Source of the DNA: Kitasatospora azatica KCTC 9699 | GTDB lineage: Bacteria > Actinomycetota > Actinomycetes > Streptomycetales > Streptomycetaceae | Assembly: GCF_000744785.1 (NCBI RefSeq) | Contig: NZ_JQMO01000003.1 | Location: 3,782,001-3,846,000 of the forward strand | Length of the DNA: 64,000 bases | Reading direction: 5' to 3' | Shown here: piece by piece, positions 1 through 64,000 of the stretch | Layout: the number at the start of each line of letters is the position of its first letter | How positions within the stretch are numbered: position 1 is the first letter of the stretch | Position numbers and translations under genes: made by a program | Notes under the pieces: generated by a model | Database searches by the model: none | What the model was told of the DNA's origin: nothing | The model's input: only the letters and a program-made list of their open reading frames with translations

Positions 1-287
1 CGGAAGGCGGAGGGTGCCCAGGCGTCGCGCAGCCGCCCCCGCAGCGGGCGCCGGGACGGGTTGCTGACGGTCAGTGAGACGGTGGCGGGCTCGCCGAGCC
101 GGACCGAGCTGTCGCCCTCCCGGGCCAGGTGCAGGGTCCGGACGGGAGCCGCGATCGCCAAGTCCAGCAGCACGCCGACAACCACCACACCGGTGACCAG
201 CCCGATCCCGGCCCAGGAGGGCAGCACGAGCCCGACGAACAGGCTGCCCAGGGCGGCGAGCAGGGCGGTTCGGCCGGTCAGGGCCAC
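1..287 (-). CDS. DUF58 domain-containing membrane protein (N-terminal part only)
   Basis: Only the first 95 codons lie in the window; the 3' end runs off the left edge. The protein starts at GTG 287, with AGGAG at 299-295 seven bases upstream. Two hydrophobic stretches (about residues 7-22 and 28-46) are followed by a beta-rich segment with the sequence VSLTVSNPSRRP, as in DUF58 proteins. DUF58 proteins are usually encoded beside MoxR ATPases and are thought to act with them in assembling or activating membrane or surface complexes. Here the gene follows the MoxR gene by about 50 bases in the same direction, so it is probably the last visible member of this operon. The function is inferred from family and context only. 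Confidence 0.8.
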   Translation of the reverse strand, partial: MALTGRTALLAALGSLFVGLVLPSWAGIGLVTGVVVVGVLLDLAIAAPVRTLHLAREGDSSVRLGEPATVSLTVSNPSRRPLRGRLRDAWAPSAF

Positions 288-336
288 GGCAGGACTCCTA
301 GCTTTTGAAGTGCTTTCGAAACCGACCCGACCCGGC

Positions 337-1307
<971 letters not shown>

Positions 1308-1311
<4 letters not shown>

Positions 1312-2549
1312 GGCTGTCGTACCTGCCTTTCCAGGGCATCGAGGTCGTCGGCGAGCCGCAGCAGTGCGGCGTCGTCGGTGGGTGGCGGGCCGTACAGCAG
1401 CCCGGCGAGCTCGCCGGGCGGGCGCTGGTCGGCCAGCCGTTCGGTGAGGGCGGTCAGCAGGGCGTTGCCGTCCACCTCGCCGGCCGTCACGGGGACGCCG
1501 AGCGGCGGCGCGAGCCGGTGTCGGGTGGCCCGGCGCAGTGCCTCGGCGGCCCGGCCGCGGGCCTTGGCCAGCTGGTAGAGCCGGGCCCGGCCCTCGGTGG
1601 TCTCGGCGGCCCGGACCACCACCGGGAGCTGCTCGCTGACCAGCGGGCCGAGTCGGCGGGCCCGCCAGAGTGCGGCGAGCAGGGCGGCGAGAAACAGCTG
1701 GACGGTGGCCGCCCGCCAGCCGACCGGGATCAGCTCGGTGAGGGTCTTCTGCCCGGCGGCCACGGGGGCGGTGCCGTAGTCGGGCAGGTACCAGGTGAGG
1801 TGCGGCCGGCTGCCGAGCAGGGCGAGGGCGAGCGAGGCGTTGCCGTCGTGGGCCAGCCGCTGGTTGGTGAGGAAGCGGCCGGAGCCGATCACCACCACTT
1901 CGGCGCCGTCGGTGCTGATCGAGCTGGTCAGGGTGGGGTGGCCGTCGCGGGGGTAGCAGCCGGTGGCGCCGGCAGTGATCCGGTAGAGCCGGCCGCCGGC
2001 CTCGGCGCTGCCGGCCTGCTGGGCCGCGGGCAGGTCGCACTGCGGGGCGGTGCCGGCAGAGCTGACGGCCACCGGCGTGGTGTCGCCGCCGTAGGTCTGC
2101 ACGGACGGGGTGAGCAGTTCGAGCGGCAGGTCGCCGGGCGAGATCAGGACCAGCCGGTGGTGTCCGGCGGCGCCGAGCGCGCGCAGCTGGTCGACCGTCA
2201 GGAGGTCCGGCAGCGGCACCACCACGGTGTCGTCCCTGGTGGGGGTGGCGGCGAGTGCGGCGGGGTCGGCGGTGCTGGAGACCTCGATCCCGCGGGCCCG
2301 CAGGAGCTGGGAGACGGCCTTGGTGCCGTCGGGGTCGGGAGAGCGCGGGTCGAGCGCGGCGTAGCCGGCCTTGTTGCCGAGGCCGGCTATCAGCAGGCCG
2401 GCCAGCAGCAGGAAGGCGCCGCCGGCCAGGAACCAGCGGGTGCGGAGCCAGAGCTGACGTGCCGTCGGGGTCAGGCTGCGGTGGTCGGCGGGGCTCGGGT
2501 CGACGCGGTCGGCGGTGCGTATGTCACGGGGGGTGGTGCTGGTGGTCAC
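1308..2549 (-). CDS. DUF4350 domain-containing membrane protein
   Basis: A 413-residue protein with one transmembrane helix near residues 35-55 (FLAGGAFLLLAGLLIAGLG) and a second around residues 255-275. Between them is an extracytoplasmic domain with a Rossmann-like DUF4350 pattern (GTKAVSQLLRARGIEV, then TVVVPLPDLL). The GTG start at 2549 overlaps the stop of the DUF4129 gene (GTGA), and its own stop overlaps the MoxR start in the same way, so three genes are chained by 4-base overlaps. The family usually sits with MoxR and DUF58 genes; no biochemical role is established. The call rests on the operon and on overall architecture. Confidence 0.82.
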
Positions 2550-3217
2550 GCGGCGCCCGCCGGGGTCAGGTGGCTGGGACGGGTCTGGCGCAGCTGCCGG
2601 TCGAGCTCGGCGAGCCGCTGGTAGGCGGCCTGGTCGGCGGATCGGTCGCCGTAGGCGATGTCGTCGAAGAGGCGGGCGGCCTCGCGCAGCGCGACGGCCT
2701 GTTCGGGCAGGTGGCGGCCGGCCTCGGCGGCGGCCTCGTCGGCGGTGCGGCCGGGGCGCGGGTCGAGCAGGGTGCGCTCCTCGAGGTCGCGGACCAGGGC
2801 CCGCATCTGCTCGCGGACGGCTTGTGTCCACTCCCCGGCGGCGGCGTGCCGCTGCGCCGCCGCGCGGTGCTCCGCGGCGGTGCGCGGGCCGTCGGCGGCG
2901 AACAGCGCGGCGGCGGTGGTGGCGGCCCGGCCGGGGCGGCCGAGCCGCCACCAGAGCGCGCCGCCGAGCAGCACGGCGAGCACCAGGAACAGGATCAGTC
3001 CGGTGGTGCCGTTGCTCGCGGCGTTGCCGAGCTGCCCGAGCAGGTTGTCCAGTTGCTCCCAGAGCCAGTTGGTGATCCGCTGCAGCAGACCGGGGTCGTG
3101 GCGGTGGTACTCCGGCTTCAGCAGTTCTTCGCGCGCGGCCTCGCGGGCCGGATCGCGCGGCACGGTCACCGGGGCGCCGTCACCGGCGGCCCGGGCCCAG
3201 TCCCCCCAGGTCGGCAT
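2546..3217 (-). CDS. DUF4129 domain-containing membrane protein
   Basis: A 223-residue protein starting at ATG 3217, four bases after the stop of the upstream membrane-protein gene. It has an N-terminal soluble segment (EYHRHDPGLLQRITNWLWEQL), one transmembrane helix near residues 77-95 (GLILFLVLAVLLGGALWW) and a cytoplasmic helical domain rich in Arg and Ala. The C-terminal segment (EERTLLDPRPGRTADEAAAEAG) matches the DUF4129 signature found in MoxR operons and in some transglutaminase-like proteins. Its function is unknown. It is likely to form a membrane complex with the neighbouring DUF58 and DUF4350 products; that is inference from context. Confidence 0.85.
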   Translation of the reverse strand: MPTWGDWARAAGDGAPVTVPRDPAREAAREELLKPEYHRHDPGLLQRITNWLWEQLDNLLGQLGNAASNGTTGLILFLVLAVLLGGALWWRLGRPGRAATTAAALFAADGPRTAAEHRAAAQRHAAAGEWTQAVREQMRALVRDLEERTLLDPRPGRTADEAAAEAGRHLPEQAVALREAARLFDDIAYGDRSADQAAYQRLAELDRQLRQTRPSHLTPAGAA

Positions 3218-3221
3218 CGGG

Positions 3222-4535
3222 TCAGGCCGCCCCGGTCGGTCCGCCGGTCGGGGTGTCGACCGGCCCGGCGGTGGTGCCGGCCCAGCCGGTGCCGCCGTAC
3301 TCCGGCAGCCCCGCGGCGCGGGCCAGCTCCAGGTCCAGCGCCTCGCGGCGGATCCGCTGGTCGACGTAGAGCAGTACGTGGATGCCGGCGCTGATCGGGA
3401 CGGTCAGGGTCGCGCCGAGCACGCCGCCGATCGCGATGATCACCAGTGCGCCGAGCGGCTGCGGGGTGTTCGGGTCGGCGCCCAGCGCGGACAGCGGGTT
3501 GCTGTTGCTGACCCCGGCGATGGCGCTGAACGGCACCTCGATGATGCCGGCGAGCAGCGCGGCCAGCACGCCGCCGAGCAGGGTGATCCCGAAGATCCGC
3601 CACCAGGAGCCGCGGACCAGGCGGCGGGAGCGGGAGAGCGCGGCCTTGATGCCCTGCTTCTCCAGCATCAGCGCGGGGGTGGCCAGGTGCAGCTGCATGT
3701 AGACCCAGAGCGCCACCACGCTGCCCGCGATCAGCCCGAGAGCCAGGGTGACGTCAACGCCCGGGCTGGAGCCGCCGACCGCGAGGGCGATGATGCCGGG
3801 GAGCATGCCGACCACGACGATCCCGACGATGATCAGCAGGGTCAGCAGGGTCAGGCCGAGCAGCCGCCACAGCTGTGGGCGGGCGGCCCGCCAGGCGAGG
3901 CCGATGGAGACCTGCTCGCCGAGGATCGCCTTGCTGACCACCATGGTCAGCATCGCGGTCATCACCAGTCCGGCGAAGGCGCTGATCAGGTAGCTGACAC
4001 CGAGCAGGATCACGGCGAGGGTGTTCTGATCGTCGTTGCGGGTGACATAGGTGAGCGCGGTGGCCGTGGTCTGGCTGAACACCGCGACCACCAGGGCGAG
4101 CGGCAGCACGGTGCGCCAGTGCTTGCGAGCGGTGGAGATCGAGCCGTCCAGGATCTCGCCGACGCCCAGCGGGCGCAGCGGGATCACCCCGGGCTTGGGG
4201 CTCGCCGGCTGCATGCCCCAGTTCGGCTGCCAGCCGGGCTTGCCGGCGCCGGGCTGGCCCCAGCCGGGCTGCCCGCCCTGGGCACCCCAGCCCGGCGGCG
4301 CTGTCCAGCCGCCCTGGGCGGGGCGCTGCGGGGGCACCTGGCCGGCGCGCGGGTCGCCGTACGCGCCGGGGTAGGGCGGCGCGGCCGGGGGCGCGGGAGT
4401 CGGTGCGGGGGCGGGCGCTGGCGCTGCGGTGGCCGACGGTGCGTCCGACCCGACGGGCGTGTCGGCCGGCGGCCGGACGTCTTCGGGCTCGGATCCGGAC
4501 GAGCTGGGGGAGACCCAGCCCGGAGTGTCGGTCAT
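3222..4535 (-). CDS. Polytopic membrane protein with Pro/Gly-rich cytoplasmic N-terminus
   Basis: A 437-residue protein, first gene of the MoxR operon and divergent from mtrA. ATG 4535 follows an AGGAG site. The first 135 residues are low complexity (PAPAPAPTPAPPAAPP, then repeated PGW/QPGWGQPGAG), resembling streptomycete membrane proteins with disordered tails. The remainder has about six hydrophobic helices, beginning after VIPLRPLGVGEILDGSIS. That motif and the overall topology match the glycerophosphoryl-diester-phosphodiesterase membrane-domain family, but no catalytic phosphodiesterase domain is present. A transport or assembly role in the same complex as the downstream genes is possible and unproven. 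Confidence 0.85.
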   Translation of the reverse strand: MTDTPGWVSPSSSGSEPEDVRPPADTPVGSDAPSATAAPAPAPAPTPAPPAAPPYPGAYGDPRAGQVPPQRPAQGGWTAPPGWGAQGGQPGWGQPGAGKPGWQPNWGMQPASPKPGVIPLRPLGVGEILDGSISTARKHWRTVLPLALVVAVFSQTTATALTYVTRNDDQNTLAVILLGVSYLISAFAGLVMTAMLTMVVSKAILGEQVSIGLAWRAARPQLWRLLGLTLLTLLIIVGIVVVGMLPGIIALAVGGSSPGVDVTLALGLIAGSVVALWVYMQLHLATPALMLEKQGIKAALSRSRRLVRGSWWRIFGITLLGGVLAALLAGIIEVPFSAIAGVSNSNPLSALGADPNTPQPLGALVIIAIGGVLGATLTVPISAGIHVLLYVDQRIRREALDLELARAAGLPEYGGTGWAGTTAGPVDTPTGGPTGAA

Positions 4536-4775
4536 CACTGCTCCTCGGCGCGGGGCGAGCGCCCCAGGACGGTGCATGGGGCGCATGCGTGCCGCCCATC
4601 GTGCCATGGTGGCGGCAGGCACCCCAGGGGTGCCGGGTTGCTGATCGACAACGGAGTCGACGGGGCCGTCGAAGCTTGGAGTTTGGGTGGATATGGGCGC
4701 TCTCACCAGCGGTTCGCCGGGGAGATTGGCACGGGTGTGCGGCAGGTCACAATCCGGTAATGAGAGGATGGGCTC

Positions 4776-5453
4776 ATGAAAGGTCGCGTCCTCGTCGTAG
4801 ATGACGACACCGCACTCGCCGAGATGCTCGGCATCGTGCTGCGTGGTGAGGGTTTTGAGCCGTATTTCGTCGCGGACGGGGACAAGGCGCTGGCCGCGTT
4901 CCGCGAGACCAAACCGGACCTCGTCCTGCTCGACCTGATGCTGCCCGGACGGGACGGAATCGACGTCTGCCGGCAGATCAGGTCCGAGTCCGGGGTGCCG
5001 ATCGTGATGCTCACCGCGAAGACCGACACGGTCGACATCGTGGTGGGCCTGGAGTCCGGCGCCGACGACTACGTGGTCAAGCCGTTCAAGCCCAAGGAGC
5101 TGGTCGCCCGGGTCCGGGCGCGGCTGCGCCGGGCCGAGGAGCCCACCCCCGAGCAGCTGACCATCGGCGATCTGGTGATCGACGTGGCCGGCCACTCGGT
5201 CAAGCGGGACGGCCGGGGCATCCCGCTGACCCCGCTGGAGTTCGACCTGCTGGTCGCGCTGGCCCGCAAGCCCTGGCAGGTGTTCACCCGCGAGGTGCTG
5301 CTGGAGCAGGTCTGGGGCTACCGGCACGCGGCCGACACCCGGCTGGTCAACGTCCACGTCCAGCGTCTGCGCTCGAAGATCGAGAAGGACCCGGAGCGTC
5401 CGGAGATCGTGGTCACCGTCCGCGGTGTCGGCTACAAGGCCGGACCCAGCTGA
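4776..5453 (+). CDS. mtrA: MtrA, OmpR-family response regulator
   Basis: A 225-residue response regulator. The receiver domain (residues 1-118) has the acidic pocket VVDDD (9-11), phosphoacceptor Asp53 in LLDLMLPGRDG and the switch Lys in YVVKPFKPKE. The C-terminal winged helix ends with VHVQRLRSKIEKDPERPEIVVTVRGVGYK, written here as separate conserved blocks (VHVQRLRSKIE; VRGVGYKAG). Near-identity to the MtrA family and the adjacent mtrB and lpqB genes make the assignment secure. In actinobacteria MtrA links cell-wall metabolism, division and development. ATG 4776 is preceded by GAGAGGA. A weak promoter-like pair, TTGGCA 4726-4731 and CACAAT 4748-4753, lies upstream in the divergent region. 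Confidence 0.97.
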   Translation: MKGRVLVVDDDTALAEMLGIVLRGEGFEPYFVADGDKALAAFRETKPDLVLLDLMLPGRDGIDVCRQIRSESGVPIVMLTAKTDTVDIVVGLESGADDYVVKPFKPKELVARVRARLRRAEEPTPEQLTIGDLVIDVAGHSVKRDGRGIPLTPLEFDLLVALARKPWQVFTREVLLEQVWGYRHAADTRLVNVHVQRLRSKIEKDPERPEIVVTVRGVGYKAGPS

Positions 5454-5454
5454 C

Positions 5455-7569
5455 GTGACGCACCAGATCCACCCCTCCCCGGCCGGCGCCCCGGCCGGGG
5501 AGGCGCACATACCGGGCACCGGCGCCACCCGCGCGGCGGTGTCGCCCCTCGGGCTGCTCCGCCGCCGGCTGGGCAGCCCCTTCCACCGCCTCTCGGCGCT
5601 CTACCGGCGCTCGATCCAGTTGCGGGTGGTCGCTGCCACGCTGGTGCTCTCGGTCGCGCTGGTCATGGTGCTCGGCGTGGTGGTGATGGCCCAGGTCCGC
5701 CAGGGCCTGCTGGACAGCAAGAAGCGCACCGCGCAGAGCCAGGCCTACGGCGGTTTCACCACCGCCCAGAAGCAGAGCGACCTGCTGCGCGACGCCCGCG
5801 CCAAGACCGGCAACACCACCGATGCCAGCGCCGGCGAGACCAGTACCTGGCTGACCGACCAGGTCTCCGGGCTGGCCAGCGGCGGCCAGGGCGTCTACCT
5901 GGTGATCGGCACCGTGCCGTCCAGCGACCAGAACGCGATCGCCACCAGCACCCCGCTGCTCACCGCCCGGGCCTCCGAGGACGTGGCGCTCAACAGCATC
6001 CCGTCCGAGCTGGCCACCGAGGTGGCGAGGGACCCGAGCCACCTGCCGCACGAGCAGGCCACCACGATCCACCGCACCTCCGCCTCCGGGCAGCCGGTCT
6101 CGGAGTCGGGGCTGGTCATCGGCAAGCAGCTGAGCGGACCCGACGGCAGCCCGTACCAGCTCTACTTCGCGTTCTCCTTCGTCCAGGAGGACAACACCCT
6201 GAGCCTGGTCACCGGCACGGTGGCCACCGCGGGGCTGTTCATCGTCGCGCTGCTCGGCTGCATCGCCTGGCTGGTCGTCCGTCAGGTGGTCACCCCGGTG
6301 CGGATGGCCGCCGGCATCGCCGAGCGGCTGGCCGACGGGCACCTCGAAGAGCGGATGAAGGTCACCGGGACCGACGACATCGCCCGGCTCGGCGAGTCCT
6401 TCAACCGGATGGCGGGCGCGCTGCAGACCCAGATCCGCCAGCTCGAGGAACTCTCCCGGGTGCAGCGGCGGTTCGTCTCGGACGTCTCGCACGAGCTGCG
6501 CACCCCGCTGACCACGGTGCGGATGGCCGCCGACCTGATCTACGACAGCCGCGAGGACCTGGACCCGATGGCGGCCCGCTCCGCCGAGTTGCTGCAGGGC
6601 CAGCTGGACCGGTTCGAATCGCTGCTCGCCGACCTGCTGGAGATCAGCCGGTTCGACGCCGGGGCGGCGATCCTGGACGCCGAGCCGGTGGACCTGCGCG
6701 ACATCGTGCACCGGGTGGTCGAGGCGGCCGACCCGCTGGCCCGGCTCAAGGGCAGCGCCGTGGTGCTGCGCGGGGCCGACAAGCCGGTGGTCGCCGAGGT
6801 CGACCCGCGCCGGATCGAGCGGATCCTGCGCAACCTGGTGGTCAACGCGCTGGAGCACGGCGAGGGCCGCGACGTGGTGATCCAGCTGGGCTCCGCCGAG
6901 GGCGCGGTCGCGGTCGGCGTACGGGACTACGGCATCGGGCTCAAGCCCGGCGAAGCCTCCCGGGTCTTCCACCGGTTCTGGCGGGCCGACCCCTCGCGGG
7001 TGCGGACCACCGGCGGCACCGGCCTGGGCCTGTCGATCGCCGTCGAGGACGCCCATCTGCACGGCGGCTGGCTGCAGGCCTGGGGCGAGCCCGGCGGCGG
7101 CTCGCACTTCCGGCTCACCCTGCCGCGCACCCGCGGCGGCGAGATCGGCCGGGCGCCGTTCCGCCTGGAGCCCGAGGACTCGCGGCACAACCGGGGCCTG
7201 CGGGCCCAGGGCACCCCGTACCGGCGGGCGCTGCCGGCCGGCGCCACCGCGCTGACCGCCAACGGCGAGCCGACCGTGATCCCGGAGACCCCCGGCGGCG
7301 CGGGCGCGGGGCTCGGCCCCGGGCTCGGCGGGGTACTGAGCATCGCCGGGCCGGCGGTCGGCCAGCGCCGACTGCCGGAGGCCCCGGTCGCGGACCCGTC
7401 GGACGTCCGGGCGGTGGGTGCGGGGTACGGTGCGACCGGCGCCCAGGTGGTGGTCGACCGCAGCCGGCTGCCGCAGCCGGCGGAGGCGGGACCGGACCCG
7501 CGGGAGCAGCAGGGCGTCGACGACGCCGGGAGCACGAAGGCGGAGGGGGCGCGGGGTGGCGAGCAGTAG
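5455..7569 (+). CDS. mtrB: MtrB sensor histidine kinase
   Basis: The cognate membrane kinase of MtrA. The GTG at 5455 begins two bases after the mtrA stop; an in-frame GTG at 5425 lies inside mtrA and is less likely. The 704-residue product has a transmembrane helix near residues 58-80, an extracytoplasmic sensor region, and a second helix near 250-275 (LFIVALLGCIAWLVV). HAMP and HisKA domains follow, with His346 in SDVSHELRTPL, then an HATPase domain (N box NLVVNALEHG, G box GTGLGLS). About 140 residues after the kinase core (beyond about 562) form a Gly/Pro-rich tail of unknown role. The gene overlaps lpqB by 14 bases. Confidence 0.96.
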   Translation: MTHQIHPSPAGAPAGEAHIPGTGATRAAVSPLGLLRRRLGSPFHRLSALYRRSIQLRVVAATLVLSVALVMVLGVVVMAQVRQGLLDSKKRTAQSQAYGGFTTAQKQSDLLRDARAKTGNTTDASAGETSTWLTDQVSGLASGGQGVYLVIGTVPSSDQNAIATSTPLLTARASEDVALNSIPSELATEVARDPSHLPHEQATTIHRTSASGQPVSESGLVIGKQLSGPDGSPYQLYFAFSFVQEDNTLSLVTGTVATAGLFIVALLGCIAWLVVRQVVTPVRMAAGIAERLADGHLEERMKVTGTDDIARLGESFNRMAGALQTQIRQLEELSRVQRRFVSDVSHELRTPLTTVRMAADLIYDSREDLDPMAARSAELLQGQLDRFESLLADLLEISRFDAGAAILDAEPVDLRDIVHRVVEAADPLARLKGSAVVLRGADKPVVAEVDPRRIERILRNLVVNALEHGEGRDVVIQLGSAEGAVAVGVRDYGIGLKPGEASRVFHRFWRADPSRVRTTGGTGLGLSIAVEDAHLHGGWLQAWGEPGGGSHFRLTLPRTRGGEIGRAPFRLEPEDSRHNRGLRAQGTPYRRALPAGATALTANGEPTVIPETPGGAGAGLGPGLGGVLSIAGPAVGQRRLPEAPVADPSDVRAVGAGYGATGAQVVVDRSRLPQPAEAGPDPREQQGVDDAGSTKAEGARGGEQ

Positions 7570-9478
7570 CGGCCGGACCGGCCGAAGCTGGGCGGGGACG
7601 CTCTGGGTCTCGCTGACCGTGCTGCTCGCGGCCGGCTGCGCCACGATGCCGGACAGCGGCGACCCCGAGTCGGTGCAGCCGCCGCAGGGCGCGGGCGCCG
7701 ACCAGGGTGTCCAGGTACGGGTGATCCCGATGCCGCCGCGCGACGGGCTGTCGCCGCGTGCGGTGCTGCAGAACTTCCTGGACGCCTCGGTCGCCGACGA
7801 GGCCGACTACCGGACCGCCAAGCAGTACCTGACCCCGGACGGTGTCGACCACTGGAACCCGAACAACGGTGCGGTGGTGCTCAAGAGCACCGCGCTGCAG
7901 AACCCGGTGGGCGAGGACAGCGGCGACCAGGCTTCGCTGACCATCAGCTCGCCCGAGATCGGCGAACTGGACGACAAGCACACCTACCGGCCGCAGGTCG
8001 ACACGCAGCAGTTCACCCGCACCTTCCGGCTGGTCAACCTGGCCAAGGACGTGAAGGACGGCAAGGGCGCCAAAGCGCAGTGGCGGATCGCCGACCTGCC
8101 GGACCGGCTGATCCTCGACCAGACCAGCTTCCGCAACGCCTACCAGCAGGTCGACCGGTACTTCTTCACCAGGACCGACCCGGCCACCGGAAGCGACCAG
8201 CCGGTGCTGGTCCCCGACCCGGTCTACCTGCGGCGCCGCATAGACCCGGCTTCCGCCGCGGCCCGGGCCCTGGTCGACGGCCCGTCCTACTGGCTCGCGC
8301 CGGCCGTCCACTCGGCCTTCGACGGTGTCCCGCCCGTCGCCCGGGTCAACACCGACGACCCGCGCAACCCCAAGGTGCAGCTGGACGGCGTGGACTGCGT
8401 GGCCAGCGAACGGCAGTGCAAGCAGATGGCGGCCCAGCTCTACTTCACCCTGGTCAGCCAGAGCGGTGCGGGCTCGATCGACCGGGTGGTGGTCACCTCC
8501 CGCAAGGGCAGCGCCGAGATGACCCTGCAACAGGCCAAGAACCTGCAGTACGTGCCGGGTTCGCGCAGTGGTGGCGGCGGGACGGCGTACGCCCGCAACG
8601 CCCAGACCGGGCAGCTGCAGCTGGTCGGGTCGGACCCGCCGACCCCGGTGCCGGGCGTGCTCGGTGCCGCCAACCGGCCGGCGCCGCTGGTGCCGCAGCA
8701 GTCCGGTCATGTCACCGGTGCGTTCGCGGTCAGCCGGGACGGCAAGTCGGCCGCGGTGGTCAGCGAGGACGGCAAGTCGCTCTTCATCGCCGGCCTGGAC
8801 GACAGCACCAAGCAGCTGAACCCCGCGGTGGTGGGCAGCCACGCGCCCCGCCCCGAGCAGGGCCTGACCTCGCCCAGCTGGGACGGGTACGGCGGTCTGT
8901 GGGTGGTGGACCGCGACCCGGCGGCCCCGCAGGTGCTGCTGATCGAGCCCAACAAGGCCGATCCCACCAAGACGCTCCGGATCAGCGTGCCGGTGGCCGG
9001 GCTGGCCGGTCAGAGCGGGCAGACCGTGGACGCGGTGCGGATCTCCTCGGACGGCACCAGGGCCGCACTGTTGCTGCGCGGTACCGGCGCCGCGGACAGC
9101 CTGCAGATCGGCCTGGTGGTGCGTGGCGGCACCGCGCAGCAGCCGACCGCGGAGATCACCGGGCTGCGCCCGATCGCCGGTCAGCTGGTCGACGTCACCT
9201 CGGTCTCCTGGGCGGACCCGGACACCCTGCTGGCGCTCGGCAAGGAGAAGGACAGCGTCCTGCAGCTGCACTACCTCTCCACCGACGGCTCCTCCGGCCT
9301 GGACGGCGCGCTGCAGGCGGTGGACGGGATGACCGTGGTCGCCTCCTCCGAGTCGCGGCTCGACTCGGTGCTGGCCGACGCCAACGACCCTGATCACACC
9401 GTCTACAAGCTGCTCGGCAACGTCCAGTCGCAGTGGAAGACCTACGGCAACGGCATGCGGCCCGCCTACCCGGGCTGA
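7556..9478 (+). CDS. lpqB: LpqB lipoprotein, MtrAB accessory protein
   Basis: A 640-residue secreted lipoprotein. GTG 7556 lies inside the end of mtrB behind a GAGG site. The signal peptide ends in the lipobox LAAGC with the lipidated Cys at residue 28. The mature protein has a GerMN-type domain (about residues 190-330) and a C-terminal beta-propeller-like LpqB region. In mycobacteria and streptomycetes LpqB is reported to interact with the MtrB sensor domain and modulate signalling, which fits the third position in this operon. Overlapping starts suggest coupled expression. Confidence 0.95.
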   Translation: MASSSGRTGRSWAGTLWVSLTVLLAAGCATMPDSGDPESVQPPQGAGADQGVQVRVIPMPPRDGLSPRAVLQNFLDASVADEADYRTAKQYLTPDGVDHWNPNNGAVVLKSTALQNPVGEDSGDQASLTISSPEIGELDDKHTYRPQVDTQQFTRTFRLVNLAKDVKDGKGAKAQWRIADLPDRLILDQTSFRNAYQQVDRYFFTRTDPATGSDQPVLVPDPVYLRRRIDPASAAARALVDGPSYWLAPAVHSAFDGVPPVARVNTDDPRNPKVQLDGVDCVASERQCKQMAAQLYFTLVSQSGAGSIDRVVVTSRKGSAEMTLQQAKNLQYVPGSRSGGGGTAYARNAQTGQLQLVGSDPPTPVPGVLGAANRPAPLVPQQSGHVTGAFAVSRDGKSAAVVSEDGKSLFIAGLDDSTKQLNPAVVGSHAPRPEQGLTSPSWDGYGGLWVVDRDPAAPQVLLIEPNKADPTKTLRISVPVAGLAGQSGQTVDAVRISSDGTRAALLLRGTGAADSLQIGLVVRGGTAQQPTAEITGLRPIAGQLVDVTSVSWADPDTLLALGKEKDSVLQLHYLSTDGSSGLDGALQAVDGMTVVASSESRLDSVLADANDPDHTVYKLLGNVQSQWKTYGNGMRPAYPG

Positions 9479-9544
9479 TCCGCCTGCCGGGCCGGCCGGC
9501 TGGCCGGCTGGCCTGGTGGGGGTGCCCTGGTGGCGGGTGCCCGC

Positions 9545-10222
9545 TCAGCGGGTGGTGGCCGCCAGGGTGGCCGCCGCCACGGGCGGGGCACCGGCCGCGC
9601 GCAGCGCCCGAGCCGCCTCGCCCAGGGTGGCGCCGGTGGTCACCAGGTCGTCCACCAGGACCAGCTGACGGCCGCTCAGGGATTCCCGGAAGAGCTCGGG
9701 CACCGTCAGCGCGCGGTGCAGGTTGGCGCGGCGCTCGGCGGCGCCGAGACCCGCCTGGTCGGCCACCCGCCGGGCCGGGCGCAGCACCGGGGCGACCTGG
9801 CAGGGCAGCCCGTGACGGCGCAGCCGGCGCGCGGCGCTGCGGGCCAGCCGACGGGTCGCGTCGTGACCGCGGGCCCGGACGGCGCGCCGGGCCGAGGGCA
9901 TCGGGACCAGCAGCACGGGGTGCTCGGGCGGCGGAGCCTGCGCCAGCGCGGCCCGGACGGCCTCGGCGAGCACCGCGCCCAGCGGCCCGGCCAGGCCGAG
10001 CGCGCCGCGCTCCTTGTGGGCCAGCAGCAGTTGGCGAACCGGATCGCGGTAGGCGGTGCAGGCGTGCACCGGGGGCAGCCCGGCAGGGGCTGGGCGCGGC
10101 GCGGCCGGATACCCGCGCAGGCCGGTCAGCAACGCCCGGCAGGACGGGCAGAGCAGGGCGCCCGGTGCGCCGCAGCCGGCACAGGGCGCGGGGAGCAGAA
10201 GGTCGAGCAGGGACGTGAGCAC
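9545..10222 (-). CDS. ComF/amidophosphoribosyltransferase-family protein
   Basis: A 225-residue ComFC-type phosphoribosyltransferase-fold protein. Two CxxC pairs at the N-terminus (CAGCG and CPSCR) form a probable zinc-binding site. The PRPP-binding loop VLVDDLVTTGAT is near residues 185-196, and RGHDATRRLARS precedes it. I chose GTG 10222 because GGGAGG sits five bases upstream; a GTG six bases earlier (10228) would place the Shine-Dalgarno almost on top of the start. In Gram-positive competence systems ComFC aids DNA uptake; in Streptomyces the role is unknown. The gene is convergent with lpqB. Confidence 0.88.
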   Translation of the reverse strand: MLTSLLDLLLPAPCAGCGAPGALLCPSCRALLTGLRGYPAAPRPAPAGLPPVHACTAYRDPVRQLLLAHKERGALGLAGPLGAVLAEAVRAALAQAPPPEHPVLLVPMPSARRAVRARGHDATRRLARSAARRLRRHGLPCQVAPVLRPARRVADQAGLGAAERRANLHRALTVPELFRESLSGRQLVLVDDLVTTGATLGEAARALRAAGAPPVAAATLAATTR

Positions 10223-10228
10223 GGGCAC

Positions 10229-10570
10229 CTCCCACGCGGCTGTGGTGGGGCCAGGGTGGGCCGTCTGGGCGGAGTTGTCCAGATATTTACCGTCACTTCA
10301 CTCGATTGAGGGTAGACAGGGGGGAACAGCTGTCCGGCCGGAACCCGCAACACCTAAGGTCCCGCTGGAGAGGCGAAAAGCCCGGATGGGGTGTCTCATG
10401 AGGCTCCAGGGGGTTTCAAGCCGCTCTGGTGGGGAGGAAGTGGGTGAAGGCCCAGCCCGCCAGGTCACTCGACCAGGCGGCGGGCCGGCGGCATCGTGGC
10501 TGGTCAGGCTGGGTCTCATGCCCGGTCCGGTAGTCCGGATCGGCGCCAGTACGAGGGATCGGAGTTCTGC
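10229..10570. other. Divergent intergenic region and long hpf leader
   Basis: These 342 bases separate the divergent ComF and hpf genes. The part next to ComF is relatively A/T-rich (about 10270-10315, including TTGTCC and TATTTACC), as expected for promoters, but I cannot pick a convincing -35/-10 pair. The remainder leading to hpf has no conserved reading frame or riboswitch that I recognise. Confidence 0.4.
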
Positions 10571-11260
10571 GTGGACATCGTCGTCAAGGGCCGCAAGACC
10601 GAGGTGCCCCAGAGGTTCCGCGAGCACGTGGCCGAGAAACTGGAGAAGGTCCAGAAGTTCGACGGCAAGGTGATCAGCCTGGACGTCGAGGTGTCCAAGG
10701 AACACAACCCGCGTCAGGCCGACCGGTCCGACCGGGTGGAGATCACCGTTCGCACCCGTGGCCCGGTGATCCGGGCCGAGGCGGCCGCCGCCGATCCGTA
10801 CGCGGCGCTCGACCTGGCCTCGGCGAAGCTCGACGCCCAGCTGCGCAAGTCCGCGGACCGGCGCCGGGTGCACCACGGCGCGAAGACCACGCCGCTCAGC
10901 GTGGCCCAGGCGACGGCGCGGATCGCGGCGCTGCCGGGCACGGCGACCATGGAGGAGCTCGAGCCGCCGGTACGGAAGACGAAGATCGGCTCGCTCGAGG
11001 TCGAGGGCGAAGGCCCGCTGGTGGTGCGCGAGAAGACGCACGTCGCCCACCCGATGGCGCTCGCCCAGGCGCTCGAGTCCATGGAGCTGGTGGGCCACGA
11101 CTTCTACCTCTTCGTGGAGAAGGACAGCGGCCTGCCCAGCGTGGTCTACCGGCGCCGCGGTTACGACTACGGCGTTATTCACCTGAAGTCGGACGGCCTG
11201 GAGCCGGACGACGAGATCAGCGGCGCCGGCGGCGCGATCAACGCGGCCGCGGAGCGCTGA
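10571..11260 (+). CDS. hpf: Long-form ribosome hibernation promoting factor
   Basis: A 229-residue long HPF. The N-terminal RaiA/HPF domain (residues 1-95, VDIVVKGRKTEVPQRFREHV) binds in the 30S decoding region. The C-terminal domain (about 165-225, EKTHVAHPMALAQALESMEL to YDYGVIHL) drives dimerisation of 70S ribosomes into 100S particles. GTG 10571 is preceded by GGAG at a six-base spacing, and the family consensus starts at this valine. Expression in stationary phase or stress is typical of the family. A strong hairpin terminator follows at 11273. Confidence 0.96.
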   Translation: MDIVVKGRKTEVPQRFREHVAEKLEKVQKFDGKVISLDVEVSKEHNPRQADRSDRVEITVRTRGPVIRAEAAAADPYAALDLASAKLDAQLRKSADRRRVHHGAKTTPLSVAQATARIAALPGTATMEELEPPVRKTKIGSLEVEGEGPLVVREKTHVAHPMALAQALESMELVGHDFYLFVEKDSGLPSVVYRRRGYDYGVIHLKSDGLEPDDEISGAGGAINAAAER

Positions 11261-11272
11261 ACCACTGCCCCA

Positions 11273-11300
11273 GCCCGGCGGCCGCCTCCGGCCGCCGGGC
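11273..11300 (+). terminator. Rho-independent-type terminator after hpf
   Basis: A perfect 12-bp G/C stem (11273-11284 with 11289-11300) closed by a 4-base loop, followed by CTTGT. It lies 13 bases after the hpf stop and lacks a long U-run, as is usual in Streptomyces. Confidence 0.75.
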
Positions 11301-11451
11301 CTTGTGCTGCCCGCGCTCTGTGCTGCCCGGGGCCCTGCGTTACCCGCGCCCGGCGGGGACCCGTCCGGGGGATCCGCCGATCGGCGGTTGAGCCCAGTGC
11401 TGATTACCGTGGAATGATGAGGCCCACAGCATTCGGCGACGGGGAGGGCGG

Positions 11452-12180
11452 ATGGCGGAGCGGTTCGACGGCGGTGGTGGCGAGAGCCCAGGGCCCGAGT
11501 ACGCACCACGCGGCGGCGAGCCCATTCGCGTCCTGGTGGTGGACGACCACGCCCTGTTCAGGCGCGGGCTGGAGATCGTACTCGCCGAGGAGACGGACAT
11601 CAGGGTCGTCGGCGAGGCCGGTGACGGCGCCGAGGCGGTGCTCAAGGCGGCCGACCTGCTGCCCGACATCATCCTGATGGATGTCCGGATGCCGCGCCGC
11701 AGCGGCATCGAGGCCTGCACCTCGATCAAGGAGGTGGCCCCGAGTACCAAGATCATCATGCTGACGATAAGCGACGAGGAGGCCGACCTCTACGAGGCGA
11801 TCAAGGCGGGGGCCACCGGCTACCTGCTCAAGGAGATCTCCACCGACGAGGTGGCCACCGCGATCCGCGCGGTGGCTGACGGCCAGTCACAGATCAGCCC
11901 CTCGATGGCGGCCAAGCTGCTCACCGAGTTCAAGTCGATGATCCAGCGCCGGTCGGACGACCGGGAGTTGGTCCCCGCGCCGCGGCTGACCGACCGGGAG
12001 CTGGAGGTGCTCAAGCTGGTCGCCACCGGGATGAACAACCGGGAGATCGCCAAGGAGTTGTTCATCAGCGAGAACACCGTGAAGAACCACGTGCGCAACA
12101 TCCTGGAGAAGCTGCAGCTGCACTCCCGGATGGAGGCCGTGGTCTACGCGATGCGCGAGAAGATCCTCGAAATAGGGTGA
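11452..12180 (+). CDS. NarL/FixJ-family response regulator (orphan)
   Basis: A 242-residue regulator starting at ATG 11452 behind GGGAGGG. After a 24-residue Gly/Glu-rich leader, the receiver domain shows VVDDHALFRRG, phosphoacceptor Asp77 (ILMDVRMPRRSG) and Lys in YLLKEIS. The LuxR-type helix-turn-helix domain is at the C-terminus (LTDRELEVLKLVATGMNNRE, then ENTVKNHVRNIL). No histidine kinase gene is adjacent, so its partner is unknown. It is separated from hpf by a terminator and about 150 bases, and so is probably its own transcription unit. Conservation beside secA and mtrAB in streptomycetes suggests a core rather than accessory role. Confidence 0.93.
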   Translation: MAERFDGGGGESPGPEYAPRGGEPIRVLVVDDHALFRRGLEIVLAEETDIRVVGEAGDGAEAVLKAADLLPDIILMDVRMPRRSGIEACTSIKEVAPSTKIIMLTISDEEADLYEAIKAGATGYLLKEISTDEVATAIRAVADGQSQISPSMAAKLLTEFKSMIQRRSDDRELVPAPRLTDRELEVLKLVATGMNNREIAKELFISENTVKNHVRNILEKLQLHSRMEAVVYAMREKILEIG

Positions 12181-12205
12181 CCCGCAGGCCGGTTGGGGCA
12201 CCCGG

Positions 12206-13372
12206 TCAGTCGAGCAGCTTCTCCAGGGCGGGGCGCAGCGCCTCGTCGCTCAGCGACTCCACCCGGACCGCCCGGCAGCCGACCCAGTCGGCCGCCTCGC
12301 GCAGCGCCCGGGCCAGCGCGGGCAGGTGCTTCGGCGCGTCCAGCGAGATCTGACGGGCCACCAGGATGCCTGCCTCGCGGGCCGGATCGACCCGGCCGAC
12401 CAGCTGACCGCCGGTCAGCAGCGGCATCGCGAAGTAGCCGTGTATCCGCTTGTGCTTGGGGGTGTAGGCCTCCAGGCGATGCGTCATGCCGAAGATCCGC
12501 TCGGTCCGGGCGCGGTCCCAGACCAGGGAGTCGAACGGCGAGAGCAGCGTGGTGCGGTGGCGCCCGTTCGGGGCCGTGGCCAGCGCCTCCGGGTCGGCCC
12601 AGGCAGGGGCGTCCCAGCCGGCGACCGCGACCGGGACCAGGCCGGTCTCCTCCAGCACCTCGTCCAACTGGGCGGACTTCAGGCGGTGGTAGTCCAGCAG
12701 GTCGGCCCGGGTGGCCACGCCGAGGGCCTGGCCGGCCTGGCGGACCAGTTGGGTCAGGCACTGACGGTCGGTCAGGTCGCGCTGGTGGAACTCGGCGGGG
12801 ATGGCCTGCTCGGCCAGTGCGTAGACGCGCTTCCAGCCGCGGCGCTCGGTGCAGACCACGTCGCCGAAGGCCAGCGCCCGCTCCACCGCGATCTTGGCGT
12901 CGGACCAGTCCCACCACTCGGCGGTCCGCTTGGCGCCGCCGAGCTCGGTGCTGGTCAGCGGGCCCTCGGCGCCCAGCCGGTCCAGCACGCCCTGGTAGGC
13001 CTCGGGGCTCACCCGGTGGTTCCACAGGTTGCCGCGGTCGCGGTAGGCACGGCGGCGGAAGGCGAACAGCGGCCATTCCTCGACCGGCAGCACGCAGGCC
13101 GCGTGCGACCAGTACTCGAAGGAGGCCCCCGAGCCCCAGTAGGCCTGCTCGACGGCCGGGCGGCCGACGGCGCCGAGCCGGGCGTAGGGGACCAGCTCGT
13201 GCGAGCGGGCCAGCACCGAGATGGTGTCCAACTGGACCGCGCCGAGGTGGCGCAGCACGCCGCGCACCCCGGCCCGCCGGTCCGGGGCCCCGAGCAGGCC
13301 CTGGGCGCGCAGGGCGATCCGGCGGGCGTCGTCGGGGCCGAGGGTCAGGGTGGGCGGTGGCGCTGCGGTCAT
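12206..13372 (-). CDS. YcaQ/AlkX-type interstrand-crosslink DNA glycosylase (HTH_42 family)
   Basis: A 388-residue winged-helix protein of the crosslink-repair DNA glycosylase family. These enzymes unhook alkylated purines, including interstrand crosslinks. The catalytic QxD/Q motif is visible as QLD in LGAVQLDTISV (about residues 48-50), the YcaQ/AlkX version rather than the AlkZ QxQ version. Other conserved blocks are YFAMPLLTGGQLVGRVD and LLSPFDSLVWDR. The gene is convergent with the response regulator gene, leaving 25 bases between stops. The general DNA-repair role is inferred from family; no antibiotic cluster is adjacent that would suggest self-resistance. Confidence 0.9.
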   Translation of the reverse strand: MTAAPPPTLTLGPDDARRIALRAQGLLGAPDRRAGVRGVLRHLGAVQLDTISVLARSHELVPYARLGAVGRPAVEQAYWGSGASFEYWSHAACVLPVEEWPLFAFRRRAYRDRGNLWNHRVSPEAYQGVLDRLGAEGPLTSTELGGAKRTAEWWDWSDAKIAVERALAFGDVVCTERRGWKRVYALAEQAIPAEFHQRDLTDRQCLTQLVRQAGQALGVATRADLLDYHRLKSAQLDEVLEETGLVPVAVAGWDAPAWADPEALATAPNGRHRTTLLSPFDSLVWDRARTERIFGMTHRLEAYTPKHKRIHGYFAMPLLTGGQLVGRVDPAREAGILVARQISLDAPKHLPALARALREAADWVGCRAVRVESLSDEALRPALEKLLD

Positions 13373-13436
13373 GCCGGGCAGCGTAAAGGGTGCCGCTGAC
13401 AGCCGGGCGTGGGGTGCGTCAGTCCATGCCCGGGTC

Positions 13437-14051
13437 TCAGTTCACCGGGTCTCGGTCCACCGGGTCTCGGTCCAGCGGATCGGTGGCCAGGCGGGCGTGC
13501 AGGTGCAGGTCGTGGCGGTGGCCGAGACTGTCCGGCATCGCCTCGCGCAGCGTGCCCTCCAGTCGGTAGCCGCCCTTGCGGGCGATCGCGCAGGATGCGC
13601 CGTGCGCTGCGGCGTGTCCCAACTCCATCCGGTGCAGGTCAAGTTCGGCGAACGCCCAGGCGGTGGCGAGCAGCAGCGCGCCGGTCGCCACGCCACGGCC
13701 GCGGGCGGCGGGCATGGTCCAGTAGCCGACTCGCGCGGTGCGGAACTCCTGGTCGATCTCGCGGATCGCGAGGTGGCCGAGGAGCCGGCCGGTCCGCGGG
13801 TCCCGGGCCGCCCAGCCGGCCAGGGTGCCCTCGGCGGCGCGGGCCAGGACGCGGGCGAGCCACGCGCGGGCCTGCTCCTCGGTCGGGACCTCGAGTTGGG
13901 CGCGCGGGTTCCAGCGAGCCTGCTCGGGGTCGCCGAGGCCGATCCGCAGGTCGTCCAGGTCCGGCTGGTCGAGCTCGGCGGACCAGGGGGTCAGCAGCAG
14001 TTCGGGTCCGCGCAGTTCGACCGCGGTCGGGGTCGGGGTCGGGGTCGGCAT
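13437..14051 (-). CDS. GNAT N-acetyltransferase with tandem-repeat ends
   Basis: A 204-residue GNAT-family protein of the RimJ/RimL type. The acetyl-CoA loop is recognisable in VGYWTMPAARGRGVATGALLL split as VGYWTMPAARGRG and VATGALLL, followed by WAFAELDLHRMEL. ATG 14051 overlaps the stop of the upstream GNAT gene by one base (TGATG). Both ends are encoded by simple tandem repeats: four 6-bp GGTCGG units give the N-terminal PTPTPTPT, and three 15-bp units give the C-terminal DRDPV repeats. The substrate is unknown. Confidence 0.9.
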   Translation of the reverse strand: MPTPTPTPTAVELRGPELLLTPWSAELDQPDLDDLRIGLGDPEQARWNPRAQLEVPTEEQARAWLARVLARAAEGTLAGWAARDPRTGRLLGHLAIREIDQEFRTARVGYWTMPAARGRGVATGALLLATAWAFAELDLHRMELGHAAAHGASCAIARKGGYRLEGTLREAMPDSLGHRHDLHLHARLATDPLDRDPVDRDPVN

Positions 14052-14605
14052 CAGATCGCCAGCTCGGAGGCCAGCAGCGAGCCCATCCAGGCGTCGAGGT
14101 ACGCCCCGCGCTGGGCCGCGTAGGAGCGCAGGGTGCCCTCCAGGGTGAAGCCGGCCTTGCGGGCCAGCGCCAGCGAGGGCTCGTTGCCGACGTAGGCCAC
14201 CCACTCCAGGCGGCGCAGGTCGCGCTCGGCCACGCCCCAGCGGCAGACCGCGTGCAGGGCCTCCAGCCCGTAGCCGCGTCCGCGCGCCTCGGCGGCGGTC
14301 CAGTAGCCGACCTCGGCCGCGCCCGGTCCCCGGGCGGCCAGGCTCTGGGTGCCGACCAGTGCGCCGGTCTGCTTCTCGACCACGCACCAGATCGGGTTCC
14401 GGCCGGTGGCCCAGCCCTCGGTGGCGAGCCGGTCGACGAAGAACTCGGCGTCCGCCCGCCGGTAGGGCGAGGGCACCACCGTCCAGCGCTGGATCTCCTC
14501 GTCCTGGCAGGCCGCGAAGATCGCGTCGATGTCGGCCGGGACCGGGGCGCGCAGGATCAGCCGGTCGGTCTCCAGGGTCACTGGTTCCAAGATCGGTTCG
14601 CTCAT
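14051..14605 (-). CDS. GNAT N-acetyltransferase (RimJ/RimL-like)
   Basis: A 184-residue acetyltransferase starting at ATG 14605 (MSEPILEPVTLETDRLILR). GNAT motifs are EVGYWTAAEARGRGYG (acetyl-CoA pyrophosphate loop) and EWVAYVGNEPSLALARKAGF. It overlaps the following GNAT gene by one base, so the two may be co-translated and possibly arose by duplication. No strong Shine-Dalgarno is seen upstream. It is divergent from secA. Whether it acts on protein N-termini or on small molecules cannot be told from the sequence. Confidence 0.92.
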   Translation of the reverse strand: MSEPILEPVTLETDRLILRAPVPADIDAIFAACQDEEIQRWTVVPSPYRRADAEFFVDRLATEGWATGRNPIWCVVEKQTGALVGTQSLAARGPGAAEVGYWTAAEARGRGYGLEALHAVCRWGVAERDLRRLEWVAYVGNEPSLALARKAGFTLEGTLRSYAAQRGAYLDAWMGSLLASELAI

Positions 14606-14770
14606 GTACGGGAGTATCGCGGGCCGCGGCGCGGGGTGAAAGTGCCTTTCTCGTGCCCGGTTTGTACCCGTTCTGATACCTATCGCGGGATCCGCCCCCA
14701 CGAGTGACACCGGAATGGCGTGCTGACGCACCTCCCGGGGCATTGGCCTCCTCGCATACGATGGCCCGTG

Positions 14771-14790
14771 CGGTGGGGTGGATCCCACCG
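14771..14790 (+). other. Hairpin at the 5' end of the secA transcript
   Basis: CGGTGGG at 14771-14777 is complementary to CCCACCG at 14784-14790. It lies just after a TACGAT -10-like box (14757-14762), so it would form the first bases of the secA mRNA, about 50 bases before the start codon. A role in mRNA stability or control is possible. Confidence 0.4.
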
Positions 14791-14840
14791 CGCAAGTCGT
14801 TGCCCAATCCAGTGCCAATCCAGGCGAGGAGCCCGCTCAA

Positions 14841-17594
<2,754 letters not shown>

Positions 17595-17608
17595 GCAGCA
17601 CCCGGTAC

Positions 17609-17642
17609 GGGGCGCCGCTCGGGGATTCCCGGGCGGCGCCCC
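17609..17642 (+). terminator. Terminator after secA
   Basis: A 15-bp G/C-rich stem with one internal mismatch region and a 4-base loop (GATT), followed by GCCGCTTTT. It starts 14 bases after the secA stop and can also serve the convergent Rv3235-like gene. Confidence 0.8.
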
Positions 17643-17650
17643 GCCGCTTT

Positions 17651-18286
17651 TCACCGCGCCTCCACGGCCGCGCACTGCCACTGGTCGGTGCGCCGGTGCC
17701 GCTCCAGCCGGAACGCCACCATGTGGTGCCGGATCCCGGCCTCGACCCGGACGCAGACCTCCAGCGCACCGGGGGCCGGGGTGGAGTCGTGCACCGGACC
17801 GAGCCTGGGCAGGGCGGCTCCCGGCTGCCGCAGCGGACCGCCGTGCACCAGCCTGGCCAGCTGCCGGTAGCCGTCGTGGGTGGTGTGCCGGACCAGCTGG
17901 CCGGCCGGGCGCACCCCGGCCAGCACCTCGACCAGCCGCAGCGCGAACCGCCGGGCCAGGTCCTTGCGCCCGGCGCTGTCGCGGCCGTCGCCGCCGGCCG
18001 GGCCGCAGGCCGCTCGCGGCTGCCGGGGTGCGCGCGGCGGTGCCGGCCGGTGCCGGGGCAGCGGGCCGGCGGCCGGCCTCGGGGCGGCCGCCAGCGCGCT
18101 GATCGTCGGTGCGGTGATCGTCGGCGCGCTGATCGTCGGTGCGGTGATCGTCGGCGCGCTGATCGTCGGTGCGATGGTCGGCGCGCTGATCGTCGGTGCG
18201 ATGGTCGGCGCGCTGGCGGGCGGCGTGGCGGCCGGATGCGCGGTGGCAGTGTGCGCAGTGGCGGGACGGATCGCGGTCTCGGTCAT
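17651..18286 (-). CDS. Rv3235-family protein with expanded APTI repeats
   Basis: A 211-residue protein resembling mycobacterial Rv3235, whose gene also lies near secA in actinobacteria. The C-terminal 110 residues carry the family pattern (FALRLVEVLAGVRPAGQL, VRVEAGIRHHMVAFRLER, DQWQCAAVEAR). The N-terminal half is a Thr/Ala/Pro/Ile tract of repeating APTISAPTI units encoded by tandem DNA repeats at 18096-18209. ATG 18286 is the assigned start; a weak G-rich sequence lies upstream. The function is unknown. Confidence 0.8.
   Translation of the reverse strand: MTETAIRPATAHTATAHPAATPPASAPTIAPTISAPTIAPTISAPTITAPTISAPTITAPTISALAAAPRPAAGPLPRHRPAPPRAPRQPRAACGPAGGDGRDSAGRKDLARRFALRLVEVLAGVRPAGQLVRHTTHDGYRQLARLVHGGPLRQPGAALPRLGPVHDSTPAPGALEVCVRVEAGIRHHMVAFRLERHRRTDQWQCAAVEAR
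18096..18209. repeat. Tandem 15/27-bp repeats inside the Rv3235-like gene
   Basis: Read on the plus strand, 15-bp units of the form GCGSTGATCGTCGGY are repeated five times. Two 27-bp units then add GCGATGGTCGGC. All are multiples of three and keep the frame, encoding APTI/SAPTI repeats. The near identity of copies suggests recent slippage expansion. Confidence 0.85.
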
Positions 18287-18584
18287 GGGCGGTACCCCCG
18301 GGTGCGGGCTGCGGAAGCGGGCGTGTGTCAGTGCTATCGGCGTCCCGGCCCGCGCCTCAAGCGCTTTCCGGGTACCCCGCCCGGGGTCCCCCGAACGGCC
18401 GCTTGACAGCCCCGGCACCCCTGGCAGGCACCGGCCGACGCCCGCCACACCCGGCGTCCGGGCCCGGCCTGCGGGCCCGCCGCGATGCGCTCGAAGGGGT
18501 ACACCCGGGGTGATCGTCCTGGCCGTATTCTGTGGAGGTCCCCAGGACCGCCCCAAGGACCAACCGGAAGCGAGCGTGCCCCCG

Positions 18585-19094
18585 ATGCGTGTCTACGTGC
18601 CCACCACCCTGGCCGCCCTGGCCCAGGCGCACCCGGACGGCGCGCTGGAGCAGTCCGCTGCCTACGCCGTCACCCCGGCGCTGCGCGAGTGGTACGTCAG
18701 CGACGACCTCGAGGAGCTGGAGTACGCCGCGCTGGTCCGGGCCGCGCAGTCCTCGCTGCGTCTGCTGGCCGCCGACCCGGGCGCGCCGCGCCGGCGCGTG
18801 GTGGTGGCGCTGGACGTGCCGGACAAGGCCGTGCAGCCGTTCGCCGGAGACGAGTACCAGGACCAGGCCTCGCTCGGCCGGGTCAGCCTCGCCGCCCCCG
18901 TCCAGTTGGCCAAGGCCGCCGCCGTGCACGCGGACGCCGACGAGCAGGAGGTCACCGCGGACGTGGCCGCGGCGGTCGGTGCGATCACCGCCGCGGACGC
19001 GGGCGACGCCGACGCGCAGTTCAGCGTGGACGGCGCCGAGGATCACGAGCTGCTCTGGTTCGCGACCCAGGAGATCGCCGGTCTGATCGGCTGA
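18585..19094 (+). CDS. DUF6912-family conserved actinobacterial protein
   Basis: A 169-residue acidic protein starting MRVYVPTTLAALAQAH, with the conserved block REWYVSDDLEELEYAAL. I chose ATG 18585 because family members begin at MRVYVP. An in-frame GTG at 18576 has the better-spaced GGAAG site and is a real alternative that would add three residues. No catalytic motif or membrane segment is visible. It sits between secA and a HAD phosphatase gene, as in other streptomycetes. Function unknown. Confidence 0.85.
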   Translation: MRVYVPTTLAALAQAHPDGALEQSAAYAVTPALREWYVSDDLEELEYAALVRAAQSSLRLLAADPGAPRRRVVVALDVPDKAVQPFAGDEYQDQASLGRVSLAAPVQLAKAAAVHADADEQEVTADVAAAVGAITAADAGDADAQFSVDGAEDHELLWFATQEIAGLIG

Positions 19095-19166
19095 CCGTCC
19101 GCCCGTCGATCCGTCGACACCCCCCAACCTTCGGCCGGGGGTTGCCCGCATGTCAGTCCGACCCGT

Positions 19167-19172
19167 TACCGT
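19167..19172 (+). promoter_or_regulatory. -10 box TACCGT of a likely leaderless promoter
   Basis: TACCGT (TAnnnT) ends six bases before the GTG of the HAD gene, placing transcription start at or next to the start codon. A possible -35, TTGCCC, lies at 19142-19147 with a long 19-base spacer. Confidence 0.45.
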
Positions 19173-19178
19173 TCCGGG

Positions 19179-19835
19179 GTGCGAACTCATATCGTCTGGG
19201 ACTGGAACGGGACCCTGCTCAATGACATGGCGGCCGTGGTCGGCGCCAGCAACGCCGCCTTCGCCACGGTCGGCGGGGCACCGCTGAGCCTGGAGCAGTA
19301 CCGCGCCAACTACGAGATCCCGATCCCGCGCTTCTACAAGCGGGTGCTGGGCTTCCAGCCGAGCGGTGCCCAGTGGGAGGCGCTGGACGCCGCCTTCCAG
19401 CAGCGTTACTCGGAGTTGAGCGGCGGCTGCACCCTGACCGAGGGCGTGGTGGAGCTGCTGGCCGGCTGGGCGGCCGAGGGCGGCACCCAGTCACTGCTGT
19501 CGATGTATGAGCACCAGCGGCTGGTTCCGGTGGTCGAGCGGTTCGGCATCCAGCGGCACTTCCTGCGGGTGGACGGCCGGGTCGGCCCCTCGCACGGACA
19601 GAAGGCCGCCTCGCTGGTCCGGCACCTGGCCGCGCTCGGCCCGACGGTGGACCCGGCCCGCACCGTGCTGATCGGCGACGCGGCGGACGACGCGCTGGCC
19701 GCCCGGGAGGCCGGGGCGCACGCCGTGCTGTACACCGGCGGCTCGCACATCCGGGAGAACCTCGAGCCGATCGGCGTCCCGGTGGTGGACACCCTGGCCG
19801 AGGCCGTCGAGTTGGCGCGGAAGATCACGCGCTGA
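19179..19835 (+). CDS. HAD-superfamily phosphatase (phosphoglycolate-phosphatase-like)
   Basis: A 218-residue HAD hydrolase. Motif I is DWNGTLLND, where Asn replaces the usual second Asp of DxD; motif II is around LLSMYEHQ, and motif IV is VLIGDAADDALAAREAG. The cap region is helical, as in C1-type phosphatases. GTG 19179 has no Shine-Dalgarno, but a TACCGT box at 19167-19172 lies six bases upstream, which fits a leaderless mRNA. The substrate is unknown. Confidence 0.88.
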   Translation: MRTHIVWDWNGTLLNDMAAVVGASNAAFATVGGAPLSLEQYRANYEIPIPRFYKRVLGFQPSGAQWEALDAAFQQRYSELSGGCTLTEGVVELLAGWAAEGGTQSLLSMYEHQRLVPVVERFGIQRHFLRVDGRVGPSHGQKAASLVRHLAALGPTVDPARTVLIGDAADDALAAREAGAHAVLYTGGSHIRENLEPIGVPVVDTLAEAVELARKITR

Positions 19836-19914
19836 GCGGTGTGTCGCGGGCCGGCGGTCGGCGCTCGGGTGGTCAAGGTGGGACCGACCACCGAAGCGAG
19901 GAGTACCGCCGACC

Positions 19915-21546
19915 ATGCCGATCGACGCCGTGACCCAGGTGCCCGAACCGGTCAACGAGCCGGTGCACGGCTACGCCCCGGGCAGCCCCGAGCGCGCCCG
20001 GCTGCTGAGGCGGCTGGACGAGCTGGCGGCCGAGCCGATCCCGCTGCCGATGACCATCGGCGGCGAGCAGCGGTTCGGCTCCGGTGAGCGGATCGACGTG
20101 GTCCAGCCGCACCACCACGCCGCCAAGCTCGGCGTGCTGGGCAACGCCACCCAGCAGGACGCCAAGCTCGCGGTGGACGCCGCGTTGGCGGCCGCGCCCG
20201 AGTGGCGCCGGCTCTCCTTCGACGACCGGGCGGCGGTCTTCCTGCGCGCGGCGGACCTGTTGGCCGGCCCCTGGCGGGAGACCCTGGCGGCGGCCACCAT
20301 GCTGGGCCAGTCCAAGACCGTCCAGCAGGCCGAGATCGACGCGCCCTGCGAGCTGGTCGACTTCTGGCGGTTCAACGTGCACTTCGCCCGGCAGCTGCTG
20401 GCCGAGCAGCCGCGCTCCTCGCCCGGGGTGTGGAACCGCACCGACCACCGCCCGCTGGAGGGCTTCGTCTACGCCGTCACCCCGTTCAACTTCACCGCGA
20501 TCGCCGGGAACCTGCCCACCGCCCCGGCACTGATGGGCAACACCGTGGTCTGGAAGCCCTCGCCCACCCAGACCCTCTCGGCGTTCCACCTGATGCGCCT
20601 GCTGGAGGCGGCCGGGCTGCCGCCCGGGGTGATCAACCTGGTGACCGGCGACGGCCAGGCGCTCTCCGAGGTGGCGCTGGCGCACCGGGAGCTGGCCGGC
20701 CTGCACTTCACCGGTTCCACCCGGACCTTCCAGTCGCTCTGGCAGACCATCGGCGCCAATCTGGCGAAGTACCGCGGCTATCCGCGGATCGTCGGGGAGA
20801 CCGGCGGCAAGGACTTCCTGATCGCGCACCCCTCGGCCGATCCGGCGGTGCTGAAGACCGCGCTGATCCGGGGCGCCTTCGAGTACCAGGGCCAGAAGTG
20901 CTCGGCGCTCTCCAGGGCCTACCTGCCGCGCGGGCTCTGGCAGCAGATCAGGGACGAACTGCTGGCCGAGGTGGACGCCCTGACGGTGGGTGATGTCAGC
21001 GACCTGTCCAACTTCATGGGCGCCCTGATCGACGCCCGCGCCTTCGCCAAGAACCGCGACGCGATCGAGCGGGCGAAGCGGGACCGGAGGGTGGAGCTGG
21101 TGGCGGGCGGGCAGTACGACGACGCGATCGGGTACTTCGTCCGGCCGACCGTGCTGGTCGGCGAGGATCCGGGGAACGAGATCTTCTCGACCGAGTACTT
21201 CGGCCCGATCCTGGCCGTGCACGTCTACGAGGAGAAGCGGTGGACCGAGGCGCTGGCCGCGGTGGACGCCGGCGCGCCGTACGGCCTGACCGGGGCGGTG
21301 CTGGCCCAGGACCGGTACGCCATCGCGCAGGCCGTCGAGGCGCTGCGCTACGCGGCCGGCAACTTCTACATCAACGACAAGCCGACCGGCGCGGTGGTCG
21401 GCCAGCAGCCCTTCGGCGGCGGCCGCGCCTCCGGCACCAACGACAAGGCCGGCGCGGCGCAGAACCTGCTGCGGTGGACCTCGACCCGGTCGATCAAGGA
21501 GACCTTCGTTCCACCCACCGTGACGGGCTACCCCCACATGGGCTAG
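19915..21546 (+). CDS. pruA: L-glutamate gamma-semialdehyde (P5C) dehydrogenase
   Basis: A 543-residue aldehyde dehydrogenase of the RocA/PruA class. It oxidises glutamate semialdehyde to glutamate with NAD+ in proline catabolism. The catalytic Cys329 lies in YQGQKCSALSRAYLP, the general-base Glu in IVGETGGKDF, and the coenzyme region in VYAVTPFNFTAIAGNLP. The family-typical C-terminus FGGGRASGTNDKAG is present. ATG 19915 follows GAGGAG. The proline dehydrogenase partner gene is not in the window, but the next gene consumes glutamate, so the two genes encode consecutive steps. Confidence 0.95.
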   Translation: MPIDAVTQVPEPVNEPVHGYAPGSPERARLLRRLDELAAEPIPLPMTIGGEQRFGSGERIDVVQPHHHAAKLGVLGNATQQDAKLAVDAALAAAPEWRRLSFDDRAAVFLRAADLLAGPWRETLAAATMLGQSKTVQQAEIDAPCELVDFWRFNVHFARQLLAEQPRSSPGVWNRTDHRPLEGFVYAVTPFNFTAIAGNLPTAPALMGNTVVWKPSPTQTLSAFHLMRLLEAAGLPPGVINLVTGDGQALSEVALAHRELAGLHFTGSTRTFQSLWQTIGANLAKYRGYPRIVGETGGKDFLIAHPSADPAVLKTALIRGAFEYQGQKCSALSRAYLPRGLWQQIRDELLAEVDALTVGDVSDLSNFMGALIDARAFAKNRDAIERAKRDRRVELVAGGQYDDAIGYFVRPTVLVGEDPGNEIFSTEYFGPILAVHVYEEKRWTEALAAVDAGAPYGLTGAVLAQDRYAIAQAVEALRYAAGNFYINDKPTGAVVGQQPFGGGRASGTNDKAGAAQNLLRWTSTRSIKETFVPPTVTGYPHMG

Positions 21547-21576
21547 GGCCGGTCAGTCGGTGGAAAGCGGCCTGGT

Positions 21577-21591
21577 TGGACATGGTGTCCA
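21577..21591. promoter_or_regulatory. Dyad TGGACA-N3-TGTCCA upstream of the GDH promoter
   Basis: A perfect 6-bp inverted repeat with a three-base centre, about 42 bases upstream of the -35 element at 21633. It is a candidate operator; the cognate regulator is not known. Confidence 0.4.
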
Positions 21592-21632
21592 GGAAAACCG
21601 GATCTTCCTATGGGATTGCTCCTCCATGTCCC

Positions 21633-21661
21633 CTGACACCTTCGTTTCATCCGGTTAGGCT
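21633..21661 (+). promoter_or_regulatory. Vegetative-type promoter for the glutamate dehydrogenase gene
   Basis: CTGACA (21633-21638) and TAGGCT (21656-21661) are separated by 17 bases, close to the HrdB-type consensus. The predicted start is near 21668, giving a leader of about 180 bases before the ATG at 21847. Confidence 0.65.
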
Positions 21662-21846
21662 GGCTGGCGTCGTCGGGACGGATCCCACAGGCCGAAAGAT
21701 CTGTCGTACCCAGGCGAGGCGTTCTTTAAGCGTGCCTTGAGTGCCCCTCGCCGGATTGGTGCGAGAGGATTGTGGACGGACCCGGCGGTGCACACCCCAG
21801 ACCACCACCGAGTCACGCAACGGCGCGCGACAGGAGCCAATCAGTC

Positions 21847-24800
21847 ATGCAGACCAAGCTGGACGCAGCGAAGGCCGAACTGCTCGTCAAGGCGGCCGCA
21901 GCCGCCGAGCACAGCCAGGTGGGGGGAGCGGCGCCCGGGGAGGGTCTGAGCAACGGTGCTCTGACCGCGTACCTGCACCACTACTACCTCCACACCGCCC
22001 CCGAGGACGTGGTGGACCGCGACCCGGTCGACGTCTACGGCGCGGCGGCCTCGCACTACCGACTGGGGCTCAAGCGGCCCCAGGGCACCGCGGAGGTCCG
22101 GGTCTCCACCCCGACCGTCGACGAGAACGGGTGGTCCAGCGGCCACACCGTGGTCGAGGTGGTCACCGACGACATGCCGTTCCTGGTCGACTCGGTCACC
22201 AACGAGCTGTCCCGGCAGAACCGCGCGATCCACCTGGTGATCCACCCCCAGCTGGTGGTCCGCCGTGACATCACCGGCAAGCTGCTGGAGATCCTGGACA
22301 TCGACGCCTGCGCGCGCAGCCAGGCCGGCGGCGCCGAGTGGCCCGCCGACGCCACGGTCGAGTCCTGGATGCACGTCGAGATCGACCGCGAGAGCGACCG
22401 CGAGGACCTGCGCCAGATCGAGGCTGACCTGCGCCGGGTGCTGGGCGATGTCCGCGAGGTGGTCGAGGACTGGGCCAAGATGCGCACCTCCGCGCTGCGC
22501 CTGGCCGACGAGCTCGCCGAGCAGCCCCCGGCCCACCTGCCCGAGCAGGAGGTCGGCGAGGCCTGGGAGCTGATGCGCTGGCTGGCCGACGACCACTTCA
22601 CCTTCCTCGGCTACCGCGAGTACGACCTGGTCGAGCACGAGGGCGAGGAGGTGCTGCGGGCGATCCCCGGCACCGGCCTGGGCATCCTGCGCTCCGACCC
22701 GCTCAGCCACGACACCGACCACCACCCGGTCAGCGAGTCCTTCGGCCGCCTGTCCGCCCCCGTCCGGGCGAAGGCGCACGAGAAGAAGCTGCTGGTGCTG
22801 ACCAAGGCCAACTCGCGCGCCACCGTGCACCGCCCGGCCTACCTCGACTACGTCGGGGTGAAGAAGTTCGACGCCGCCGGCAACGTGGTCGGCGAGCGCC
22901 GCTTCCTCGGCCTGTTCTCCTCGGCCGCCTACACCGAGTCCGTCTCCCGGATCCCGGTGGTGCGCCGCAAGGTCCAGGAGGTCGTCACCAACTCCGGCTT
23001 CTCCAGCGAGAGCCACGACGGCCGCGACCTGCTCCAGATCCTGGAGACCTTCCCGCGCGACGAGATCTTCCAGACCCCCGCGGACGAGCTGCAGCAGATC
23101 GCCACCAGCGTGCTCTACCTGCAGGAGCGCCGCCGGCTGCGGCTCTTCCTGCGCCAGGACGAGTACGGACGCTACTTCTCCGCGCTGGTCTACCTGCCGC
23201 GCGACCGCTACACCACCCGCATCCGGCTGCGCCTGATGGACATCCTGATGCAGGAGCTGAACGGCGCCACCATCGACTACACGGTGTACGCCACCGAGTC
23301 GGTGCTGACCCGCCTGCACTTCGTGGTCCGGGTCGCCCCGGGCAACGAGCTGGCCGAGCTGACCGAGGCCGAGGTCGAGCGGATCGAGGCCAAGCTGGCC
23401 GAGGCCGCCCGGTTCTGGATGGACGGCTTCAACGACCAGCTGCTCATCGAGCTGGGCGAGGAGCGGGCCGCCGAGTTGGCGCACAAGTACGCCAACGCCT
23501 TCCCCGACGGCTACCGCGCCGACTTCACCGCGCGCACCGCCGTGGCCGACCTCAAGCAGATCGAGTCGCTGCACGGCGAGGGCGACTTCCGCCTCAACCT
23601 GTACCAGCCGGTCGGCGCGGGCGACGACGAGCGCCGGTTCAAGATCTACCGGGTCGGCGGCCCGATCTCGCTGACCGAGGTGCTCCCGGTGCTGCAGCGG
23701 CTGGGCGTCGAGGTGCTGGACGAGCACCCGTACGCGCTGCGCCGCTCCGACAACACCACCGCCTGGGTCTACGACTTCGGCATGCGGCTGCGCGAGGCCG
23801 CCGAGCTGACCGACGAGGCCCGCGAGCGCTTCCAGGAGGCCTTCGCCGCCACCTGGACCGGCCGGGCCGAGAACGACGGCTTCAACGGCCTGATCCTGAC
23901 CGCCGGGCTGACCTGGCGTCAGGCCGTGGTGCTGCGCGCCTACGCCAAGTACCTGCGCCAGGCCGGCAGCACCTTCTCGCAGGACTACATGGAGGACGCG
24001 CTCCGCAACAACGCGCACACCACCCGGCTGCTGGTCAACCTCTTCGAGGCCCGCCTCAGCCCCAGCCACCAGCTGGGCGCCCGCGAGCTGAGCGAGGCGA
24101 TCCAGGAGGAGCTGGACGGCGCCCTGGACGAGGTCGTCTCGCTGGACGAGGACCGCATCCTGCGCTCCTTCCTGCACCTGATCCAGGCCACCCTGCGGAC
24201 CAACTTCTTCCAGCGCTCGGCGTCCGGCGACTGGCACCCGTACGTGTCGATGAAGTTCGACCCGCACGCCATCCCGGACCTGCCCGCGCCGCGCCCGGCC
24301 TTCGAGATCTGGGTCTACTCGCCCCAGGTCGAGGGCGTGCACCTGCGCTTCGGCAAGGTCGCCCGCGGTGGTCTGCGCTGGTCCGACCGGCGCGAGGACT
24401 TCCGCACCGAGATCCTCGGCCTGGTCAAGGCCCAGATGGTCAAGAACACCGTGATCGTGCCGGTCGGCGCCAAGGGCGGCTTCGTCGCCAAGCAACTGCC
24501 CGACCCGTCGGTGGACCGGGACGCCTGGCTGGCCGAGGGCATCTCCTCGTACAAGACCTTCATCTCGGCGCTGCTCGACATCACCGACAACCTCAAGGCC
24601 GGCCAGGTCGTCCACCCGGTCGACGTGGTCCGGCACGACGAGGACGACACCTACCTGGTGGTCGCCGCCGACAAGGGCACCGCCACCTTCTCCGACATCG
24701 CCAACGGCGTGGCCGAGGAGTACGGCTTCTGGCTGGGCGACGCCTTCGCCTCCGGCGGCTCGGCCGGCTACGACCACAAGGGCATGGGCATCACCGCCCG

Positions 24801-26793
24801 CGGCGCGTGGGAGTCGGTCAAGCGCAACTTCCGCGAGCTGGGCGTGGACACCCAGACCCAGGACTTCACCGTGGTCGGCATCGGCGACATGTCCGGTGAC
24901 GTCTTCGGCAACGGCATGCTGCTCAGCGAGCACATCCGGCTGGTGGCCGCCTTCGACCACCGGCACATCTTCCTGGACCCGAACCCGGACGCGGCGGTCT
25001 CCTTCGCCGAGCGCCGTCGGCTCTTCGACCTGCCGCGCAGCTCCTGGGACGACTACGACAAGTCGCTGATCTCGGCCGGCGGCGGCGTCTTCCCGCGCTC
25101 CGCCAAGTCGATCCAGCTGACCGGGCAGGTCCGCGAGGCGCTCGGCCTGCAGGCCACCAAGGTCACCCCCGCCGAGCTGATGAAGGCCATCCTGCAGGCG
25201 CCGGTCGACCTGTTCTGGAACGGCGGCATCGGCACCTACATCAAGGCCGAGCGGGAGACCAACGCGGACGTCGGCGACAAGGCCAACGACGCGATCCGGG
25301 TCAACGGCGGCCAGGTCCGGGCCCGGGTGGTCGGCGAGGGCGGCAACCTCGGCTGCACCCAGCTGGGCCGGATCGAGTACGCGCAGGACGGCGGCCCGGC
25401 CGGCACTGGCGGCTGGATCAACACCGACGCGATCGACAACTCGGCCGGCGTGGACACCTCGGACCACGAGGTGAACATCAAGATCCTGCTCAACCAGGTG
25501 GTCGCCGAGGGCGACATGACGGTCAAGCAGCGCAACGCCCTGCTCGCCGAGATGACCGAGGAGGTCGGCAAGCTCGTCCTGCGCAACAACTACGCGCAGA
25601 ACGTGGTGCTGGCCAACGCGGTGGCCCAGGCGCACAGCATGGTCAACGTGCACTCGCGCATGATCAACCGGCTGGAGGCCGACGGCCAGCTGGACCGGGC
25701 GCTGGAGTTCCTGCCCAGCGAGAAGCAGCTGAAGGACCGTCAGCAGGCCGGCTTCGGCCTGACCCAGCCCGAGCTGTCGGTGCTGCTCGCCTACACCAAG
25801 ATCACGCTGGCCGAGGAGCTGCTCGCCACCGAGCTGCCCGACGACCCGTACTTCCGCGACACCCTGCACCTCTACTTCCCGACCGCGCTGCGCCAGAAGT
25901 TCACCGAGGCGGTGGACAACCACGCACTGCGCCGGGAGATCATCACCACCCTGATCGTCAACGACACGGTCAACCGCGGTGGCTGCACCTTCGCCTTCCG
26001 ACTGCGCGAGGAGACCGGCGCCGGCTACGAGGAGATCGCCCGCACCCACACCGCGGCCCGCGCGGTCTTCGGCCTGGAGCGGATCTGGGACGAGGTCGAG
26101 GGCCTGGACGGTCAGGTCCAGGCCGAGGTGCAGACCCGGATGCGGCTGCACTCGCGCCGCCTGGTCGAGCGCGCCACCCGCTGGATGCTCAACAACCGCC
26201 GCCAGCCGCTGGACATCGCCGGCACCATCGCGTTCTTCCAGGAGCGGGTGGACCAGGTGTGGAGCAGCCTGCCCAAGCCGCTGCGCGGCGAGGACCTGGC
26301 CTGGTTCCAGCACGTCTACGGCGAACTGGCCGAGGCGGGTGTCCCGGAGGCGCTGGCCACCCGGGTCGCGGGCCTCTCCTCGGCCTTCCCGACCCTGGAC
26401 ATCACCGTGGTCGCGGACCGGGCCGGCAAGGACGTCACCGAGGTCGCCGAGCTCTACTACGACCTGGCCGACCGCCTGGACATCACCCACCTGCTGGACC
26501 GGATCATCGAGCTGCCGCGCACCGACCGGTGGTCCTCGATGGCCCGTGCGGCGATCCGCGAGGACCTCTTCGCGGCGCACTCCGCGCTCACCGCCAACGT
26601 GCTGGCCTGCGGCGGCCCGGAGGCCACCCCGTCCGAGCGCTACGAGGCCTGGGCCGAGCTCAACGGCACGCTGCTGACCCGGGCGCAGACCACGCTGGAC
26701 GACATAAGGGGATCGGACACCTACGAGCTGTCCAGCCTCTCGGTCGCCATGCGGGTCATCCGCACCCTGCTCCGCGCGGGGTCGATGGGCTGA
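21847..26793 (+). CDS. gdhB: Large (180-kDa class) NAD-dependent glutamate dehydrogenase
   Basis: A 1648-residue enzyme of the L180 class, which deaminates glutamate to 2-oxoglutarate and ammonia. This class was first described from Streptomyces. The N-terminal half contains ACT-like regulatory regions (EVVTDDMPFLVDSVTNEL). The catalytic domain in the middle shows VPVGAKGGFVAKQLP (about residue 870-885), GDMSGDVFGNGML and WNGGIGTYIKA. The C-terminal helical domain has the conserved ARTHTAARAVFGLERIWDEV. ATG 21847 is preceded by AGGAG. Located directly after pruA, it completes conversion of proline-derived glutamate to the citric acid cycle. Confidence 0.96.
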   Translation: MQTKLDAAKAELLVKAAAAAEHSQVGGAAPGEGLSNGALTAYLHHYYLHTAPEDVVDRDPVDVYGAAASHYRLGLKRPQGTAEVRVSTPTVDENGWSSGHTVVEVVTDDMPFLVDSVTNELSRQNRAIHLVIHPQLVVRRDITGKLLEILDIDACARSQAGGAEWPADATVESWMHVEIDRESDREDLRQIEADLRRVLGDVREVVEDWAKMRTSALRLADELAEQPPAHLPEQEVGEAWELMRWLADDHFTFLGYREYDLVEHEGEEVLRAIPGTGLGILRSDPLSHDTDHHPVSESFGRLSAPVRAKAHEKKLLVLTKANSRATVHRPAYLDYVGVKKFDAAGNVVGERRFLGLFSSAAYTESVSRIPVVRRKVQEVVTNSGFSSESHDGRDLLQILETFPRDEIFQTPADELQQIATSVLYLQERRRLRLFLRQDEYGRYFSALVYLPRDRYTTRIRLRLMDILMQELNGATIDYTVYATESVLTRLHFVVRVAPGNELAELTEAEVERIEAKLAEAARFWMDGFNDQLLIELGEERAAELAHKYANAFPDGYRADFTARTAVADLKQIESLHGEGDFRLNLYQPVGAGDDERRFKIYRVGGPISLTEVLPVLQRLGVEVLDEHPYALRRSDNTTAWVYDFGMRLREAAELTDEARERFQEAFAATWTGRAENDGFNGLILTAGLTWRQAVVLRAYAKYLRQAGSTFSQDYMEDALRNNAHTTRLLVNLFEARLSPSHQLGARELSEAIQEELDGALDEVVSLDEDRILRSFLHLIQATLRTNFFQRSASGDWHPYVSMKFDPHAIPDLPAPRPAFEIWVYSPQVEGVHLRFGKVARGGLRWSDRREDFRTEILGLVKAQMVKNTVIVPVGAKGGFVAKQLPDPSVDRDAWLAEGISSYKTFISALLDITDNLKAGQVVHPVDVVRHDEDDTYLVVAADKGTATFSDIANGVAEEYGFWLGDAFASGGSAGYDHKGMGITARGAWESVKRNFRELGVDTQTQDFTVVGIGDMSGDVFGNGMLLSEHIRLVAAFDHRHIFLDPNPDAAVSFAERRRLFDLPRSSWDDYDKSLISAGGGVFPRSAKSIQLTGQVREALGLQATKVTPAELMKAILQAPVDLFWNGGIGTYIKAERETNADVGDKANDAIRVNGGQVRARVVGEGGNLGCTQLGRIEYAQDGGPAGTGGWINTDAIDNSAGVDTSDHEVNIKILLNQVVAEGDMTVKQRNALLAEMTEEVGKLVLRNNYAQNVVLANAVAQAHSMVNVHSRMINRLEADGQLDRALEFLPSEKQLKDRQQAGFGLTQPELSVLLAYTKITLAEELLATELPDDPYFRDTLHLYFPTALRQKFTEAVDNHALRREIITTLIVNDTVNRGGCTFAFRLREETGAGYEEIARTHTAARAVFGLERIWDEVEGLDGQVQAEVQTRMRLHSRRLVERATRWMLNNRRQPLDIAGTIAFFQERVDQVWSSLPKPLRGEDLAWFQHVYGELAEAGVPEALATRVAGLSSAFPTLDITVVADRAGKDVTEVAELYYDLADRLDITHLLDRIIELPRTDRWSSMARAAIREDLFAAHSALTANVLACGGPEATPSERYEAWAELNGTLLTRAQTTLDDIRGSDTYELSSLSVAMRVIRTLLRAGSMG

Positions 26794-26817
26794 CCTTCGG
26801 GTCGCAGCCGAGCGCGA

Positions 26818-26843
26818 GGGCCGTACCTTTCGGGGTGCGGCCC
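26818..26843. terminator. Bidirectional terminator between gdhB and the FHA-FtsK gene
   Basis: A 10-bp stem (26818-26827 with 26834-26843, one G-U pair) with a six-base loop and CCCTTT after it. It lies between convergent genes. Confidence 0.7.
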
Positions 26844-26909
26844 TTTCGCATGGAACCCGGAGGCGCGAGCGGACAGGTGGGGGCGTGGAACTGTCACCGC
26901 GCTCCCGGC

Positions 26910-29606
26910 CTAAGCGCCCGCCGCCCGTTGCAGGGCGCTTGCCAGCAGCGCCAAGTCCGTCGGCCCGTTGCCCAGTTCGCGGACCGGGCGGCGGGTCGGC
27001 GGGGTGCCCAGTTGCGCGGGGTCGATGGCGACGACGGTGGGGCGCAGGGTGGAGGTGCGGGGGATGCGGCCGGTGACGCGGGCGGTTTGGAAGGCGAGCA
27101 CGGCGCCGTCGGGGCGGCGGAGGTAGCCGCGGCCGGGGGTGGCGTCGGGGAGGGCGGCGGCGTCGTCCACGTGCACCAGCAGGTCGGAGTCGGCGGGGTG
27201 GTCGGTGCGCAGGGCGATCCGCCAGAGGGCGGCCTCGTCCACCTCGGTGCCCGAGCTGAGTTCGGGGCGGCCGGTGGCGGCGACCAGGTGGACGCCGAGG
27301 CGGCCGCCGCGCTGGGCGACGGCGGCCAGGGCGCGGGCCAGCGGGCGGCCGGCGGGGGAGTTCGGGACGAGCAGGGCGTCGTAGTCGTCCACCACGACGA
27401 TCAGGCGGGGCGGGGGAGCCGTGACGGTGGCAACGGCGGCCGAGGGAGCGGCGGGAGCGGGGGAGGACGAACCGCGCGGGTGGACGATCCTCGCGCTCAG
27501 CGCCTGCTCGGCGTACCAGCTGCCGAACGGGCGGCCCTGGAAGAGTTCTTCACGATGGGTCAGCTCCTCCAACAGCGACTCGGCGGTCAGCAGTGCCTGG
27601 CGCGGGTCGGCGGCGGCGTCGAGCTGAGCGGTGACGTGCGGCAGTTCCGCGCAGCCGGCCAGTCCGTCGTCCTTGCCGCCGATCAGCAGCATCGAGAGCC
27701 GGTCCGGTCGCTCGCTGACCGCCAGCGAGGCGACCAGGGTGCGCAGCAGCTCGCTCTTTCCGGTGCCGCGGGCTCCACCGACCAGCAGGTGCTGATGCTC
27801 GATCAGCTCCGGGCCGGCCAGGTCGACGGTGCACAGGTCGTCGCGGGTGGTGCCGAGCAGCGCGGAGGCGGTGCCGGTGGTGCTGGGCAGGTCCTCCCAG
27901 CGGGCGGAGAGCTTGGCGGGGGTGACGGTGTCCAGCTGCAGCAGGTCCAGCAGGCGCAGCGCCTCGGGCAGCGGGCCACGGGAGACCGGGGCGGTTTCGC
28001 GCAGCGGCGCGAGGGCCCGGGCCAGTCGCTCGGCCCAGGCGGGGGAGACGGCGTCCAGCGCGATCTCCTCGACGGTCTCGGCGGCGTGCAGGGTCAGCTG
28101 GGTGGCGACCTCACCGGTGAGCAGCGCGGTGGCACCGAGGCCCTCGGGGAGCTGGTCCGGGCGCGAGGAGAGGCAGAGGACGTGGATCCCGGCGCCCGGG
28201 CCCTCGCGCAGCAGTCGGGCCAGCGCCGCTCGGGCGGCCTCGGATCCCGGGTCCCCGTCGACCAGCAGCACGGTCGGTGCGGGCTGCTCGGCCCCCACGG
28301 CGGTGAGCAGCTCGCTGAGCCGCTGCTCGGCCTGGGCCGGGTCGAGGCCGAAGAGGAGTCGGCAGTCCTGCCCGTGGCCCGGGCGCAGGTGCGGCAGCCA
28401 CAGGGCCCAGGTCCAGTCCGCGGTGCGCTGCTCGGCGGCCGCGTGTGCGTCGGCGCTGACCACCACCAGGCTCAGCCCGCTCGGCGGGTGCAGCACCGCC
28501 AGCTGGGCGAGCAGCGCGCGGGCCAGCCCGAGCAGTCGCTCGCGCGGGCCGGCGGCGCCGAGGCTGCCGGCGGCGCGCAGGTCGACGGTGACGGGGACGG
28601 CGGGCAGCACGGTGCCCGGTGCGGTGCCGGGGCCGCCGGGCCGGTCGGCGGTGCCCAGGCGCAGGGTGAGTGCGTCGGGGTGGGCCGGGCCCCGTTCCCA
28701 GAGCCGGGGGCCGGGGCCGAGGGCGCTGAGCAGCAGGGTGGCCGGGTCGGGGAAGCGTTCCCGGAGGGCGGCGGCCTGGCGCAGCCGGGCCCGGTCGTGC
28801 TGCTGCCCGGGGTCGGGCAGGGGGGCGGTGGGCGTGCGCCCCAGAGTGCGGGAGACCAGGGTGCGGGTGAGCAGCGAGCGGGTGCGGCCGGGCGCGCTCG
28901 GCGCGGCGGGTGCGGGCTCCTCGCCGACGGGGGCGGTGGGCCGGGCGGCGCGCGGCGGCGGGCTGACCTGGAGGTGGCCGAGCCCGTCCGGCACGGTGGT
29001 GCGGGCGGCCTCCGCGGGCGGGGCGGCGGCCAGGGTGACGGTGGACTCGCCGAGCCGCAGCAGCGCGCCCTCGGCCAGCGGGCGGGGCTCGTCGGTGAGC
29101 GGGCGGCCGTCGAGCGCGGTGCCGTTGGTGGAGCCGAGGTCGTGCACGGTGACCGAGCCGTCGGCGGCCAGGTGCAGGGCGAGGTGCAGGCGGGAGACGT
29201 CGGGGTCGTCCAGCGGGACGTCGGCCTCGCTGGAGCGGCCGAGGCGGATCTGCCGGCCGTGCAGCCGGTGCACGCCGCCGGCGTCGGGGCCGCCGATCAC
29301 CCGCAGCTCGGTGGCGGCGCCCGCCGGGGCGCCGTCGGCCTGCGGATCGGGCTCGCCGATCGAGAGGACGGCGCCGTCGAGCAACGGGGGGTGGCCGAGC
29401 GGGGTGCGGTCGTCGATCCGCTCCGCCCCGGCGTACAGGTGCACATGGGTCGCGCTGCGCGGACCGCGCACGCCGACCGCGCCGGCCAGCGCCACCGCGA
29501 GCGCCCCGAGCGCCGTGCCGACGGGCGCGGTGACCAGCACGTCGGTGGCGGACGCGGGCACGCCCGCGCCCGCGCGGGGTCGGAGGACCGTCAGCCGGAT
29601 CTGCAT
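26910..29606 (-). CDS. FHA domain-containing FtsK/SpoIIIE-type (EccC-like) ATPase
   Basis: An 898-residue multidomain protein. Residues 1-95 resemble a ubiquitin-like fold (MQIRLTVLRP). An FHA phosphothreonine-binding domain follows at about 120-200 (IRLGRSSEADVPLDDPDVSRLH, here two blocks: RLGRSSEADVPL and VSRLHLALH; then DLGSTNGTALDG). After a Pro/Ala linker there are FtsK/SpoIIIE ATPase domains, with a clear Walker A (GGARGTGKSELLRTL) and Walker B (LIVVVDDYDALL). This resembles EccC ATPases of type VII secretion, but no WXG100 gene is adjacent. Divergence from two Ser/Thr kinase genes suggests phospho-dependent control. ATG 29606 is the family-like start. Confidence 0.85.
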   Translation of the reverse strand: MQIRLTVLRPRAGAGVPASATDVLVTAPVGTALGALAVALAGAVGVRGPRSATHVHLYAGAERIDDRTPLGHPPLLDGAVLSIGEPDPQADGAPAGAATELRVIGGPDAGGVHRLHGRQIRLGRSSEADVPLDDPDVSRLHLALHLAADGSVTVHDLGSTNGTALDGRPLTDEPRPLAEGALLRLGESTVTLAAAPPAEAARTTVPDGLGHLQVSPPPRAARPTAPVGEEPAPAAPSAPGRTRSLLTRTLVSRTLGRTPTAPLPDPGQQHDRARLRQAAALRERFPDPATLLLSALGPGPRLWERGPAHPDALTLRLGTADRPGGPGTAPGTVLPAVPVTVDLRAAGSLGAAGPRERLLGLARALLAQLAVLHPPSGLSLVVVSADAHAAAEQRTADWTWALWLPHLRPGHGQDCRLLFGLDPAQAEQRLSELLTAVGAEQPAPTVLLVDGDPGSEAARAALARLLREGPGAGIHVLCLSSRPDQLPEGLGATALLTGEVATQLTLHAAETVEEIALDAVSPAWAERLARALAPLRETAPVSRGPLPEALRLLDLLQLDTVTPAKLSARWEDLPSTTGTASALLGTTRDDLCTVDLAGPELIEHQHLLVGGARGTGKSELLRTLVASLAVSERPDRLSMLLIGGKDDGLAGCAELPHVTAQLDAAADPRQALLTAESLLEELTHREELFQGRPFGSWYAEQALSARIVHPRGSSSPAPAAPSAAVATVTAPPPRLIVVVDDYDALLVPNSPAGRPLARALAAVAQRGGRLGVHLVAATGRPELSSGTEVDEAALWRIALRTDHPADSDLLVHVDDAAALPDATPGRGYLRRPDGAVLAFQTARVTGRIPRTSTLRPTVVAIDPAQLGTPPTRRPVRELGNGPTDLALLASALQRAAGA

Positions 29607-29930
29607 CTCGCCCGGGGTTCCCCTCTGCTCGTGATGAGTGTTGGACCGCAGGAGTGCGCCGCAGTGGTGCCAGGCTCTGTCGGTCAGACAGACCCTAGGC
29701 GTCATCCTGCCACCCGGGACTGACAGTCCGCGCACCGTACCGGATTTGACGATCTTGTGATCATCGACATGGTGGAGCCGACGGGGCATCAGGTCAAGGC
29801 GCCCCTGGAACCACTGTTCACACCACTGGCGTCAGTCACCCGAGTGGGGTCGCACGGACACCGTTAGAGTTGCCGCACACGTGGGCTCTCGCCCGCGGCG
29901 TCAGGCTCGGTAGGGCGAGGAGTGCACCAG
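29607..29930. other. Divergent promoter region of FHA-FtsK and kinase genes
   Basis: A 324-base region with A/T-richer patches. On the plus strand TAGAGT (29865-29870) is a good -10 match for the kinase gene, with a predicted start near 29877. I found no convincing minus-strand promoter, although GTTCAC/GTGAAC-like and TGATCATC-rich sequence around 29755-29825 is a candidate area. Confidence 0.45.
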
Positions 29931-31898
<1,968 letters not shown>

Positions 31899-32081
31899 CG
31901 GTCACCGGCCACCAGCGCACCGCCACCGGCGGTCAGTATTGACGCTTTGTCGACATTGACTGCCCGGAGGTCCCACCGAGGGCCCCGGGGCGCGTAGGTT
32001 GGTCGGCGACGTACAGACCTGACGAGCGCTCCCGAGCCCCAGCGGGCGCCCGGGAGCGCTCCTGCCGCCCACGGAGCAGCA

Positions 32082-33380
32082 TTGGCACGCAAGATCGGCA
32101 GCCGGTACACCGTGCACCAGGTGATCGGCCGGGGGTCCGCCGGCACCGTGTGGCTGGGCGAGGGCCCCGACGGACCAGTGGCCGTCAAGCTGCTGCGCGA
32201 GGACCTCGCCACTGATCAGATCCTGGTCGGCCGCTTCGTCCAGGAGCGGGCCGCACTCACCAGCCTGGACCACCCCCGGGTGGTCGGGGTGCGCGACATG
32301 GTGGTGGACGGCGACGACCTGGCGCTGGTGATGGAACTGGTGCACGGCACCGACCTGCGCTCCCGGCTGGAGCGCGAGGGCGTGCTGGCCCCGCAGGCCG
32401 CCGCCTCGGTGATCGCCGACGTGGCCGACGGCCTGGCCGCCGCGCATGCGGCCGGCATCGTGCACCGGGACGTCAAGCCGGAGAACGTGATGCTCGACCT
32501 GGCGGCGCCGCCCGGGCCCGGTGGGGCGCCGCGGGCCAAGCTCACAGACTTCGGCATCGCCCGGCTGGTCGACGCCCCGCGCCGGACCCGGGCCACCCGG
32601 ATCATCGGCACCCCCGACTACCTGGCCCCGGAGATCATCGAGGGCCTGGAACCCCGGGCCGCCGTGGACATCTACGCCCTGGCCACGGTGCTCTACGAGC
32701 TGCTCGCGGGCTTCACCCCGTTCGGCGGCGGCCACACCGGCGCGGTGCTGCGCCGGCACGTCACCGAGAGCGTCCCGCCGGTCCCCGGGCTGCCCGACGG
32801 CCTGTGGCGGATCATCGCCGAGTGCCTGGCCAAGGCCCCCGCCTCCCGGCTGCGCGCCGCCGAGCTGGCCGAGCGGCTGCGCGAGCAGCTGCCCGCGCTC
32901 GAGGGCCTGCCGCCGCTGGCGCTGCCCGCCCAGGGCGGCGCTGCCGGGCCCGAGCCGGAGGAGCCGCTCACCCTGGCCGAGGCCGTCTACGCCGAGGCGG
33001 AGACCGGCACCGGCGCGCACCGGCGCCGACGCGGTCCGGCCGTCCCGCTGGTCCCGGCGCCGGCCCCCGACTCCACCCGGGACACCCACACCAGCCTGCG
33101 CCGCCCCTCCGCCCAGGAGCTGGCCGGCTACGCCGCCGAGTCCCGGGCCCAGCGCGCCGTCCCCGCCAGCGGCCACCGGGGCGGGCGCCGGGCGCTGGTC
33201 CGGCGCCGCCGGCTGCTCGCGGTGCTGCTCGCCGTGGTGCTGCTGGTGGCGGGAGCCGCGGCCGCCTACAGCGCCTTCGCCGCCGGGGGCGGGCACCGCG
33301 GCGGTGCTCCGGCCGTCGGCCCGGTCGCGACCCTCGGGCAGGCCCCGGGGCTACCGGCCGGTCCCAGTGCGCCGCGCTAA
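32082..33380 (+). CDS. Ser/Thr protein kinase (PkaB-like)
   Basis: A 432-residue Hanks-type kinase starting at TTG 32082, with GGAG five bases upstream. Motifs are IGRGSAGTVWLG, Lys36 in VAVKLLRED, catalytic Asp130 in HRDVKPENVML, DFGIARLVD and APEIIEG. A linker of about 120 residues leads to a transmembrane helix near residue 380-400 (LLAVLLAVVLLVAGAAAA) and a short Gly/Pro-rich extracytoplasmic end with no PASTA domains. It is the second of two tandem kinase genes, 183 bases after the first; a TAGGTT box at 31995-32000 may give it a separate promoter. Confidence 0.93.
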   Translation: MARKIGSRYTVHQVIGRGSAGTVWLGEGPDGPVAVKLLREDLATDQILVGRFVQERAALTSLDHPRVVGVRDMVVDGDDLALVMELVHGTDLRSRLEREGVLAPQAAASVIADVADGLAAAHAAGIVHRDVKPENVMLDLAAPPGPGGAPRAKLTDFGIARLVDAPRRTRATRIIGTPDYLAPEIIEGLEPRAAVDIYALATVLYELLAGFTPFGGGHTGAVLRRHVTESVPPVPGLPDGLWRIIAECLAKAPASRLRAAELAERLREQLPALEGLPPLALPAQGGAAGPEPEEPLTLAEAVYAEAETGTGAHRRRRGPAVPLVPAPAPDSTRDTHTSLRRPSAQELAGYAAESRAQRAVPASGHRGGRRALVRRRRLLAVLLAVVLLVAGAAAAYSAFAAGGGHRGGAPAVGPVATLGQAPGLPAGPSAPR

Positions 33381-33384
33381 CCAT

Positions 33385-33390
33385 TAGGCT
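33385..33390 (+). promoter_or_regulatory. -10 box TAGGCT of a likely leaderless prfB promoter
   Basis: TAGGCT lies six bases before the prfB GTG (33397), and no Shine-Dalgarno is present between them. Only 16 bases separate the upstream kinase stop and prfB. Confidence 0.5.
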
Positions 33391-33396
33391 GGTGGC

Positions 33397-34506
33397 GTGG
33401 CAGCCGTCGATCCTTCCGAAGAGCTCAAGAACCTCGAAACGACCATGGGGTCGATCGAGGCCGTCCTCGACCTGGACAAGATCCGGGCCGACATCGAACG
33501 CCTGGAGGAGGAGGCAGCCGCCCCGTCCCTCTGGGACGACGTCGCGAACGCCCAGAAGGTCACCAGCCGGCTGTCCTTCCTGCAGGGCGAGCTGCGCCGC
33601 GTCGAGTCCCTGCGCAGCCGGATCGAGGACGTCCGGGTCCTCTTCGAGCTGGCCGAGGAGATGAACGACGCGGACACCCGCGCCGAGGGCGAGGCCGAGC
33701 TGGCTTCGGTCAAGAAGGCGGTCGAGGAGCTCGAGGTCCGCACTCTGCTCTCCGGCGAGTACGACGCGCGTGAGGCCCTGGTCAACATCCGGGCCGAGGC
33801 GGGTGGCATCGACGCCGCCGACTTCGCCGAGCAGCTGATGCGGATGTACCTGCGCTGGGCCGAGCGGCACGGCTACCCGACCGAGGTCTACGACACCTCC
33901 TACGCGGAGGAGGCGGGCATCAAGTCCGCGACCTTCACGGTGAAGTCGCCGTACGCCTACGGCACCCTCTCGGTCGAGCAGGGCACCCACCGCCTGGTGC
34001 GCATCTCGCCGTTCGACAACCAGGGCCGTCGGCAGACCTCCTTCGCCGGCGTCGAGGTGCTCCCGGTGGTCGAGCAGAGCGACCACGTCGACATCGACGA
34101 GGGCGACCTGCGGGTCGACGTCTACCGCGCCTCCGGCCCGGGTGGCCAGGGCGTCAACACCACCGACTCGGCGGTCCGGATCACCCACCTGCCCACCGGC
34201 ATCGTGGTCTCCTGCCAGAACGAGCGCTCGCAGATCCAGAACAAGGCCTCGGCGATGAACGTGCTGCAGGCCAAGCTGCTGGAGCGGCGCCGCCAGGAGG
34301 AGAAGGCCCGGATGGACTCGCTGAAGGACAGCGGCAGTTCCTGGGGCAACCAGATGCGCTCCTACGTGCTGCACCCGTACCAGATGGTCAAGGACCTGCG
34401 CACCGAGTACGAGGTCGGCAACCCGCAGGCGGTGCTGGACGGCGACATCGACGCCTTCATCGAGGCCGGTATCCGCTGGCGCAAGCAGAGCGAGATCGCC
34501 GAATAA
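33397..34506 (+). CDS. prfB: Peptide chain release factor 2
   Basis: A 369-residue RF2 that ends translation at UGA and UAA. The GGQ motif (residues 249-251, SGPGGQGVN) triggers peptidyl-tRNA hydrolysis, and SPF in [11 protein letters not shown] reads the stop codon. The frame is continuous, so the programmed +1 frameshift of the E. coli gene is absent. GTG 33397 lacks a Shine-Dalgarno and is probably translated from a leaderless mRNA. It is followed by a 20-bp perfect-stem terminator. Confidence 0.97.
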
Positions 34507-34515
34507 CCAAGGCGC

Positions 34516-34558
34516 AACGAGAAGGGCCCCGGACGGATCGTCCGGGGCCCTTCTCGTT
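34516..34558 (+). terminator. Strong terminator after prfB
   Basis: A perfect 20-bp stem (34516-34535 with 34539-34558) and a three-base loop, beginning 10 bases after the prfB stop. The flanking AACGAG/CTCGTT gives some U content. It may also end transcription of the convergent small zinc-ribbon gene. Confidence 0.9.
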
Positions 34559-34574
34559 GAACTGCGCTCGGTTG

Positions 34575-34769
34575 TCAGGCCAGTGCCTGCCGGCAGATCA
34601 CCGCGATCGCCAGCAGACCGGCGATCAGCGCGAGCAGCGCGGCGGGGGAGAGCGAGGCGAACGGGCCCTGCTGCTCCTGCAGGCGGGCCCGATGGGCGCG
34701 GCAGACCGGGCAACGGCCCTCGCTCACGCGGCCGGCGCAGTTGGCGCACACCAGATGGTCGCACGTCAT
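34575..34769 (-). CDS. Small membrane protein with N-terminal zinc-ribbon-like Cys motifs
   Basis: A 64-residue protein with a strong Shine-Dalgarno (AAGGAGGAG) before ATG 34769. Cys residues at 3, 8, 11, 20 and 23 (CDHLVCANC and CPVC) suggest a small zinc finger. A transmembrane helix near residues 41-61 (ALLALIAGLLAIAVICRQ) ends the protein. The cytosolic side would be the Cys-rich N-terminus if the helix is a tail anchor. Function unknown; it is conserved-looking rather than a chance frame because of the ribosome site and motif arrangement. Confidence 0.75.
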   Translation of the reverse strand: MTCDHLVCANCAGRVSEGRCPVCRAHRARLQEQQGPFASLSPAALLALIAGLLAIAVICRQALA

Positions 34770-35164
34770 GCGATCTCCTCCTTGCCTGCTACTGCGCTGT
34801 CATCTCTCAACGCGTTGGGTGGGCCGTTGGTTCCCGGGCCTGCCCCGCGCGGGGGATCGGTGACCGATCGCGGCACTCGCGGTATCCCTTCTACTCTGCC
34901 AGGTTCCGGGCCATCCGGCTCCCGGACCGGTGAACGGCCGGCGGGCGGGCGGTATCCGGCGGAAAAATGGCCTGCAATTTTACGGTCATTTCATGACAGA
35001 TACGGACAATAGGTCAGCAATTCCGGGGGTCGGCCCTGCACGCGGTCGGGGCGGTCGCGTATGGTCCCAAGCCGGGGGAGTCGGCCCGGGGCCGCTCCAA
35101 CCGCCCGCCCCGGTCGAACCGCGGGGGTCGGGACTCCACCTAGGATGGCCTCCGTGATGCAGCC
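34770..35164. other. Intergenic region upstream of ftsE
   Basis: 395 bases between divergent genes. The part at 34965-35015 is A/T-richer than its surroundings. A TAGGAT box at 35141-35146 is the best promoter element for ftsE. I see no gene here. Confidence 0.5.
35141..35146 (+). promoter_or_regulatory. -10 box TAGGAT for ftsE
   Basis: TAGGAT predicts a start near 35153, only about 12 bases before the ftsE GTG at 35165; no Shine-Dalgarno lies in between. This would give a very short leader. Confidence 0.5.
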
Positions 35165-35854
35165 GTGATCAGATTCGACAACGTTTCCAAGACCTATCCC
35201 AAGCAGAACCGCCCCGCCTTGTCGGAGGTCTCGCTGGAGATCGAGAAGGGCGAGTTCGTCTTCCTGGTCGGCTCCTCCGGCTCCGGTAAGTCCACCTTCC
35301 TGCGGCTGTGCCTGCGCGAGGAACGCCCCAGCACCGGCGAGGTGCACGTGCTCGGCAAGGACCTGGGCAAGCTGTCCAACTGGAAGGTGCCCCACATGCG
35401 GCGCCAACTGGGCACGGTCTTCCAGGACTTCCGTCTGCTGCCGAACAAGACCGTGGCGCAGAACGTGGCGTTCGCGCTGGAGGTCATCGGCAAGCCGAAG
35501 GGCGCCATCAACAAGGTGGTGCCCGAGGTGCTCGACCTGGTCGGCCTCGGCGGCAAGGAGGACCGGATGCCCGGTGAGCTCTCCGGTGGTGAGCAGCAGC
35601 GCGTGGCGATCGCCCGGGCCTTCGTCAACCGCCCGATGCTGCTGATCGCGGACGAGCCGACCGGAAACCTGGACCCGCAGAACTCGGTCGGCATCATGAA
35701 GCTGCTGGACCGGATCAACCGCACCGGGACCACGGTGCTGATGGCGACCCACGACCAGGCCATCGTCGACCAGATGCGCAAGCGCGTGATCGAGCTCGAC
35801 AAGGGGCTGCTGGTCCGCGACCAGGCCCGCGGCGTCTACGGATACCAGCACTAG
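35165..35854 (+). CDS. ftsE: Cell-division ABC ATPase FtsE
   Basis: A 229-residue ABC ATPase that pairs with FtsX to control peptidoglycan hydrolases at the division site. Walker A is GSSGSGKST, the signature is LSGGEQQR, Walker B is [12 protein letters not shown] and the switch His is in MATHD. GTG 35165 ([11 protein letters not shown]) matches the family start. ftsX follows after 63 bases. The order ftsE-ftsX-peptidase-smpB is a conserved actinobacterial arrangement. Confidence 0.97.
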
Positions 35855-35917
35855 CCGGCTCTCCGTTCCCGCCGTCGTCGGCCCACCAGCTGCACTGATC
35901 TTGGAGTCTTAGAAGCC

Positions 35918-36829
35918 ATGCGCGCCCAGTTCGTCCTGTCGGAAATCGGTGTGGGTCTCCGCCGCAACCTGACCATGACCATCGCGGTCGTGGTCAGCGT
36001 CGCGCTCTCGCTCGCCCTCGCCGGTGCCTCGCTGCTCGTCCGCGACCAGGTCAACTCCATGAAGGGGTACTGGTACGACAAGGTCGAGGTGAGCATCTAC
36101 TTCTGCACCAAGGCGGATGCCAAGACCGCGCCGCAGTGCGCCAGCGGTGCGGCCACCCAGGACCAGATCGACTCGGTCAAGGCCCAACTGGACAGCATGA
36201 AGCCGCTGGTCAAGGACTCCACCTTCGAGACCCAGGCGGAGGCGTACAAGCACTGGAAGGACATGAACCCGGACAGTGCCCTGGTCTCGGTCCTCGGTGC
36301 GGAGGCGATCCCGGCCTCCTGGCGGGTCAAGCTGCAGGACCCGACCCGGTACGACGTGATCCAGAGCGCGTTCGCCGGAAAGCCGGGCGTGCGCTCGGTG
36401 GAGGACCAGCGCAAGATCCTGGAGAACCTCTTCGGGCTGCTCAACGGCCTGCAGACGGCGGCCTTCGTGATCATGCTGCTGATGCTCTCGGTGGCGCTGC
36501 TGCTGATCGTCAACACGGTCCGGGTGTCCGCCTTCAGCCGAAGGCGCGAGACCGGGATCATGCGACTGGTCGGCGCCTCCAACTTCTATGTGCAGATGCC
36601 GTTCATCGCGGAGGCGGCGTTCGCCGCGCTGCTGGGCGCGGTGCTGGCCTCCGGGCTGCTGCTGCTCGGCAACTTCGGCGTGCAGCACTGGCTGGCCAAC
36701 CGGGTGCAGTTCATCCACTTCATCGGGCTCTCCTCGGTGCTCCAGGTGATCCCGCTGCTGGTGGTGGTCGGTATGGGCATGGCGGCGATCGCGGCCTTCC
36801 TGACGCTGCGTAAGTACCTCAAGGTCTGA
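35918..36829 (+). CDS. ftsX: Cell-division membrane protein FtsX
   Basis: A 303-residue permease-like protein with four transmembrane helices (about residues 21-45, 175-200, 225-250, 270-295) and a large extracytoplasmic loop after the first. That loop contains two Cys residues (FCTKADAKTAPQCASG), a feature that could form a disulphide. FtsX transmits ATP hydrolysis by FtsE to extracellular peptidoglycan hydrolases. ATG 35918 has GGAG eleven bases upstream. It is the second gene of the ftsEX operon. Confidence 0.96.
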   Translation: MRAQFVLSEIGVGLRRNLTMTIAVVVSVALSLALAGASLLVRDQVNSMKGYWYDKVEVSIYFCTKADAKTAPQCASGAATQDQIDSVKAQLDSMKPLVKDSTFETQAEAYKHWKDMNPDSALVSVLGAEAIPASWRVKLQDPTRYDVIQSAFAGKPGVRSVEDQRKILENLFGLLNGLQTAAFVIMLLMLSVALLLIVNTVRVSAFSRRRETGIMRLVGASNFYVQMPFIAEAAFAALLGAVLASGLLLLGNFGVQHWLANRVQFIHFIGLSSVLQVIPLLVVVGMGMAAIAAFLTLRKYLKV

Positions 36830-36899
36830 TCACCCGGCGGCGATTGGTCACTCCTGGTGATATTCGGGCGTTCTGCGACCACGGAGCGCACCGGGCGCC

Positions 36900-36905
36900 T
36901 ACACT
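36900..36905 (+). promoter_or_regulatory. -10 box TACACT before the S41 peptidase gene
   Basis: TACACT lies eight bases before ATG 36914, with no Shine-Dalgarno between, consistent with a leaderless transcript in addition to any read-through from ftsX. Confidence 0.4.
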
Positions 36906-36913
36906 CCGGTCCC

Positions 36914-38059
36914 ATGACCACTCAGCGGGCGCGCCAGGGTGCGACCCTCACCCTGCTGTTCGGCGTGCTGCTGATCAGCGGTGCGGCGGTCGGCGGCTGG
37001 GGCGGCGCCGCGCCGCCGCTGCCGCGCCGGGCGCCCTCGGCGGACGCGGCGCCGCCGGAGGTCTCGGCGCTCTCCCCGCAGCAGGCCGAGCGCCTGGTGG
37101 CCAGCGGCGCGGACCGCTGGGCCGCGTACTACAGCGCCGACGACTACGCCGAGTTCACCCAGGGCCTGGACGGCGAGTACCTGGGCGTGGGCCTCTCGGT
37201 GGGCCGCACCCAGGACGGCGCCACCCTGGTCTCCTCGGTCCTGGCCGACTCCCCGGCCGGGGCCGCCAAGGTCGCGGTCGGGGACCGGCTGCTCGCGGTG
37301 GACGGCGCCGCGGTGGACCACCTCCCGGTCACCGAGGTGGTGGCCAGGCTGCGCGGCCGGGCCACCGCCGCGGCAGCGGGCGGGCGCTCGGCCGGCCCCG
37401 GCTCCACCGTGGTGCTGACCGTGCAGCGGCACGGCTCGCCGGCCCGCGAGGTGACGCTGCGGCGCACCGTGCTGGCCACCCAGGACGTCACCCTCGACCA
37501 CCCCGCGCCCGGTGTGCTGAGGATCACCGTGCGGGCCTTCACCAGCGGGGTCGGCGAGGAGGTCCGGGCCGCCGTCCAAGCGGCCCGGCAACGCGGCGTG
37601 GTGCTCGACCTGCGCGGCAACTCCGGCGGCCTGGTCGAGGAGGCGGTGACCGCCGCCTCGGTCTTCCTGGACGGCGGGCCGGTCGCCTCCTACCTCTCGC
37701 ACGGCGAGCAACGGGAGTTGACGGCCGCTCCCGGCGGCGACACCCGAACCCCGCTGGTGGTGCTGGTGGACGGCGGCACCATGAGCGCGGCCGAGCTGCT
37801 GGCCGGCGCGCTGCAGGACCGCTGCCGGGCGGTGCTGGTCGGCACCCGCACCTTCGGCAAGGGCACCGTGCAGCAGCCCAGCCGACTGGCCGACGGATCG
37901 GTCCTGGAGCTCACCGTGGGGCGCTACTTCACGCCCGCCGGCCGCACCCCGGACGGCACCGGCCTGCTCCCCGACGTGGCCGCCGCCGACCCGACCGAGG
38001 CCGGCGCGCTCGCCCTGCGGGTGCTCAGCGGTCTCGGCCCGACTCCCGCCGCCCGCTGA
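36914..38059 (+). CDS. S41-family C-terminal processing peptidase
   Basis: A 381-residue secreted or membrane-tethered CtpA-like protease. An N-terminal signal anchor (residues 10-28) is followed by a PDZ domain (about 90-175, GVGLSVGRTQDGATLVSSV then VGDRLLAVDG) and the catalytic domain. Ser291 in GTMSAAELLAGAL and Lys316 in TRTFGKGTVQQP form the expected Ser-Lys dyad, 25 residues apart. Its place after ftsX suggests a role in envelope protein turnover around division; that is inference. Confidence 0.94.
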   Translation: MTTQRARQGATLTLLFGVLLISGAAVGGWGGAAPPLPRRAPSADAAPPEVSALSPQQAERLVASGADRWAAYYSADDYAEFTQGLDGEYLGVGLSVGRTQDGATLVSSVLADSPAGAAKVAVGDRLLAVDGAAVDHLPVTEVVARLRGRATAAAAGGRSAGPGSTVVLTVQRHGSPAREVTLRRTVLATQDVTLDHPAPGVLRITVRAFTSGVGEEVRAAVQAARQRGVVLDLRGNSGGLVEEAVTAASVFLDGGPVASYLSHGEQRELTAAPGGDTRTPLVVLVDGGTMSAAELLAGALQDRCRAVLVGTRTFGKGTVQQPSRLADGSVLELTVGRYFTPAGRTPDGTGLLPDVAAADPTEAGALALRVLSGLGPTPAAR

Positions 38060-38109
38060 CGCGGGCCCGCCGGTAAACCGGCTGCCGACCGGGCCGCCGA
38101 GGTGCGAGA

Positions 38110-38598
38110 ATGTCCGGTGCTATGGCAAAGGAAAAGGGACAGAAGCTGATCGCGCAGAACAAGAAGGCGCGACACGAGTACACCATCCTGGACACCTACG
38201 AGTGCGGGATGGTGCTCACCGGCACCGAGGTGAAGTCACTGCGCGAGGGCCGGGCCAACCTGGTCGACGGCTACGCCTACACCCAGGCCGGCGAGGTGTG
38301 GATCGACAACGTCTTCATCCCCGAGTACACCCAGGGGACGTGGACCAACCACTCGGCGCGGCGCAAGCGCAAGCTGCTGCTGCACAAGATGGAGATCCGC
38401 AAGCTGGAGGCCAAGACCAAGGAGACCGGCCACACCCTGGTGCCGCTCTCGCTGTACTTCAAGGACGGCCGGGTCAAGCTCGAACTCGCCCTCGCGGTCG
38501 GCAAGAAGCTGTACGACAAGCGGCAGACGCTGCGCGAGAAGCAGGACACCCGGGAGACCGCCCGCGCGGTGGCCGCCGCCCGCCGCCGCCAGCGCTAG
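38110..38598 (+). CDS. smpB: SsrA-binding protein SmpB
   Basis: A 162-residue tmRNA-binding protein for trans-translation. Conserved blocks are [46 protein letters not shown] and the basic tail [13 protein letters not shown] 38110 has GAGG seven bases upstream; an internal ATG at 38122 is possible. Its RNA partner gene ssrA lies 1.5 kb downstream, the usual arrangement. Confidence 0.97.
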
Positions 38599-38694
38599 GC
38601 GCCCCAGGGCAGCCCTCAGTGCCCGCTGTGTAGCAGCTTCGTCCCAAGCCGTCCGCCGACCGGGTGAACGGTCCGGTGCCGCCCTGACGCTCAG

Positions 38695-38700
38695 TACGAT
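38695..38700 (+). promoter_or_regulatory. -10 box TACGAT before the esterase gene
   Basis: TACGAT ends seven bases before ATG 38708, and no Shine-Dalgarno is seen, so a leaderless mRNA is likely. Confidence 0.45.
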
Positions 38701-38707
38701 CCGTGGC

Positions 38708-39958
38708 ATGAACGTGTCCCTGTTGAGCGGCTGGTTCCCGTGGGGCGTCCAGCTCGCGGCAGCCGGCTCGCTGGTGGCCGCGATCGGCTGGCGCGACCGC
38801 CGCTGGCGGCTGCGCCGGGCCCCGTCGGCGCTGGCCGCGGCGGCCGGGCTGACCGGTCTGTTCGGGCTGCTGGCCGTCACCGTGGGCGGGGTCACCGACC
38901 CGCTGCCGCTCGCCCTCTGGTGCTGGCTGGGCGCGGCGGTGGCGGCGCTCGCGGTGCTGGTGGCCGGCTGGCGCGGCGCGCGCTGGTGGCGCCGGGCACT
39001 GGCGCCGCTCGCCGCACTGCTCGCGGTGGTCGCCGGCGCCAACGCGCTGAACGCGTCCACCGGTTACTTCCCGACCCTGGACGACGCGATCGGCGAGCTG
39101 AGCGGCGACCCGCTGCCGCAGCAGGTGACGATGGACCAGCTCTCCTCGCTGACCGGACGCACCAGCACGGGCCGGATCGTCCAGGTGGACATCCCGGACG
39201 CCGCCAGCGGCTTCGCCCACCGGCAGGAACTGGTCTACCTGCCGCCGGCCTGGTTCCGCAGCAGGACCCGGCCGAAGCTGCCGGTGCTGGAGATGATCGG
39301 CGGCGAGTTCGCGGCCCCCGACAACTGGGTGCGGGCCGGCAACGCGGTGCAGACCGCCGACGCCTACGCCGCCCAGCACGGCGGCGTCGCCCCGGTGCTG
39401 GTCTTCGCGGACGCCACCGGCGGGTTCAAGGTGGACACCGAGTGCGTGGACGGCCCGAACGGAAAGGCCGAGGACCATCTGGTGAAGGACATTCCGCCGT
39501 TTGTCGAAAAGGCCTTCGGCACCGCCACCGACCCGCGCAAGTGGGGTGTGGTCGGCTGGTCGATGGGCGGCACCTGCGCGGTCGACCTGGCGGTCGAACA
39601 CCCGGATGTCTTCGCGCATTTCGAGGACATCTCCGGCGACCTCGGCCCCAATACCGGGGACAAGCAGCAGACCATCGACAAGCTCTACGGCGGCGATGCC
39701 GCGGCCTGGGCGGCGCACGACCCGCTGACCGTGCTGGCGCACCACCCCAAGTACAAGAACGTCTCCGGCTGGTTCGAGAGCGGGGACCAGGAGGCGAACC
39801 ACATCGGCCAGGCCCGGCAGCTGGACGCGGCCGCCCGCAAGGTCGGCATCAAGTCCCAGGTGGTGGTCCAGCCCGGCAGGCACGTCTGGCAGTTCGCCGG
39901 CGGCGCGTTCGCCGAGGCGCTGCCCTGGCTGGCCCAGCAGGTGGGCCTCAAGGGGTAA
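38708..39958 (+). CDS. Membrane-anchored esterase (esterase-D/antigen-85-like alpha/beta hydrolase)
   Basis: A 416-residue protein with three or four N-terminal transmembrane helices (residues 8-120) and an extracytoplasmic alpha/beta-hydrolase domain of the PF00756 type. The nucleophile is Ser285 in GWSMGGTCAVDLA, and a C-terminal His is in QPGRHVWQF. The fold includes mycobacterial mycolyltransferases, but streptomycetes lack mycolates, so the substrate is unknown. It lies between smpB and ssrA. Confidence 0.9.
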   Translation: MNVSLLSGWFPWGVQLAAAGSLVAAIGWRDRRWRLRRAPSALAAAAGLTGLFGLLAVTVGGVTDPLPLALWCWLGAAVAALAVLVAGWRGARWWRRALAPLAALLAVVAGANALNASTGYFPTLDDAIGELSGDPLPQQVTMDQLSSLTGRTSTGRIVQVDIPDAASGFAHRQELVYLPPAWFRSRTRPKLPVLEMIGGEFAAPDNWVRAGNAVQTADAYAAQHGGVAPVLVFADATGGFKVDTECVDGPNGKAEDHLVKDIPPFVEKAFGTATDPRKWGVVGWSMGGTCAVDLAVEHPDVFAHFEDISGDLGPNTGDKQQTIDKLYGGDAAAWAAHDPLTVLAHHPKYKNVSGWFESGDQEANHIGQARQLDAAARKVGIKSQVVVQPGRHVWQFAGGAFAEALPWLAQQVGLKG

Positions 39959-40067
39959 TGCGCTGGACCCCTGGTTGCGGTACGCGTACCATGGGCGCAG
40001 CACCACCGGCGGGGGTCACACCCGGTCGGGGGTTTTCGCAACAAGCTGCACCTTTTTAAAAAAACAT

Positions 40068-40450
40068 GGGGATGATCGGTTTCGACAGGGGAAGTCGAAA
40101 CAGGAGAAGCGAGCCGAGGAACGCGGCAATGATCTCGTTAACCATCTGTCGCAAAAAAATAATCGCCAACTCTAAGCGCGATTCCCACCAGTTCGCTCTC
40201 GCTGCCTAATTAAGCAACGATAGCGCTTGGGTGTCAGACCGGGGAGTTCCCGACCCGGACCCTGGCATAATCTAGGGAACTCAACCGTCCGCTCGGGCTA
40301 CGAGGGTGGATGGGAAATCAAACAGTAGCTGGGCCTGTTGGCGGCTTGTCCGTGTGACTGCCAGGGCCGAGAAAAGCACAGCGGACTGCGCTCGGAGAAG
40401 TCCTGAATCCACTCCACTGGACCCGGGTTCGATTCCCGGCATCTCCACCA
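40068..40450 (+). ncRNA. ssrA: Transfer-messenger RNA (tmRNA, SsrA RNA)
   Basis: A 383-base tmRNA that rescues stalled ribosomes. The 5' GGGGATG (40068-40074) pairs with CATCTCC before the encoded 3' CCA at 40448-40450, and the T-arm reads GGGTTCGATTCCC. The tag reading frame runs from the resume codon GCC at 40165 to TAA at 40207-40209 and encodes ANSKRDSHQFALAA, with the typical ALAA degradation end. A pseudoknot-forming A-rich stretch precedes it. A possible promoter -10 (TACCAT, 39987-39992) lies upstream. Confidence 0.95.
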
Positions 40451-40465
40451 TCCCATGTGCATGCG

Positions 40466-40492
40466 GGCCGTCCTCCGATTCGGAGGGCGGCC
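40466..40492 (+). terminator. Terminator after tmRNA
   Basis: A 13-bp stem of GGCCGTCCTCCGA with its near-complement, almost without a loop (TT), followed by TTCGTGTTTGT, 16 bases after the tmRNA CCA. Confidence 0.75.
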
Positions 40493-40584
40493 TTCGTGTT
40501 TGTCCCGGCGTGCCGTAGGATCTTCTGTCCGCCGACTTCCGACGGCGGCGCTCACCCACCGCAAGATGTACGACAGGGGCTTCC

Positions 40585-42924
40585 TTGGGCGCGCACGGCA
40601 GACAGTACCCAGCCGCTACCACCACCGCCGACTCCCACGAGGGTCTGCGGGAGCGCGAGATCGCTGACGAGCAGCGGCACCTCGACACCGTCTACCGGCG
40701 GCTCGAGGAGAAGCTCGCGGAGGCCGAGTACGTCCTGGAGGACGCCGCGAAGCGGGTCCAGGTCGGTACTCCCGGCGCGCTCGCCGAGCGCGACGCGCAG
40801 GTCTACCGGGCCGGCGCCCACCTCAACCGGCTGAACAACGAGTTCGAGGACTTCCTCTTCGGGCGGATCGACCTGCAGCAGGCCGACGCGCCCGAGGAGC
40901 ACGGCATCCCCTCCTTCACCCCGCTGGACGCCAGCGACCCGGTGGTCGCGCAGAGCCTGCACATCGGCCGGCTCGGCGTGCTCGACGCCGAGTTCGGCCC
41001 GCTGGTGATCGACTGGCGGGCGCCGGCCGCCGCGCCGTTCTACCGGGCCACCCCGCTGGAGCCGGGCCGGGTGCTGCGCCGCCGGGTGATCCGGTCCAAG
41101 GGCCGCAAGGTGATCGGCGTCGAGGACGACCTGCTGCGACCCGACCTCACCCCCACCCTGGACGGCCAGGAGCTGGCGGTGATCGGCGACGGGGCGCTGA
41201 TGGCCTCGCTCGGCCGGGCCCGCAGCCACACCATGCGCGACATCGTCTCCTCGATCCAGAAGGAGCAGGACGAGGTGATCCGGGCGCCCGCCGCCGGCGC
41301 CACCCTGGTCACCGGCGGCCCCGGCACCGGCAAGACCGCGGTCGCCCTGCACCGGGCCGCCTTCCTGCTCTACCAGGACCGGCGCCGCTACGCGGGCGGC
41401 ATCCTGGTGGTCAGCCCGACCCCGCTGCTGGTCTCCTACACCGAGGGCGTGCTGCCCTCGCTCGGCGAGGAGGGCCAGGTCGCCATCCGCGCGGTCGGCA
41501 GCCTGGTAGACGGGATCGAGGCGGAGCGCTACGACAGCCCCGAGGTGGCGCGGATCAAGGGCTCGGCCCGGATGGTCCAGCTGTTGCGCCGGGCCGCCCG
41601 CGGCGCCCTCGAAGTGCCGATCAGCGGCTCCGCCGGGCAGGGCGCGCCCACCGAGCTCAAGGTGGTGGCCCGCGGCGAGGTGCTGCGGCTGGACGCCAAT
41701 CGGCTGCGCACCGTGCGCGGCCATGTGCTGGGCAGCGGCGGCACCCCGCTCAACCTGCTGCGCCCCCGGGCCCGCCGGCTGCTGCTGGACGCGCTCTGGT
41801 CGGAGCTGGTCAAGCACCTGCCCAAGCCCACCGACCACTACGGTCGCGAGCAGCGCCAGGAGGAGAAGGAGGCCTTCGACGAGTACGTCTCGGACGAGGC
41901 GCCGTTCCTGGACTTCCTGGACGCCTGGTGGCCCGCGCTGGCTCCGCGTCAGGTGCTGGCCACCCTCAAGCAGGCCAGGCACACCAACCGGATCGCCCGG
42001 CGCGCGGTGACCCCCGAGGAGGCCCGGCTGCTGGCCGCCTCCTGGCGTCACCTGGGCCCGCGCGGCGAGGGCCCGCTGTCCGCGCACGACGTCGCCCTGC
42101 TGGACGAGCTGCAACTGCTGCTCGGCGAGCCGGCCCGGCCGAAGGTGCGCGAGGTGGACGCGATGGACCTGCTGACCGGCCTGGACGAGGTGACCACCTT
42201 CGCCGACCGGACCTCGCGCTCGCGCGAGCGGCTGCCGGTGGAGCGGACCGAGTACGCGCACGTGATCGTGGACGAGGCCCAGGACCTCACCCCGATGCAG
42301 TGGCGGATGATCGGCCGCCGCTCCCGGATGGCGACCTGGACCATCGTCGGCGACCCGGCGCAGAGCTCCTGGCCGTTCCCGCAGGAGGCGCAGGCCGCCT
42401 TGGACGAGGTGCTCGGCTCCAAGCCGCGCCGGCGCCACACGCTCACTGTCAACTACCGCAACCCCGCCGAGATCGCCGAGGTGGCGGCGAAGGTGCTGGC
42501 GCTGGCCGCGCCGGGGACCCCGTCGCCGAGTGCGGTGCGCTCGACCGGGATCACCCCGCGGTTCGCCGCGGTCGTCGATCCGCAGCCGGCGGCCTTCGCC
42601 GCCGCGGCCCGCGCCGAGCTGGTCCGGCTGCTCGGCGAGGTCGAGGGGACGGTTGCCGTGGTGGTCCCGATGGACCGCCGGGCCGAGGCCGCCGAGTGGA
42701 TCGCCGGCCTGGGCGGGCGGGCGGTGGCGCTGGGCAGCCTGGAGGCCAAGGGCCTGGAGTACGACGCCACGGTGGTGGCCGATCCGACCGGCATCGCCGG
42801 CGAGTCGGAGGCCGGGCTGCGGGTGCTCTACGTGGCGCTGACCCGCGCGACCCAGCGGCTGACGGTGCTCTCCGGTCCGGACGACCTGCCCGACCGCGAG
42901 GGCGTCCCGGCGCTGCTGCGCTGA
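40585..42924 (+). CDS. HelD/HelR-like superfamily-1 helicase-type RNA polymerase factor
   Basis: A 779-residue UvrD-like ATPase of the actinobacterial HelD class. TTG 40585 is preceded by AGGGG six bases away. Residues 20-90 are an antiparallel coiled-coil-like region (REREIADEQRHLDTVYRRLEE) that in HelD enters the RNA polymerase secondary channel. Walker A is GGPGTGKTAVAL with Lys250, motif II is VIVDEAQDL, and helicase motifs GDPAQSSWP and NYRNPAEI follow. HelD proteins recycle stalled RNA polymerase, and the HelR type also displaces rifamycins. Whether this protein confers rifamycin resistance cannot be told here, and I did not find an obvious rifamycin-associated element upstream. Confidence 0.88.
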   Translation: MGAHGRQYPAATTTADSHEGLREREIADEQRHLDTVYRRLEEKLAEAEYVLEDAAKRVQVGTPGALAERDAQVYRAGAHLNRLNNEFEDFLFGRIDLQQADAPEEHGIPSFTPLDASDPVVAQSLHIGRLGVLDAEFGPLVIDWRAPAAAPFYRATPLEPGRVLRRRVIRSKGRKVIGVEDDLLRPDLTPTLDGQELAVIGDGALMASLGRARSHTMRDIVSSIQKEQDEVIRAPAAGATLVTGGPGTGKTAVALHRAAFLLYQDRRRYAGGILVVSPTPLLVSYTEGVLPSLGEEGQVAIRAVGSLVDGIEAERYDSPEVARIKGSARMVQLLRRAARGALEVPISGSAGQGAPTELKVVARGEVLRLDANRLRTVRGHVLGSGGTPLNLLRPRARRLLLDALWSELVKHLPKPTDHYGREQRQEEKEAFDEYVSDEAPFLDFLDAWWPALAPRQVLATLKQARHTNRIARRAVTPEEARLLAASWRHLGPRGEGPLSAHDVALLDELQLLLGEPARPKVREVDAMDLLTGLDEVTTFADRTSRSRERLPVERTEYAHVIVDEAQDLTPMQWRMIGRRSRMATWTIVGDPAQSSWPFPQEAQAALDEVLGSKPRRRHTLTVNYRNPAEIAEVAAKVLALAAPGTPSPSAVRSTGITPRFAAVVDPQPAAFAAAARAELVRLLGEVEGTVAVVVPMDRRAEAAEWIAGLGGRAVALGSLEAKGLEYDATVVADPTGIAGESEAGLRVLYVALTRATQRLTVLSGPDDLPDREGVPALLR

Positions 42925-42954
42925 CCGCGGCGCACCTGAGGGTGCGTCAACGAC

Positions 42955-42983
42955 GAAGGCCCCCACCGGTGGTGGGGGCCTTC
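42955..42983 (+). terminator. Terminator after the HelD-like gene
   Basis: A perfect 13-bp stem (42955-42967 with 42971-42983) with a GGT loop, followed by GCGTTACGTT. Confidence 0.85.
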
Positions 42984-43303
42984 GCGTTACGTTGGTGACA
43001 CCGACCCGCCATGCTCGCCTCGCGGCAAGTGGTCGCTCGAAGCGACTAAGGTTGGGCCCGGGGGCTTGGATCGAGCCGGTGTCTCGTCCAATGTAACCCA
43101 TCGCCCCCGGCAGGCAATCCCATGCGGCGGATTTCCGGTGCTTGTCCAGGTTCGCAGGACACTCTGTTGTCGACTCCCTGCAATCAATGAACGATATTTC
43201 TGGGTTCCCTCTGGCCGGTGGGACGATCGAGATCTAGGATGCGCAAGACGGCAGCATCAACAGTTTGTTGAAATCAACGGTCGTACCAGGAAGAAGGACG
43301 TCG
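42984..43303. promoter_or_regulatory. Upstream region of the malic enzyme gene
   Basis: About 320 bases, unusually A/T-rich near 43150-43280 for this genome. A good -10 match TAGGAT lies at 43235-43240, giving a leader of about 55 bases. No clear -35 partner or gene is seen. Confidence 0.45.
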
Positions 43304-44779
43304 ATGGCGACGGTGCCCAGTGTCTCCAACTCGATCACGGTGCGGCTGGAGGTCCCGGCCAGTGGCAACGCGGTCAGCAACATCACCACCGCGGTGGAGT
43401 CCTCCGGCGGCTCGGTGACCGGTCTGGACGTCACCGCCTCGGGCCTGGAGGCGCTGCGGATCGACGTGACGGTGGCAGCCGCCTCGGTGGCGCACGGCGA
43501 GGAGATCGTCGAGAAGCTGCGCGCCATCGAGGGCGTGACCATCGGCAAGGTCTCGGACCGCACCTTCCTGATGCACCTCGGCGGCAAGATCGAGATGTCC
43601 TCCAAGCTGCCGATCCGCAACCGTGACGACCTGTCGATGATCTACACCCCCGGCGTGGCCCGGGTCTGCATGGCGATCGCCGAGAACCCCGAGGACGCCC
43701 GCCGCCTGACCATCAAGCGCAACAGCGTCGCCGTGGTCACCGACGGCTCGGCGGTGCTGGGGCTGGGCAACATCGGCCCGATGGCCGCGCTGCCGGTGAT
43801 GGAGGGCAAGGCGGCCCTGTTCAAGCGGTTCGCCAACATCGACGCCTGGCCGATCTGCCTGGACACCCAGGACACCGACGAGATCGTGGCCATCGTCAAG
43901 GCGATCGCCCCCGGCTTCGCGGGCATCAACCTGGAGGACATCTCCGCGCCGCGCTGCTTCGAGATCGAGGCCCGGCTGCGCGAGGCCCTGGACATCCCGG
44001 TCTTCCACGACGACCAGCACGGCACCGCGATCGTGGTGCTCGCCGCGCTGACCAACGCGCTGCGGGTGGTCGGCAAGCAGATCGGCGACATCCGGGTGGT
44101 GATGTCCGGGGCCGGCGCTGCCGGCACCGCGATCCTCAAGCTGCTGCTGGCGGCCGGCGTCGAGCACGCCACCGTGGCGGACGTGCAGGGCGTGGTGCAC
44201 AGCGGCCGCGAGGACCTCAACGAGTCGCTGCGCTGGATCGCCGAGCACACCAACCGCTCGGGGCGCACCGGCAGCCTCAAGGAGGCGGTGGCCGGGGCCG
44301 ACGTCTTCATCGGCGTCTCCGCGCCGAACGTGCTGGACGGCGACGACATCGCCTCGATGGCCGACGGCGCGATCGTCTTCGCGCTGGCCAACCCGGACCC
44401 GGAGGTCGACCCGGCGGTGGCCCGGCAGACCGCCGCCGTGGTGGCCACCGGCCGCAGCGACTTCCCCAATCAGATCAACAACGTGCTGGTCTTCCCGGGT
44501 GTCTTCCGCGGCCTGCTGGACGCGCAGAGCCGCACGGTCAACACCGAGATGATGATCGCCGCCGCCCGGGCGCTGGCCACCACCGTCACCGACGACCAGC
44601 TCAACGCCAACTACATCATCCCCAGCGTCTTCCACCCGGACGTGGCCAAGACGGTGGCCGCCGCCGTCCGGGAGGCCGCACTGGCCGCCGGAAACGCGGG
44701 CGAGGGCGCCCCCTCCCGCCCCACCCCGGGCATCGTCGGGACCCTCGACACGGCCGCCTTCCCGGTGGTCAAGCTCTGA
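43304..44779 (+). CDS. NAD(P)-dependent malic enzyme with N-terminal ACT domain
   Basis: A 491-residue enzyme that oxidatively decarboxylates malate to pyruvate. Residues 10-85 form an ACT-like regulatory domain ([19 protein letters not shown]). The catalytic core has [13 protein letters not shown], the divalent metal region [14 protein letters not shown] and [11 protein letters not shown], and the nucleotide loop [14 protein letters not shown] 43304 follows AAGGA. The ACT domain suggests allosteric control by an amino acid or similar ligand. Such enzymes supply pyruvate and reducing power from the citric acid cycle in streptomycetes. Confidence 0.94.
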
Positions 44780-44806
44780 CCCGCTGAGCCACTCGGACTC
44801 ACTTCC

Positions 44807-44848
44807 AGGGGCGGTATCTGGTCGATCGCCTGGCCGATTACCGCCCCT
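44807..44848 (+). terminator. Candidate terminator after malic enzyme gene
   Basis: AGGGGCGGTA (44807-44816) is perfectly complementary to TACCGCCCCT (44839-44848), with a 22-base loop. It lies 28 bases after the stop. Confidence 0.55.
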
Positions 44849-44898
44849 GCCGGTACCCGGCGGTCCCGAACCCTTGCGACACAAGGGGAAGGGCGTGT

Positions 44899-44927
44899 TT
44901 GGGCTTGTCCTCCTCAGGGCGTACGGT
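44899..44927 (+). promoter_or_regulatory. Promoter, probably for hup
   Basis: TTGGGC (44899-44904) and TACGGT (44922-44927) with a 17-base spacer. If it drives hup the leader is about 360 bases; an unseen small RNA or a second promoter nearer hup is also possible. Confidence 0.45.
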
Positions 44928-45295
44928 AGCCCTGCACGGGGCAGGCGTGTCCGACAAGTACGGAACGTCCCCCAACCACTCGGCGAGTCGTTCCCGACCG
45001 CCGCCCGCGCCGGTCCGCCGGCGCCGACGAAGCGTCACAGCTGCGTGGGGAGGGCGCCGTTCGGGGTGCACGGCCGAGGCCCGATTGGCTTTCTCGGGGC
45101 CGGTAAGGGCAGGATTCGTTCCCAGGCAGGCACGTGGCAGGACTGACACGGTGCGCGGTCCGGGTGCGAGCCGGGCCCCTACCACCAGCCGCCTGAACGA
45201 GCACAGTGTGCGGACCAGCGGCCCAGCCGGGTGCCTCCGGAGGGACGACCGATGGGGCCCCCGCACACCGCAACGAACAGACCACAGGAGTACAC

Positions 45296-45577
45296 ATGAA
45301 CCGCAGTGAGCTGGTGGCCGCTCTGGCCGACCGTGCCGAGGTGACCCGCAAGGACGCCGACGCCGTTCTGGCCGCGTTCGCCGAGGTCGTTGGCGAGGTC
45401 GTGGCCAAGGGTGACGAGAAGGTCACCATCCCCGGCTTCCTGACCTTCGAGCGCACCCACCGCGCCGCTCGTACCGCCCGCAACCCGCAGACCGGTGAGC
45501 CGATCCAGATCGCGGCCGGCTACAGCGCCAAGGTGAGCGCGGGCTCCAAGCTCAAGGAAGCCGCCAAGGGCGCCTGA
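45296..45577 (+). CDS. hup: HU-family DNA-binding protein
   Basis: A 93-residue HU/IHF-family nucleoid protein (MNRSELVAALADRAEVTRKD). The beta-arm region is ERTHRAARTARNPQTGEPI. It binds and bends DNA non-specifically. ATG 45296 has CAGGAG five bases upstream. This is the short HU without the Lys-rich C-terminal tail of the HupS type; it ends in KLKEAAKGA. A strong terminator follows. Confidence 0.97.
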   Translation: MNRSELVAALADRAEVTRKDADAVLAAFAEVVGEVVAKGDEKVTIPGFLTFERTHRAARTARNPQTGEPIQIAAGYSAKVSAGSKLKEAAKGA

Positions 45578-45584
45578 TCCCGCT

Positions 45585-45623
45585 GGAGCGGGGGTGGTCC
45601 GGACTCCGGACCGCCCCCGCTCC
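45585..45623 (+). terminator. Terminator after hup
   Basis: A stem of about 17 bp (45585-45623, one bulge) of G/C pairs, followed by GTCGTTCC, eight bases after the hup stop. Confidence 0.85.
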
Positions 45624-45644
45624 GTCGTTCCCGGCACCACCCTT

Positions 45645-45650
45645 TAGGGT
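45645..45650 (+). promoter_or_regulatory. -10 box TAGGGT before the OmpR-type regulator gene
   Basis: TAGGGT ends seven bases before ATG 45658 and there is no Shine-Dalgarno, suggesting a leaderless transcript that begins just beyond the hup terminator. Confidence 0.45.
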
Positions 45651-45657
45651 CGACGCC

Positions 45658-46326
45658 ATGCGCGTACTGGTACTGGAGGACGACCCCGGGCTCGGGCCCG
45701 AGATCGCCGACGGGCTGCGCCGGGCCGGCTTCGCCGTGGACCTGGCCACCGACCTGGCCGAGGCCGACCTCAAACTGGACGTCACCGACTACCACTGCCT
45801 GGTGGCCGACCGCGGGCTCCCCGACGGGGACGCGATCACCCTGGTCAACGCCCGCCGCCGGGCCGGCTGGACCCGCCCGGTGCTGCTGCTCACCGCGATG
45901 GACTCGGTGGCCGACCGGGTGACCGGCTTCGAGCACGGCGCCGACGACTACCTGGTCAAGCCGTTCGCCGCCGCCGAACTGGCCGCCCGGGTGCGCAACC
46001 TGTGCCGCCGCCCGATCCCCGCCGCCCCGCCCGAGATGCGCCTGGGCGACCTGCAGCTGGACCTGCCGCGCCGCCGGGTCACCCGCGCCGGGGTGCTGCT
46101 CACCCTGACCGCCAAGGAGTTCGCGGTCCTCGAGGTGCTGATGCTGCACGCCGGCGCCGTGGTCACCCGCACCCGGCTGATCGAGAGCTGCTGGGACGAG
46201 CTCAACGAGCCGATGTCCAACGTGGTCGACGTGCTGATCCGTCAGCTGCGCCGCCGGCTCGGGCCGCCCGACCCGATCGAGACGGTGCGCGGCGTCGGCT
46301 ACCGACTGATCGACCCGGCCGGGTGA
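45658..46326 (+). CDS. OmpR-family response regulator
   Basis: A 222-residue regulator. The receiver has LEDDPGLG, phosphoacceptor Asp51 (VADRGLPDGD) and Lys in YLVKPFAAAE. The winged-helix domain ends with VVDVLIRQLRRRLG and VRGVGYRLID. It is followed by a histidine kinase gene at a GTGA overlap. A direct repeat typical of OmpR-family sites lies upstream of the next small gene (47670-47685), so that gene is a plausible target. The signal is unknown. Confidence 0.94.
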   Translation: MRVLVLEDDPGLGPEIADGLRRAGFAVDLATDLAEADLKLDVTDYHCLVADRGLPDGDAITLVNARRRAGWTRPVLLLTAMDSVADRVTGFEHGADDYLVKPFAAAELAARVRNLCRRPIPAAPPEMRLGDLQLDLPRRRVTRAGVLLTLTAKEFAVLEVLMLHAGAVVTRTRLIESCWDELNEPMSNVVDVLIRQLRRRLGPPDPIETVRGVGYRLIDPAG

Positions 46327-47591
46327 GCGAGCGAAGCGAGGCGGGGCGCATGAGTTCTCCCGCCGCGAGCCGGCTGCGCCGACTGCGCTGGACGCTGACC
46401 CTGCTCTTCGCCGCCACCACCGCCGGCTGCCTGCTGGTCCTGGCCACCCTGGCCGCCCACACCGACCAGCGCTCGCGCGCCAAGGACATGGACAACGAGC
46501 TCGGCCGCCGCTCCGGCGGACTGGCCCGCAGCCTCTGGTTCGACAACAGCCAGCTGGCCGTCGACCCGCTGAACGAGGACGAGCTGGCCCGCGGCGCAGA
46601 CGTGCTCGGCGCGCTGCAGACCGGCCCCGGCGGCGCGCTCACCGTGCGCTGGGTCCGCCCGGCCGCCGACCGGCTGCCCGCCACCGCCGTGCTGGCCCGG
46701 ATCTGGGCGCAGGTGCAGGACACCCAGGAGAGCGTGCTGATCGGCGGCCCGGGCGGCACCGGACGCACCATGCGCTGGGCGGCCGCGCCGGTCTGGGACG
46801 GCGACACCGTCGCCGCCGTGGTGGTCGTCGGCGCCGACCCCGCGCAGAGCGCCGCCGACCACGCCCGGCTGGTCCGCTGGCTGCTGCTCGGCTGCTCCGC
46901 CCTGGTGCTGGCGGCCGCCGCGATCGGCCACCTGCTCTCCGGCCGCGCCATGCGCCCCGCACTGATCGGCCTGGAACGGCAGGAGCAGTTCCTCACCGAA
47001 GCCGCCCACGAGCTGCGCACCCCGCTCGCCACGCTGCGCCTGGTGGTCGAGCGCGGGACGGCCTCGCCCGAGCGGGCCCGCGCCTCGCTCGCCGAGGCCG
47101 CGCGGCTGACCGACCGGCTGGCCAGGCTGGTCACCGGGCTGCTGGCCAGAGCCAGGATCGAGGCCGGAACGGAACGGATCGAGCTGACCCCGCTCCGGCT
47201 GGACCAACTGGTCGAGCAGGCGGTGGACGAGGTGCCGCAGGGCGACCGGGTGAGCGTCCAACTGCCGGAGCAGGCGATGGTGGTGCGCGGCGACCCGGAA
47301 CTGCTCGGGCAGGCGGTGCGCAACCTGGTGGAGAACGCGCTGCGGCACGGCGGCGGCACTCCCGTCACGGTGTCCGTCGCACCCGGCCTGGTCGCCGTCA
47401 CCGACGGCGGCCCCGGCGTGCCGGCGCCGCGCCGCGAGGCGGTCTTCCGACGGGGCGTCACCAGCGGTGCCGGCACCGGGACCGGCTTGGCCATCGTGCG
47501 CTGGGTGGCCGAGCTGCACGGCGGCAGCGCCCGCCTCACCGAGGCCCCCGGCGGCGGCCTGCGCGCCGAGCTGCGGCTGCCCGTCGAATGA
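46323..47591 (+). CDS. Two-component sensor histidine kinase
   Basis: A 422-residue kinase if it starts at GTG 46323, which overlaps the regulator stop. ATG 46350 with a GAGG site is an alternative that removes nine residues. Two transmembrane helices (about residues 21-45 and 183-205) flank an extracytoplasmic region. The HisKA domain has His229 in TEAAHELRTPL, the N box is NLVENALRHGG, and the G box is GTGTGLAIVRW. There is little or no HAMP domain between the second helix and HisKA. It forms a pair with the preceding regulator. Confidence 0.93.
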   Translation: MSERSEAGRMSSPAASRLRRLRWTLTLLFAATTAGCLLVLATLAAHTDQRSRAKDMDNELGRRSGGLARSLWFDNSQLAVDPLNEDELARGADVLGALQTGPGGALTVRWVRPAADRLPATAVLARIWAQVQDTQESVLIGGPGGTGRTMRWAAAPVWDGDTVAAVVVVGADPAQSAADHARLVRWLLLGCSALVLAAAAIGHLLSGRAMRPALIGLERQEQFLTEAAHELRTPLATLRLVVERGTASPERARASLAEAARLTDRLARLVTGLLARARIEAGTERIELTPLRLDQLVEQAVDEVPQGDRVSVQLPEQAMVVRGDPELLGQAVRNLVENALRHGGGTPVTVSVAPGLVAVTDGGPGVPAPRREAVFRRGVTSGAGTGTGLAIVRWVAELHGGSARLTEAPGGGLRAELRLPVE

Positions 47592-47613
47592 GCCGGTCCG
47601 TGGGCCGGCCCTG

Positions 47614-47669
47614 CTCGGTCGGCCCCTCTCGGTCGGCCCTGTTCGGTCGGGCTGCCTCGGTCGGGCTTT
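47614..47669. repeat. Four tandem 14-bp repeats
   Basis: Copies of YTCGGTCGGSCYNY begin at 47614, 47628, 47642 and 47656, an exact 14-bp period, with CTCGGTCGG or TTCGGTCGG in each. They lie between the kinase stop and the small downstream gene, next to the CTCAT direct repeat. Confidence 0.85.
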
Positions 47670-47685
47670 CTCATCGTCAGCTCAT
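47670..47685 (+). promoter_or_regulatory. Direct repeat CTCAT-N6-CTCAT, candidate OmpR-type site
   Basis: CTCAT occurs at 47670-47674 and again at 47681-47685, an 11-bp spacing (about one helical turn), as expected for tandem binding of two OmpR-family monomers. It is 25-40 bases upstream of ATG 47710. Confidence 0.5.
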
Positions 47686-47709
47686 GAAGCCCCTGGCAGG
47701 CTGCGGAGT

Positions 47710-47985
47710 ATGACCAAGCGTTCTGCCACCGGACCCACCCGCACACCGCCGCGCCGGCTGCGCAAGGCGAGTGGGCTGGTGGTGGCCGCGCTGGCGGTGG
47801 TCGGTCTGATGCACCTGCTGCCGGCCGAGCGGGCCGCCGCCGACAGCCCGGGCGGGCGCCCCGCGGTGACCGGCCCCGACCGGGTCGGCCTCAACCGGGG
47901 CCCGGGCCGCGAGCTGCTCGGCGAACTGCTGCGCCGTCATGTCCGCACCCATGGCCGCGGGTCCTCGCACCACCACCGGCCCTAG
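47710..47985 (+). CDS. Small membrane-anchored or secreted hypothetical protein
   Basis: A 91-residue basic protein. A positively charged N-terminus (MTKRSATGPTRTPPRRLRKA) precedes one hydrophobic helix (SGLVVAALAVVGLMHLL, residues 21-37), then a site AERAAADS that could be cleaved by signal peptidase. The mature part is short and ends in HGRGSSHHHRP. The Shine-Dalgarno is weak. Its place behind a two-component pair and an OmpR-like repeat suggests it is a target of that pair. No known family recognised. Confidence 0.6.
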   Translation: MTKRSATGPTRTPPRRLRKASGLVVAALAVVGLMHLLPAERAAADSPGGRPAVTGPDRVGLNRGPGRELLGELLRRHVRTHGRGSSHHHRP

Positions 47986-48060
47986 GGGCGCCTGACTACC
48001 GGCGTACCCCCGTGCGCCGGTCGACGTGCGGACACACCTGGCGGGGTGACCGCATGTGAA

Positions 48061-48088
48061 AGGGGCCGCCCTGGCGGGGGCGGCCCCT
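48061..48088. terminator. Bidirectional terminator between the small gene and murA
   Basis: An 11-bp stem (48061-48071 with 48078-48088) and six-base loop between convergent genes, 22 bases beyond the murA stop on the minus strand. Confidence 0.8.
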
Positions 48089-48110
48089 ACAAGCTCCTGT
48101 TGACGGTCGG

Positions 48111-49457
48111 TCAGACCGCCGCGAGCAGCTCCTCCTCGCTGGGCAGCTGCACGTGCGCACCGAGCGCCCGCAGCTTCTCCAGGAAGTTCTCGTAGCCGCG
48201 GTTGATCAGCGAGATCCCGTGCACGGTGGAGGTGCCCTCGGCGGCCAGCGCCGCGATCAGGTACGAGAAGCCGCCGCGCAGGTCGGGGATGACCAGCTCG
48301 CCGCCGAGCAGCTTGGACGGGCCGGAGACCACCGCCGAGTGCAGGAAGTTGCGCTGCCCGAACCGGCACGGGGTGCCGCCCAGGCACTCGCGGTAGAGCT
48401 GGATGTGCGCGCCCATCTGGTTCAGCGCCGAGGTGAAGCCGAGCCGCGACTCGTACACCGTCTCGTGCACGATCGACAGGCCGGCCGCCTGGGTCAGCGC
48501 GACCACCAGCGGCTGCTGCCAGTCGGTCTGGAAGCCGGGGTGCACGTCGGTCTCCAGCGCGATGGCGTTCAGCTCGCCGCCCGGGTGCCAGAACCGGATG
48601 CCCTCGTCGTCCACCGCGAAGGCGCCGCCGACCTTCCGGAAGGTGTTGAGGAAGGTCATCATCTCCAGCTGGCGGGCCCCGTGGACGTAGATGTCGCCCT
48701 TGGTGGCCAGCGCCGCGCAGGCCCAGGAGGCCGCCTCGAGACGGTCCGGCAGCGCGCGGTGGTTGTAGCCGCCGAGCTCGTCCACACCGGTGATCAGGAT
48801 GGTCCGGTCGGTGCCCATCGAGATGATCGCGCCCATCTTCTGCAGCACGCAGATCAGGTCGACGATCTCCGGCTCGATGGCCGCGTTGCGCAGCTCGGTG
48901 TCGCCCTCGGCCAGCACGGCGGTGAGCAGCACCTGCTCGGTGGCGCCGACCGACGGGTAGGGCAGCTCGATCTTGGTGCCGCGCAGCCGCTGCGGGGCCA
49001 CCAGGTAGGTGCCCTGCGGGTGCTTCTCGATCGAGGCGCCGAACTGGCGCAGCACCTCGAAGTGGAAGTCGACCGGCCGGCCGCCGATGTCGCAGCCGCC
49101 CAGGCCCGGGATGAAGGCGTGGCCGAGGCGGTGCAGCAGCGGGCCGCAGAACAGGATCGGGATCCGCGAGGAGCCCGCGTGCGCGTCGATGTCGGCGACA
49201 TTGGCGCTCTCCACGTGCGAGGGGTCGAGGATCAGCTCGCCCTCCTCCTCGCCGCTGCGCACCGTGACACCGTGCAGCTGGAGCAGCCCGCGGACCACCT
49301 TGACGTCACGGATGTCCGGGACGTTGCGCAGTCTGCTGGGGCCCTGGCCGAGCAGGGCGGCCACCATCGCCTTGGGCACCAGGTTCTTGGCACCGCGGAC
49401 GCGGATCTCGCCTTCCAGCGGGTTTCCGCCGTGGACCAGCAGGACGTCGTCGGTCAT
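48111..49457 (-). CDS. murA: UDP-N-acetylglucosamine 1-carboxyvinyltransferase
   Basis: A 448-residue MurA, which makes enolpyruvyl-UDP-GlcNAc in the first committed step of peptidoglycan synthesis. Lys24-Asn25 (RGAKNLVPKA) and Cys122 in the active-site loop GLGGCDIGGRPVDFH are present. Cys rather than Asp at this position predicts fosfomycin sensitivity. The residue after it is Asp (GCDIGG) where many enzymes have Ala. ATG 49457 has only a weak ribosome site. Confidence 0.95.
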   Translation of the reverse strand: MTDDVLLVHGGNPLEGEIRVRGAKNLVPKAMVAALLGQGPSRLRNVPDIRDVKVVRGLLQLHGVTVRSGEEEGELILDPSHVESANVADIDAHAGSSRIPILFCGPLLHRLGHAFIPGLGGCDIGGRPVDFHFEVLRQFGASIEKHPQGTYLVAPQRLRGTKIELPYPSVGATEQVLLTAVLAEGDTELRNAAIEPEIVDLICVLQKMGAIISMGTDRTILITGVDELGGYNHRALPDRLEAASWACAALATKGDIYVHGARQLEMMTFLNTFRKVGGAFAVDDEGIRFWHPGGELNAIALETDVHPGFQTDWQQPLVVALTQAAGLSIVHETVYESRLGFTSALNQMGAHIQLYRECLGGTPCRFGQRNFLHSAVVSGPSKLLGGELVIPDLRGGFSYLIAALAAEGTSTVHGISLINRGYENFLEKLRALGAHVQLPSEEELLAAV

Positions 49458-49672
49458 CGTTCTCGCAATCCGGGGTTCGCAACCATGGCAGGGGCGCCAC
49501 CTTTGGTAGATGGTAGTGGGCGGTTGATTGGTTCCCTCCCCTACGCATGGTGATCATGCTCTCTCCGAGTGGAAGCCCGGCCGAACGGGTGAGCGAAGGT
49601 TTGCCCGCCCGCCCGCTCGCCCGTCCGTGTTTCGCGGCCCCGTTGCCGCGCCGACTGCGGGATCATGTGGGC

Positions 49673-50242
49673 ATGACTGCGGCCTCCTCCCACACCGGCC
49701 GCCTGCTCGTGGCGACCCCCGTCCTCACCGACCCCAACTTCGCGCGGTCGGTGGTGCTGCTGCTCGACCACGACGCGCAGGGCGCGCTCGGCGTGGTGCT
49801 CAACCGGCCGACCCCGGTGGAGGTCTCGGACGTACTGGACGGCTGGGCCGAGCTGACCGGGGACCCCCGGGTGGTCTTCCAGGGCGGTCCGGTGGGCCTG
49901 GACTCGGCGCTGGCGGTCGCGGTGGTGCCCGGCGAGCCGGGCCCCGAGGACCCGCTGGGCTGGCGGCGGGTGCACGGCGCGATCGGCCTGGTCGACCTGG
50001 AGGCGCCGCCGCAGGTCCTGGCCGGCGAACTGGGCGCGCTGCGGGTCTTCGCCGGGTACGCGGGTTGGACGCCGGGCCAGCTGGAGAAGGAGGTCGCCGA
50101 GGGCGCCTGGTACCTGGTGGACGCCGAGCCCGGCGACATCTCCTGCCAGCGGCCCGAGCTGCTGTGGCGCTCGGTGCTGCGCCGCCAGCGCGGGGCGCTG
50201 GCGATGCTGGCCACCTATCCCGAGGACCCGACGCTCAACTAG
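49673..50242 (+). CDS. YqgE/AlgH family protein (UPF0301)
   Basis: A 189-residue protein starting MTAASSHTGRLLVATPVLTDPNF, with family signatures SVVLLLDHDAQGALGVVLNRP, here two blocks (SVVLLLDHD and GALGVVLNRPT), and RVFAGYAGWTPGQLE. The function of the family is not settled. ATG 49673 is the first start consistent with family alignment. Its last 8 bases overlap the convergent hydrolase gene at 50235. Confidence 0.93.
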   Translation: MTAASSHTGRLLVATPVLTDPNFARSVVLLLDHDAQGALGVVLNRPTPVEVSDVLDGWAELTGDPRVVFQGGPVGLDSALAVAVVPGEPGPEDPLGWRRVHGAIGLVDLEAPPQVLAGELGALRVFAGYAGWTPGQLEKEVAEGAWYLVDAEPGDISCQRPELLWRSVLRRQRGALAMLATYPEDPTLN

Positions 50243-51059
50243 GGCCGGTCAGCTGAGTGCGCTGCGAGGGCACCGGGCGGCGGCCGGCCGCGGTCAGGGT
50301 GGCCAGCACGGTCGGCCAGACCGCGGCGAGCGGGTCGATCAGGTGGAAGTGGTCCGTCCCGGCGGACTCGAGCAGGGTCACCGGGTCCCCGGCGGCCGTG
50401 GCCCGCCGGGCGTACTCGCGGCTCATCGCCACCGGCACCTGGCGGTCCTCGGTGCCGTGCAGCAGGGTGACCGGGACCCCCAGCGGCAGCAGCGCGGCCG
50501 GGTCGGCCAGTGCGTACCGCTGCGGGACCTGCCCGGGGCCGCCGCCGAGCAGCCCGAGCACCGCGTCCTCGCCGAGCCCCCAGTCCGCGCACAGGTCCAG
50601 GCAGCTGCAGCCGGCCAGCACGACCACCGCGTCCGGCACCCGCCGGGTGGACCAGGGCGAGTCGGCCGGCAGCCGGCGCCGCGCGGCCGCCCAGAGCGCG
50701 AGGTGGCCGCCGGCCGAGTGGCCGACCAGCACGGTCCGTCCGGTCACCGGGTGGGGCAGCGGTCCGGCCAGCAGGTCGAGCGCGGCCGCCACGTCGTCGA
50801 AGGTGTCCGGCCAGCCCGAGCGCCGGTACTCGGGGACGGCGACCAGGTGGCCGGCCTCGGCCAGCGCGCTCGCCAGCGGGCCGGTGTGACTGCGGTCGTA
50901 CTCGGGCTGCCAGAAGCCGCCGTGCAGCAGCACCAGCAGCGGGGCCGGTCCGAGGCCCGGCGGCAGGCGCAGGTCGACCACCTGGTCCGGGTGCTCGCCG
51001 TAGCGCAGTGTGTGGTCCACCGGCGGGGCCGGCCGGGTCAGTACTTCGCGGCTGTCCAT
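50235..51059 (-). CDS. Alpha/beta hydrolase, kynurenine formamidase-like
   Basis: A 274-residue alpha/beta hydrolase. The oxyanion motif HGGFW near residue 46-50 is typical of arylformamidases, and the nucleophile is in VGHSAGGHLALW. Asp in LLHGTEDRQVP and His in GTDHFHLID complete the likely triad. The gene directly follows tryptophan 2,3-dioxygenase, so hydrolysis of N-formylkynurenine to kynurenine and formate is the best inference. ATG 51059 has GAGGAGG. It is the last gene of the five-gene operon, and its end overlaps yqgE by 8 bases. Confidence 0.82.
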   Translation of the reverse strand: MDSREVLTRPAPPVDHTLRYGEHPDQVVDLRLPPGLGPAPLLVLLHGGFWQPEYDRSHTGPLASALAEAGHLVAVPEYRRSGWPDTFDDVAAALDLLAGPLPHPVTGRTVLVGHSAGGHLALWAAARRRLPADSPWSTRRVPDAVVVLAGCSCLDLCADWGLGEDAVLGLLGGGPGQVPQRYALADPAALLPLGVPVTLLHGTEDRQVPVAMSREYARRATAAGDPVTLLESAGTDHFHLIDPLAAVWPTVLATLTAAGRRPVPSQRTQLTGPS

Positions 51060-51075
51060 GCGTGGGCCTCCTCGG

Positions 51076-51849
51076 TCACAGTTCGCTGCGGAACTCCCAC
51101 AGCTCCGGGTAGAGGCGCTCGCGGGCCCGGGCGGCCAGGTAGCCGGCGCCCGTGCTGCCGCCGGTCCCGGGGCGGCGGCCGATCTGCCGCTCCACCACCA
51201 GCACGTGCCGGGCCCGCCAGAGCGACCAGGCCTGGTCGTGGTCGAGCAGCGCCTCGGCCAGCTCGGCCACCGACTGGTGGGCGGGGGTGCGGACCACCTC
51301 GGCCAGCGCGGCCCGGCGCTGATCCGGTGTCAGCACGCCGTACCCCGCCTCGGCGAGCACCGAGACGAAGGCGTCCCAGACGGTCGGCTCGATCAGCCGC
51401 CGCTCCAGCCGGTCGCGCTCGGCCCCGGTGAGCCAGTCCAGGTGGGCGAGCCGGTCGCCCGAGGCGGGGCCGGAGAGCAGTTCGACCTCGTGGAACTGCG
51501 CGGACTGGGCGCCGCTCGCGCTGCCCAGCGCGCCGCGGAAGGCCAGGAAGTCCAGTGGTGCCATGGTGTCCAGCAGCTCGATGGTGCCCAGCAGGGCCCG
51601 CTCGATCTCCCGGCAGCGGCGCAGCGCGAGCCGGGCCGCCGGCAGCCGGCCGGTCAGCATCCGGTCGCGGGCGGCGCCGAGCTCGCGCAGCAGCAGTCTG
51701 AACCAGAGCTCGTGCACCTGGTGCACGGTGATGAACAGCTCCTCCTCGGTGCCCTGGTGGTCGCCGCGCGGTGTCTGGAGGGTGAGCAGCTGGTCCAGAT
51801 TGAGGTAGCCGCCGTAGGTGAGCGTGCTGGTGCTCAGGGGTGTGGTCAT
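51076..51849 (-). CDS. Tryptophan 2,3-dioxygenase
   Basis: A 257-residue haem dioxygenase that opens tryptophan to N-formylkynurenine. The distal region has TVHQVHELWFRLLL with His43 in the place of the distal His. The substrate and haem region is RHVLVVERQIGRRPGTGGSTG, given as two blocks: RHVLVVERQIG and RRPGTGGSTGAGYL. ATG 51849 overlaps the stop of the diiron oxygenase gene (ATGA). In ordinary catabolism a kynureninase or monooxygenase would be nearby; none is present here, which points away from a standard anthranilate pathway. Confidence 0.93.
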   Translation of the reverse strand: MTTPLSTSTLTYGGYLNLDQLLTLQTPRGDHQGTEEELFITVHQVHELWFRLLLRELGAARDRMLTGRLPAARLALRRCREIERALLGTIELLDTMAPLDFLAFRGALGSASGAQSAQFHEVELLSGPASGDRLAHLDWLTGAERDRLERRLIEPTVWDAFVSVLAEAGYGVLTPDQRRAALAEVVRTPAHQSVAELAEALLDHDQAWSLWRARHVLVVERQIGRRPGTGGSTGAGYLAARARERLYPELWEFRSEL

Positions 51850-52787
51850 GGTCCGCCGTCCACTTCGTAGAGGCCGCGGGAGGCGAAGGCCTCCCGGACA
51901 CCGGGCAGGTCGAACGCTCCGACCGAGGCGCACAGGCGCAGCGTCGATCGGGAGATCTCCGAGATCCGGTCCGCGCCCGCGGTCGGGGCGTAGCAGTCCG
52001 CCAGTACGTCGCGGGCCGCGGCGGTGTCCAGGCCGGCCAGCCGCAGCGAGTCCTCGACCGGGGCCAGGTCCCAGCTGAGCGCGGCATGGATCAGCTCGGG
52101 CAGGGCGAGCGCGGCGCGCCGCCGCAGCTCGGGGGTGAGGCCGGCCCAGAGCTCGTGGAAGAAGGTGGCGAAGAAGCGGTGATGGCGGCCCTCGTCCTTG
52201 GCGTGGTCGCGCATCAGGTCGCGGACCGGGCGGACCACGGTGGCGTCGGTGGGCAGTTCGTTGAGGACGGCCGTGATCAGCGTCTCGAAGACCACGGCCT
52301 GCAGCAGCCCGGCCAGCTGCGGCTGGTCCGGGAGCAGTCGCCGGGCGGCCGCGGCGAGCTGCTCGACGAATCCGCCGTAGTCCCAGTCGGGGATCGCGAT
52401 GCCGGTGACGCCGGCGATCTGGTCGGCCAGGTCGAGGCTGTACAGCGCGTGGTAGCCCTCGTCGCAGTAGACCTTGAAGGCGTCCTGGCGCAGCGCCGCG
52501 GTCAGCGCCAGCGGGGTGCGGCCGTTGGCGATCGGCTCGGCCGCGCGGTTCACCACCCGGGTCTCCAGGTGGGTGGTGGCCAGCAGGAACTGGTAGAGGT
52601 GACGGACCGTCAGTTCGCGGCGTCGCTCCGGGTCGAGCGCGCGCACCGCCTCGTGGCCCAGGTGCGGGACCAGCGCCTCGGGGAAGAAGACCAGGCCTTG
52701 CTCGGCGCCCTCGTGGAACATCCGGCGGACCCCGGTGCGCACGCCAGCGCTCTCGTACCAGCGGTCCAGCGGTCCGGCGGCGCTCAT
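51846..52787 (-). CDS. AurF-family diiron N-oxygenase
   Basis: A 313-residue helical protein of the p-aminobenzoate N-oxygenase (AurF) family. All seven diiron ligands can be placed: Glu75, Glu110, His113, Glu168, His195, Glu199 and His202. Their spacing closely follows AurF (35, 3, 55, 27, 4, 3 residues). Known members oxidise aryl or heteroaryl amines to hydroxylamine, nitroso or nitro groups. The neighbours make kynurenine, whose aromatic amine is an attractive substrate; that is inference. ATG 52787 is the last of four ATGA starts in a reiterated junction, with GGAG six bases upstream. Confidence 0.88.
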   Translation of the reverse strand: MSAAGPLDRWYESAGVRTGVRRMFHEGAEQGLVFFPEALVPHLGHEAVRALDPERRRELTVRHLYQFLLATTHLETRVVNRAAEPIANGRTPLALTAALRQDAFKVYCDEGYHALYSLDLADQIAGVTGIAIPDWDYGGFVEQLAAAARRLLPDQPQLAGLLQAVVFETLITAVLNELPTDATVVRPVRDLMRDHAKDEGRHHRFFATFFHELWAGLTPELRRRAALALPELIHAALSWDLAPVEDSLRLAGLDTAAARDVLADCYAPTAGADRISEISRSTLRLCASVGAFDLPGVREAFASRGLYEVDGGP

Positions 52788-52849
52788 CGGTGACTCCAGC
52801 TCATCGGTGACCCTCGTTCATCGGTGACCCCAGCTCATCGGTGGCTCCA
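52784..52849 (-). repeat. Chain of three ATGA-coupled 6-codon mini reading frames (17-bp repeats)
   Basis: Between the PLP-enzyme stop and the oxygenase start a 17-bp unit is repeated. Each copy has a purine-rich Shine-Dalgarno (GGAG, GGGG or GAGGG), six bases, then ATGA. The copies encode MSWGHR (52838-52818), MNEGHR (52821-52801) and MSWSHR (52804-52784), each stop overlapping the next ATG by ATGA. The first unit derives from the end of the PLP-enzyme gene (EWSHR-stop), the last gives the true oxygenase start. Confidence 0.9.
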
Positions 52850-54082
52850 TTCGAGCGGTGCGGCGGCGGGCTGCGCGGGCAGCGTGCCTAGCCGGGCCAC
52901 CGCCTCGGCCACCACGGAGGCGTCCAGTGGGTGGCAGAGCCGGAACCAGCCGGGCTCGGGGGAGTGGAAGGCCTCGCCGGGCAGGATGTTGACCCGCAGC
53001 CGGTCGGCGATGGTCCGCCAGAGCTGCCGCTCGCCGACGAAGCCCGGCTCGGGCAGCCGGTCGCGCAGGTCGATCCAGAGCGAGCAGCCCGCCTCGGCCG
53101 GTACGTGCCCGATGCCGTGCCGGGCGAGCTGCTCGACGGTGGCGGCGCAGGAGGCGGCCAGCCGACGGCGGTTCTCGGCCAGGAAGCCGGCCGTCCGGTC
53201 GGGGTCGGCGAGCAGTTGGGTCAGCACCGCCTGGGTGCCGGTGGAGACCGGGGCGAAGTAGGCCAGCGCCCGGGCGGCGGCCCGCACCTCGGGGTCGGTG
53301 GTGTGCAGCACCCCGGCCTTGAAGCCGGGCAGGCCGAAGTCCTTGGCGAAGCCCCAGACGGTGTGTACCCGCGGGCTGCCGAGCGTCTCCAGGGCGGTGA
53401 ACGGGCGCGGCCCGAAGACCGAGTGGGCGTAGATCTGGTCGCCGATCAGGTCGACCCCGTACTCCTCGGCGAGCCGGGCCAGCTCGTGCAGGTGCTCGGC
53501 CGGGTAGACCTGGCCGAGTGGGTTGGCCGGTGAGGCGAGTGCGATCGCGCGGACCGTGGCGCCGGTCCGGCGGGCCAGGCAGAGGGCGCGTTCGACCGGT
53601 GCGAGGTCGAGCGCGAAGCCGTTCGCGCTGCTGAGCGGTGCCGGGATCAGCCGGGCGCCGGACCGGCCGCCGAGGTCGGTGTCGAAGGCGCCGTAGTAGG
53701 GGGCGGGCAGCACGATGGCCTCGCCCGGGTCGCAGAGCGCGCTGGCGATCACGTCCAGTGCGGCGGTCGCGCCGCTGACCAGCACCAGGTTCTCGGGGTC
53801 GACCGGCGAGCGGTAGCAGGCGGTGAGCAGCTGGGCGATCCGCTCGCGCAGCAGCGGTGTGCCGTGCAGCGGGGCGTACCGGGTGTCCGGCTCGCTGAAC
53901 GGGGGCAGTTCGGCGGCGAGCCGGTCCAGCAGGTCGCCGAGCAGGCGGTTCTCCGCGGTGCCGAGGTTGAGGTATCCGTCGGGGCGGCTGACCGGGTGGT
54001 AGGGGAAGGCCTCGGCCCGGAAGTGCGCCTCGGCGATGGCGGGGGTGGCGGCGGTCAGGGCCGCGGCCGTGCGGGAGACCAT
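52835..54082 (-). CDS. PLP-dependent aminotransferase-fold enzyme, ACC-synthase-like
   Basis: A 415-residue fold-type I PLP enzyme. The internal aldimine Lys247 lies in GFAKDFGLPGFKAG, close to the SKDxGLPGFRxG of ACC synthases, with Lys in place of the phosphate-binding Arg. SPANPLG, DQIYAHSVF and the C-terminal EPGWFRLCHPLD (substrate-carboxylate Arg) and the N-terminal LNLGTAENRL also resemble that group. It may act as a kynurenine aminotransferase or perform another alpha- or gamma-reaction. ATG 54082 has AGGAG seven bases upstream. Its stop is the first of the reiterated ATGA junctions. Confidence 0.86.
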   Translation of the reverse strand: MVSRTAAALTAATPAIAEAHFRAEAFPYHPVSRPDGYLNLGTAENRLLGDLLDRLAAELPPFSEPDTRYAPLHGTPLLRERIAQLLTACYRSPVDPENLVLVSGATAALDVIASALCDPGEAIVLPAPYYGAFDTDLGGRSGARLIPAPLSSANGFALDLAPVERALCLARRTGATVRAIALASPANPLGQVYPAEHLHELARLAEEYGVDLIGDQIYAHSVFGPRPFTALETLGSPRVHTVWGFAKDFGLPGFKAGVLHTTDPEVRAAARALAYFAPVSTGTQAVLTQLLADPDRTAGFLAENRRRLAASCAATVEQLARHGIGHVPAEAGCSLWIDLRDRLPEPGFVGERQLWRTIADRLRVNILPGEAFHSPEPGWFRLCHPLDASVVAEAVARLGTLPAQPAAAPLEWSHR

Positions 54083-54104
54083 CTCAGTGCTCCTGAGGGT
54101 GTGT

Positions 54105-54896
54105 TCAGTGCTCGTGGCCGGTGAGCAGGCCGGGGTGGACGCCCAGGCCCATCGAGGCGTCGATCACCGCGCCGTGCAGCAGGCCGGAGGCCGGGCCGGC
54201 CAGCCACCAGATCAGTTCGGCCACCTCCGCCGGCTCGATCAGCCGGCCCTGTGGCAGGCGTTTGAGCAGTTCGGCGCGGTTCTCGGGGGTGAGCGGGTCG
54301 AGCGTGCTGGCTTCGAACATGCCGGTGTCCACGGCGCCCGGGCAGATCGCGAAGACGTGGACCGATTGGTGCACCAGCTCGGCGGCGAGCTGGCGGGTGA
54401 GGTGGCAGAGCGCGGCCTTGCTCATGCCGTCGGCCAGCCGGAAGCCGGGGAACTGGGACACCCCGCCGCCGACGCTGGAAACGTTGATGATCTTGCCGCC
54501 GCCCTGGCGGATCAGCTGGGGCAGCAGTGCGCGGCTCAGCCAGAGCGGACCGAGCGCGTTGATCCGCAGCATGGCCTCGTCCTGCTCGGGTTCGTGCGGC
54601 CCGGCATAGCGGGCGACCGTGGCCGAGCCGACCGCGGCGTTGTTGACCAGGACGTGCACCGGGCCGGGCAGCTCGGCCAGCAGTCGTTCCTGGTCCGGCC
54701 AGTTCCCCTGGTCGAAGGCGAAGGCGCGGGCCGCGCCGGGGCGCTCCTGGTTGACCTCGGCGACGATCGCGGCGGCCCGCTCGGCCCCCAGCCGGTAGGT
54801 GAACCACACGTTGTCGCCGGCCCGGGCGAAGCGTTCGACGCAGGCGCGGCCGATGCCTGCCGAACCCCCCGTTATGAGGATGTTGCGTGCTGCCAT
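54105..54896 (-). CDS. Short-chain dehydrogenase/reductase lacking the usual catalytic Tyr
   Basis: A 263-residue SDR, first gene of the operon. The nucleotide loop TGGSAGIG, NNAAVG and catalytic Ser140/141 (NVSSVGGG) are present. The YxxxK motif reads DGMSK, so Asp156 replaces the Tyr while Lys160 is kept. ATG 54896 follows AAGGGG six bases upstream; a GTG at 54965 lies in the operator and is not the start. The protein may be a reductase with altered mechanism, or non-catalytic. The remaining sequence (GAVDTGMFEAS) is typical of the family. Confidence 0.88.
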   Translation of the reverse strand: MAARNILITGGSAGIGRACVERFARAGDNVWFTYRLGAERAAAIVAEVNQERPGAARAFAFDQGNWPDQERLLAELPGPVHVLVNNAAVGSATVARYAGPHEPEQDEAMLRINALGPLWLSRALLPQLIRQGGGKIINVSSVGGGVSQFPGFRLADGMSKAALCHLTRQLAAELVHQSVHVFAICPGAVDTGMFEASTLDPLTPENRAELLKRLPQGRLIEPAEVAELIWWLAGPASGLLHGAVIDASMGLGVHPGLLTGHEH

Positions 54897-54948
54897 CAGC
54901 GACCCCTTCCGGGGCGCGGCTGCCGGTGCGGCAGCGGATGAACGTGAC

Positions 54949-54965
54949 TTGACTAAAGTTGTCAA
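54949..54965. promoter_or_regulatory. Palindromic operator TTGACTAAAGTTGTCAA overlapping -35 elements
   Basis: TTGAC (54949-54953) and GTCAA (54961-54965) are perfect inverted arms with a seven-base centre, in an A/T-rich patch. The minus-strand reading starts TTGACA, a perfect -35 for the operon, with TTCATC 17 bases on as a weak -10. The plus reading starts TTGACT with TTACTG 17 bases on. A repressor binding here could control both directions. Confidence 0.6.
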
Positions 54966-55047
54966 ATTTTCTTACTGGGCGCAAGGGTCGGAGTTGACGC
55001 ATTGGGCGTCGACGGGTGGTGGGGGTCCGTTTCGCACGCCGCCCCCA

Positions 55048-55053
55048 TAGACT
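55048..55053 (+). promoter_or_regulatory. -10 box TAGACT before the DUF3039 gene
   Basis: TAGACT is close to the TAGAnT consensus and lies eight bases before ATG 55062, without a Shine-Dalgarno; a leaderless or near-leaderless transcript is likely. Confidence 0.5.
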
Positions 55054-55061
55054 TGGCGCCT

Positions 55062-55343
55062 ATGAGCACTCTTGAGCCCGAGCGCGGCCTCGGTACCGGC
55101 ACCCTGGTCGAGCCCGTCCCGCAGGTGTCCCACGGCGACGGCGACCACGAGCGCTTCGCGCACTATGTCCAGAAGGACAAGATCATGGAGAGCGCGCTCT
55201 CCGGCTCCCCGGTGGTCGCGCTCTGCGGCAAGGTCTGGGTGCCCGGGCGCGACCCGAAGAAGTACCCGGTCTGCCCGATGTGCAAGGAGATCTACGAGGG
55301 CATCGGCTCCGGTGGCGGCGACCAGGGTGGCGACAAGCAGTAG
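55062..55343 (+). CDS. DUF3039 domain-containing small protein
   Basis: A 93-residue protein of the actinobacterial DUF3039 family. The core HGDGDHERFAHYVQKDKIM is followed by ALCGKVWVPGRDPKKYPVCPMCKEIY, shown here as LCGKVW and YPVCPMCKEIY, whose three Cys and a nearby His could bind zinc. The C-terminus is Gly-rich. The function is unknown. It lies in the core gene order near yqgE in related genomes, which makes the five-gene operon between them look like an insertion. Confidence 0.9.
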   Translation: MSTLEPERGLGTGTLVEPVPQVSHGDGDHERFAHYVQKDKIMESALSGSPVVALCGKVWVPGRDPKKYPVCPMCKEIYEGIGSGGGDQGGDKQ

Positions 55344-55370
55344 GGGCGGGACGGGGCAACTGACCGCGTA

Positions 55371-55386
55371 AGTGGTCTATGCCAAT
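55371..55386. promoter_or_regulatory. DasR-responsive-element-like site (dre)
   Basis: AGTGGTCTATGCCAAT matches the DasR consensus AGTGGTCTAGACCACT at 13 of 16 positions. It lies 28 bases upstream of the hexosaminidase ATG. DasR is the GntR-family repressor of GlcNAc and chitin metabolism in streptomycetes; control of an N-acetylhexosaminidase gene by it is biologically expected. Confidence 0.7.
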
Positions 55387-55413
55387 CCCGACGGCGCGGG
55401 CAGTATGGTCCGC

Positions 55414-57072
55414 ATGGACCTGATCCCCGCGCCGTCCACCGTCCACCTCGACCCGCGGCGGACCCTGCCGCTCGGTCCCGGGACCACGCTGGGCGGCGGC
55501 CCGGGCGCCGAACAGGCCGAGCGGTGGCTGCGCGCGACGCTGGGTGCCGCGACCGCGCTGCCGCTGCGCTGGGCCGCGGACCCGGTGATCCGGCTGAGCC
55601 TGGACCAGGCGCTGCCGCCCGAGGCGTACCGGATCGTGGTCGACGAGCAGCGGGTCACCGTGACCGCCGGCGGTCCGGCCGGAGCCCACTGGGCCGCCGA
55701 GACCCTGCGCCAGCTGCTCGGCCCCGACGCCTACCGGCGAGCCCCGCTGCGCCGCACCGGCTGGGCGCTGCCGCTCGGCGAGCTGGCCGACCGGCCCCGG
55801 TTCGGCTGGCGCGGGGCGCTGATCGACGTCTCCCGGCACTTCCTGCCCAAGGCCGACCTGCTGCGCTACGTCGACCTGCTGGCCGCGCACAAGCTCAACG
55901 TGCTGCACCTGCACCTCACCGACGACCAGGGCTGGCGGTTCGAGGTCAAGCGCTACCCGCGGCTGACCGAGGTCGGCAGCTGGCGGGAGCGCTCGATGGT
56001 CGGCTTCCGCGACGCCGACCGCCGCGACGACCGGCCGCACGGCGGCTTCTACACCCAGGACGATCTGCGCGAGCTGGTCGCCTACGCGGCCGACCGCGGC
56101 GTCACCGTGGTCCCCGAGATCGACCTGCCCGGCCACACCCAGGCCGCCATCGCCGCCTACCCGGAGCTGGGCAACACCGACGTGGTGGACACCGCCGCCC
56201 TCGGGGTGTGGACCGACTGGGGAGTCAGCCCCAACGTGCTGAACGTCTCCGACGCCACCCTGGCCTTCTTCGAGGGCGTGCTCGAGGAGCTGCTGGAGGT
56301 GTTCCCCTCGGAGTTCGTCCACCTCGGCGGCGACGAGTGCCCCAAGGAGCAGTGGCGGGCCGCCCCGGCGGCCCAGGCCCGGATCAAGGAACTCGCGCTG
56401 GCCGACGAGGACGAGCTGCAGAGCTGGTTCATCCAGCACTTCGACCGGTGGCTGGCCGAGCGCGGGCGCCGGCTGATCGGCTGGGACGAGATCCTCGAGG
56501 GCGGTCTCGTCGTCGCTGCCGAGCCGAAGGGAGCGTCGGCGCCGGGTCAAGAGCGCCCGGAGGCGGGGTGGCAGTCACGGGCGGCGGTCGCTTCCTGGCG
56601 CGGGTACGCCGGCGGGGTGGCCGCCGCGCGGGCCGGGCACCAGGTGGTGATGTGCCCCGAGCAGCACGTCTACCTGGACCACCGGCAGGCCGACGGACCC
56701 GACGAGCCGATCCCGGTGGGCTTCGTGCGCACCCTGGAGGACGTCTACCGGTTCGAACCGGTGCCGCCCGCGCTGGACGAGGTGAGTGCCCGTCAGGTGA
56801 TCGGCACCCAGGCGAACCTGTGGACCGAGTTCATGGACCACGCCCGGGACGTCGACTACCGGGCCTTCCCGCGGCTGGCCGCCTTCGCCGAGGTGGCCTG
56901 GTCGGCGCTGCCCCGCGATCCGGCCGAGCGCGACTTCACCGCCTTCGAGCAGCGGATGCGCACCCACTACCGGCGCCTCGACGCACTCGGCGTGGAGTAC
57001 CGCGCGCCGGGCGGCCCGCACCCCTGGCAGCGCCGCCCGGGCGTGCTGGGGCGGCCACTGCAAGATCACTGA
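55414..57072 (+). CDS. Beta-N-acetylhexosaminidase (GH20)
   Basis: A 552-residue glycoside hydrolase family 20 enzyme that removes terminal GlcNAc from chitin oligosaccharides or cell-wall fragments. The substrate-assisted catalytic pair is Asp307-Glu308 in VHLGGDECPKEQW. An N-terminal GH20b-like domain (residues 1-125) precedes the barrel (GWRGALIDVSRHF, VLHLHLTDDQGWR). No signal peptide is apparent, so it may act inside the cell on imported oligosaccharides. I use ATG 55414; ATG 55405 is possible. A dre site upstream suggests DasR repression. Confidence 0.94.
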   Translation: MDLIPAPSTVHLDPRRTLPLGPGTTLGGGPGAEQAERWLRATLGAATALPLRWAADPVIRLSLDQALPPEAYRIVVDEQRVTVTAGGPAGAHWAAETLRQLLGPDAYRRAPLRRTGWALPLGELADRPRFGWRGALIDVSRHFLPKADLLRYVDLLAAHKLNVLHLHLTDDQGWRFEVKRYPRLTEVGSWRERSMVGFRDADRRDDRPHGGFYTQDDLRELVAYAADRGVTVVPEIDLPGHTQAAIAAYPELGNTDVVDTAALGVWTDWGVSPNVLNVSDATLAFFEGVLEELLEVFPSEFVHLGGDECPKEQWRAAPAAQARIKELALADEDELQSWFIQHFDRWLAERGRRLIGWDEILEGGLVVAAEPKGASAPGQERPEAGWQSRAAVASWRGYAGGVAAARAGHQVVMCPEQHVYLDHRQADGPDEPIPVGFVRTLEDVYRFEPVPPALDEVSARQVIGTQANLWTEFMDHARDVDYRAFPRLAAFAEVAWSALPRDPAERDFTAFEQRMRTHYRRLDALGVEYRAPGGPHPWQRRPGVLGRPLQDH

Positions 57073-57419
57073 CGGCCCGCCGCCGGCACGCTGAGCCACC
57101 GTCGGACGGCCGCTCCGATCGTCCTGGAACCTTTCGCGCCGCCGGGGCGTCAAGAACAGGTGAATATCCGGTCTCATTCGTGGGGGATCTGCCCAAAAAG
57201 TGACCGTATCGTCCGACACCCCGAGGGCGATCACGGTGCGCGATGTGCCAGAGTTGCCCGACCTGGTGGGCTGCTTCAGTTCGGCCCCCAACGCCCGTAC
57301 GCTACGGGCGGTGCCGCGAGCCCGCGGCGCCTGAGGACCTGGCCGGCCCGGCAGCCGGCCGGCACGGCTGAGCACGGGCCCGAGCACAGCCCAGGAGAGT
57401 GGAGCACGGTGGGATCCAG
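57073..57419. other. Intergenic region before the xanthine-dehydrogenase-family operon
   Basis: 347 bases. An A/T-richer stretch at about 57155-57210 may hold a promoter. A small hairpin GCCCGTACGCTACGGGC lies near 57293-57309, whose TACGCT could be a -10. I see no gene. Confidence 0.4.
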
Positions 57420-58310
57420 GTGAACCGGACGATCATGCTGCCGACCTCCCTCGACGAGGCCGTCGAGGCCCTGGGCGCGTCGCCCGCCGCCGTCCCGGTG
57501 GCCGGTGGCACCGACCTGATGGAGGCCGTCAACGCCGGACGGCTGCGCCCGGCCGCGCTGCTCGGCCTCGGCCGGATCACCGAACTGCGCGGCTGGCGCT
57601 ACGAGGACGGCGGCACCGCCGTGCTCGGCGCCGGCCTGACCCTGGCCCGGATGGACCGTCCCGACTTCGCCGCGCTGATCCCCGGGCTGGCCGACGCCGC
57701 CCGCACCGCCGGGCCGCCGCAGACCCGCAACGTCGGCACCCTGGGCGGCAACATCGCCACCGCCGCCGCCACCGGCGACACCCTGCCGGTGCTCGCCGCG
57801 CTGGAGGCCGTGGTCACCCTGGCCCGGGCCGGCGGCACCCGCGAGGTCCCGGTCGGGCACCTGCTCACCGGCCTCGACCCGATCCGCCCGGGCGAGCTGC
57901 TCACCTGGGTCCGGGTGCCGCTGCTGCACGCCCCGCAGGTCTTCCTCAAGGCGACCGGGCGCAGCGGCCCGGCCCGCGCCACCGCCTCGGTGGCCCTGGT
58001 GCTCGACCCGGCCCGGCGCGCGGTGCGCTGCGCGGTCGGCGCGGTCGCACCGGTGCCACTGCGGCCGCTGGAGGCCGAGGCCTGGGTGGCCGGCTGCATC
58101 GACTGGTCGGCCCGTGGCGAGGAGGGCGCGCACCTGATCGACCCGGCCGCCGCGGCCGCGTTCGGCGAGTACGTGGCCACCGCCTGCGTGCCGGACGCCT
58201 ACGGGGCCGACGGGGCACTGCTTGTCGAGGGGCCGACGGCAGCGGCCGTGGCGCTACGGCGTACCGTGGCGGTGCTGGCCCGCCGGGCGCTGGGAAGGGC
58301 ACTGAAGTGA
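57420..58310 (+). CDS. Xanthine dehydrogenase-family FAD-binding subunit
   Basis: A 296-residue FAD subunit of a molybdenum hydroxylase. The FAD-binding motifs are VAGGTDLMEAVNAG and TRNVGTLGGNIATAA. It passes electrons between the Fe-S subunit and the final acceptor. I chose GTG 57420; GTG 57399 is next to AGGAGA but too near it. The Fe-S subunit gene follows at a GTGA overlap. Together with the next two genes it forms a three-subunit operon; true substrate unknown. Confidence 0.92.
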   Translation: MNRTIMLPTSLDEAVEALGASPAAVPVAGGTDLMEAVNAGRLRPAALLGLGRITELRGWRYEDGGTAVLGAGLTLARMDRPDFAALIPGLADAARTAGPPQTRNVGTLGGNIATAAATGDTLPVLAALEAVVTLARAGGTREVPVGHLLTGLDPIRPGELLTWVRVPLLHAPQVFLKATGRSGPARATASVALVLDPARRAVRCAVGAVAPVPLRPLEAEAWVAGCIDWSARGEEGAHLIDPAAAAAFGEYVATACVPDAYGADGALLVEGPTAAAVALRRTVAVLARRALGRALK

Positions 58311-59497
58311 CGGCCGAGGTGACCGCCGACATGGCGACCGAACCGACGAACCATCGCGTCCAGGTGGGGGACGGACGTCCCACCACCTCGTACACCCTGC
58401 GGGTGAACGGCTTCGAACGACCCGTCACCGACGCCTGGATCGGCGAGAGCCTGCTGTACGTGCTGCGCGAGCGGCTCGGCCTGGCCGGCGCCAAGAACGG
58501 CTGCGAGCAGGGCGAGTGCGGAGCCTGCTCGGTGCAGGTGGACGGCCAGTTGGTGGCCGGCTGCCTGGTTCCGGCGGCGCTCGCGGCGGACAGCGAGATC
58601 AGCACCGTGGAGGGCCTGTCGGCCGGCGGCGCGGCCAGTGACGTGCAGCAGGCGCTGGCCGAGTCCGGCGCCGTGCAGTGCGGCTACTGCACGCCCGGCA
58701 TGGCGATGGCGGTGCACGACCTGCTGCAGCGCAACCACCGGCCCAGCGAGGTGGAGGCCCGCCAGGCGCTGTGCGGCAACCTCTGCCGGTGCACCGGCTA
58801 CCGCAGCGTGCTGGCCGCCGTGCAGACGGTGGCGGACGAGCGGACGGCGGCGCTGCTTGAGGCCGAGACGGCTGACGAGTCGTCGGCCGATGCCGCCGTG
58901 GCCGCCGAAACCGCGCCCGCCGAGGCCGCCACCGCCGTCGACCCGGTCGACCCGGTCGACCTGCCGGTCTACCAGGACGCCTGGACCGAGACCGCGACGG
59001 CCGGCGAGGTCCCGCTCTTCGACGAGGGCTGGATCAGCGCCGAGGAGCAGCCGGGACCGACCGCGGCCGGCACCGGCCTCGGCGCGATCCCGACGCAGGG
59101 CTACGACCCGACGGCCTACGGCTACGGCCCGGGCACCGCGTACGACGCGGGCGCGACCTACGAGCCGACCCCGGCGCACGGGACCAGCGCACCCTACGAC
59201 GGCACCGTGCCCGGCGGAACCCCCGCGCACGGCACCCCGTACGAGCCGACCCCGGCACACGGGACCAGCACGCCCTACGACGGAACCCTGCCCGACGGAA
59301 CCCCCGCCCACGGCACGGCCTACCCCGCCCCGCCGTACGCCACCGGCCCGTACGCGGCCGCGCCCTACCCGGGTGTGGCCTACGACGGCATCGCCTACCA
59401 GGGCACCCCCGCACACGGTGTCCCCGCCCAGGCGACCCCCTTCGACGGCACGGTCTACGAGACCACCCCCAGCCCCGCCGAGGACGATCACGCATGA
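58307..59497 (+). CDS. 2Fe-2S subunit of the xanthine-dehydrogenase-family enzyme with long repeat-rich tail
   Basis: A 396-residue protein. Residues 25-185 are the normal two-cluster Fe-S subunit: plant-type NGCEQGECGACS, then QCGYCTPGM and CGNLCRCTGY. The remaining about 210 residues are low complexity, acidic then rich in Gly, Pro, Tyr and Thr, with repeats of PAHGT and PYDGT. A typical subunit is about 160-200 residues. GTG 58307 overlaps the FAD-subunit stop, and the end overlaps the Mo-subunit start (ATGA). Confidence 0.93.
   Translation: MTAEVTADMATEPTNHRVQVGDGRPTTSYTLRVNGFERPVTDAWIGESLLYVLRERLGLAGAKNGCEQGECGACSVQVDGQLVAGCLVPAALAADSEISTVEGLSAGGAASDVQQALAESGAVQCGYCTPGMAMAVHDLLQRNHRPSEVEARQALCGNLCRCTGYRSVLAAVQTVADERTAALLEAETADESSADAAVAAETAPAEAATAVDPVDPVDLPVYQDAWTETATAGEVPLFDEGWISAEEQPGPTAAGTGLGAIPTQGYDPTAYGYGPGTAYDAGATYEPTPAHGTSAPYDGTVPGGTPAHGTPYEPTPAHGTSTPYDGTLPDGTPAHGTAYPAPPYATGPYAAAPYPGVAYDGIAYQGTPAHGVPAQATPFDGTVYETTPSPAEDDHA
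59159..59320 (+). repeat. Two 81-bp in-frame repeats in the Fe-S subunit tail
   Basis: Units start at 59159 and 59240. Each encodes 27 residues beginning YEPTPAHGTS and ending PAHGTP or PAHGTA; a further partial copy (GTPAHGVPAQ) follows near 59400. Confidence 0.85.
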
Positions 59498-61779
59498 CCG
59501 ACGCAGCCAGCGACAGCGCCACCGACCGCGCCGCCACCGAGAGCCTGCCCTTCGGCCTGGGCAGCTCCCCGCTGCGCAGCGACGCGCTGCCCAAGGCGCT
59601 CGGCATCTACCCGTACGCGGCCGACCTGTGGGCCGAGGGCCTGCTCTGGGGCGCGGTGCTGCGCTCGCCGCACCCGCACGCCCGGATCGTCTCGATCGAC
59701 ACCTCGGCCGCGCTGGCCGTCCCCGGTGTGCACGCCGTGGTCACCGCCGCCGACCTGCCCACCCCCGCCACCCCGGCCGACCGCCCGGTACTGGCCGCCG
59801 AGGTGGTCCGCCACCACGGCGAACCGGTGGCCGCGGTGGCCGCCGACCACCCCGACACCGCGCGGCTGGCCGCCGCCTCGATCGTGGTCGAGTACGAGCT
59901 GCTCGACGCGCTGACCGATCCCGAGCAGGCCTTCAACGGCCCCGCCCTGCACCCCAGCGGCAACCTGCTGCGCCACCTGCCGCTGCGCTCGGGCGACCAG
60001 GAGGCGGTCGGCGAGGTGATCGTCGAGGGCCTCTACCAGGTCGGCCGGCAGGACCCGGCGCCGATCGGCGCCGAGGCCGGGCTCGCCGTGCCGCGTCCGG
60101 ACGGCGGGGTGGAGCTGCACCTGTCCTCCACCGATCCGCACGGCGACCGCGAGCGGGCCGCCGCCCGGCTCGGCCTCGAACCGGACCGGGTACGGCTGGT
60201 GGTCACCGGTGTGCCCGGCGCCACCGCCGACCGCGAGGACCTCTCCTTCCAGGTCACCCTGGCGCTGCTGGCGCTGCGCACCGGGCGCCCGGTGAAGATG
60301 ACGCTGACCCGCGAGGAGTCCTTCCAGTCGCACGCGGGCCGGCACCCCGCGCTGCTGAGGTACCGCCACCACGCCGACGCCCAGGGCAAGCTGGTCAAGG
60401 TGGAGGCGCAGATCCTGCTGGACGGCGGCGCCTACGCGGACGTCTCGGCCGAGGCGCTGGCCGCCGCCACCGCCTTCGCGGTCGGCCCCTACGTCTGCCC
60501 CAACGTCTCGGTGGACGCCTGGGCGGTACGCACCAACAACCCGCCGGCCGGCCGGATGCGCGGCGAGGGCGCCCTGCAGTCCTGCTTCGCGCACGAGTCC
60601 CAGCTCGACCTGCTGGCCGCCCAGCTCGGGCTGGACCCGCTGGAGATCCGCCGCCGCAACGCGCTGGCCACCGGCGACTCGCTGCCCACCGGACAGGCCG
60701 TCACCTGCCCCGCCCCGGTGGCCGCGCTGCTGGACGCGGTGGCCGAGGTGCCGCTGCCCGCGCTGCCGCTGGACGAGCCGAACACCGACTGGCTGCTGCC
60801 CGGCGGCCCCGGTGGCGCGGGCGACCCGGCCGCCGTGCGGCGCGGGATCGGCTACGCGGTGGGCATGGTGCACATGCTCGGCGCGGAAGGCGCCGACGAG
60901 GTCTCCACCGCCACCGTGCGGGTCAGCGGCGACCACGCCACGGTGATCTGCGCGGCCGTCGACGCCGGGCAGGGCTTCGCGACGCTGGCCCGGCAGATCG
61001 TCCAGTCGGTGCTCGGGGTCAGCGAGGTCTACGTGGCCCCGGTGGACAGCGACCAGTCGATCGCCGGCCCGTCGGCGCGCGGCCGGCACACCTGGGTCTC
61101 CGGCGGCGCGGTCGAGCGGGCCGCCCTGATGGTCCGGCACCAGTTGCTCGCCCCGATCGCGGCCGACTTCGGCATGTCCGTCGAACTGCTCTCGATCGCC
61201 GACGGCAAGATCACCTCCTACGACGGGGTGCTCGGCATGCCGGTCACCGAGGCGCTGGAGGGCAAGGAGCTCTGGGCCACCGCCCAGTGCCGCCCGCACC
61301 CCACCGAACCGCTGGACGAGGCCGGCCAGGGCGACGCCTTCGTCTCCATCGCCTTCTGCGCGATGCGCGCCGTGGTGGACGTGGACATCGAGCTCGGTGC
61401 CGTCCGGGTGGTCGACGTGACGGTGGCGCAGGACGTGGGTCGGGCGCTGAACCCCGGGCAGATCGAGGACCGGATCGAGGCGGGCGTGGCCCAGGGCATC
61501 GGACTCGCGCTGCTCGAGGACCTGCGGACCGCAGGCGGCCTGGTCCTCAACCCCTCCCTCACCGGCTACCGGCTGCCCACCGCCCTGGACACCCCCGAGG
61601 TGCGGATCGCCGCTCTGCTGGAGGAGCGCGACGTGGTCGCCACCTTCGGTGCCAAGGCGGTCAGCGCCGCTCCCGCGGTGGTCGCTCCGGCGGCGGTCGC
61701 GGCGGCGGTCCGGGCGGCGACCAACCTGCCGATCGGCCGGCTGCCGATTCCGCCGCAGGACGCGGTGGTGCCGGCCTGA
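59494..61779 (+). CDS. Molybdopterin-binding subunit, xanthine-dehydrogenase family
   Basis: A 761-residue molybdenum-cofactor subunit. N-terminal LPKALGIYPYAADL, the Arg-containing GRMRGEGALQ, the cofactor contact GQGFATLARQ and QGIGLAL are visible. The motif that normally carries the catalytic Glu near the C-terminus (GVGEPP) reads FGAKAVSAAPAV here, so the base is not where it should be. ATG 59494 overlaps the Fe-S subunit stop. The enzyme probably hydroxylates or dehydrogenates a small heterocycle or aldehyde; alternatively it is catalytically altered. Confidence 0.9.
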   Translation: MTDAASDSATDRAATESLPFGLGSSPLRSDALPKALGIYPYAADLWAEGLLWGAVLRSPHPHARIVSIDTSAALAVPGVHAVVTAADLPTPATPADRPVLAAEVVRHHGEPVAAVAADHPDTARLAAASIVVEYELLDALTDPEQAFNGPALHPSGNLLRHLPLRSGDQEAVGEVIVEGLYQVGRQDPAPIGAEAGLAVPRPDGGVELHLSSTDPHGDRERAAARLGLEPDRVRLVVTGVPGATADREDLSFQVTLALLALRTGRPVKMTLTREESFQSHAGRHPALLRYRHHADAQGKLVKVEAQILLDGGAYADVSAEALAAATAFAVGPYVCPNVSVDAWAVRTNNPPAGRMRGEGALQSCFAHESQLDLLAAQLGLDPLEIRRRNALATGDSLPTGQAVTCPAPVAALLDAVAEVPLPALPLDEPNTDWLLPGGPGGAGDPAAVRRGIGYAVGMVHMLGAEGADEVSTATVRVSGDHATVICAAVDAGQGFATLARQIVQSVLGVSEVYVAPVDSDQSIAGPSARGRHTWVSGGAVERAALMVRHQLLAPIAADFGMSVELLSIADGKITSYDGVLGMPVTEALEGKELWATAQCRPHPTEPLDEAGQGDAFVSIAFCAMRAVVDVDIELGAVRVVDVTVAQDVGRALNPGQIEDRIEAGVAQGIGLALLEDLRTAGGLVLNPSLTGYRLPTALDTPEVRIAALLEERDVVATFGAKAVSAAPAVVAPAAVAAAVRAATNLPIGRLPIPPQDAVVPA

Positions 61780-61833
61780 GGCCGGTCGCCCCGCCGGAAT
61801 GTCTGTGCGAACCGCCGGAATCTGCGCAGACTG

Positions 61834-61862
61834 CTGACGTGGCCGCTTGTCATGACTAGGCT
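61834..61862 (+). promoter_or_regulatory. Vegetative-type promoter for the methyltransferase gene
   Basis: CTGACG (61834-61839) and TAGGCT (61857-61862) with a 17-base spacer; the predicted start is near 61869. Confidence 0.65.
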
Positions 61863-61903
61863 CCGGGCCAATCTTCATGGCCCGTTCTCCCCCGGAGCCC
61901 CTT

Positions 61904-62788
61904 GTGACCGCTGCCGTCGTCACCGCCACCCCCACCTCCCCGCCGCCACAGCGGCCGCAGGACATACCCGGCTGGTTCTTCCACGCCGACCGGGAGGTCT
62001 TCGGCCACCTGTTGCGGGCGCAGACCGATGCGGGCACCGCCGGTGACCTGCTGGAACTCGGCAGCTACCTGGGCCGCAGCGCCGTCCTGCTGGGCGACCT
62101 GCTGGCGCCCGGCGAGACCCTCACGGTCTGCGACCTGTTCGACTCCGAGGCACACGACCCGGAGAACGCCGCCGAGATGGCGATGTCCTACCGGGAGACC
62201 CTGACCAGGCGCTCCTTCGAGGCCAACTACCTGGCCTTCCACCCGCGCCTGCCGCAGATCGTGCAGGCGCCCACCTCGGTGCTGGCCGACGGCCGGATCC
62301 CGGCCGGCAGCTGCCGCTTCGTCCACATCGACGCCTCGCACCTGTACGAGCACGTGGCCGGCGACATCGAGGTGGCCCGCGCCGCACTGGCCGAGGACGG
62401 CCTGGTGGCCCTGGACGACTACCGCCAGCCCCACACCCCCGGCGTCGCCGCCGCCGTCTGGCGCGCGGTGGTCACCAGCGGTCTGCGGCCGGTGCTGCTC
62501 ACCCCCGAGAAGTTCTACGGCACCTGGGGCGACCCCGCCGCCGCCCAGCGGCAGCTGCTCACCCGCGACTGGCGCGCCGAGGGCTACCACCTGGACGAGG
62601 AGACCATCGCCGGCGCCCGCGTCTACCGCCTCGCCGCCCCCGCCGAGCCCCCCACCGCCCCCGCTCCCCAGCCCCCGACCCCACCCCGCCGCTCCACCCC
62701 CCGCCGCCTCGCCCTCGACCTGCTCCCCCCGATAGCCACCCGCACCGCCCGCCGCGTCCTGGCGGCGGCCCGTCGGCGGAATTCCTGA
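61904..62788 (+). CDS. Class I SAM-dependent methyltransferase
   Basis: A 294-residue methyltransferase of the Methyltransf_24 type. SAM-binding motif I is LLELGSYLGRSAVLL, an acidic residue follows in VCDLFDSE, and FVHIDASHLYEHV is motif IV-like. The C-terminal 40 residues are Pro/Arg-rich. GTG 61904 has GGAG seven bases upstream. ATG 61877, seven bases from the predicted transcript start, is an alternative. No adjacent pathway gene points to a substrate. Confidence 0.87.
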   Translation: MTAAVVTATPTSPPPQRPQDIPGWFFHADREVFGHLLRAQTDAGTAGDLLELGSYLGRSAVLLGDLLAPGETLTVCDLFDSEAHDPENAAEMAMSYRETLTRRSFEANYLAFHPRLPQIVQAPTSVLADGRIPAGSCRFVHIDASHLYEHVAGDIEVARAALAEDGLVALDDYRQPHTPGVAAAVWRAVVTSGLRPVLLTPEKFYGTWGDPAAAQRQLLTRDWRAEGYHLDEETIAGARVYRLAAPAEPPTAPAPQPPTPPRRSTPRRLALDLLPPIATRTARRVLAAARRRNS

Positions 62789-62810
62789 GGCTTGTTCTTC
62801 GCGGGCATGC

Positions 62811-62851
62811 GGAATTCCCGATCGGCTATTTTGCTGCCGATCGGGAATTCC
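62811..62851. terminator. Perfect 16-bp hairpin, bidirectional terminator for tRNA-Cys and methyltransferase gene
   Basis: GGAATTCCCGATCGGC (62811-62826) pairs perfectly with 62836-62851, with a nine-base A/T-rich loop. It begins one base after the tRNA CCA on the minus strand and 22 bases after the methyltransferase stop on the plus strand. Confidence 0.85.
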
Positions 62852-62852
62852 A

Positions 62853-62927
62853 TGGAGGCCATGACGGGAATCGAACCCGTGTAAACCGCTTTGCAGGCGG
62901 TTCCCTAAGCCACTCGGGCACACGGCC
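62853..62927 (-). tRNA. tRNA-Cys (GCA), CCA encoded
   Basis: Acceptor stem GGCCGTG/CATGGCC (one G-U pair), anticodon loop CTGCAAA with GCA at 62894-62892, anticodon stem ACCGC/GCGGT and T-arm CGGGTTCGATTCCCG are all present. The 3' CCA is encoded at 62855-62853. Confidence 0.96.
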
Positions 62928-63221
62928 GTGGGTGAAGGGCGCTGATGGTCCTTCAGGTCAGAGACAGGCGGGGGGACAACACGCCTGGGGGCAACAGGAG
63001 GGAGCGGCGGGGCGAATGTGGCGCGGGTGGCGGGACATTGCGGGCTCCTCTCTCTGTTTCGTCATTCTGCCGTGCTTTCGAGATTTAGCTTAGGCGATCG
63101 GGGGCGGGGTGCGTCAATAGCCGAATGTGACGTGCGTATGAAGTCCTAGGACCGGCGGACGGGGACGGATGGGACCTCTGGTCAGGAGTCAAACTCACCC
63201 ACGGGTCTTACGATGACAGCC
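62928..63221. promoter_or_regulatory. Divergent region between tRNA-Cys and the MFS gene
   Basis: 294 bases. On the minus strand TTGACG (63117-63112) and TAAGCT (63092-63087), 19 bases apart, could start a tRNA precursor with a leader of about 150 bases. On the plus strand TACGAT (63209-63214) lies seven bases before the MFS ATG and suggests a leaderless transcript. Confidence 0.45.
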
Positions 63222-64000
63222 ATGACCACGACCGAAGCAGCGCCTCGCAGACCGTCCGCACCGGCCGAGGAGGGCGGGGTGCTCGGTGCGCGCTACCGGG
63301 CGCTGACCCTCGGGATCGTGTCGGTGGTGCTGCTGCTGGCGTTCGAGGCGACGGCGGTGAACACGGCCATGCCGGTGGCGGCGCGGCAGTTGCACGGTTT
63401 GGGGCTGTACGCGTTCGCGTTCTCTGGGTACTTCACCAGCACGCTGTTCGCCATGGTGCTGGCGGGGGAGTGGTGCGACCGGCGGGGGCCGGTGGTGCCG
63501 CTGTTCGCGGGGATCGGGGTGTTCGCGGGCGGGCTGGTGGTGGCGGGGACGGCGGCGGGCATGTGGATGTTCGTCGGCGCCCGGGCGATCCAGGGGCTGG
63601 GCGGCGGGCTGGTGATCGTGGCGCTCTACGTGGTGGTCGGGCGGGCCTACCCGGAGCGGTTGCGGCCGGCCGTCTTCGCGGCCTTCTCGGCGGCCTGGGT
63701 ACTGCCCTCGATCGTCGGGCCCGTGGTGTCGGGGTGGGTCACCCAGCACCTCGGCTGGCGGTGGGTCTTCCTGGCCGTGCCGATGCTGGTGGTGCTGCCG
63801 CTGGTGGTGATGGGGGCGCCGCTGCGCCGGGCCGAGCGGGAGCAGCCGCCGGCCGCCGGCGGGGCGCTGGACCGGGGCCGGATCGGGCGGGCCGCGATGG
63901 CGGCGCTCGGCGCGGGGCTGCTGCAGTACGCGGGGCAGCGGCGGGACCTGCCGGGCCTGCTGCCCGCCGTGGTCGGCGCGGTGCTGCTCGGGACGGCCGT
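63222..64000 (+). CDS. MFS transporter (N-terminal part)
   Basis: The first 259 codons of a major facilitator superfamily transporter; the rest runs off the window. Six or more hydrophobic helices are visible, beginning with ALTLGIVSVVLLLAFEATAV. Characteristic loop sequence GEWCDRRGPVVPLFAG matches the MFS motif A (G-x-x-x-D-R-x-G), and GARAIQGLGGGLVIVALYVV matches motif C-like regions of drug:proton antiporters. Likely a drug or metabolite exporter. ATG 63222 has no Shine-Dalgarno; ATG 63213 is in frame. Confidence 0.9.
   Translation, partial: MTTTEAAPRRPSAPAEEGGVLGARYRALTLGIVSVVLLLAFEATAVNTAMPVAARQLHGLGLYAFAFSGYFTSTLFAMVLAGEWCDRRGPVVPLFAGIGVFAGGLVVAGTAAGMWMFVGARAIQGLGGGLVIVALYVVVGRAYPERLRPAVFAAFSAAWVLPSIVGPVVSGWVTQHLGWRWVFLAVPMLVVLPLVVMGAPLRRAEREQPPAAGGALDRGRIGRAAMAALGAGLLQYAGQRRDLPGLLPAVVGAVLLGTA

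Follow-up and report, generated by a model that had tools for sequence, protein, structure and literature searches.

The window, a 64,000-nucleotide stretch of the Kitasatospora azatica KCTC 9699 genome, carries a compact unit of five genes on its minus strand (50235-54965, 4.7 kb; Table 1). An earlier note on this DNA had described five open reading frames here. All of them were found at the place given and on the minus strand, and their family assignments were upheld by profile scores. The unit itself was also correctly placed, but the SDR gene most likely starts with the ATG at 54896 and not with the TTG at 54965. As to the gene junctions, which had been described as ATGA overlaps or short gaps, we found short gaps between the SDR and PLP genes (22 bp), the PLP and AurF genes (47 bp) and the TDO and hydrolase genes (16 bp), but the ATGA overlap is confined to the AurF/TDO junction. 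The 47-bp gap contains a 17-bp tandem repeat, which can be read as three 6-codon mini-ORFs joined in a chain by ATGA overlaps. The window SDR gene is preceded by an inverted repeat (TTGAC-N7-GTCAA), which was considered as a shared operator. This idea was dropped because the repeat was present in none of 24 other loci (22 inspected upstream of SDR and two, with permuted gene order, upstream of AurF).

Table 1. Genes and repeat of the five-gene unit (window positions)
Feature	Position	Strand	Length	Remark
SDR-fold protein	54105..54896	-	263 aa	first gene in unit
PLP enzyme, fold type I, ACC-synthase-like	52835..54082	-	415 aa	
17-bp tandem repeat, 3.6 copies	52782..52843	-		between PLP stop and AurF start
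AurF-type ferritin-like diiron N-oxygenase (predicted)	51846..52787	-	313 aa	
Tryptophan 2,3-dioxygenase (TDO)-type heme enzyme	51076..51849	-	257 aa	
Alpha/beta hydrolase, probable kynurenine formamidase	50235..51059	-	274 aa	

When the five-gene neighbourhood was sought in other genomes, we found that four core genes (SDR, PLP, AurF, TDO) occur together in 28 of 32 loci, including that of the window; the remaining four loci are contig-cut or decayed. Three repeat loci (L075, L081, L085) duplicate genomes already represented by L037, L040 and L039 and were excluded from the counts; in most genomes 4-5 first-look candidates were scored. Because the same four genes stand together in 28/32 loci, their co-occurrence is far beyond chance. 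The earlier note had named a scattering of the genes in relatives as a refutation of its reading, which was not borne out for the core genes; the hydrolase is less constant. Gene order is permuted in two lineages. The protein distances co-vary among the four core proteins (Mantel r 0.79-0.90, 23 loci), and for each of the six protein pairs none of 2000 permutations was as high. A search seeded with the PLP enzyme (threshold E<=1e-60) matched five of 394 genomes of the class, one of them the window's own, and the other four all carry AurF, TDO and SDR as well. In the window's genus the cassette is an insertion between yqgE and DUF3039. The suspected acquired island thus sits in a clean site: in 27/27 non-carrier loci examined these two genes lie 57-123 bp apart. 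The cassette is a mobile unit in many soil actinobacteria and is spread over several actinobacterial families.

The hydrolase (BD-FAE/Abhydrolase_3) contains the motifs HGGFWQ and GHSAGG. Among its solved relatives a carboxylesterase (4e-49) ranks before the fly kynurenine formamidase (2e-7), and both hydrolase families found at the cassette are closer to lipases/esterases than to the fly enzyme. A hydrolase follows as fifth gene, downstream and on the same strand, in eight of 32 loci (window family 4, second family 4). When all nearby members of either family are counted (20-482 bp between the aligned ends of hydrolase and cassette), the number rises to 17/32, and 15/32 loci have no adjacent hydrolase. 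The window family is sparse, with only 1-2 matches per genome in six of seven carriers. In Streptomyces cirratus (G344) it provides the third gene of a one-strand operon with kynA and kynU, and because the family completes the kynA-kynU operon there, the window hydrolase is most likely a kynurenine formamidase. Near the kynA-kynU genes of three other genomes (G000, G084, G131) no window-family hydrolase was found. Hydrolases 32-34% identical to that of the window are also encoded close to AurF relatives that have no TDO beside them (L041/L054, L055), the absence referring to the DNA stretch taken around each locus.

The PLP enzyme reached 211 bits against Aminotran_1_2 and keeps Lys247 and Arg381, which we take to be the Schiff-base lysine and the carboxylate arginine. 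The transamination suggested by the earlier note is possible, yet the best solved relatives are plant ACC synthases (1e-66, 229 bits) and not kynurenine aminotransferases (about 49 bits). In ACC synthases, the tyrosine of the YHG motif contacts the adenine of SAM. At the corresponding position of the apple enzyme's motif the cassette enzyme has Leu72, which is invariant in six aligned sequences, and it thus lacks the tyrosine typical of ACC synthases, a point that weakens the chemistry proposed in the earlier note. The top NCBIfam model was GntC (NF041364), the L-enduracididine cyclase of guanitoxin biosynthesis, at 144.9 bits versus a cut-off of 415. GntC and plant ACC synthase belong to the same PLP fold-type family as the cassette enzyme. 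The SDR protein (adh_short 130 bits, SDR fold, model pLDDT 89) keeps the Rossmann motif TGGSxGIG, the NNAA motif and the residues Asn113, Ser141 and Lys160. The catalytic tyrosine of YxxxK, which characterizes classical SDR oxidoreductases, is replaced by Asp156 in 25/25 orthologues, and because of this replacement the keto reduction assigned to this protein in the earlier note is weakened.

On the whole, we lean with some reserve towards reading the unit as a portable cassette for the biosynthesis of a small compound, kynurenine-derived and N-oxygenated. The TDO would cleave the indole ring of L-tryptophan (or of a closely related compound whose alpha-amine is free) and yield an N-formylkynurenine, as its conserved active site suggests. 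The hydrolase would strip the formyl group and expose the aryl amine, in line with the kynA-kynU linkage in the relative. These two steps are well supported. The diiron oxygenase would then take the aryl amine to a hydroxylamine, nitroso or nitro group. This step is moderately supported by the AurF/CmlI fold, the seven metal ligands and the logic of an amine freed next door. The PLP enzyme might activate the alpha/beta/gamma side-chain carbons, by transamination or by gamma-elimination/ring-closure of the GntC kind, and form a ring, either with the oxidised nitrogen or with the side chain. The Tyr-less SDR might carry out a step that is NADP(H)-linked or involves no redox change, with a C=N bond as a possible target. 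For these last two enzymes, both the reactions and their order are guesses. The simplest product would be a quinoline N-oxide or a 1-hydroxy-4-quinolone-type acid; we infer this product together with the order of the last three steps. The interpretation of the earlier note is thus supported in part, namely for a dedicated operon, acquisition at a clean site, and a tryptophan-to-kynurenine segment with a formamidase-type hydrolase joined to an AurF-type oxygenase.

For the oxygenase, the Pfam profile PF11583 gave 82.5 bits (cut-off 29.6) and the NCBIfam model of 4-aminobenzoate N-oxygenase AurF (NF045603) 30 bits of 620. In a fold search, all nine matches at E<=0.001 were AurF or CmlI, and structural alignments yielded 18-22% identity to these enzymes. 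The claim that all seven metal ligands are present with AurF-like spacing held when we aligned the protein to AurF and CmlI stretches: E75, E110, H113, E168, H195, E199 and H202 are invariant in 28/28 orthologues. The cassette oxygenases form one clade with a support of 100/99 in IQ-TREE, although the program cautioned that some of the outer rows may be joined through long branches. A FastTree of the AurF relatives showed an odd support value after re-rooting, and the clade claim rests on IQ-TREE. The next relatives leave some room for a different substrate, and it is conceivable, albeit unlikely, that the oxygenase attacks an amino acid derived from tryptophan or kynurenine at its alpha-amine or at another aliphatic amine. 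Here, an oxime, a nitrone or a nitroalkyl compound would be formed instead of an aryl nitro or nitroso compound. Among the matches listed, the non-cassette clade that is sister to the cassette oxygenases (L041-L044, L046, L047; 49-52% identity) adjoins SbnA-type and carbamoyltransferase genes, and L041-L043 also have an SbnB-type gene. The L042 copies pass the NCBIfam cut-offs for SbnA and SbnB, and those of the other loci were grouped with them by clustering. These neighbours point to an aliphatic amine as the probable substrate there. In addition, the AurF arginine has no counterpart at the aligned window residue 70. However, this position is Ala or Ser in 28/28 cassette members and Phe in 25/35 others, so that the cassette pocket differs from theirs. 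Moreover, the alpha-amine must be free for the PLP enzyme to act, and in the 17 loci with a nearby hydrolase an enzyme of formamidase type that would free an aryl amine is encoded next door.

The TDO exceeded the cut-off of Pfam PF03301 (162 bits versus 34.9) and stayed below that of NCBIfam TIGR03036 (191 bits versus 390.7), as did the catabolic paralogue of the same genome (295 bits). The indole site (Phe and two Tyr) is kept in 26/26 orthologues, the distal His in 25/26 and the proximal His in 25/25 readable ones; the window protein keeps both histidines and the Thr of the GTGG loop. These conserved heme and indole-site residues rule out a TDO with lost function. The arginine of the QYR motif is a carboxylate contact of TDO. 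In alignment with XcTDO, it is His in the window, is present in 9/26 orthologues and has been lost in 17/26. The Phe of the GFQS motif is kept in a single one of 26 orthologues and is Ala or Gly in 21/26. Because of these two losses, the substrate may not be plain L-tryptophan. They also speak for a reading in which the PLP enzyme precedes the TDO, which would then act on a side-chain-modified indole and lead to a product without an intact kynurenine amino acid side chain. The same holds for the divergence of the TDO, the largest among the four core proteins (mean identity 0.54). Nevertheless, the catabolic paralogue likewise lacks the QYR Arg, and the hydroxyl of the GTGG loop persists in all 25 readable orthologues (Thr in 22, Ser in 3). 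In human TDO the loop Thr holds the substrate ammonium (PMC5071832). We consider this order of events still somewhat less probable than an attack on an aliphatic amine, and keep the TDO as the first enzyme of the proposed pathway.

That the unit serves tryptophan breakdown, as a catabolic or detoxifying variant and not for biosynthesis, appears improbable. Such a role would fit a conserved unit without transporter, regulator, NRPS or PKS, and in Catellatospora (L093) the upstream genes resemble, as judged by eye, an ABC amino-acid uptake system. The hosts, however, are already equipped for this purpose. The earlier note had stated that there is no kynureninase, which is true of the operon but false for the genome, where a separate kynA-kynU operon includes one. 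A second TDO is encoded elsewhere in 7/7 genomes, and kynA is accompanied by kynureninase in 6/7. Because of this second TDO, the cassette TDO is probably not the catabolic one. In the Amycolatopsis loci, an O-methyltransferase and another protein with a weak match to the TDO superfamily are added, and AurF-type oxygenases are not known to us to take part in the catabolism of tryptophan by this route. A chance neighbourhood of five genes, for which nothing was found in favour, has a vanishingly small probability in view of its conservation in many different neighbourhoods, and a functionless island is ruled out because of this recurrence and because dN/dS is 0.22-0.54 across the five genes (a rough range, pairwise versus two orthologues, NG86, GC-rich codons).

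Several known systems share parts of the cassette. The enzymes of aureothin (AurF) and chloramphenicol (CmlI) biosynthesis have the Pfam family, the fold and the seven ligands in common with the cassette oxygenase, which differs in its low identity, its own clade and residue 70. The azoxymycin N-oxygenase AzoC is grouped with them, the comparison of fold and ligands covering AurF and CmlI. The partner genes of AurF, CmlI and AzoC differ from those of the cassette. The catabolic kynA-kynU operon of streptomycetes shares a TDO and, in S. cirratus, a hydrolase of the same family, whereas the cassette lacks kynureninase, has a separate and more diverged TDO, and adds the AurF, PLP and SDR genes. 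The qbs pathway of Pseudomonas proceeds via xanthurenic acid and sulphur transfer and, unlike the cassette, without an AurF-type oxygenase or an ACC-synthase-like enzyme. Its products quinolobactin and thioquinolobactin likewise derive from tryptophan by a kynurenine route that leads to an iron-chelating quinoline acid, as described in PMC3053476. In the open-licence PMC literature (titles and abstract openings), no description of the SDR-PLP-AurF-TDO set or its product was among the matches listed, and no description linking kynurenine metabolism to N-oxygenation was found in the same literature.

A bolder and distinctly more doubtful proposal is that the cassette makes a new natural-product class, in which an N-oxygenated kynurenine would be ring-closed by the ACC-synthase-like PLP enzyme via gamma-chemistry (quinoline N-oxide, 2,1-benzisoxazoline or o-nitrophenyl cyclopropane amino acid). 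The Tyr-less, Asp-dependent SDR would catalyze an unusual reaction, either at a C=N bond or without redox change, and the four enzymes would act as a stand-alone cassette across several actinobacterial families. As a small, conserved and mobile set of genes, the cassette is an easy expression target. In one testable pathway it brings together a new AurF clade, a diverged TDO, an ACC-synthase-like enzyme and an SDR without catalytic tyrosine, and it would connect kynurenine metabolism with N-oxygenation.

The five-gene operon described in the earlier note proved to be real and was undersold, since its four-gene core (SDR, ACC-synthase-like PLP enzyme, AurF-type diiron oxygenase and tryptophan 2,3-dioxygenase, TDO) recurs in 28 of 32 distinct loci, the window counted. 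An AurF-seeded search gave matches in 36 of 394 family genomes, including the window's own. The best seven were set apart (E <= 1e-137; next 1e-103) and in all of them SDR, PLP and TDO genes adjoin the oxygenase gene; a TDO search of 34 stretches (about 13-20 kb, two overlapping) around the weaker matches gave nothing at E <= 1e-5. When we searched class genomes with the PLP enzyme, 5/394 matched at E <= 1e-60, one being the window's own, and the other four all carry the four genes. A scan of genome contigs yielded 24 loci (three repeats of genomes already in the set) from Streptomyces, Kitasatospora, Allonocardiopsis, Kutzneria, Actinokineospora, Sphaerisporangium, Amycolatopsis, Catellatospora, Actinophytocola, Actinoplanes and a Thermomonosporaceae MAG. 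Three incomplete loci (L076, L079, L089) end at a contig edge and the fourth (L094) holds only the oxygenase gene and a PLP fragment; the PLP orthologue of locus L036 shows an apparent frameshift. Gene order is SDR-PLP-AurF-TDO everywhere except in L093 and L097 (AurF-TDO-SDR-PLP). Protein distances of the core genes co-vary (r 0.79-0.90, 23 loci, six pairs), and for each pair none of 2000 permutations reached as high a correlation. Among the matches listed in the open-licence PMC literature, no description of this gene set was found. In Amycolatopsis locus L091 (13606-14838, minus strand), and by clustering also in L092 and L098, two genes lie downstream of the cassette, as if for tailoring: one encodes an O-methyltransferase, the other a weak match to the TDO superfamily (the L091 copy checked scores 35.0 bits against the PF03301 cut-off of 34.9).

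The window lies at 3782001-3846000 of contig C3 in the 8.27 Mb genome (G000). From SDR to hydrolase the genes of the unit are separated by 22, 47, -4 and 16 bp, and its GC content is 0.744 (flanks 0.721 and 0.745).

Genes of the unit and its flanks in the window (flank names as given in the earlier note)
Feature	Position	Strand	Remark
SDR	54105-54896	-	first gene of unit
PLP enzyme	52835-54082	-	second gene of unit
AurF-type oxygenase	51846-52787	-	third gene of unit
TDO	51076-51849	-	fourth gene of unit
Hydrolase	50235-51059	-	fifth gene of unit
DUF3039 gene	55062-55343	divergent from unit	flank
yqgE	ends 50242	convergent	flank; 8-bp overlap with hydrolase

The PLP/AurF junction (52782-52843) contains a 17-bp tandem repeat of 3.6 copies, which on the minus strand forms three 6-codon ORFs chained by ATGA stop-starts up to the AurF ATG; the orthologous junction of L035 has one 4-bp overlap only. 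A perfect inverted repeat, TTGACAACTTTAGTCAA, lies 69 bp upstream of the SDR ATG (54896) inside an A+T-rich patch and was absent upstream in all 24 other loci checked.

The seven metal ligands noted earlier in the oxygenase are invariant in 28/28 cassette copies, and the structural model (pLDDT 86.5) has fold matches at E <= 0.001 to AurF and CmlI only. The cassette copies are monophyletic (support 100/99). Their sister clade (L041-L044, L046, L047; 49-52% identity) adjoins SbnA-type and carbamoyltransferase genes, and in L041-L043 also SbnB-type genes; in L042, the sole locus checked against families, SbnA and SbnB exceed the NCBIfam cut-offs. This neighbourhood resembles diaminopropionate chemistry; the sister-clade clusters apparently N-oxygenate a diaminopropionate-derived amine. 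The neighbours of two further relatives (L045, L048) are NRPS-like as judged by eye. At the position of AurF R96, a p-aminobenzoate contact, Ser is found in 21 and Ala in 7 of the 28 cassette enzymes, whereas the others mostly have Phe (25/35; Arg in 4). Such small residues are consistent with a roomier pocket. An aryl amine is the putative substrate.

The earlier statement that kynureninase is lacking does not extend to the genome, where a kynureninase gene adjoins the host's separate TDO (locus L142). A second TDO was found in 7/7 carrier genomes searched (kynureninase in 6/7), and the cassette TDO is therefore an extra copy. Its indole-site Phe and two Tyr are present in 26/26 copies, the distal His in 25/26 and the proximal His in 25/25 readable ones. 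The Arg aligned with the QYR motif of XcTDO, presumably a substrate carboxylate contact, is kept in just 9/26 and the GFQS Phe in 1/26; the cassette substrate may therefore be altered at its side chain. However, the catabolic paralogue likewise lacks this Arg. All 25 readable copies keep the loop hydroxyl, 22 as Thr and 3 as Ser; the human loop Thr holds the substrate ammonium (PMC5071832). The TDO beside kynureninase in the window's genome (L142, 9541-10371; L001, 1102-1965; both minus strand) also lacks the distal His, with TTQ for HQ.

A hydrolase directly adjoins the cassette in 17/32 loci (20-482 bp between aligned ends), and these proteins fall into two families that share about 30% identity. 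In 8/32 loci it is the fifth same-strand gene after TDO; it belongs to the window's family in four of these (the window itself, L035, L036, L037) and to the second family in the rest (L144-L147). Window-family members give just 1-2 matches per genome in six of seven carriers; in the seventh (G084) none was found at E <= 1e-8, and the second family has one match there. We predict the window-family hydrolase to be a kynurenine formamidase, so that the cassette would start with tryptophan to kynurenine, and the best evidence is its linkage in genome G344, where a homologue (45-48% identical) is the third same-strand gene behind TDO and kynureninase. Against this assignment, fly kynurenine formamidase is matched weakly (2e-7; second family 1e-12) and is outscored by esterase or lipase entries for both families. 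Moreover, the family was not found near the kynA-kynU operons of G000, G084 and G131, and 32-34% identical hydrolases occur near TDO-less AurF relatives (L041/L054, L055).

Plant ACC synthases are the solved structures closest to the PLP enzyme, scoring 229 bits against about 49 bits for kynurenine aminotransferases. In 6/6 aligned copies Leu stands in place of the ACC-synthase YHG Tyr. The nearest NCBIfam model is GntC (145 bits, cut-off 415), which dehydrates and cyclises gamma-hydroxyarginine (PMC10367076). The SDR, modelled as a plain SDR fold with residues 141-150 at low confidence, keeps Asn113, Ser141 and Lys160, but Asp156 replaces the catalytic Tyr in 25/25 orthologues. Thus, the keto reduction proposed earlier is doubtful. 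Asp156 might serve as acid for C=N reduction, which we offer as a suggestion only; among the literature matches listed, nothing decisive was found on Tyr-less SDRs doing so. The predicted route from tryptophan to kynurenine is well supported and N-oxygenation by the AurF-type enzyme moderately so.

The DUF3039 gene is present in 70/70 genomes of the genus. Thirty yqgE-DUF3039 loci were listed from these (the window, carriers G197 and G145, and 27 others). The suspected insertion was borne out, with 4,819 bp separating the two genes in the window versus 57-123 bp between aligned ends in 27/27 non-carriers. Four carriers (the window, G131, G197, G145) share this site, whereas in same-genus G084 it is empty and the cassette lies elsewhere; the G084 oxygenase clusters with streptomycete copies (support 90/88, below the tool's mark of 95/80). 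From this distribution, it appears that the cassette passes from one lineage to another and is kept thereafter. Overall, four conserved genes form a mobile core, and a formamidase-type hydrolase is attached to it in about half of the loci.
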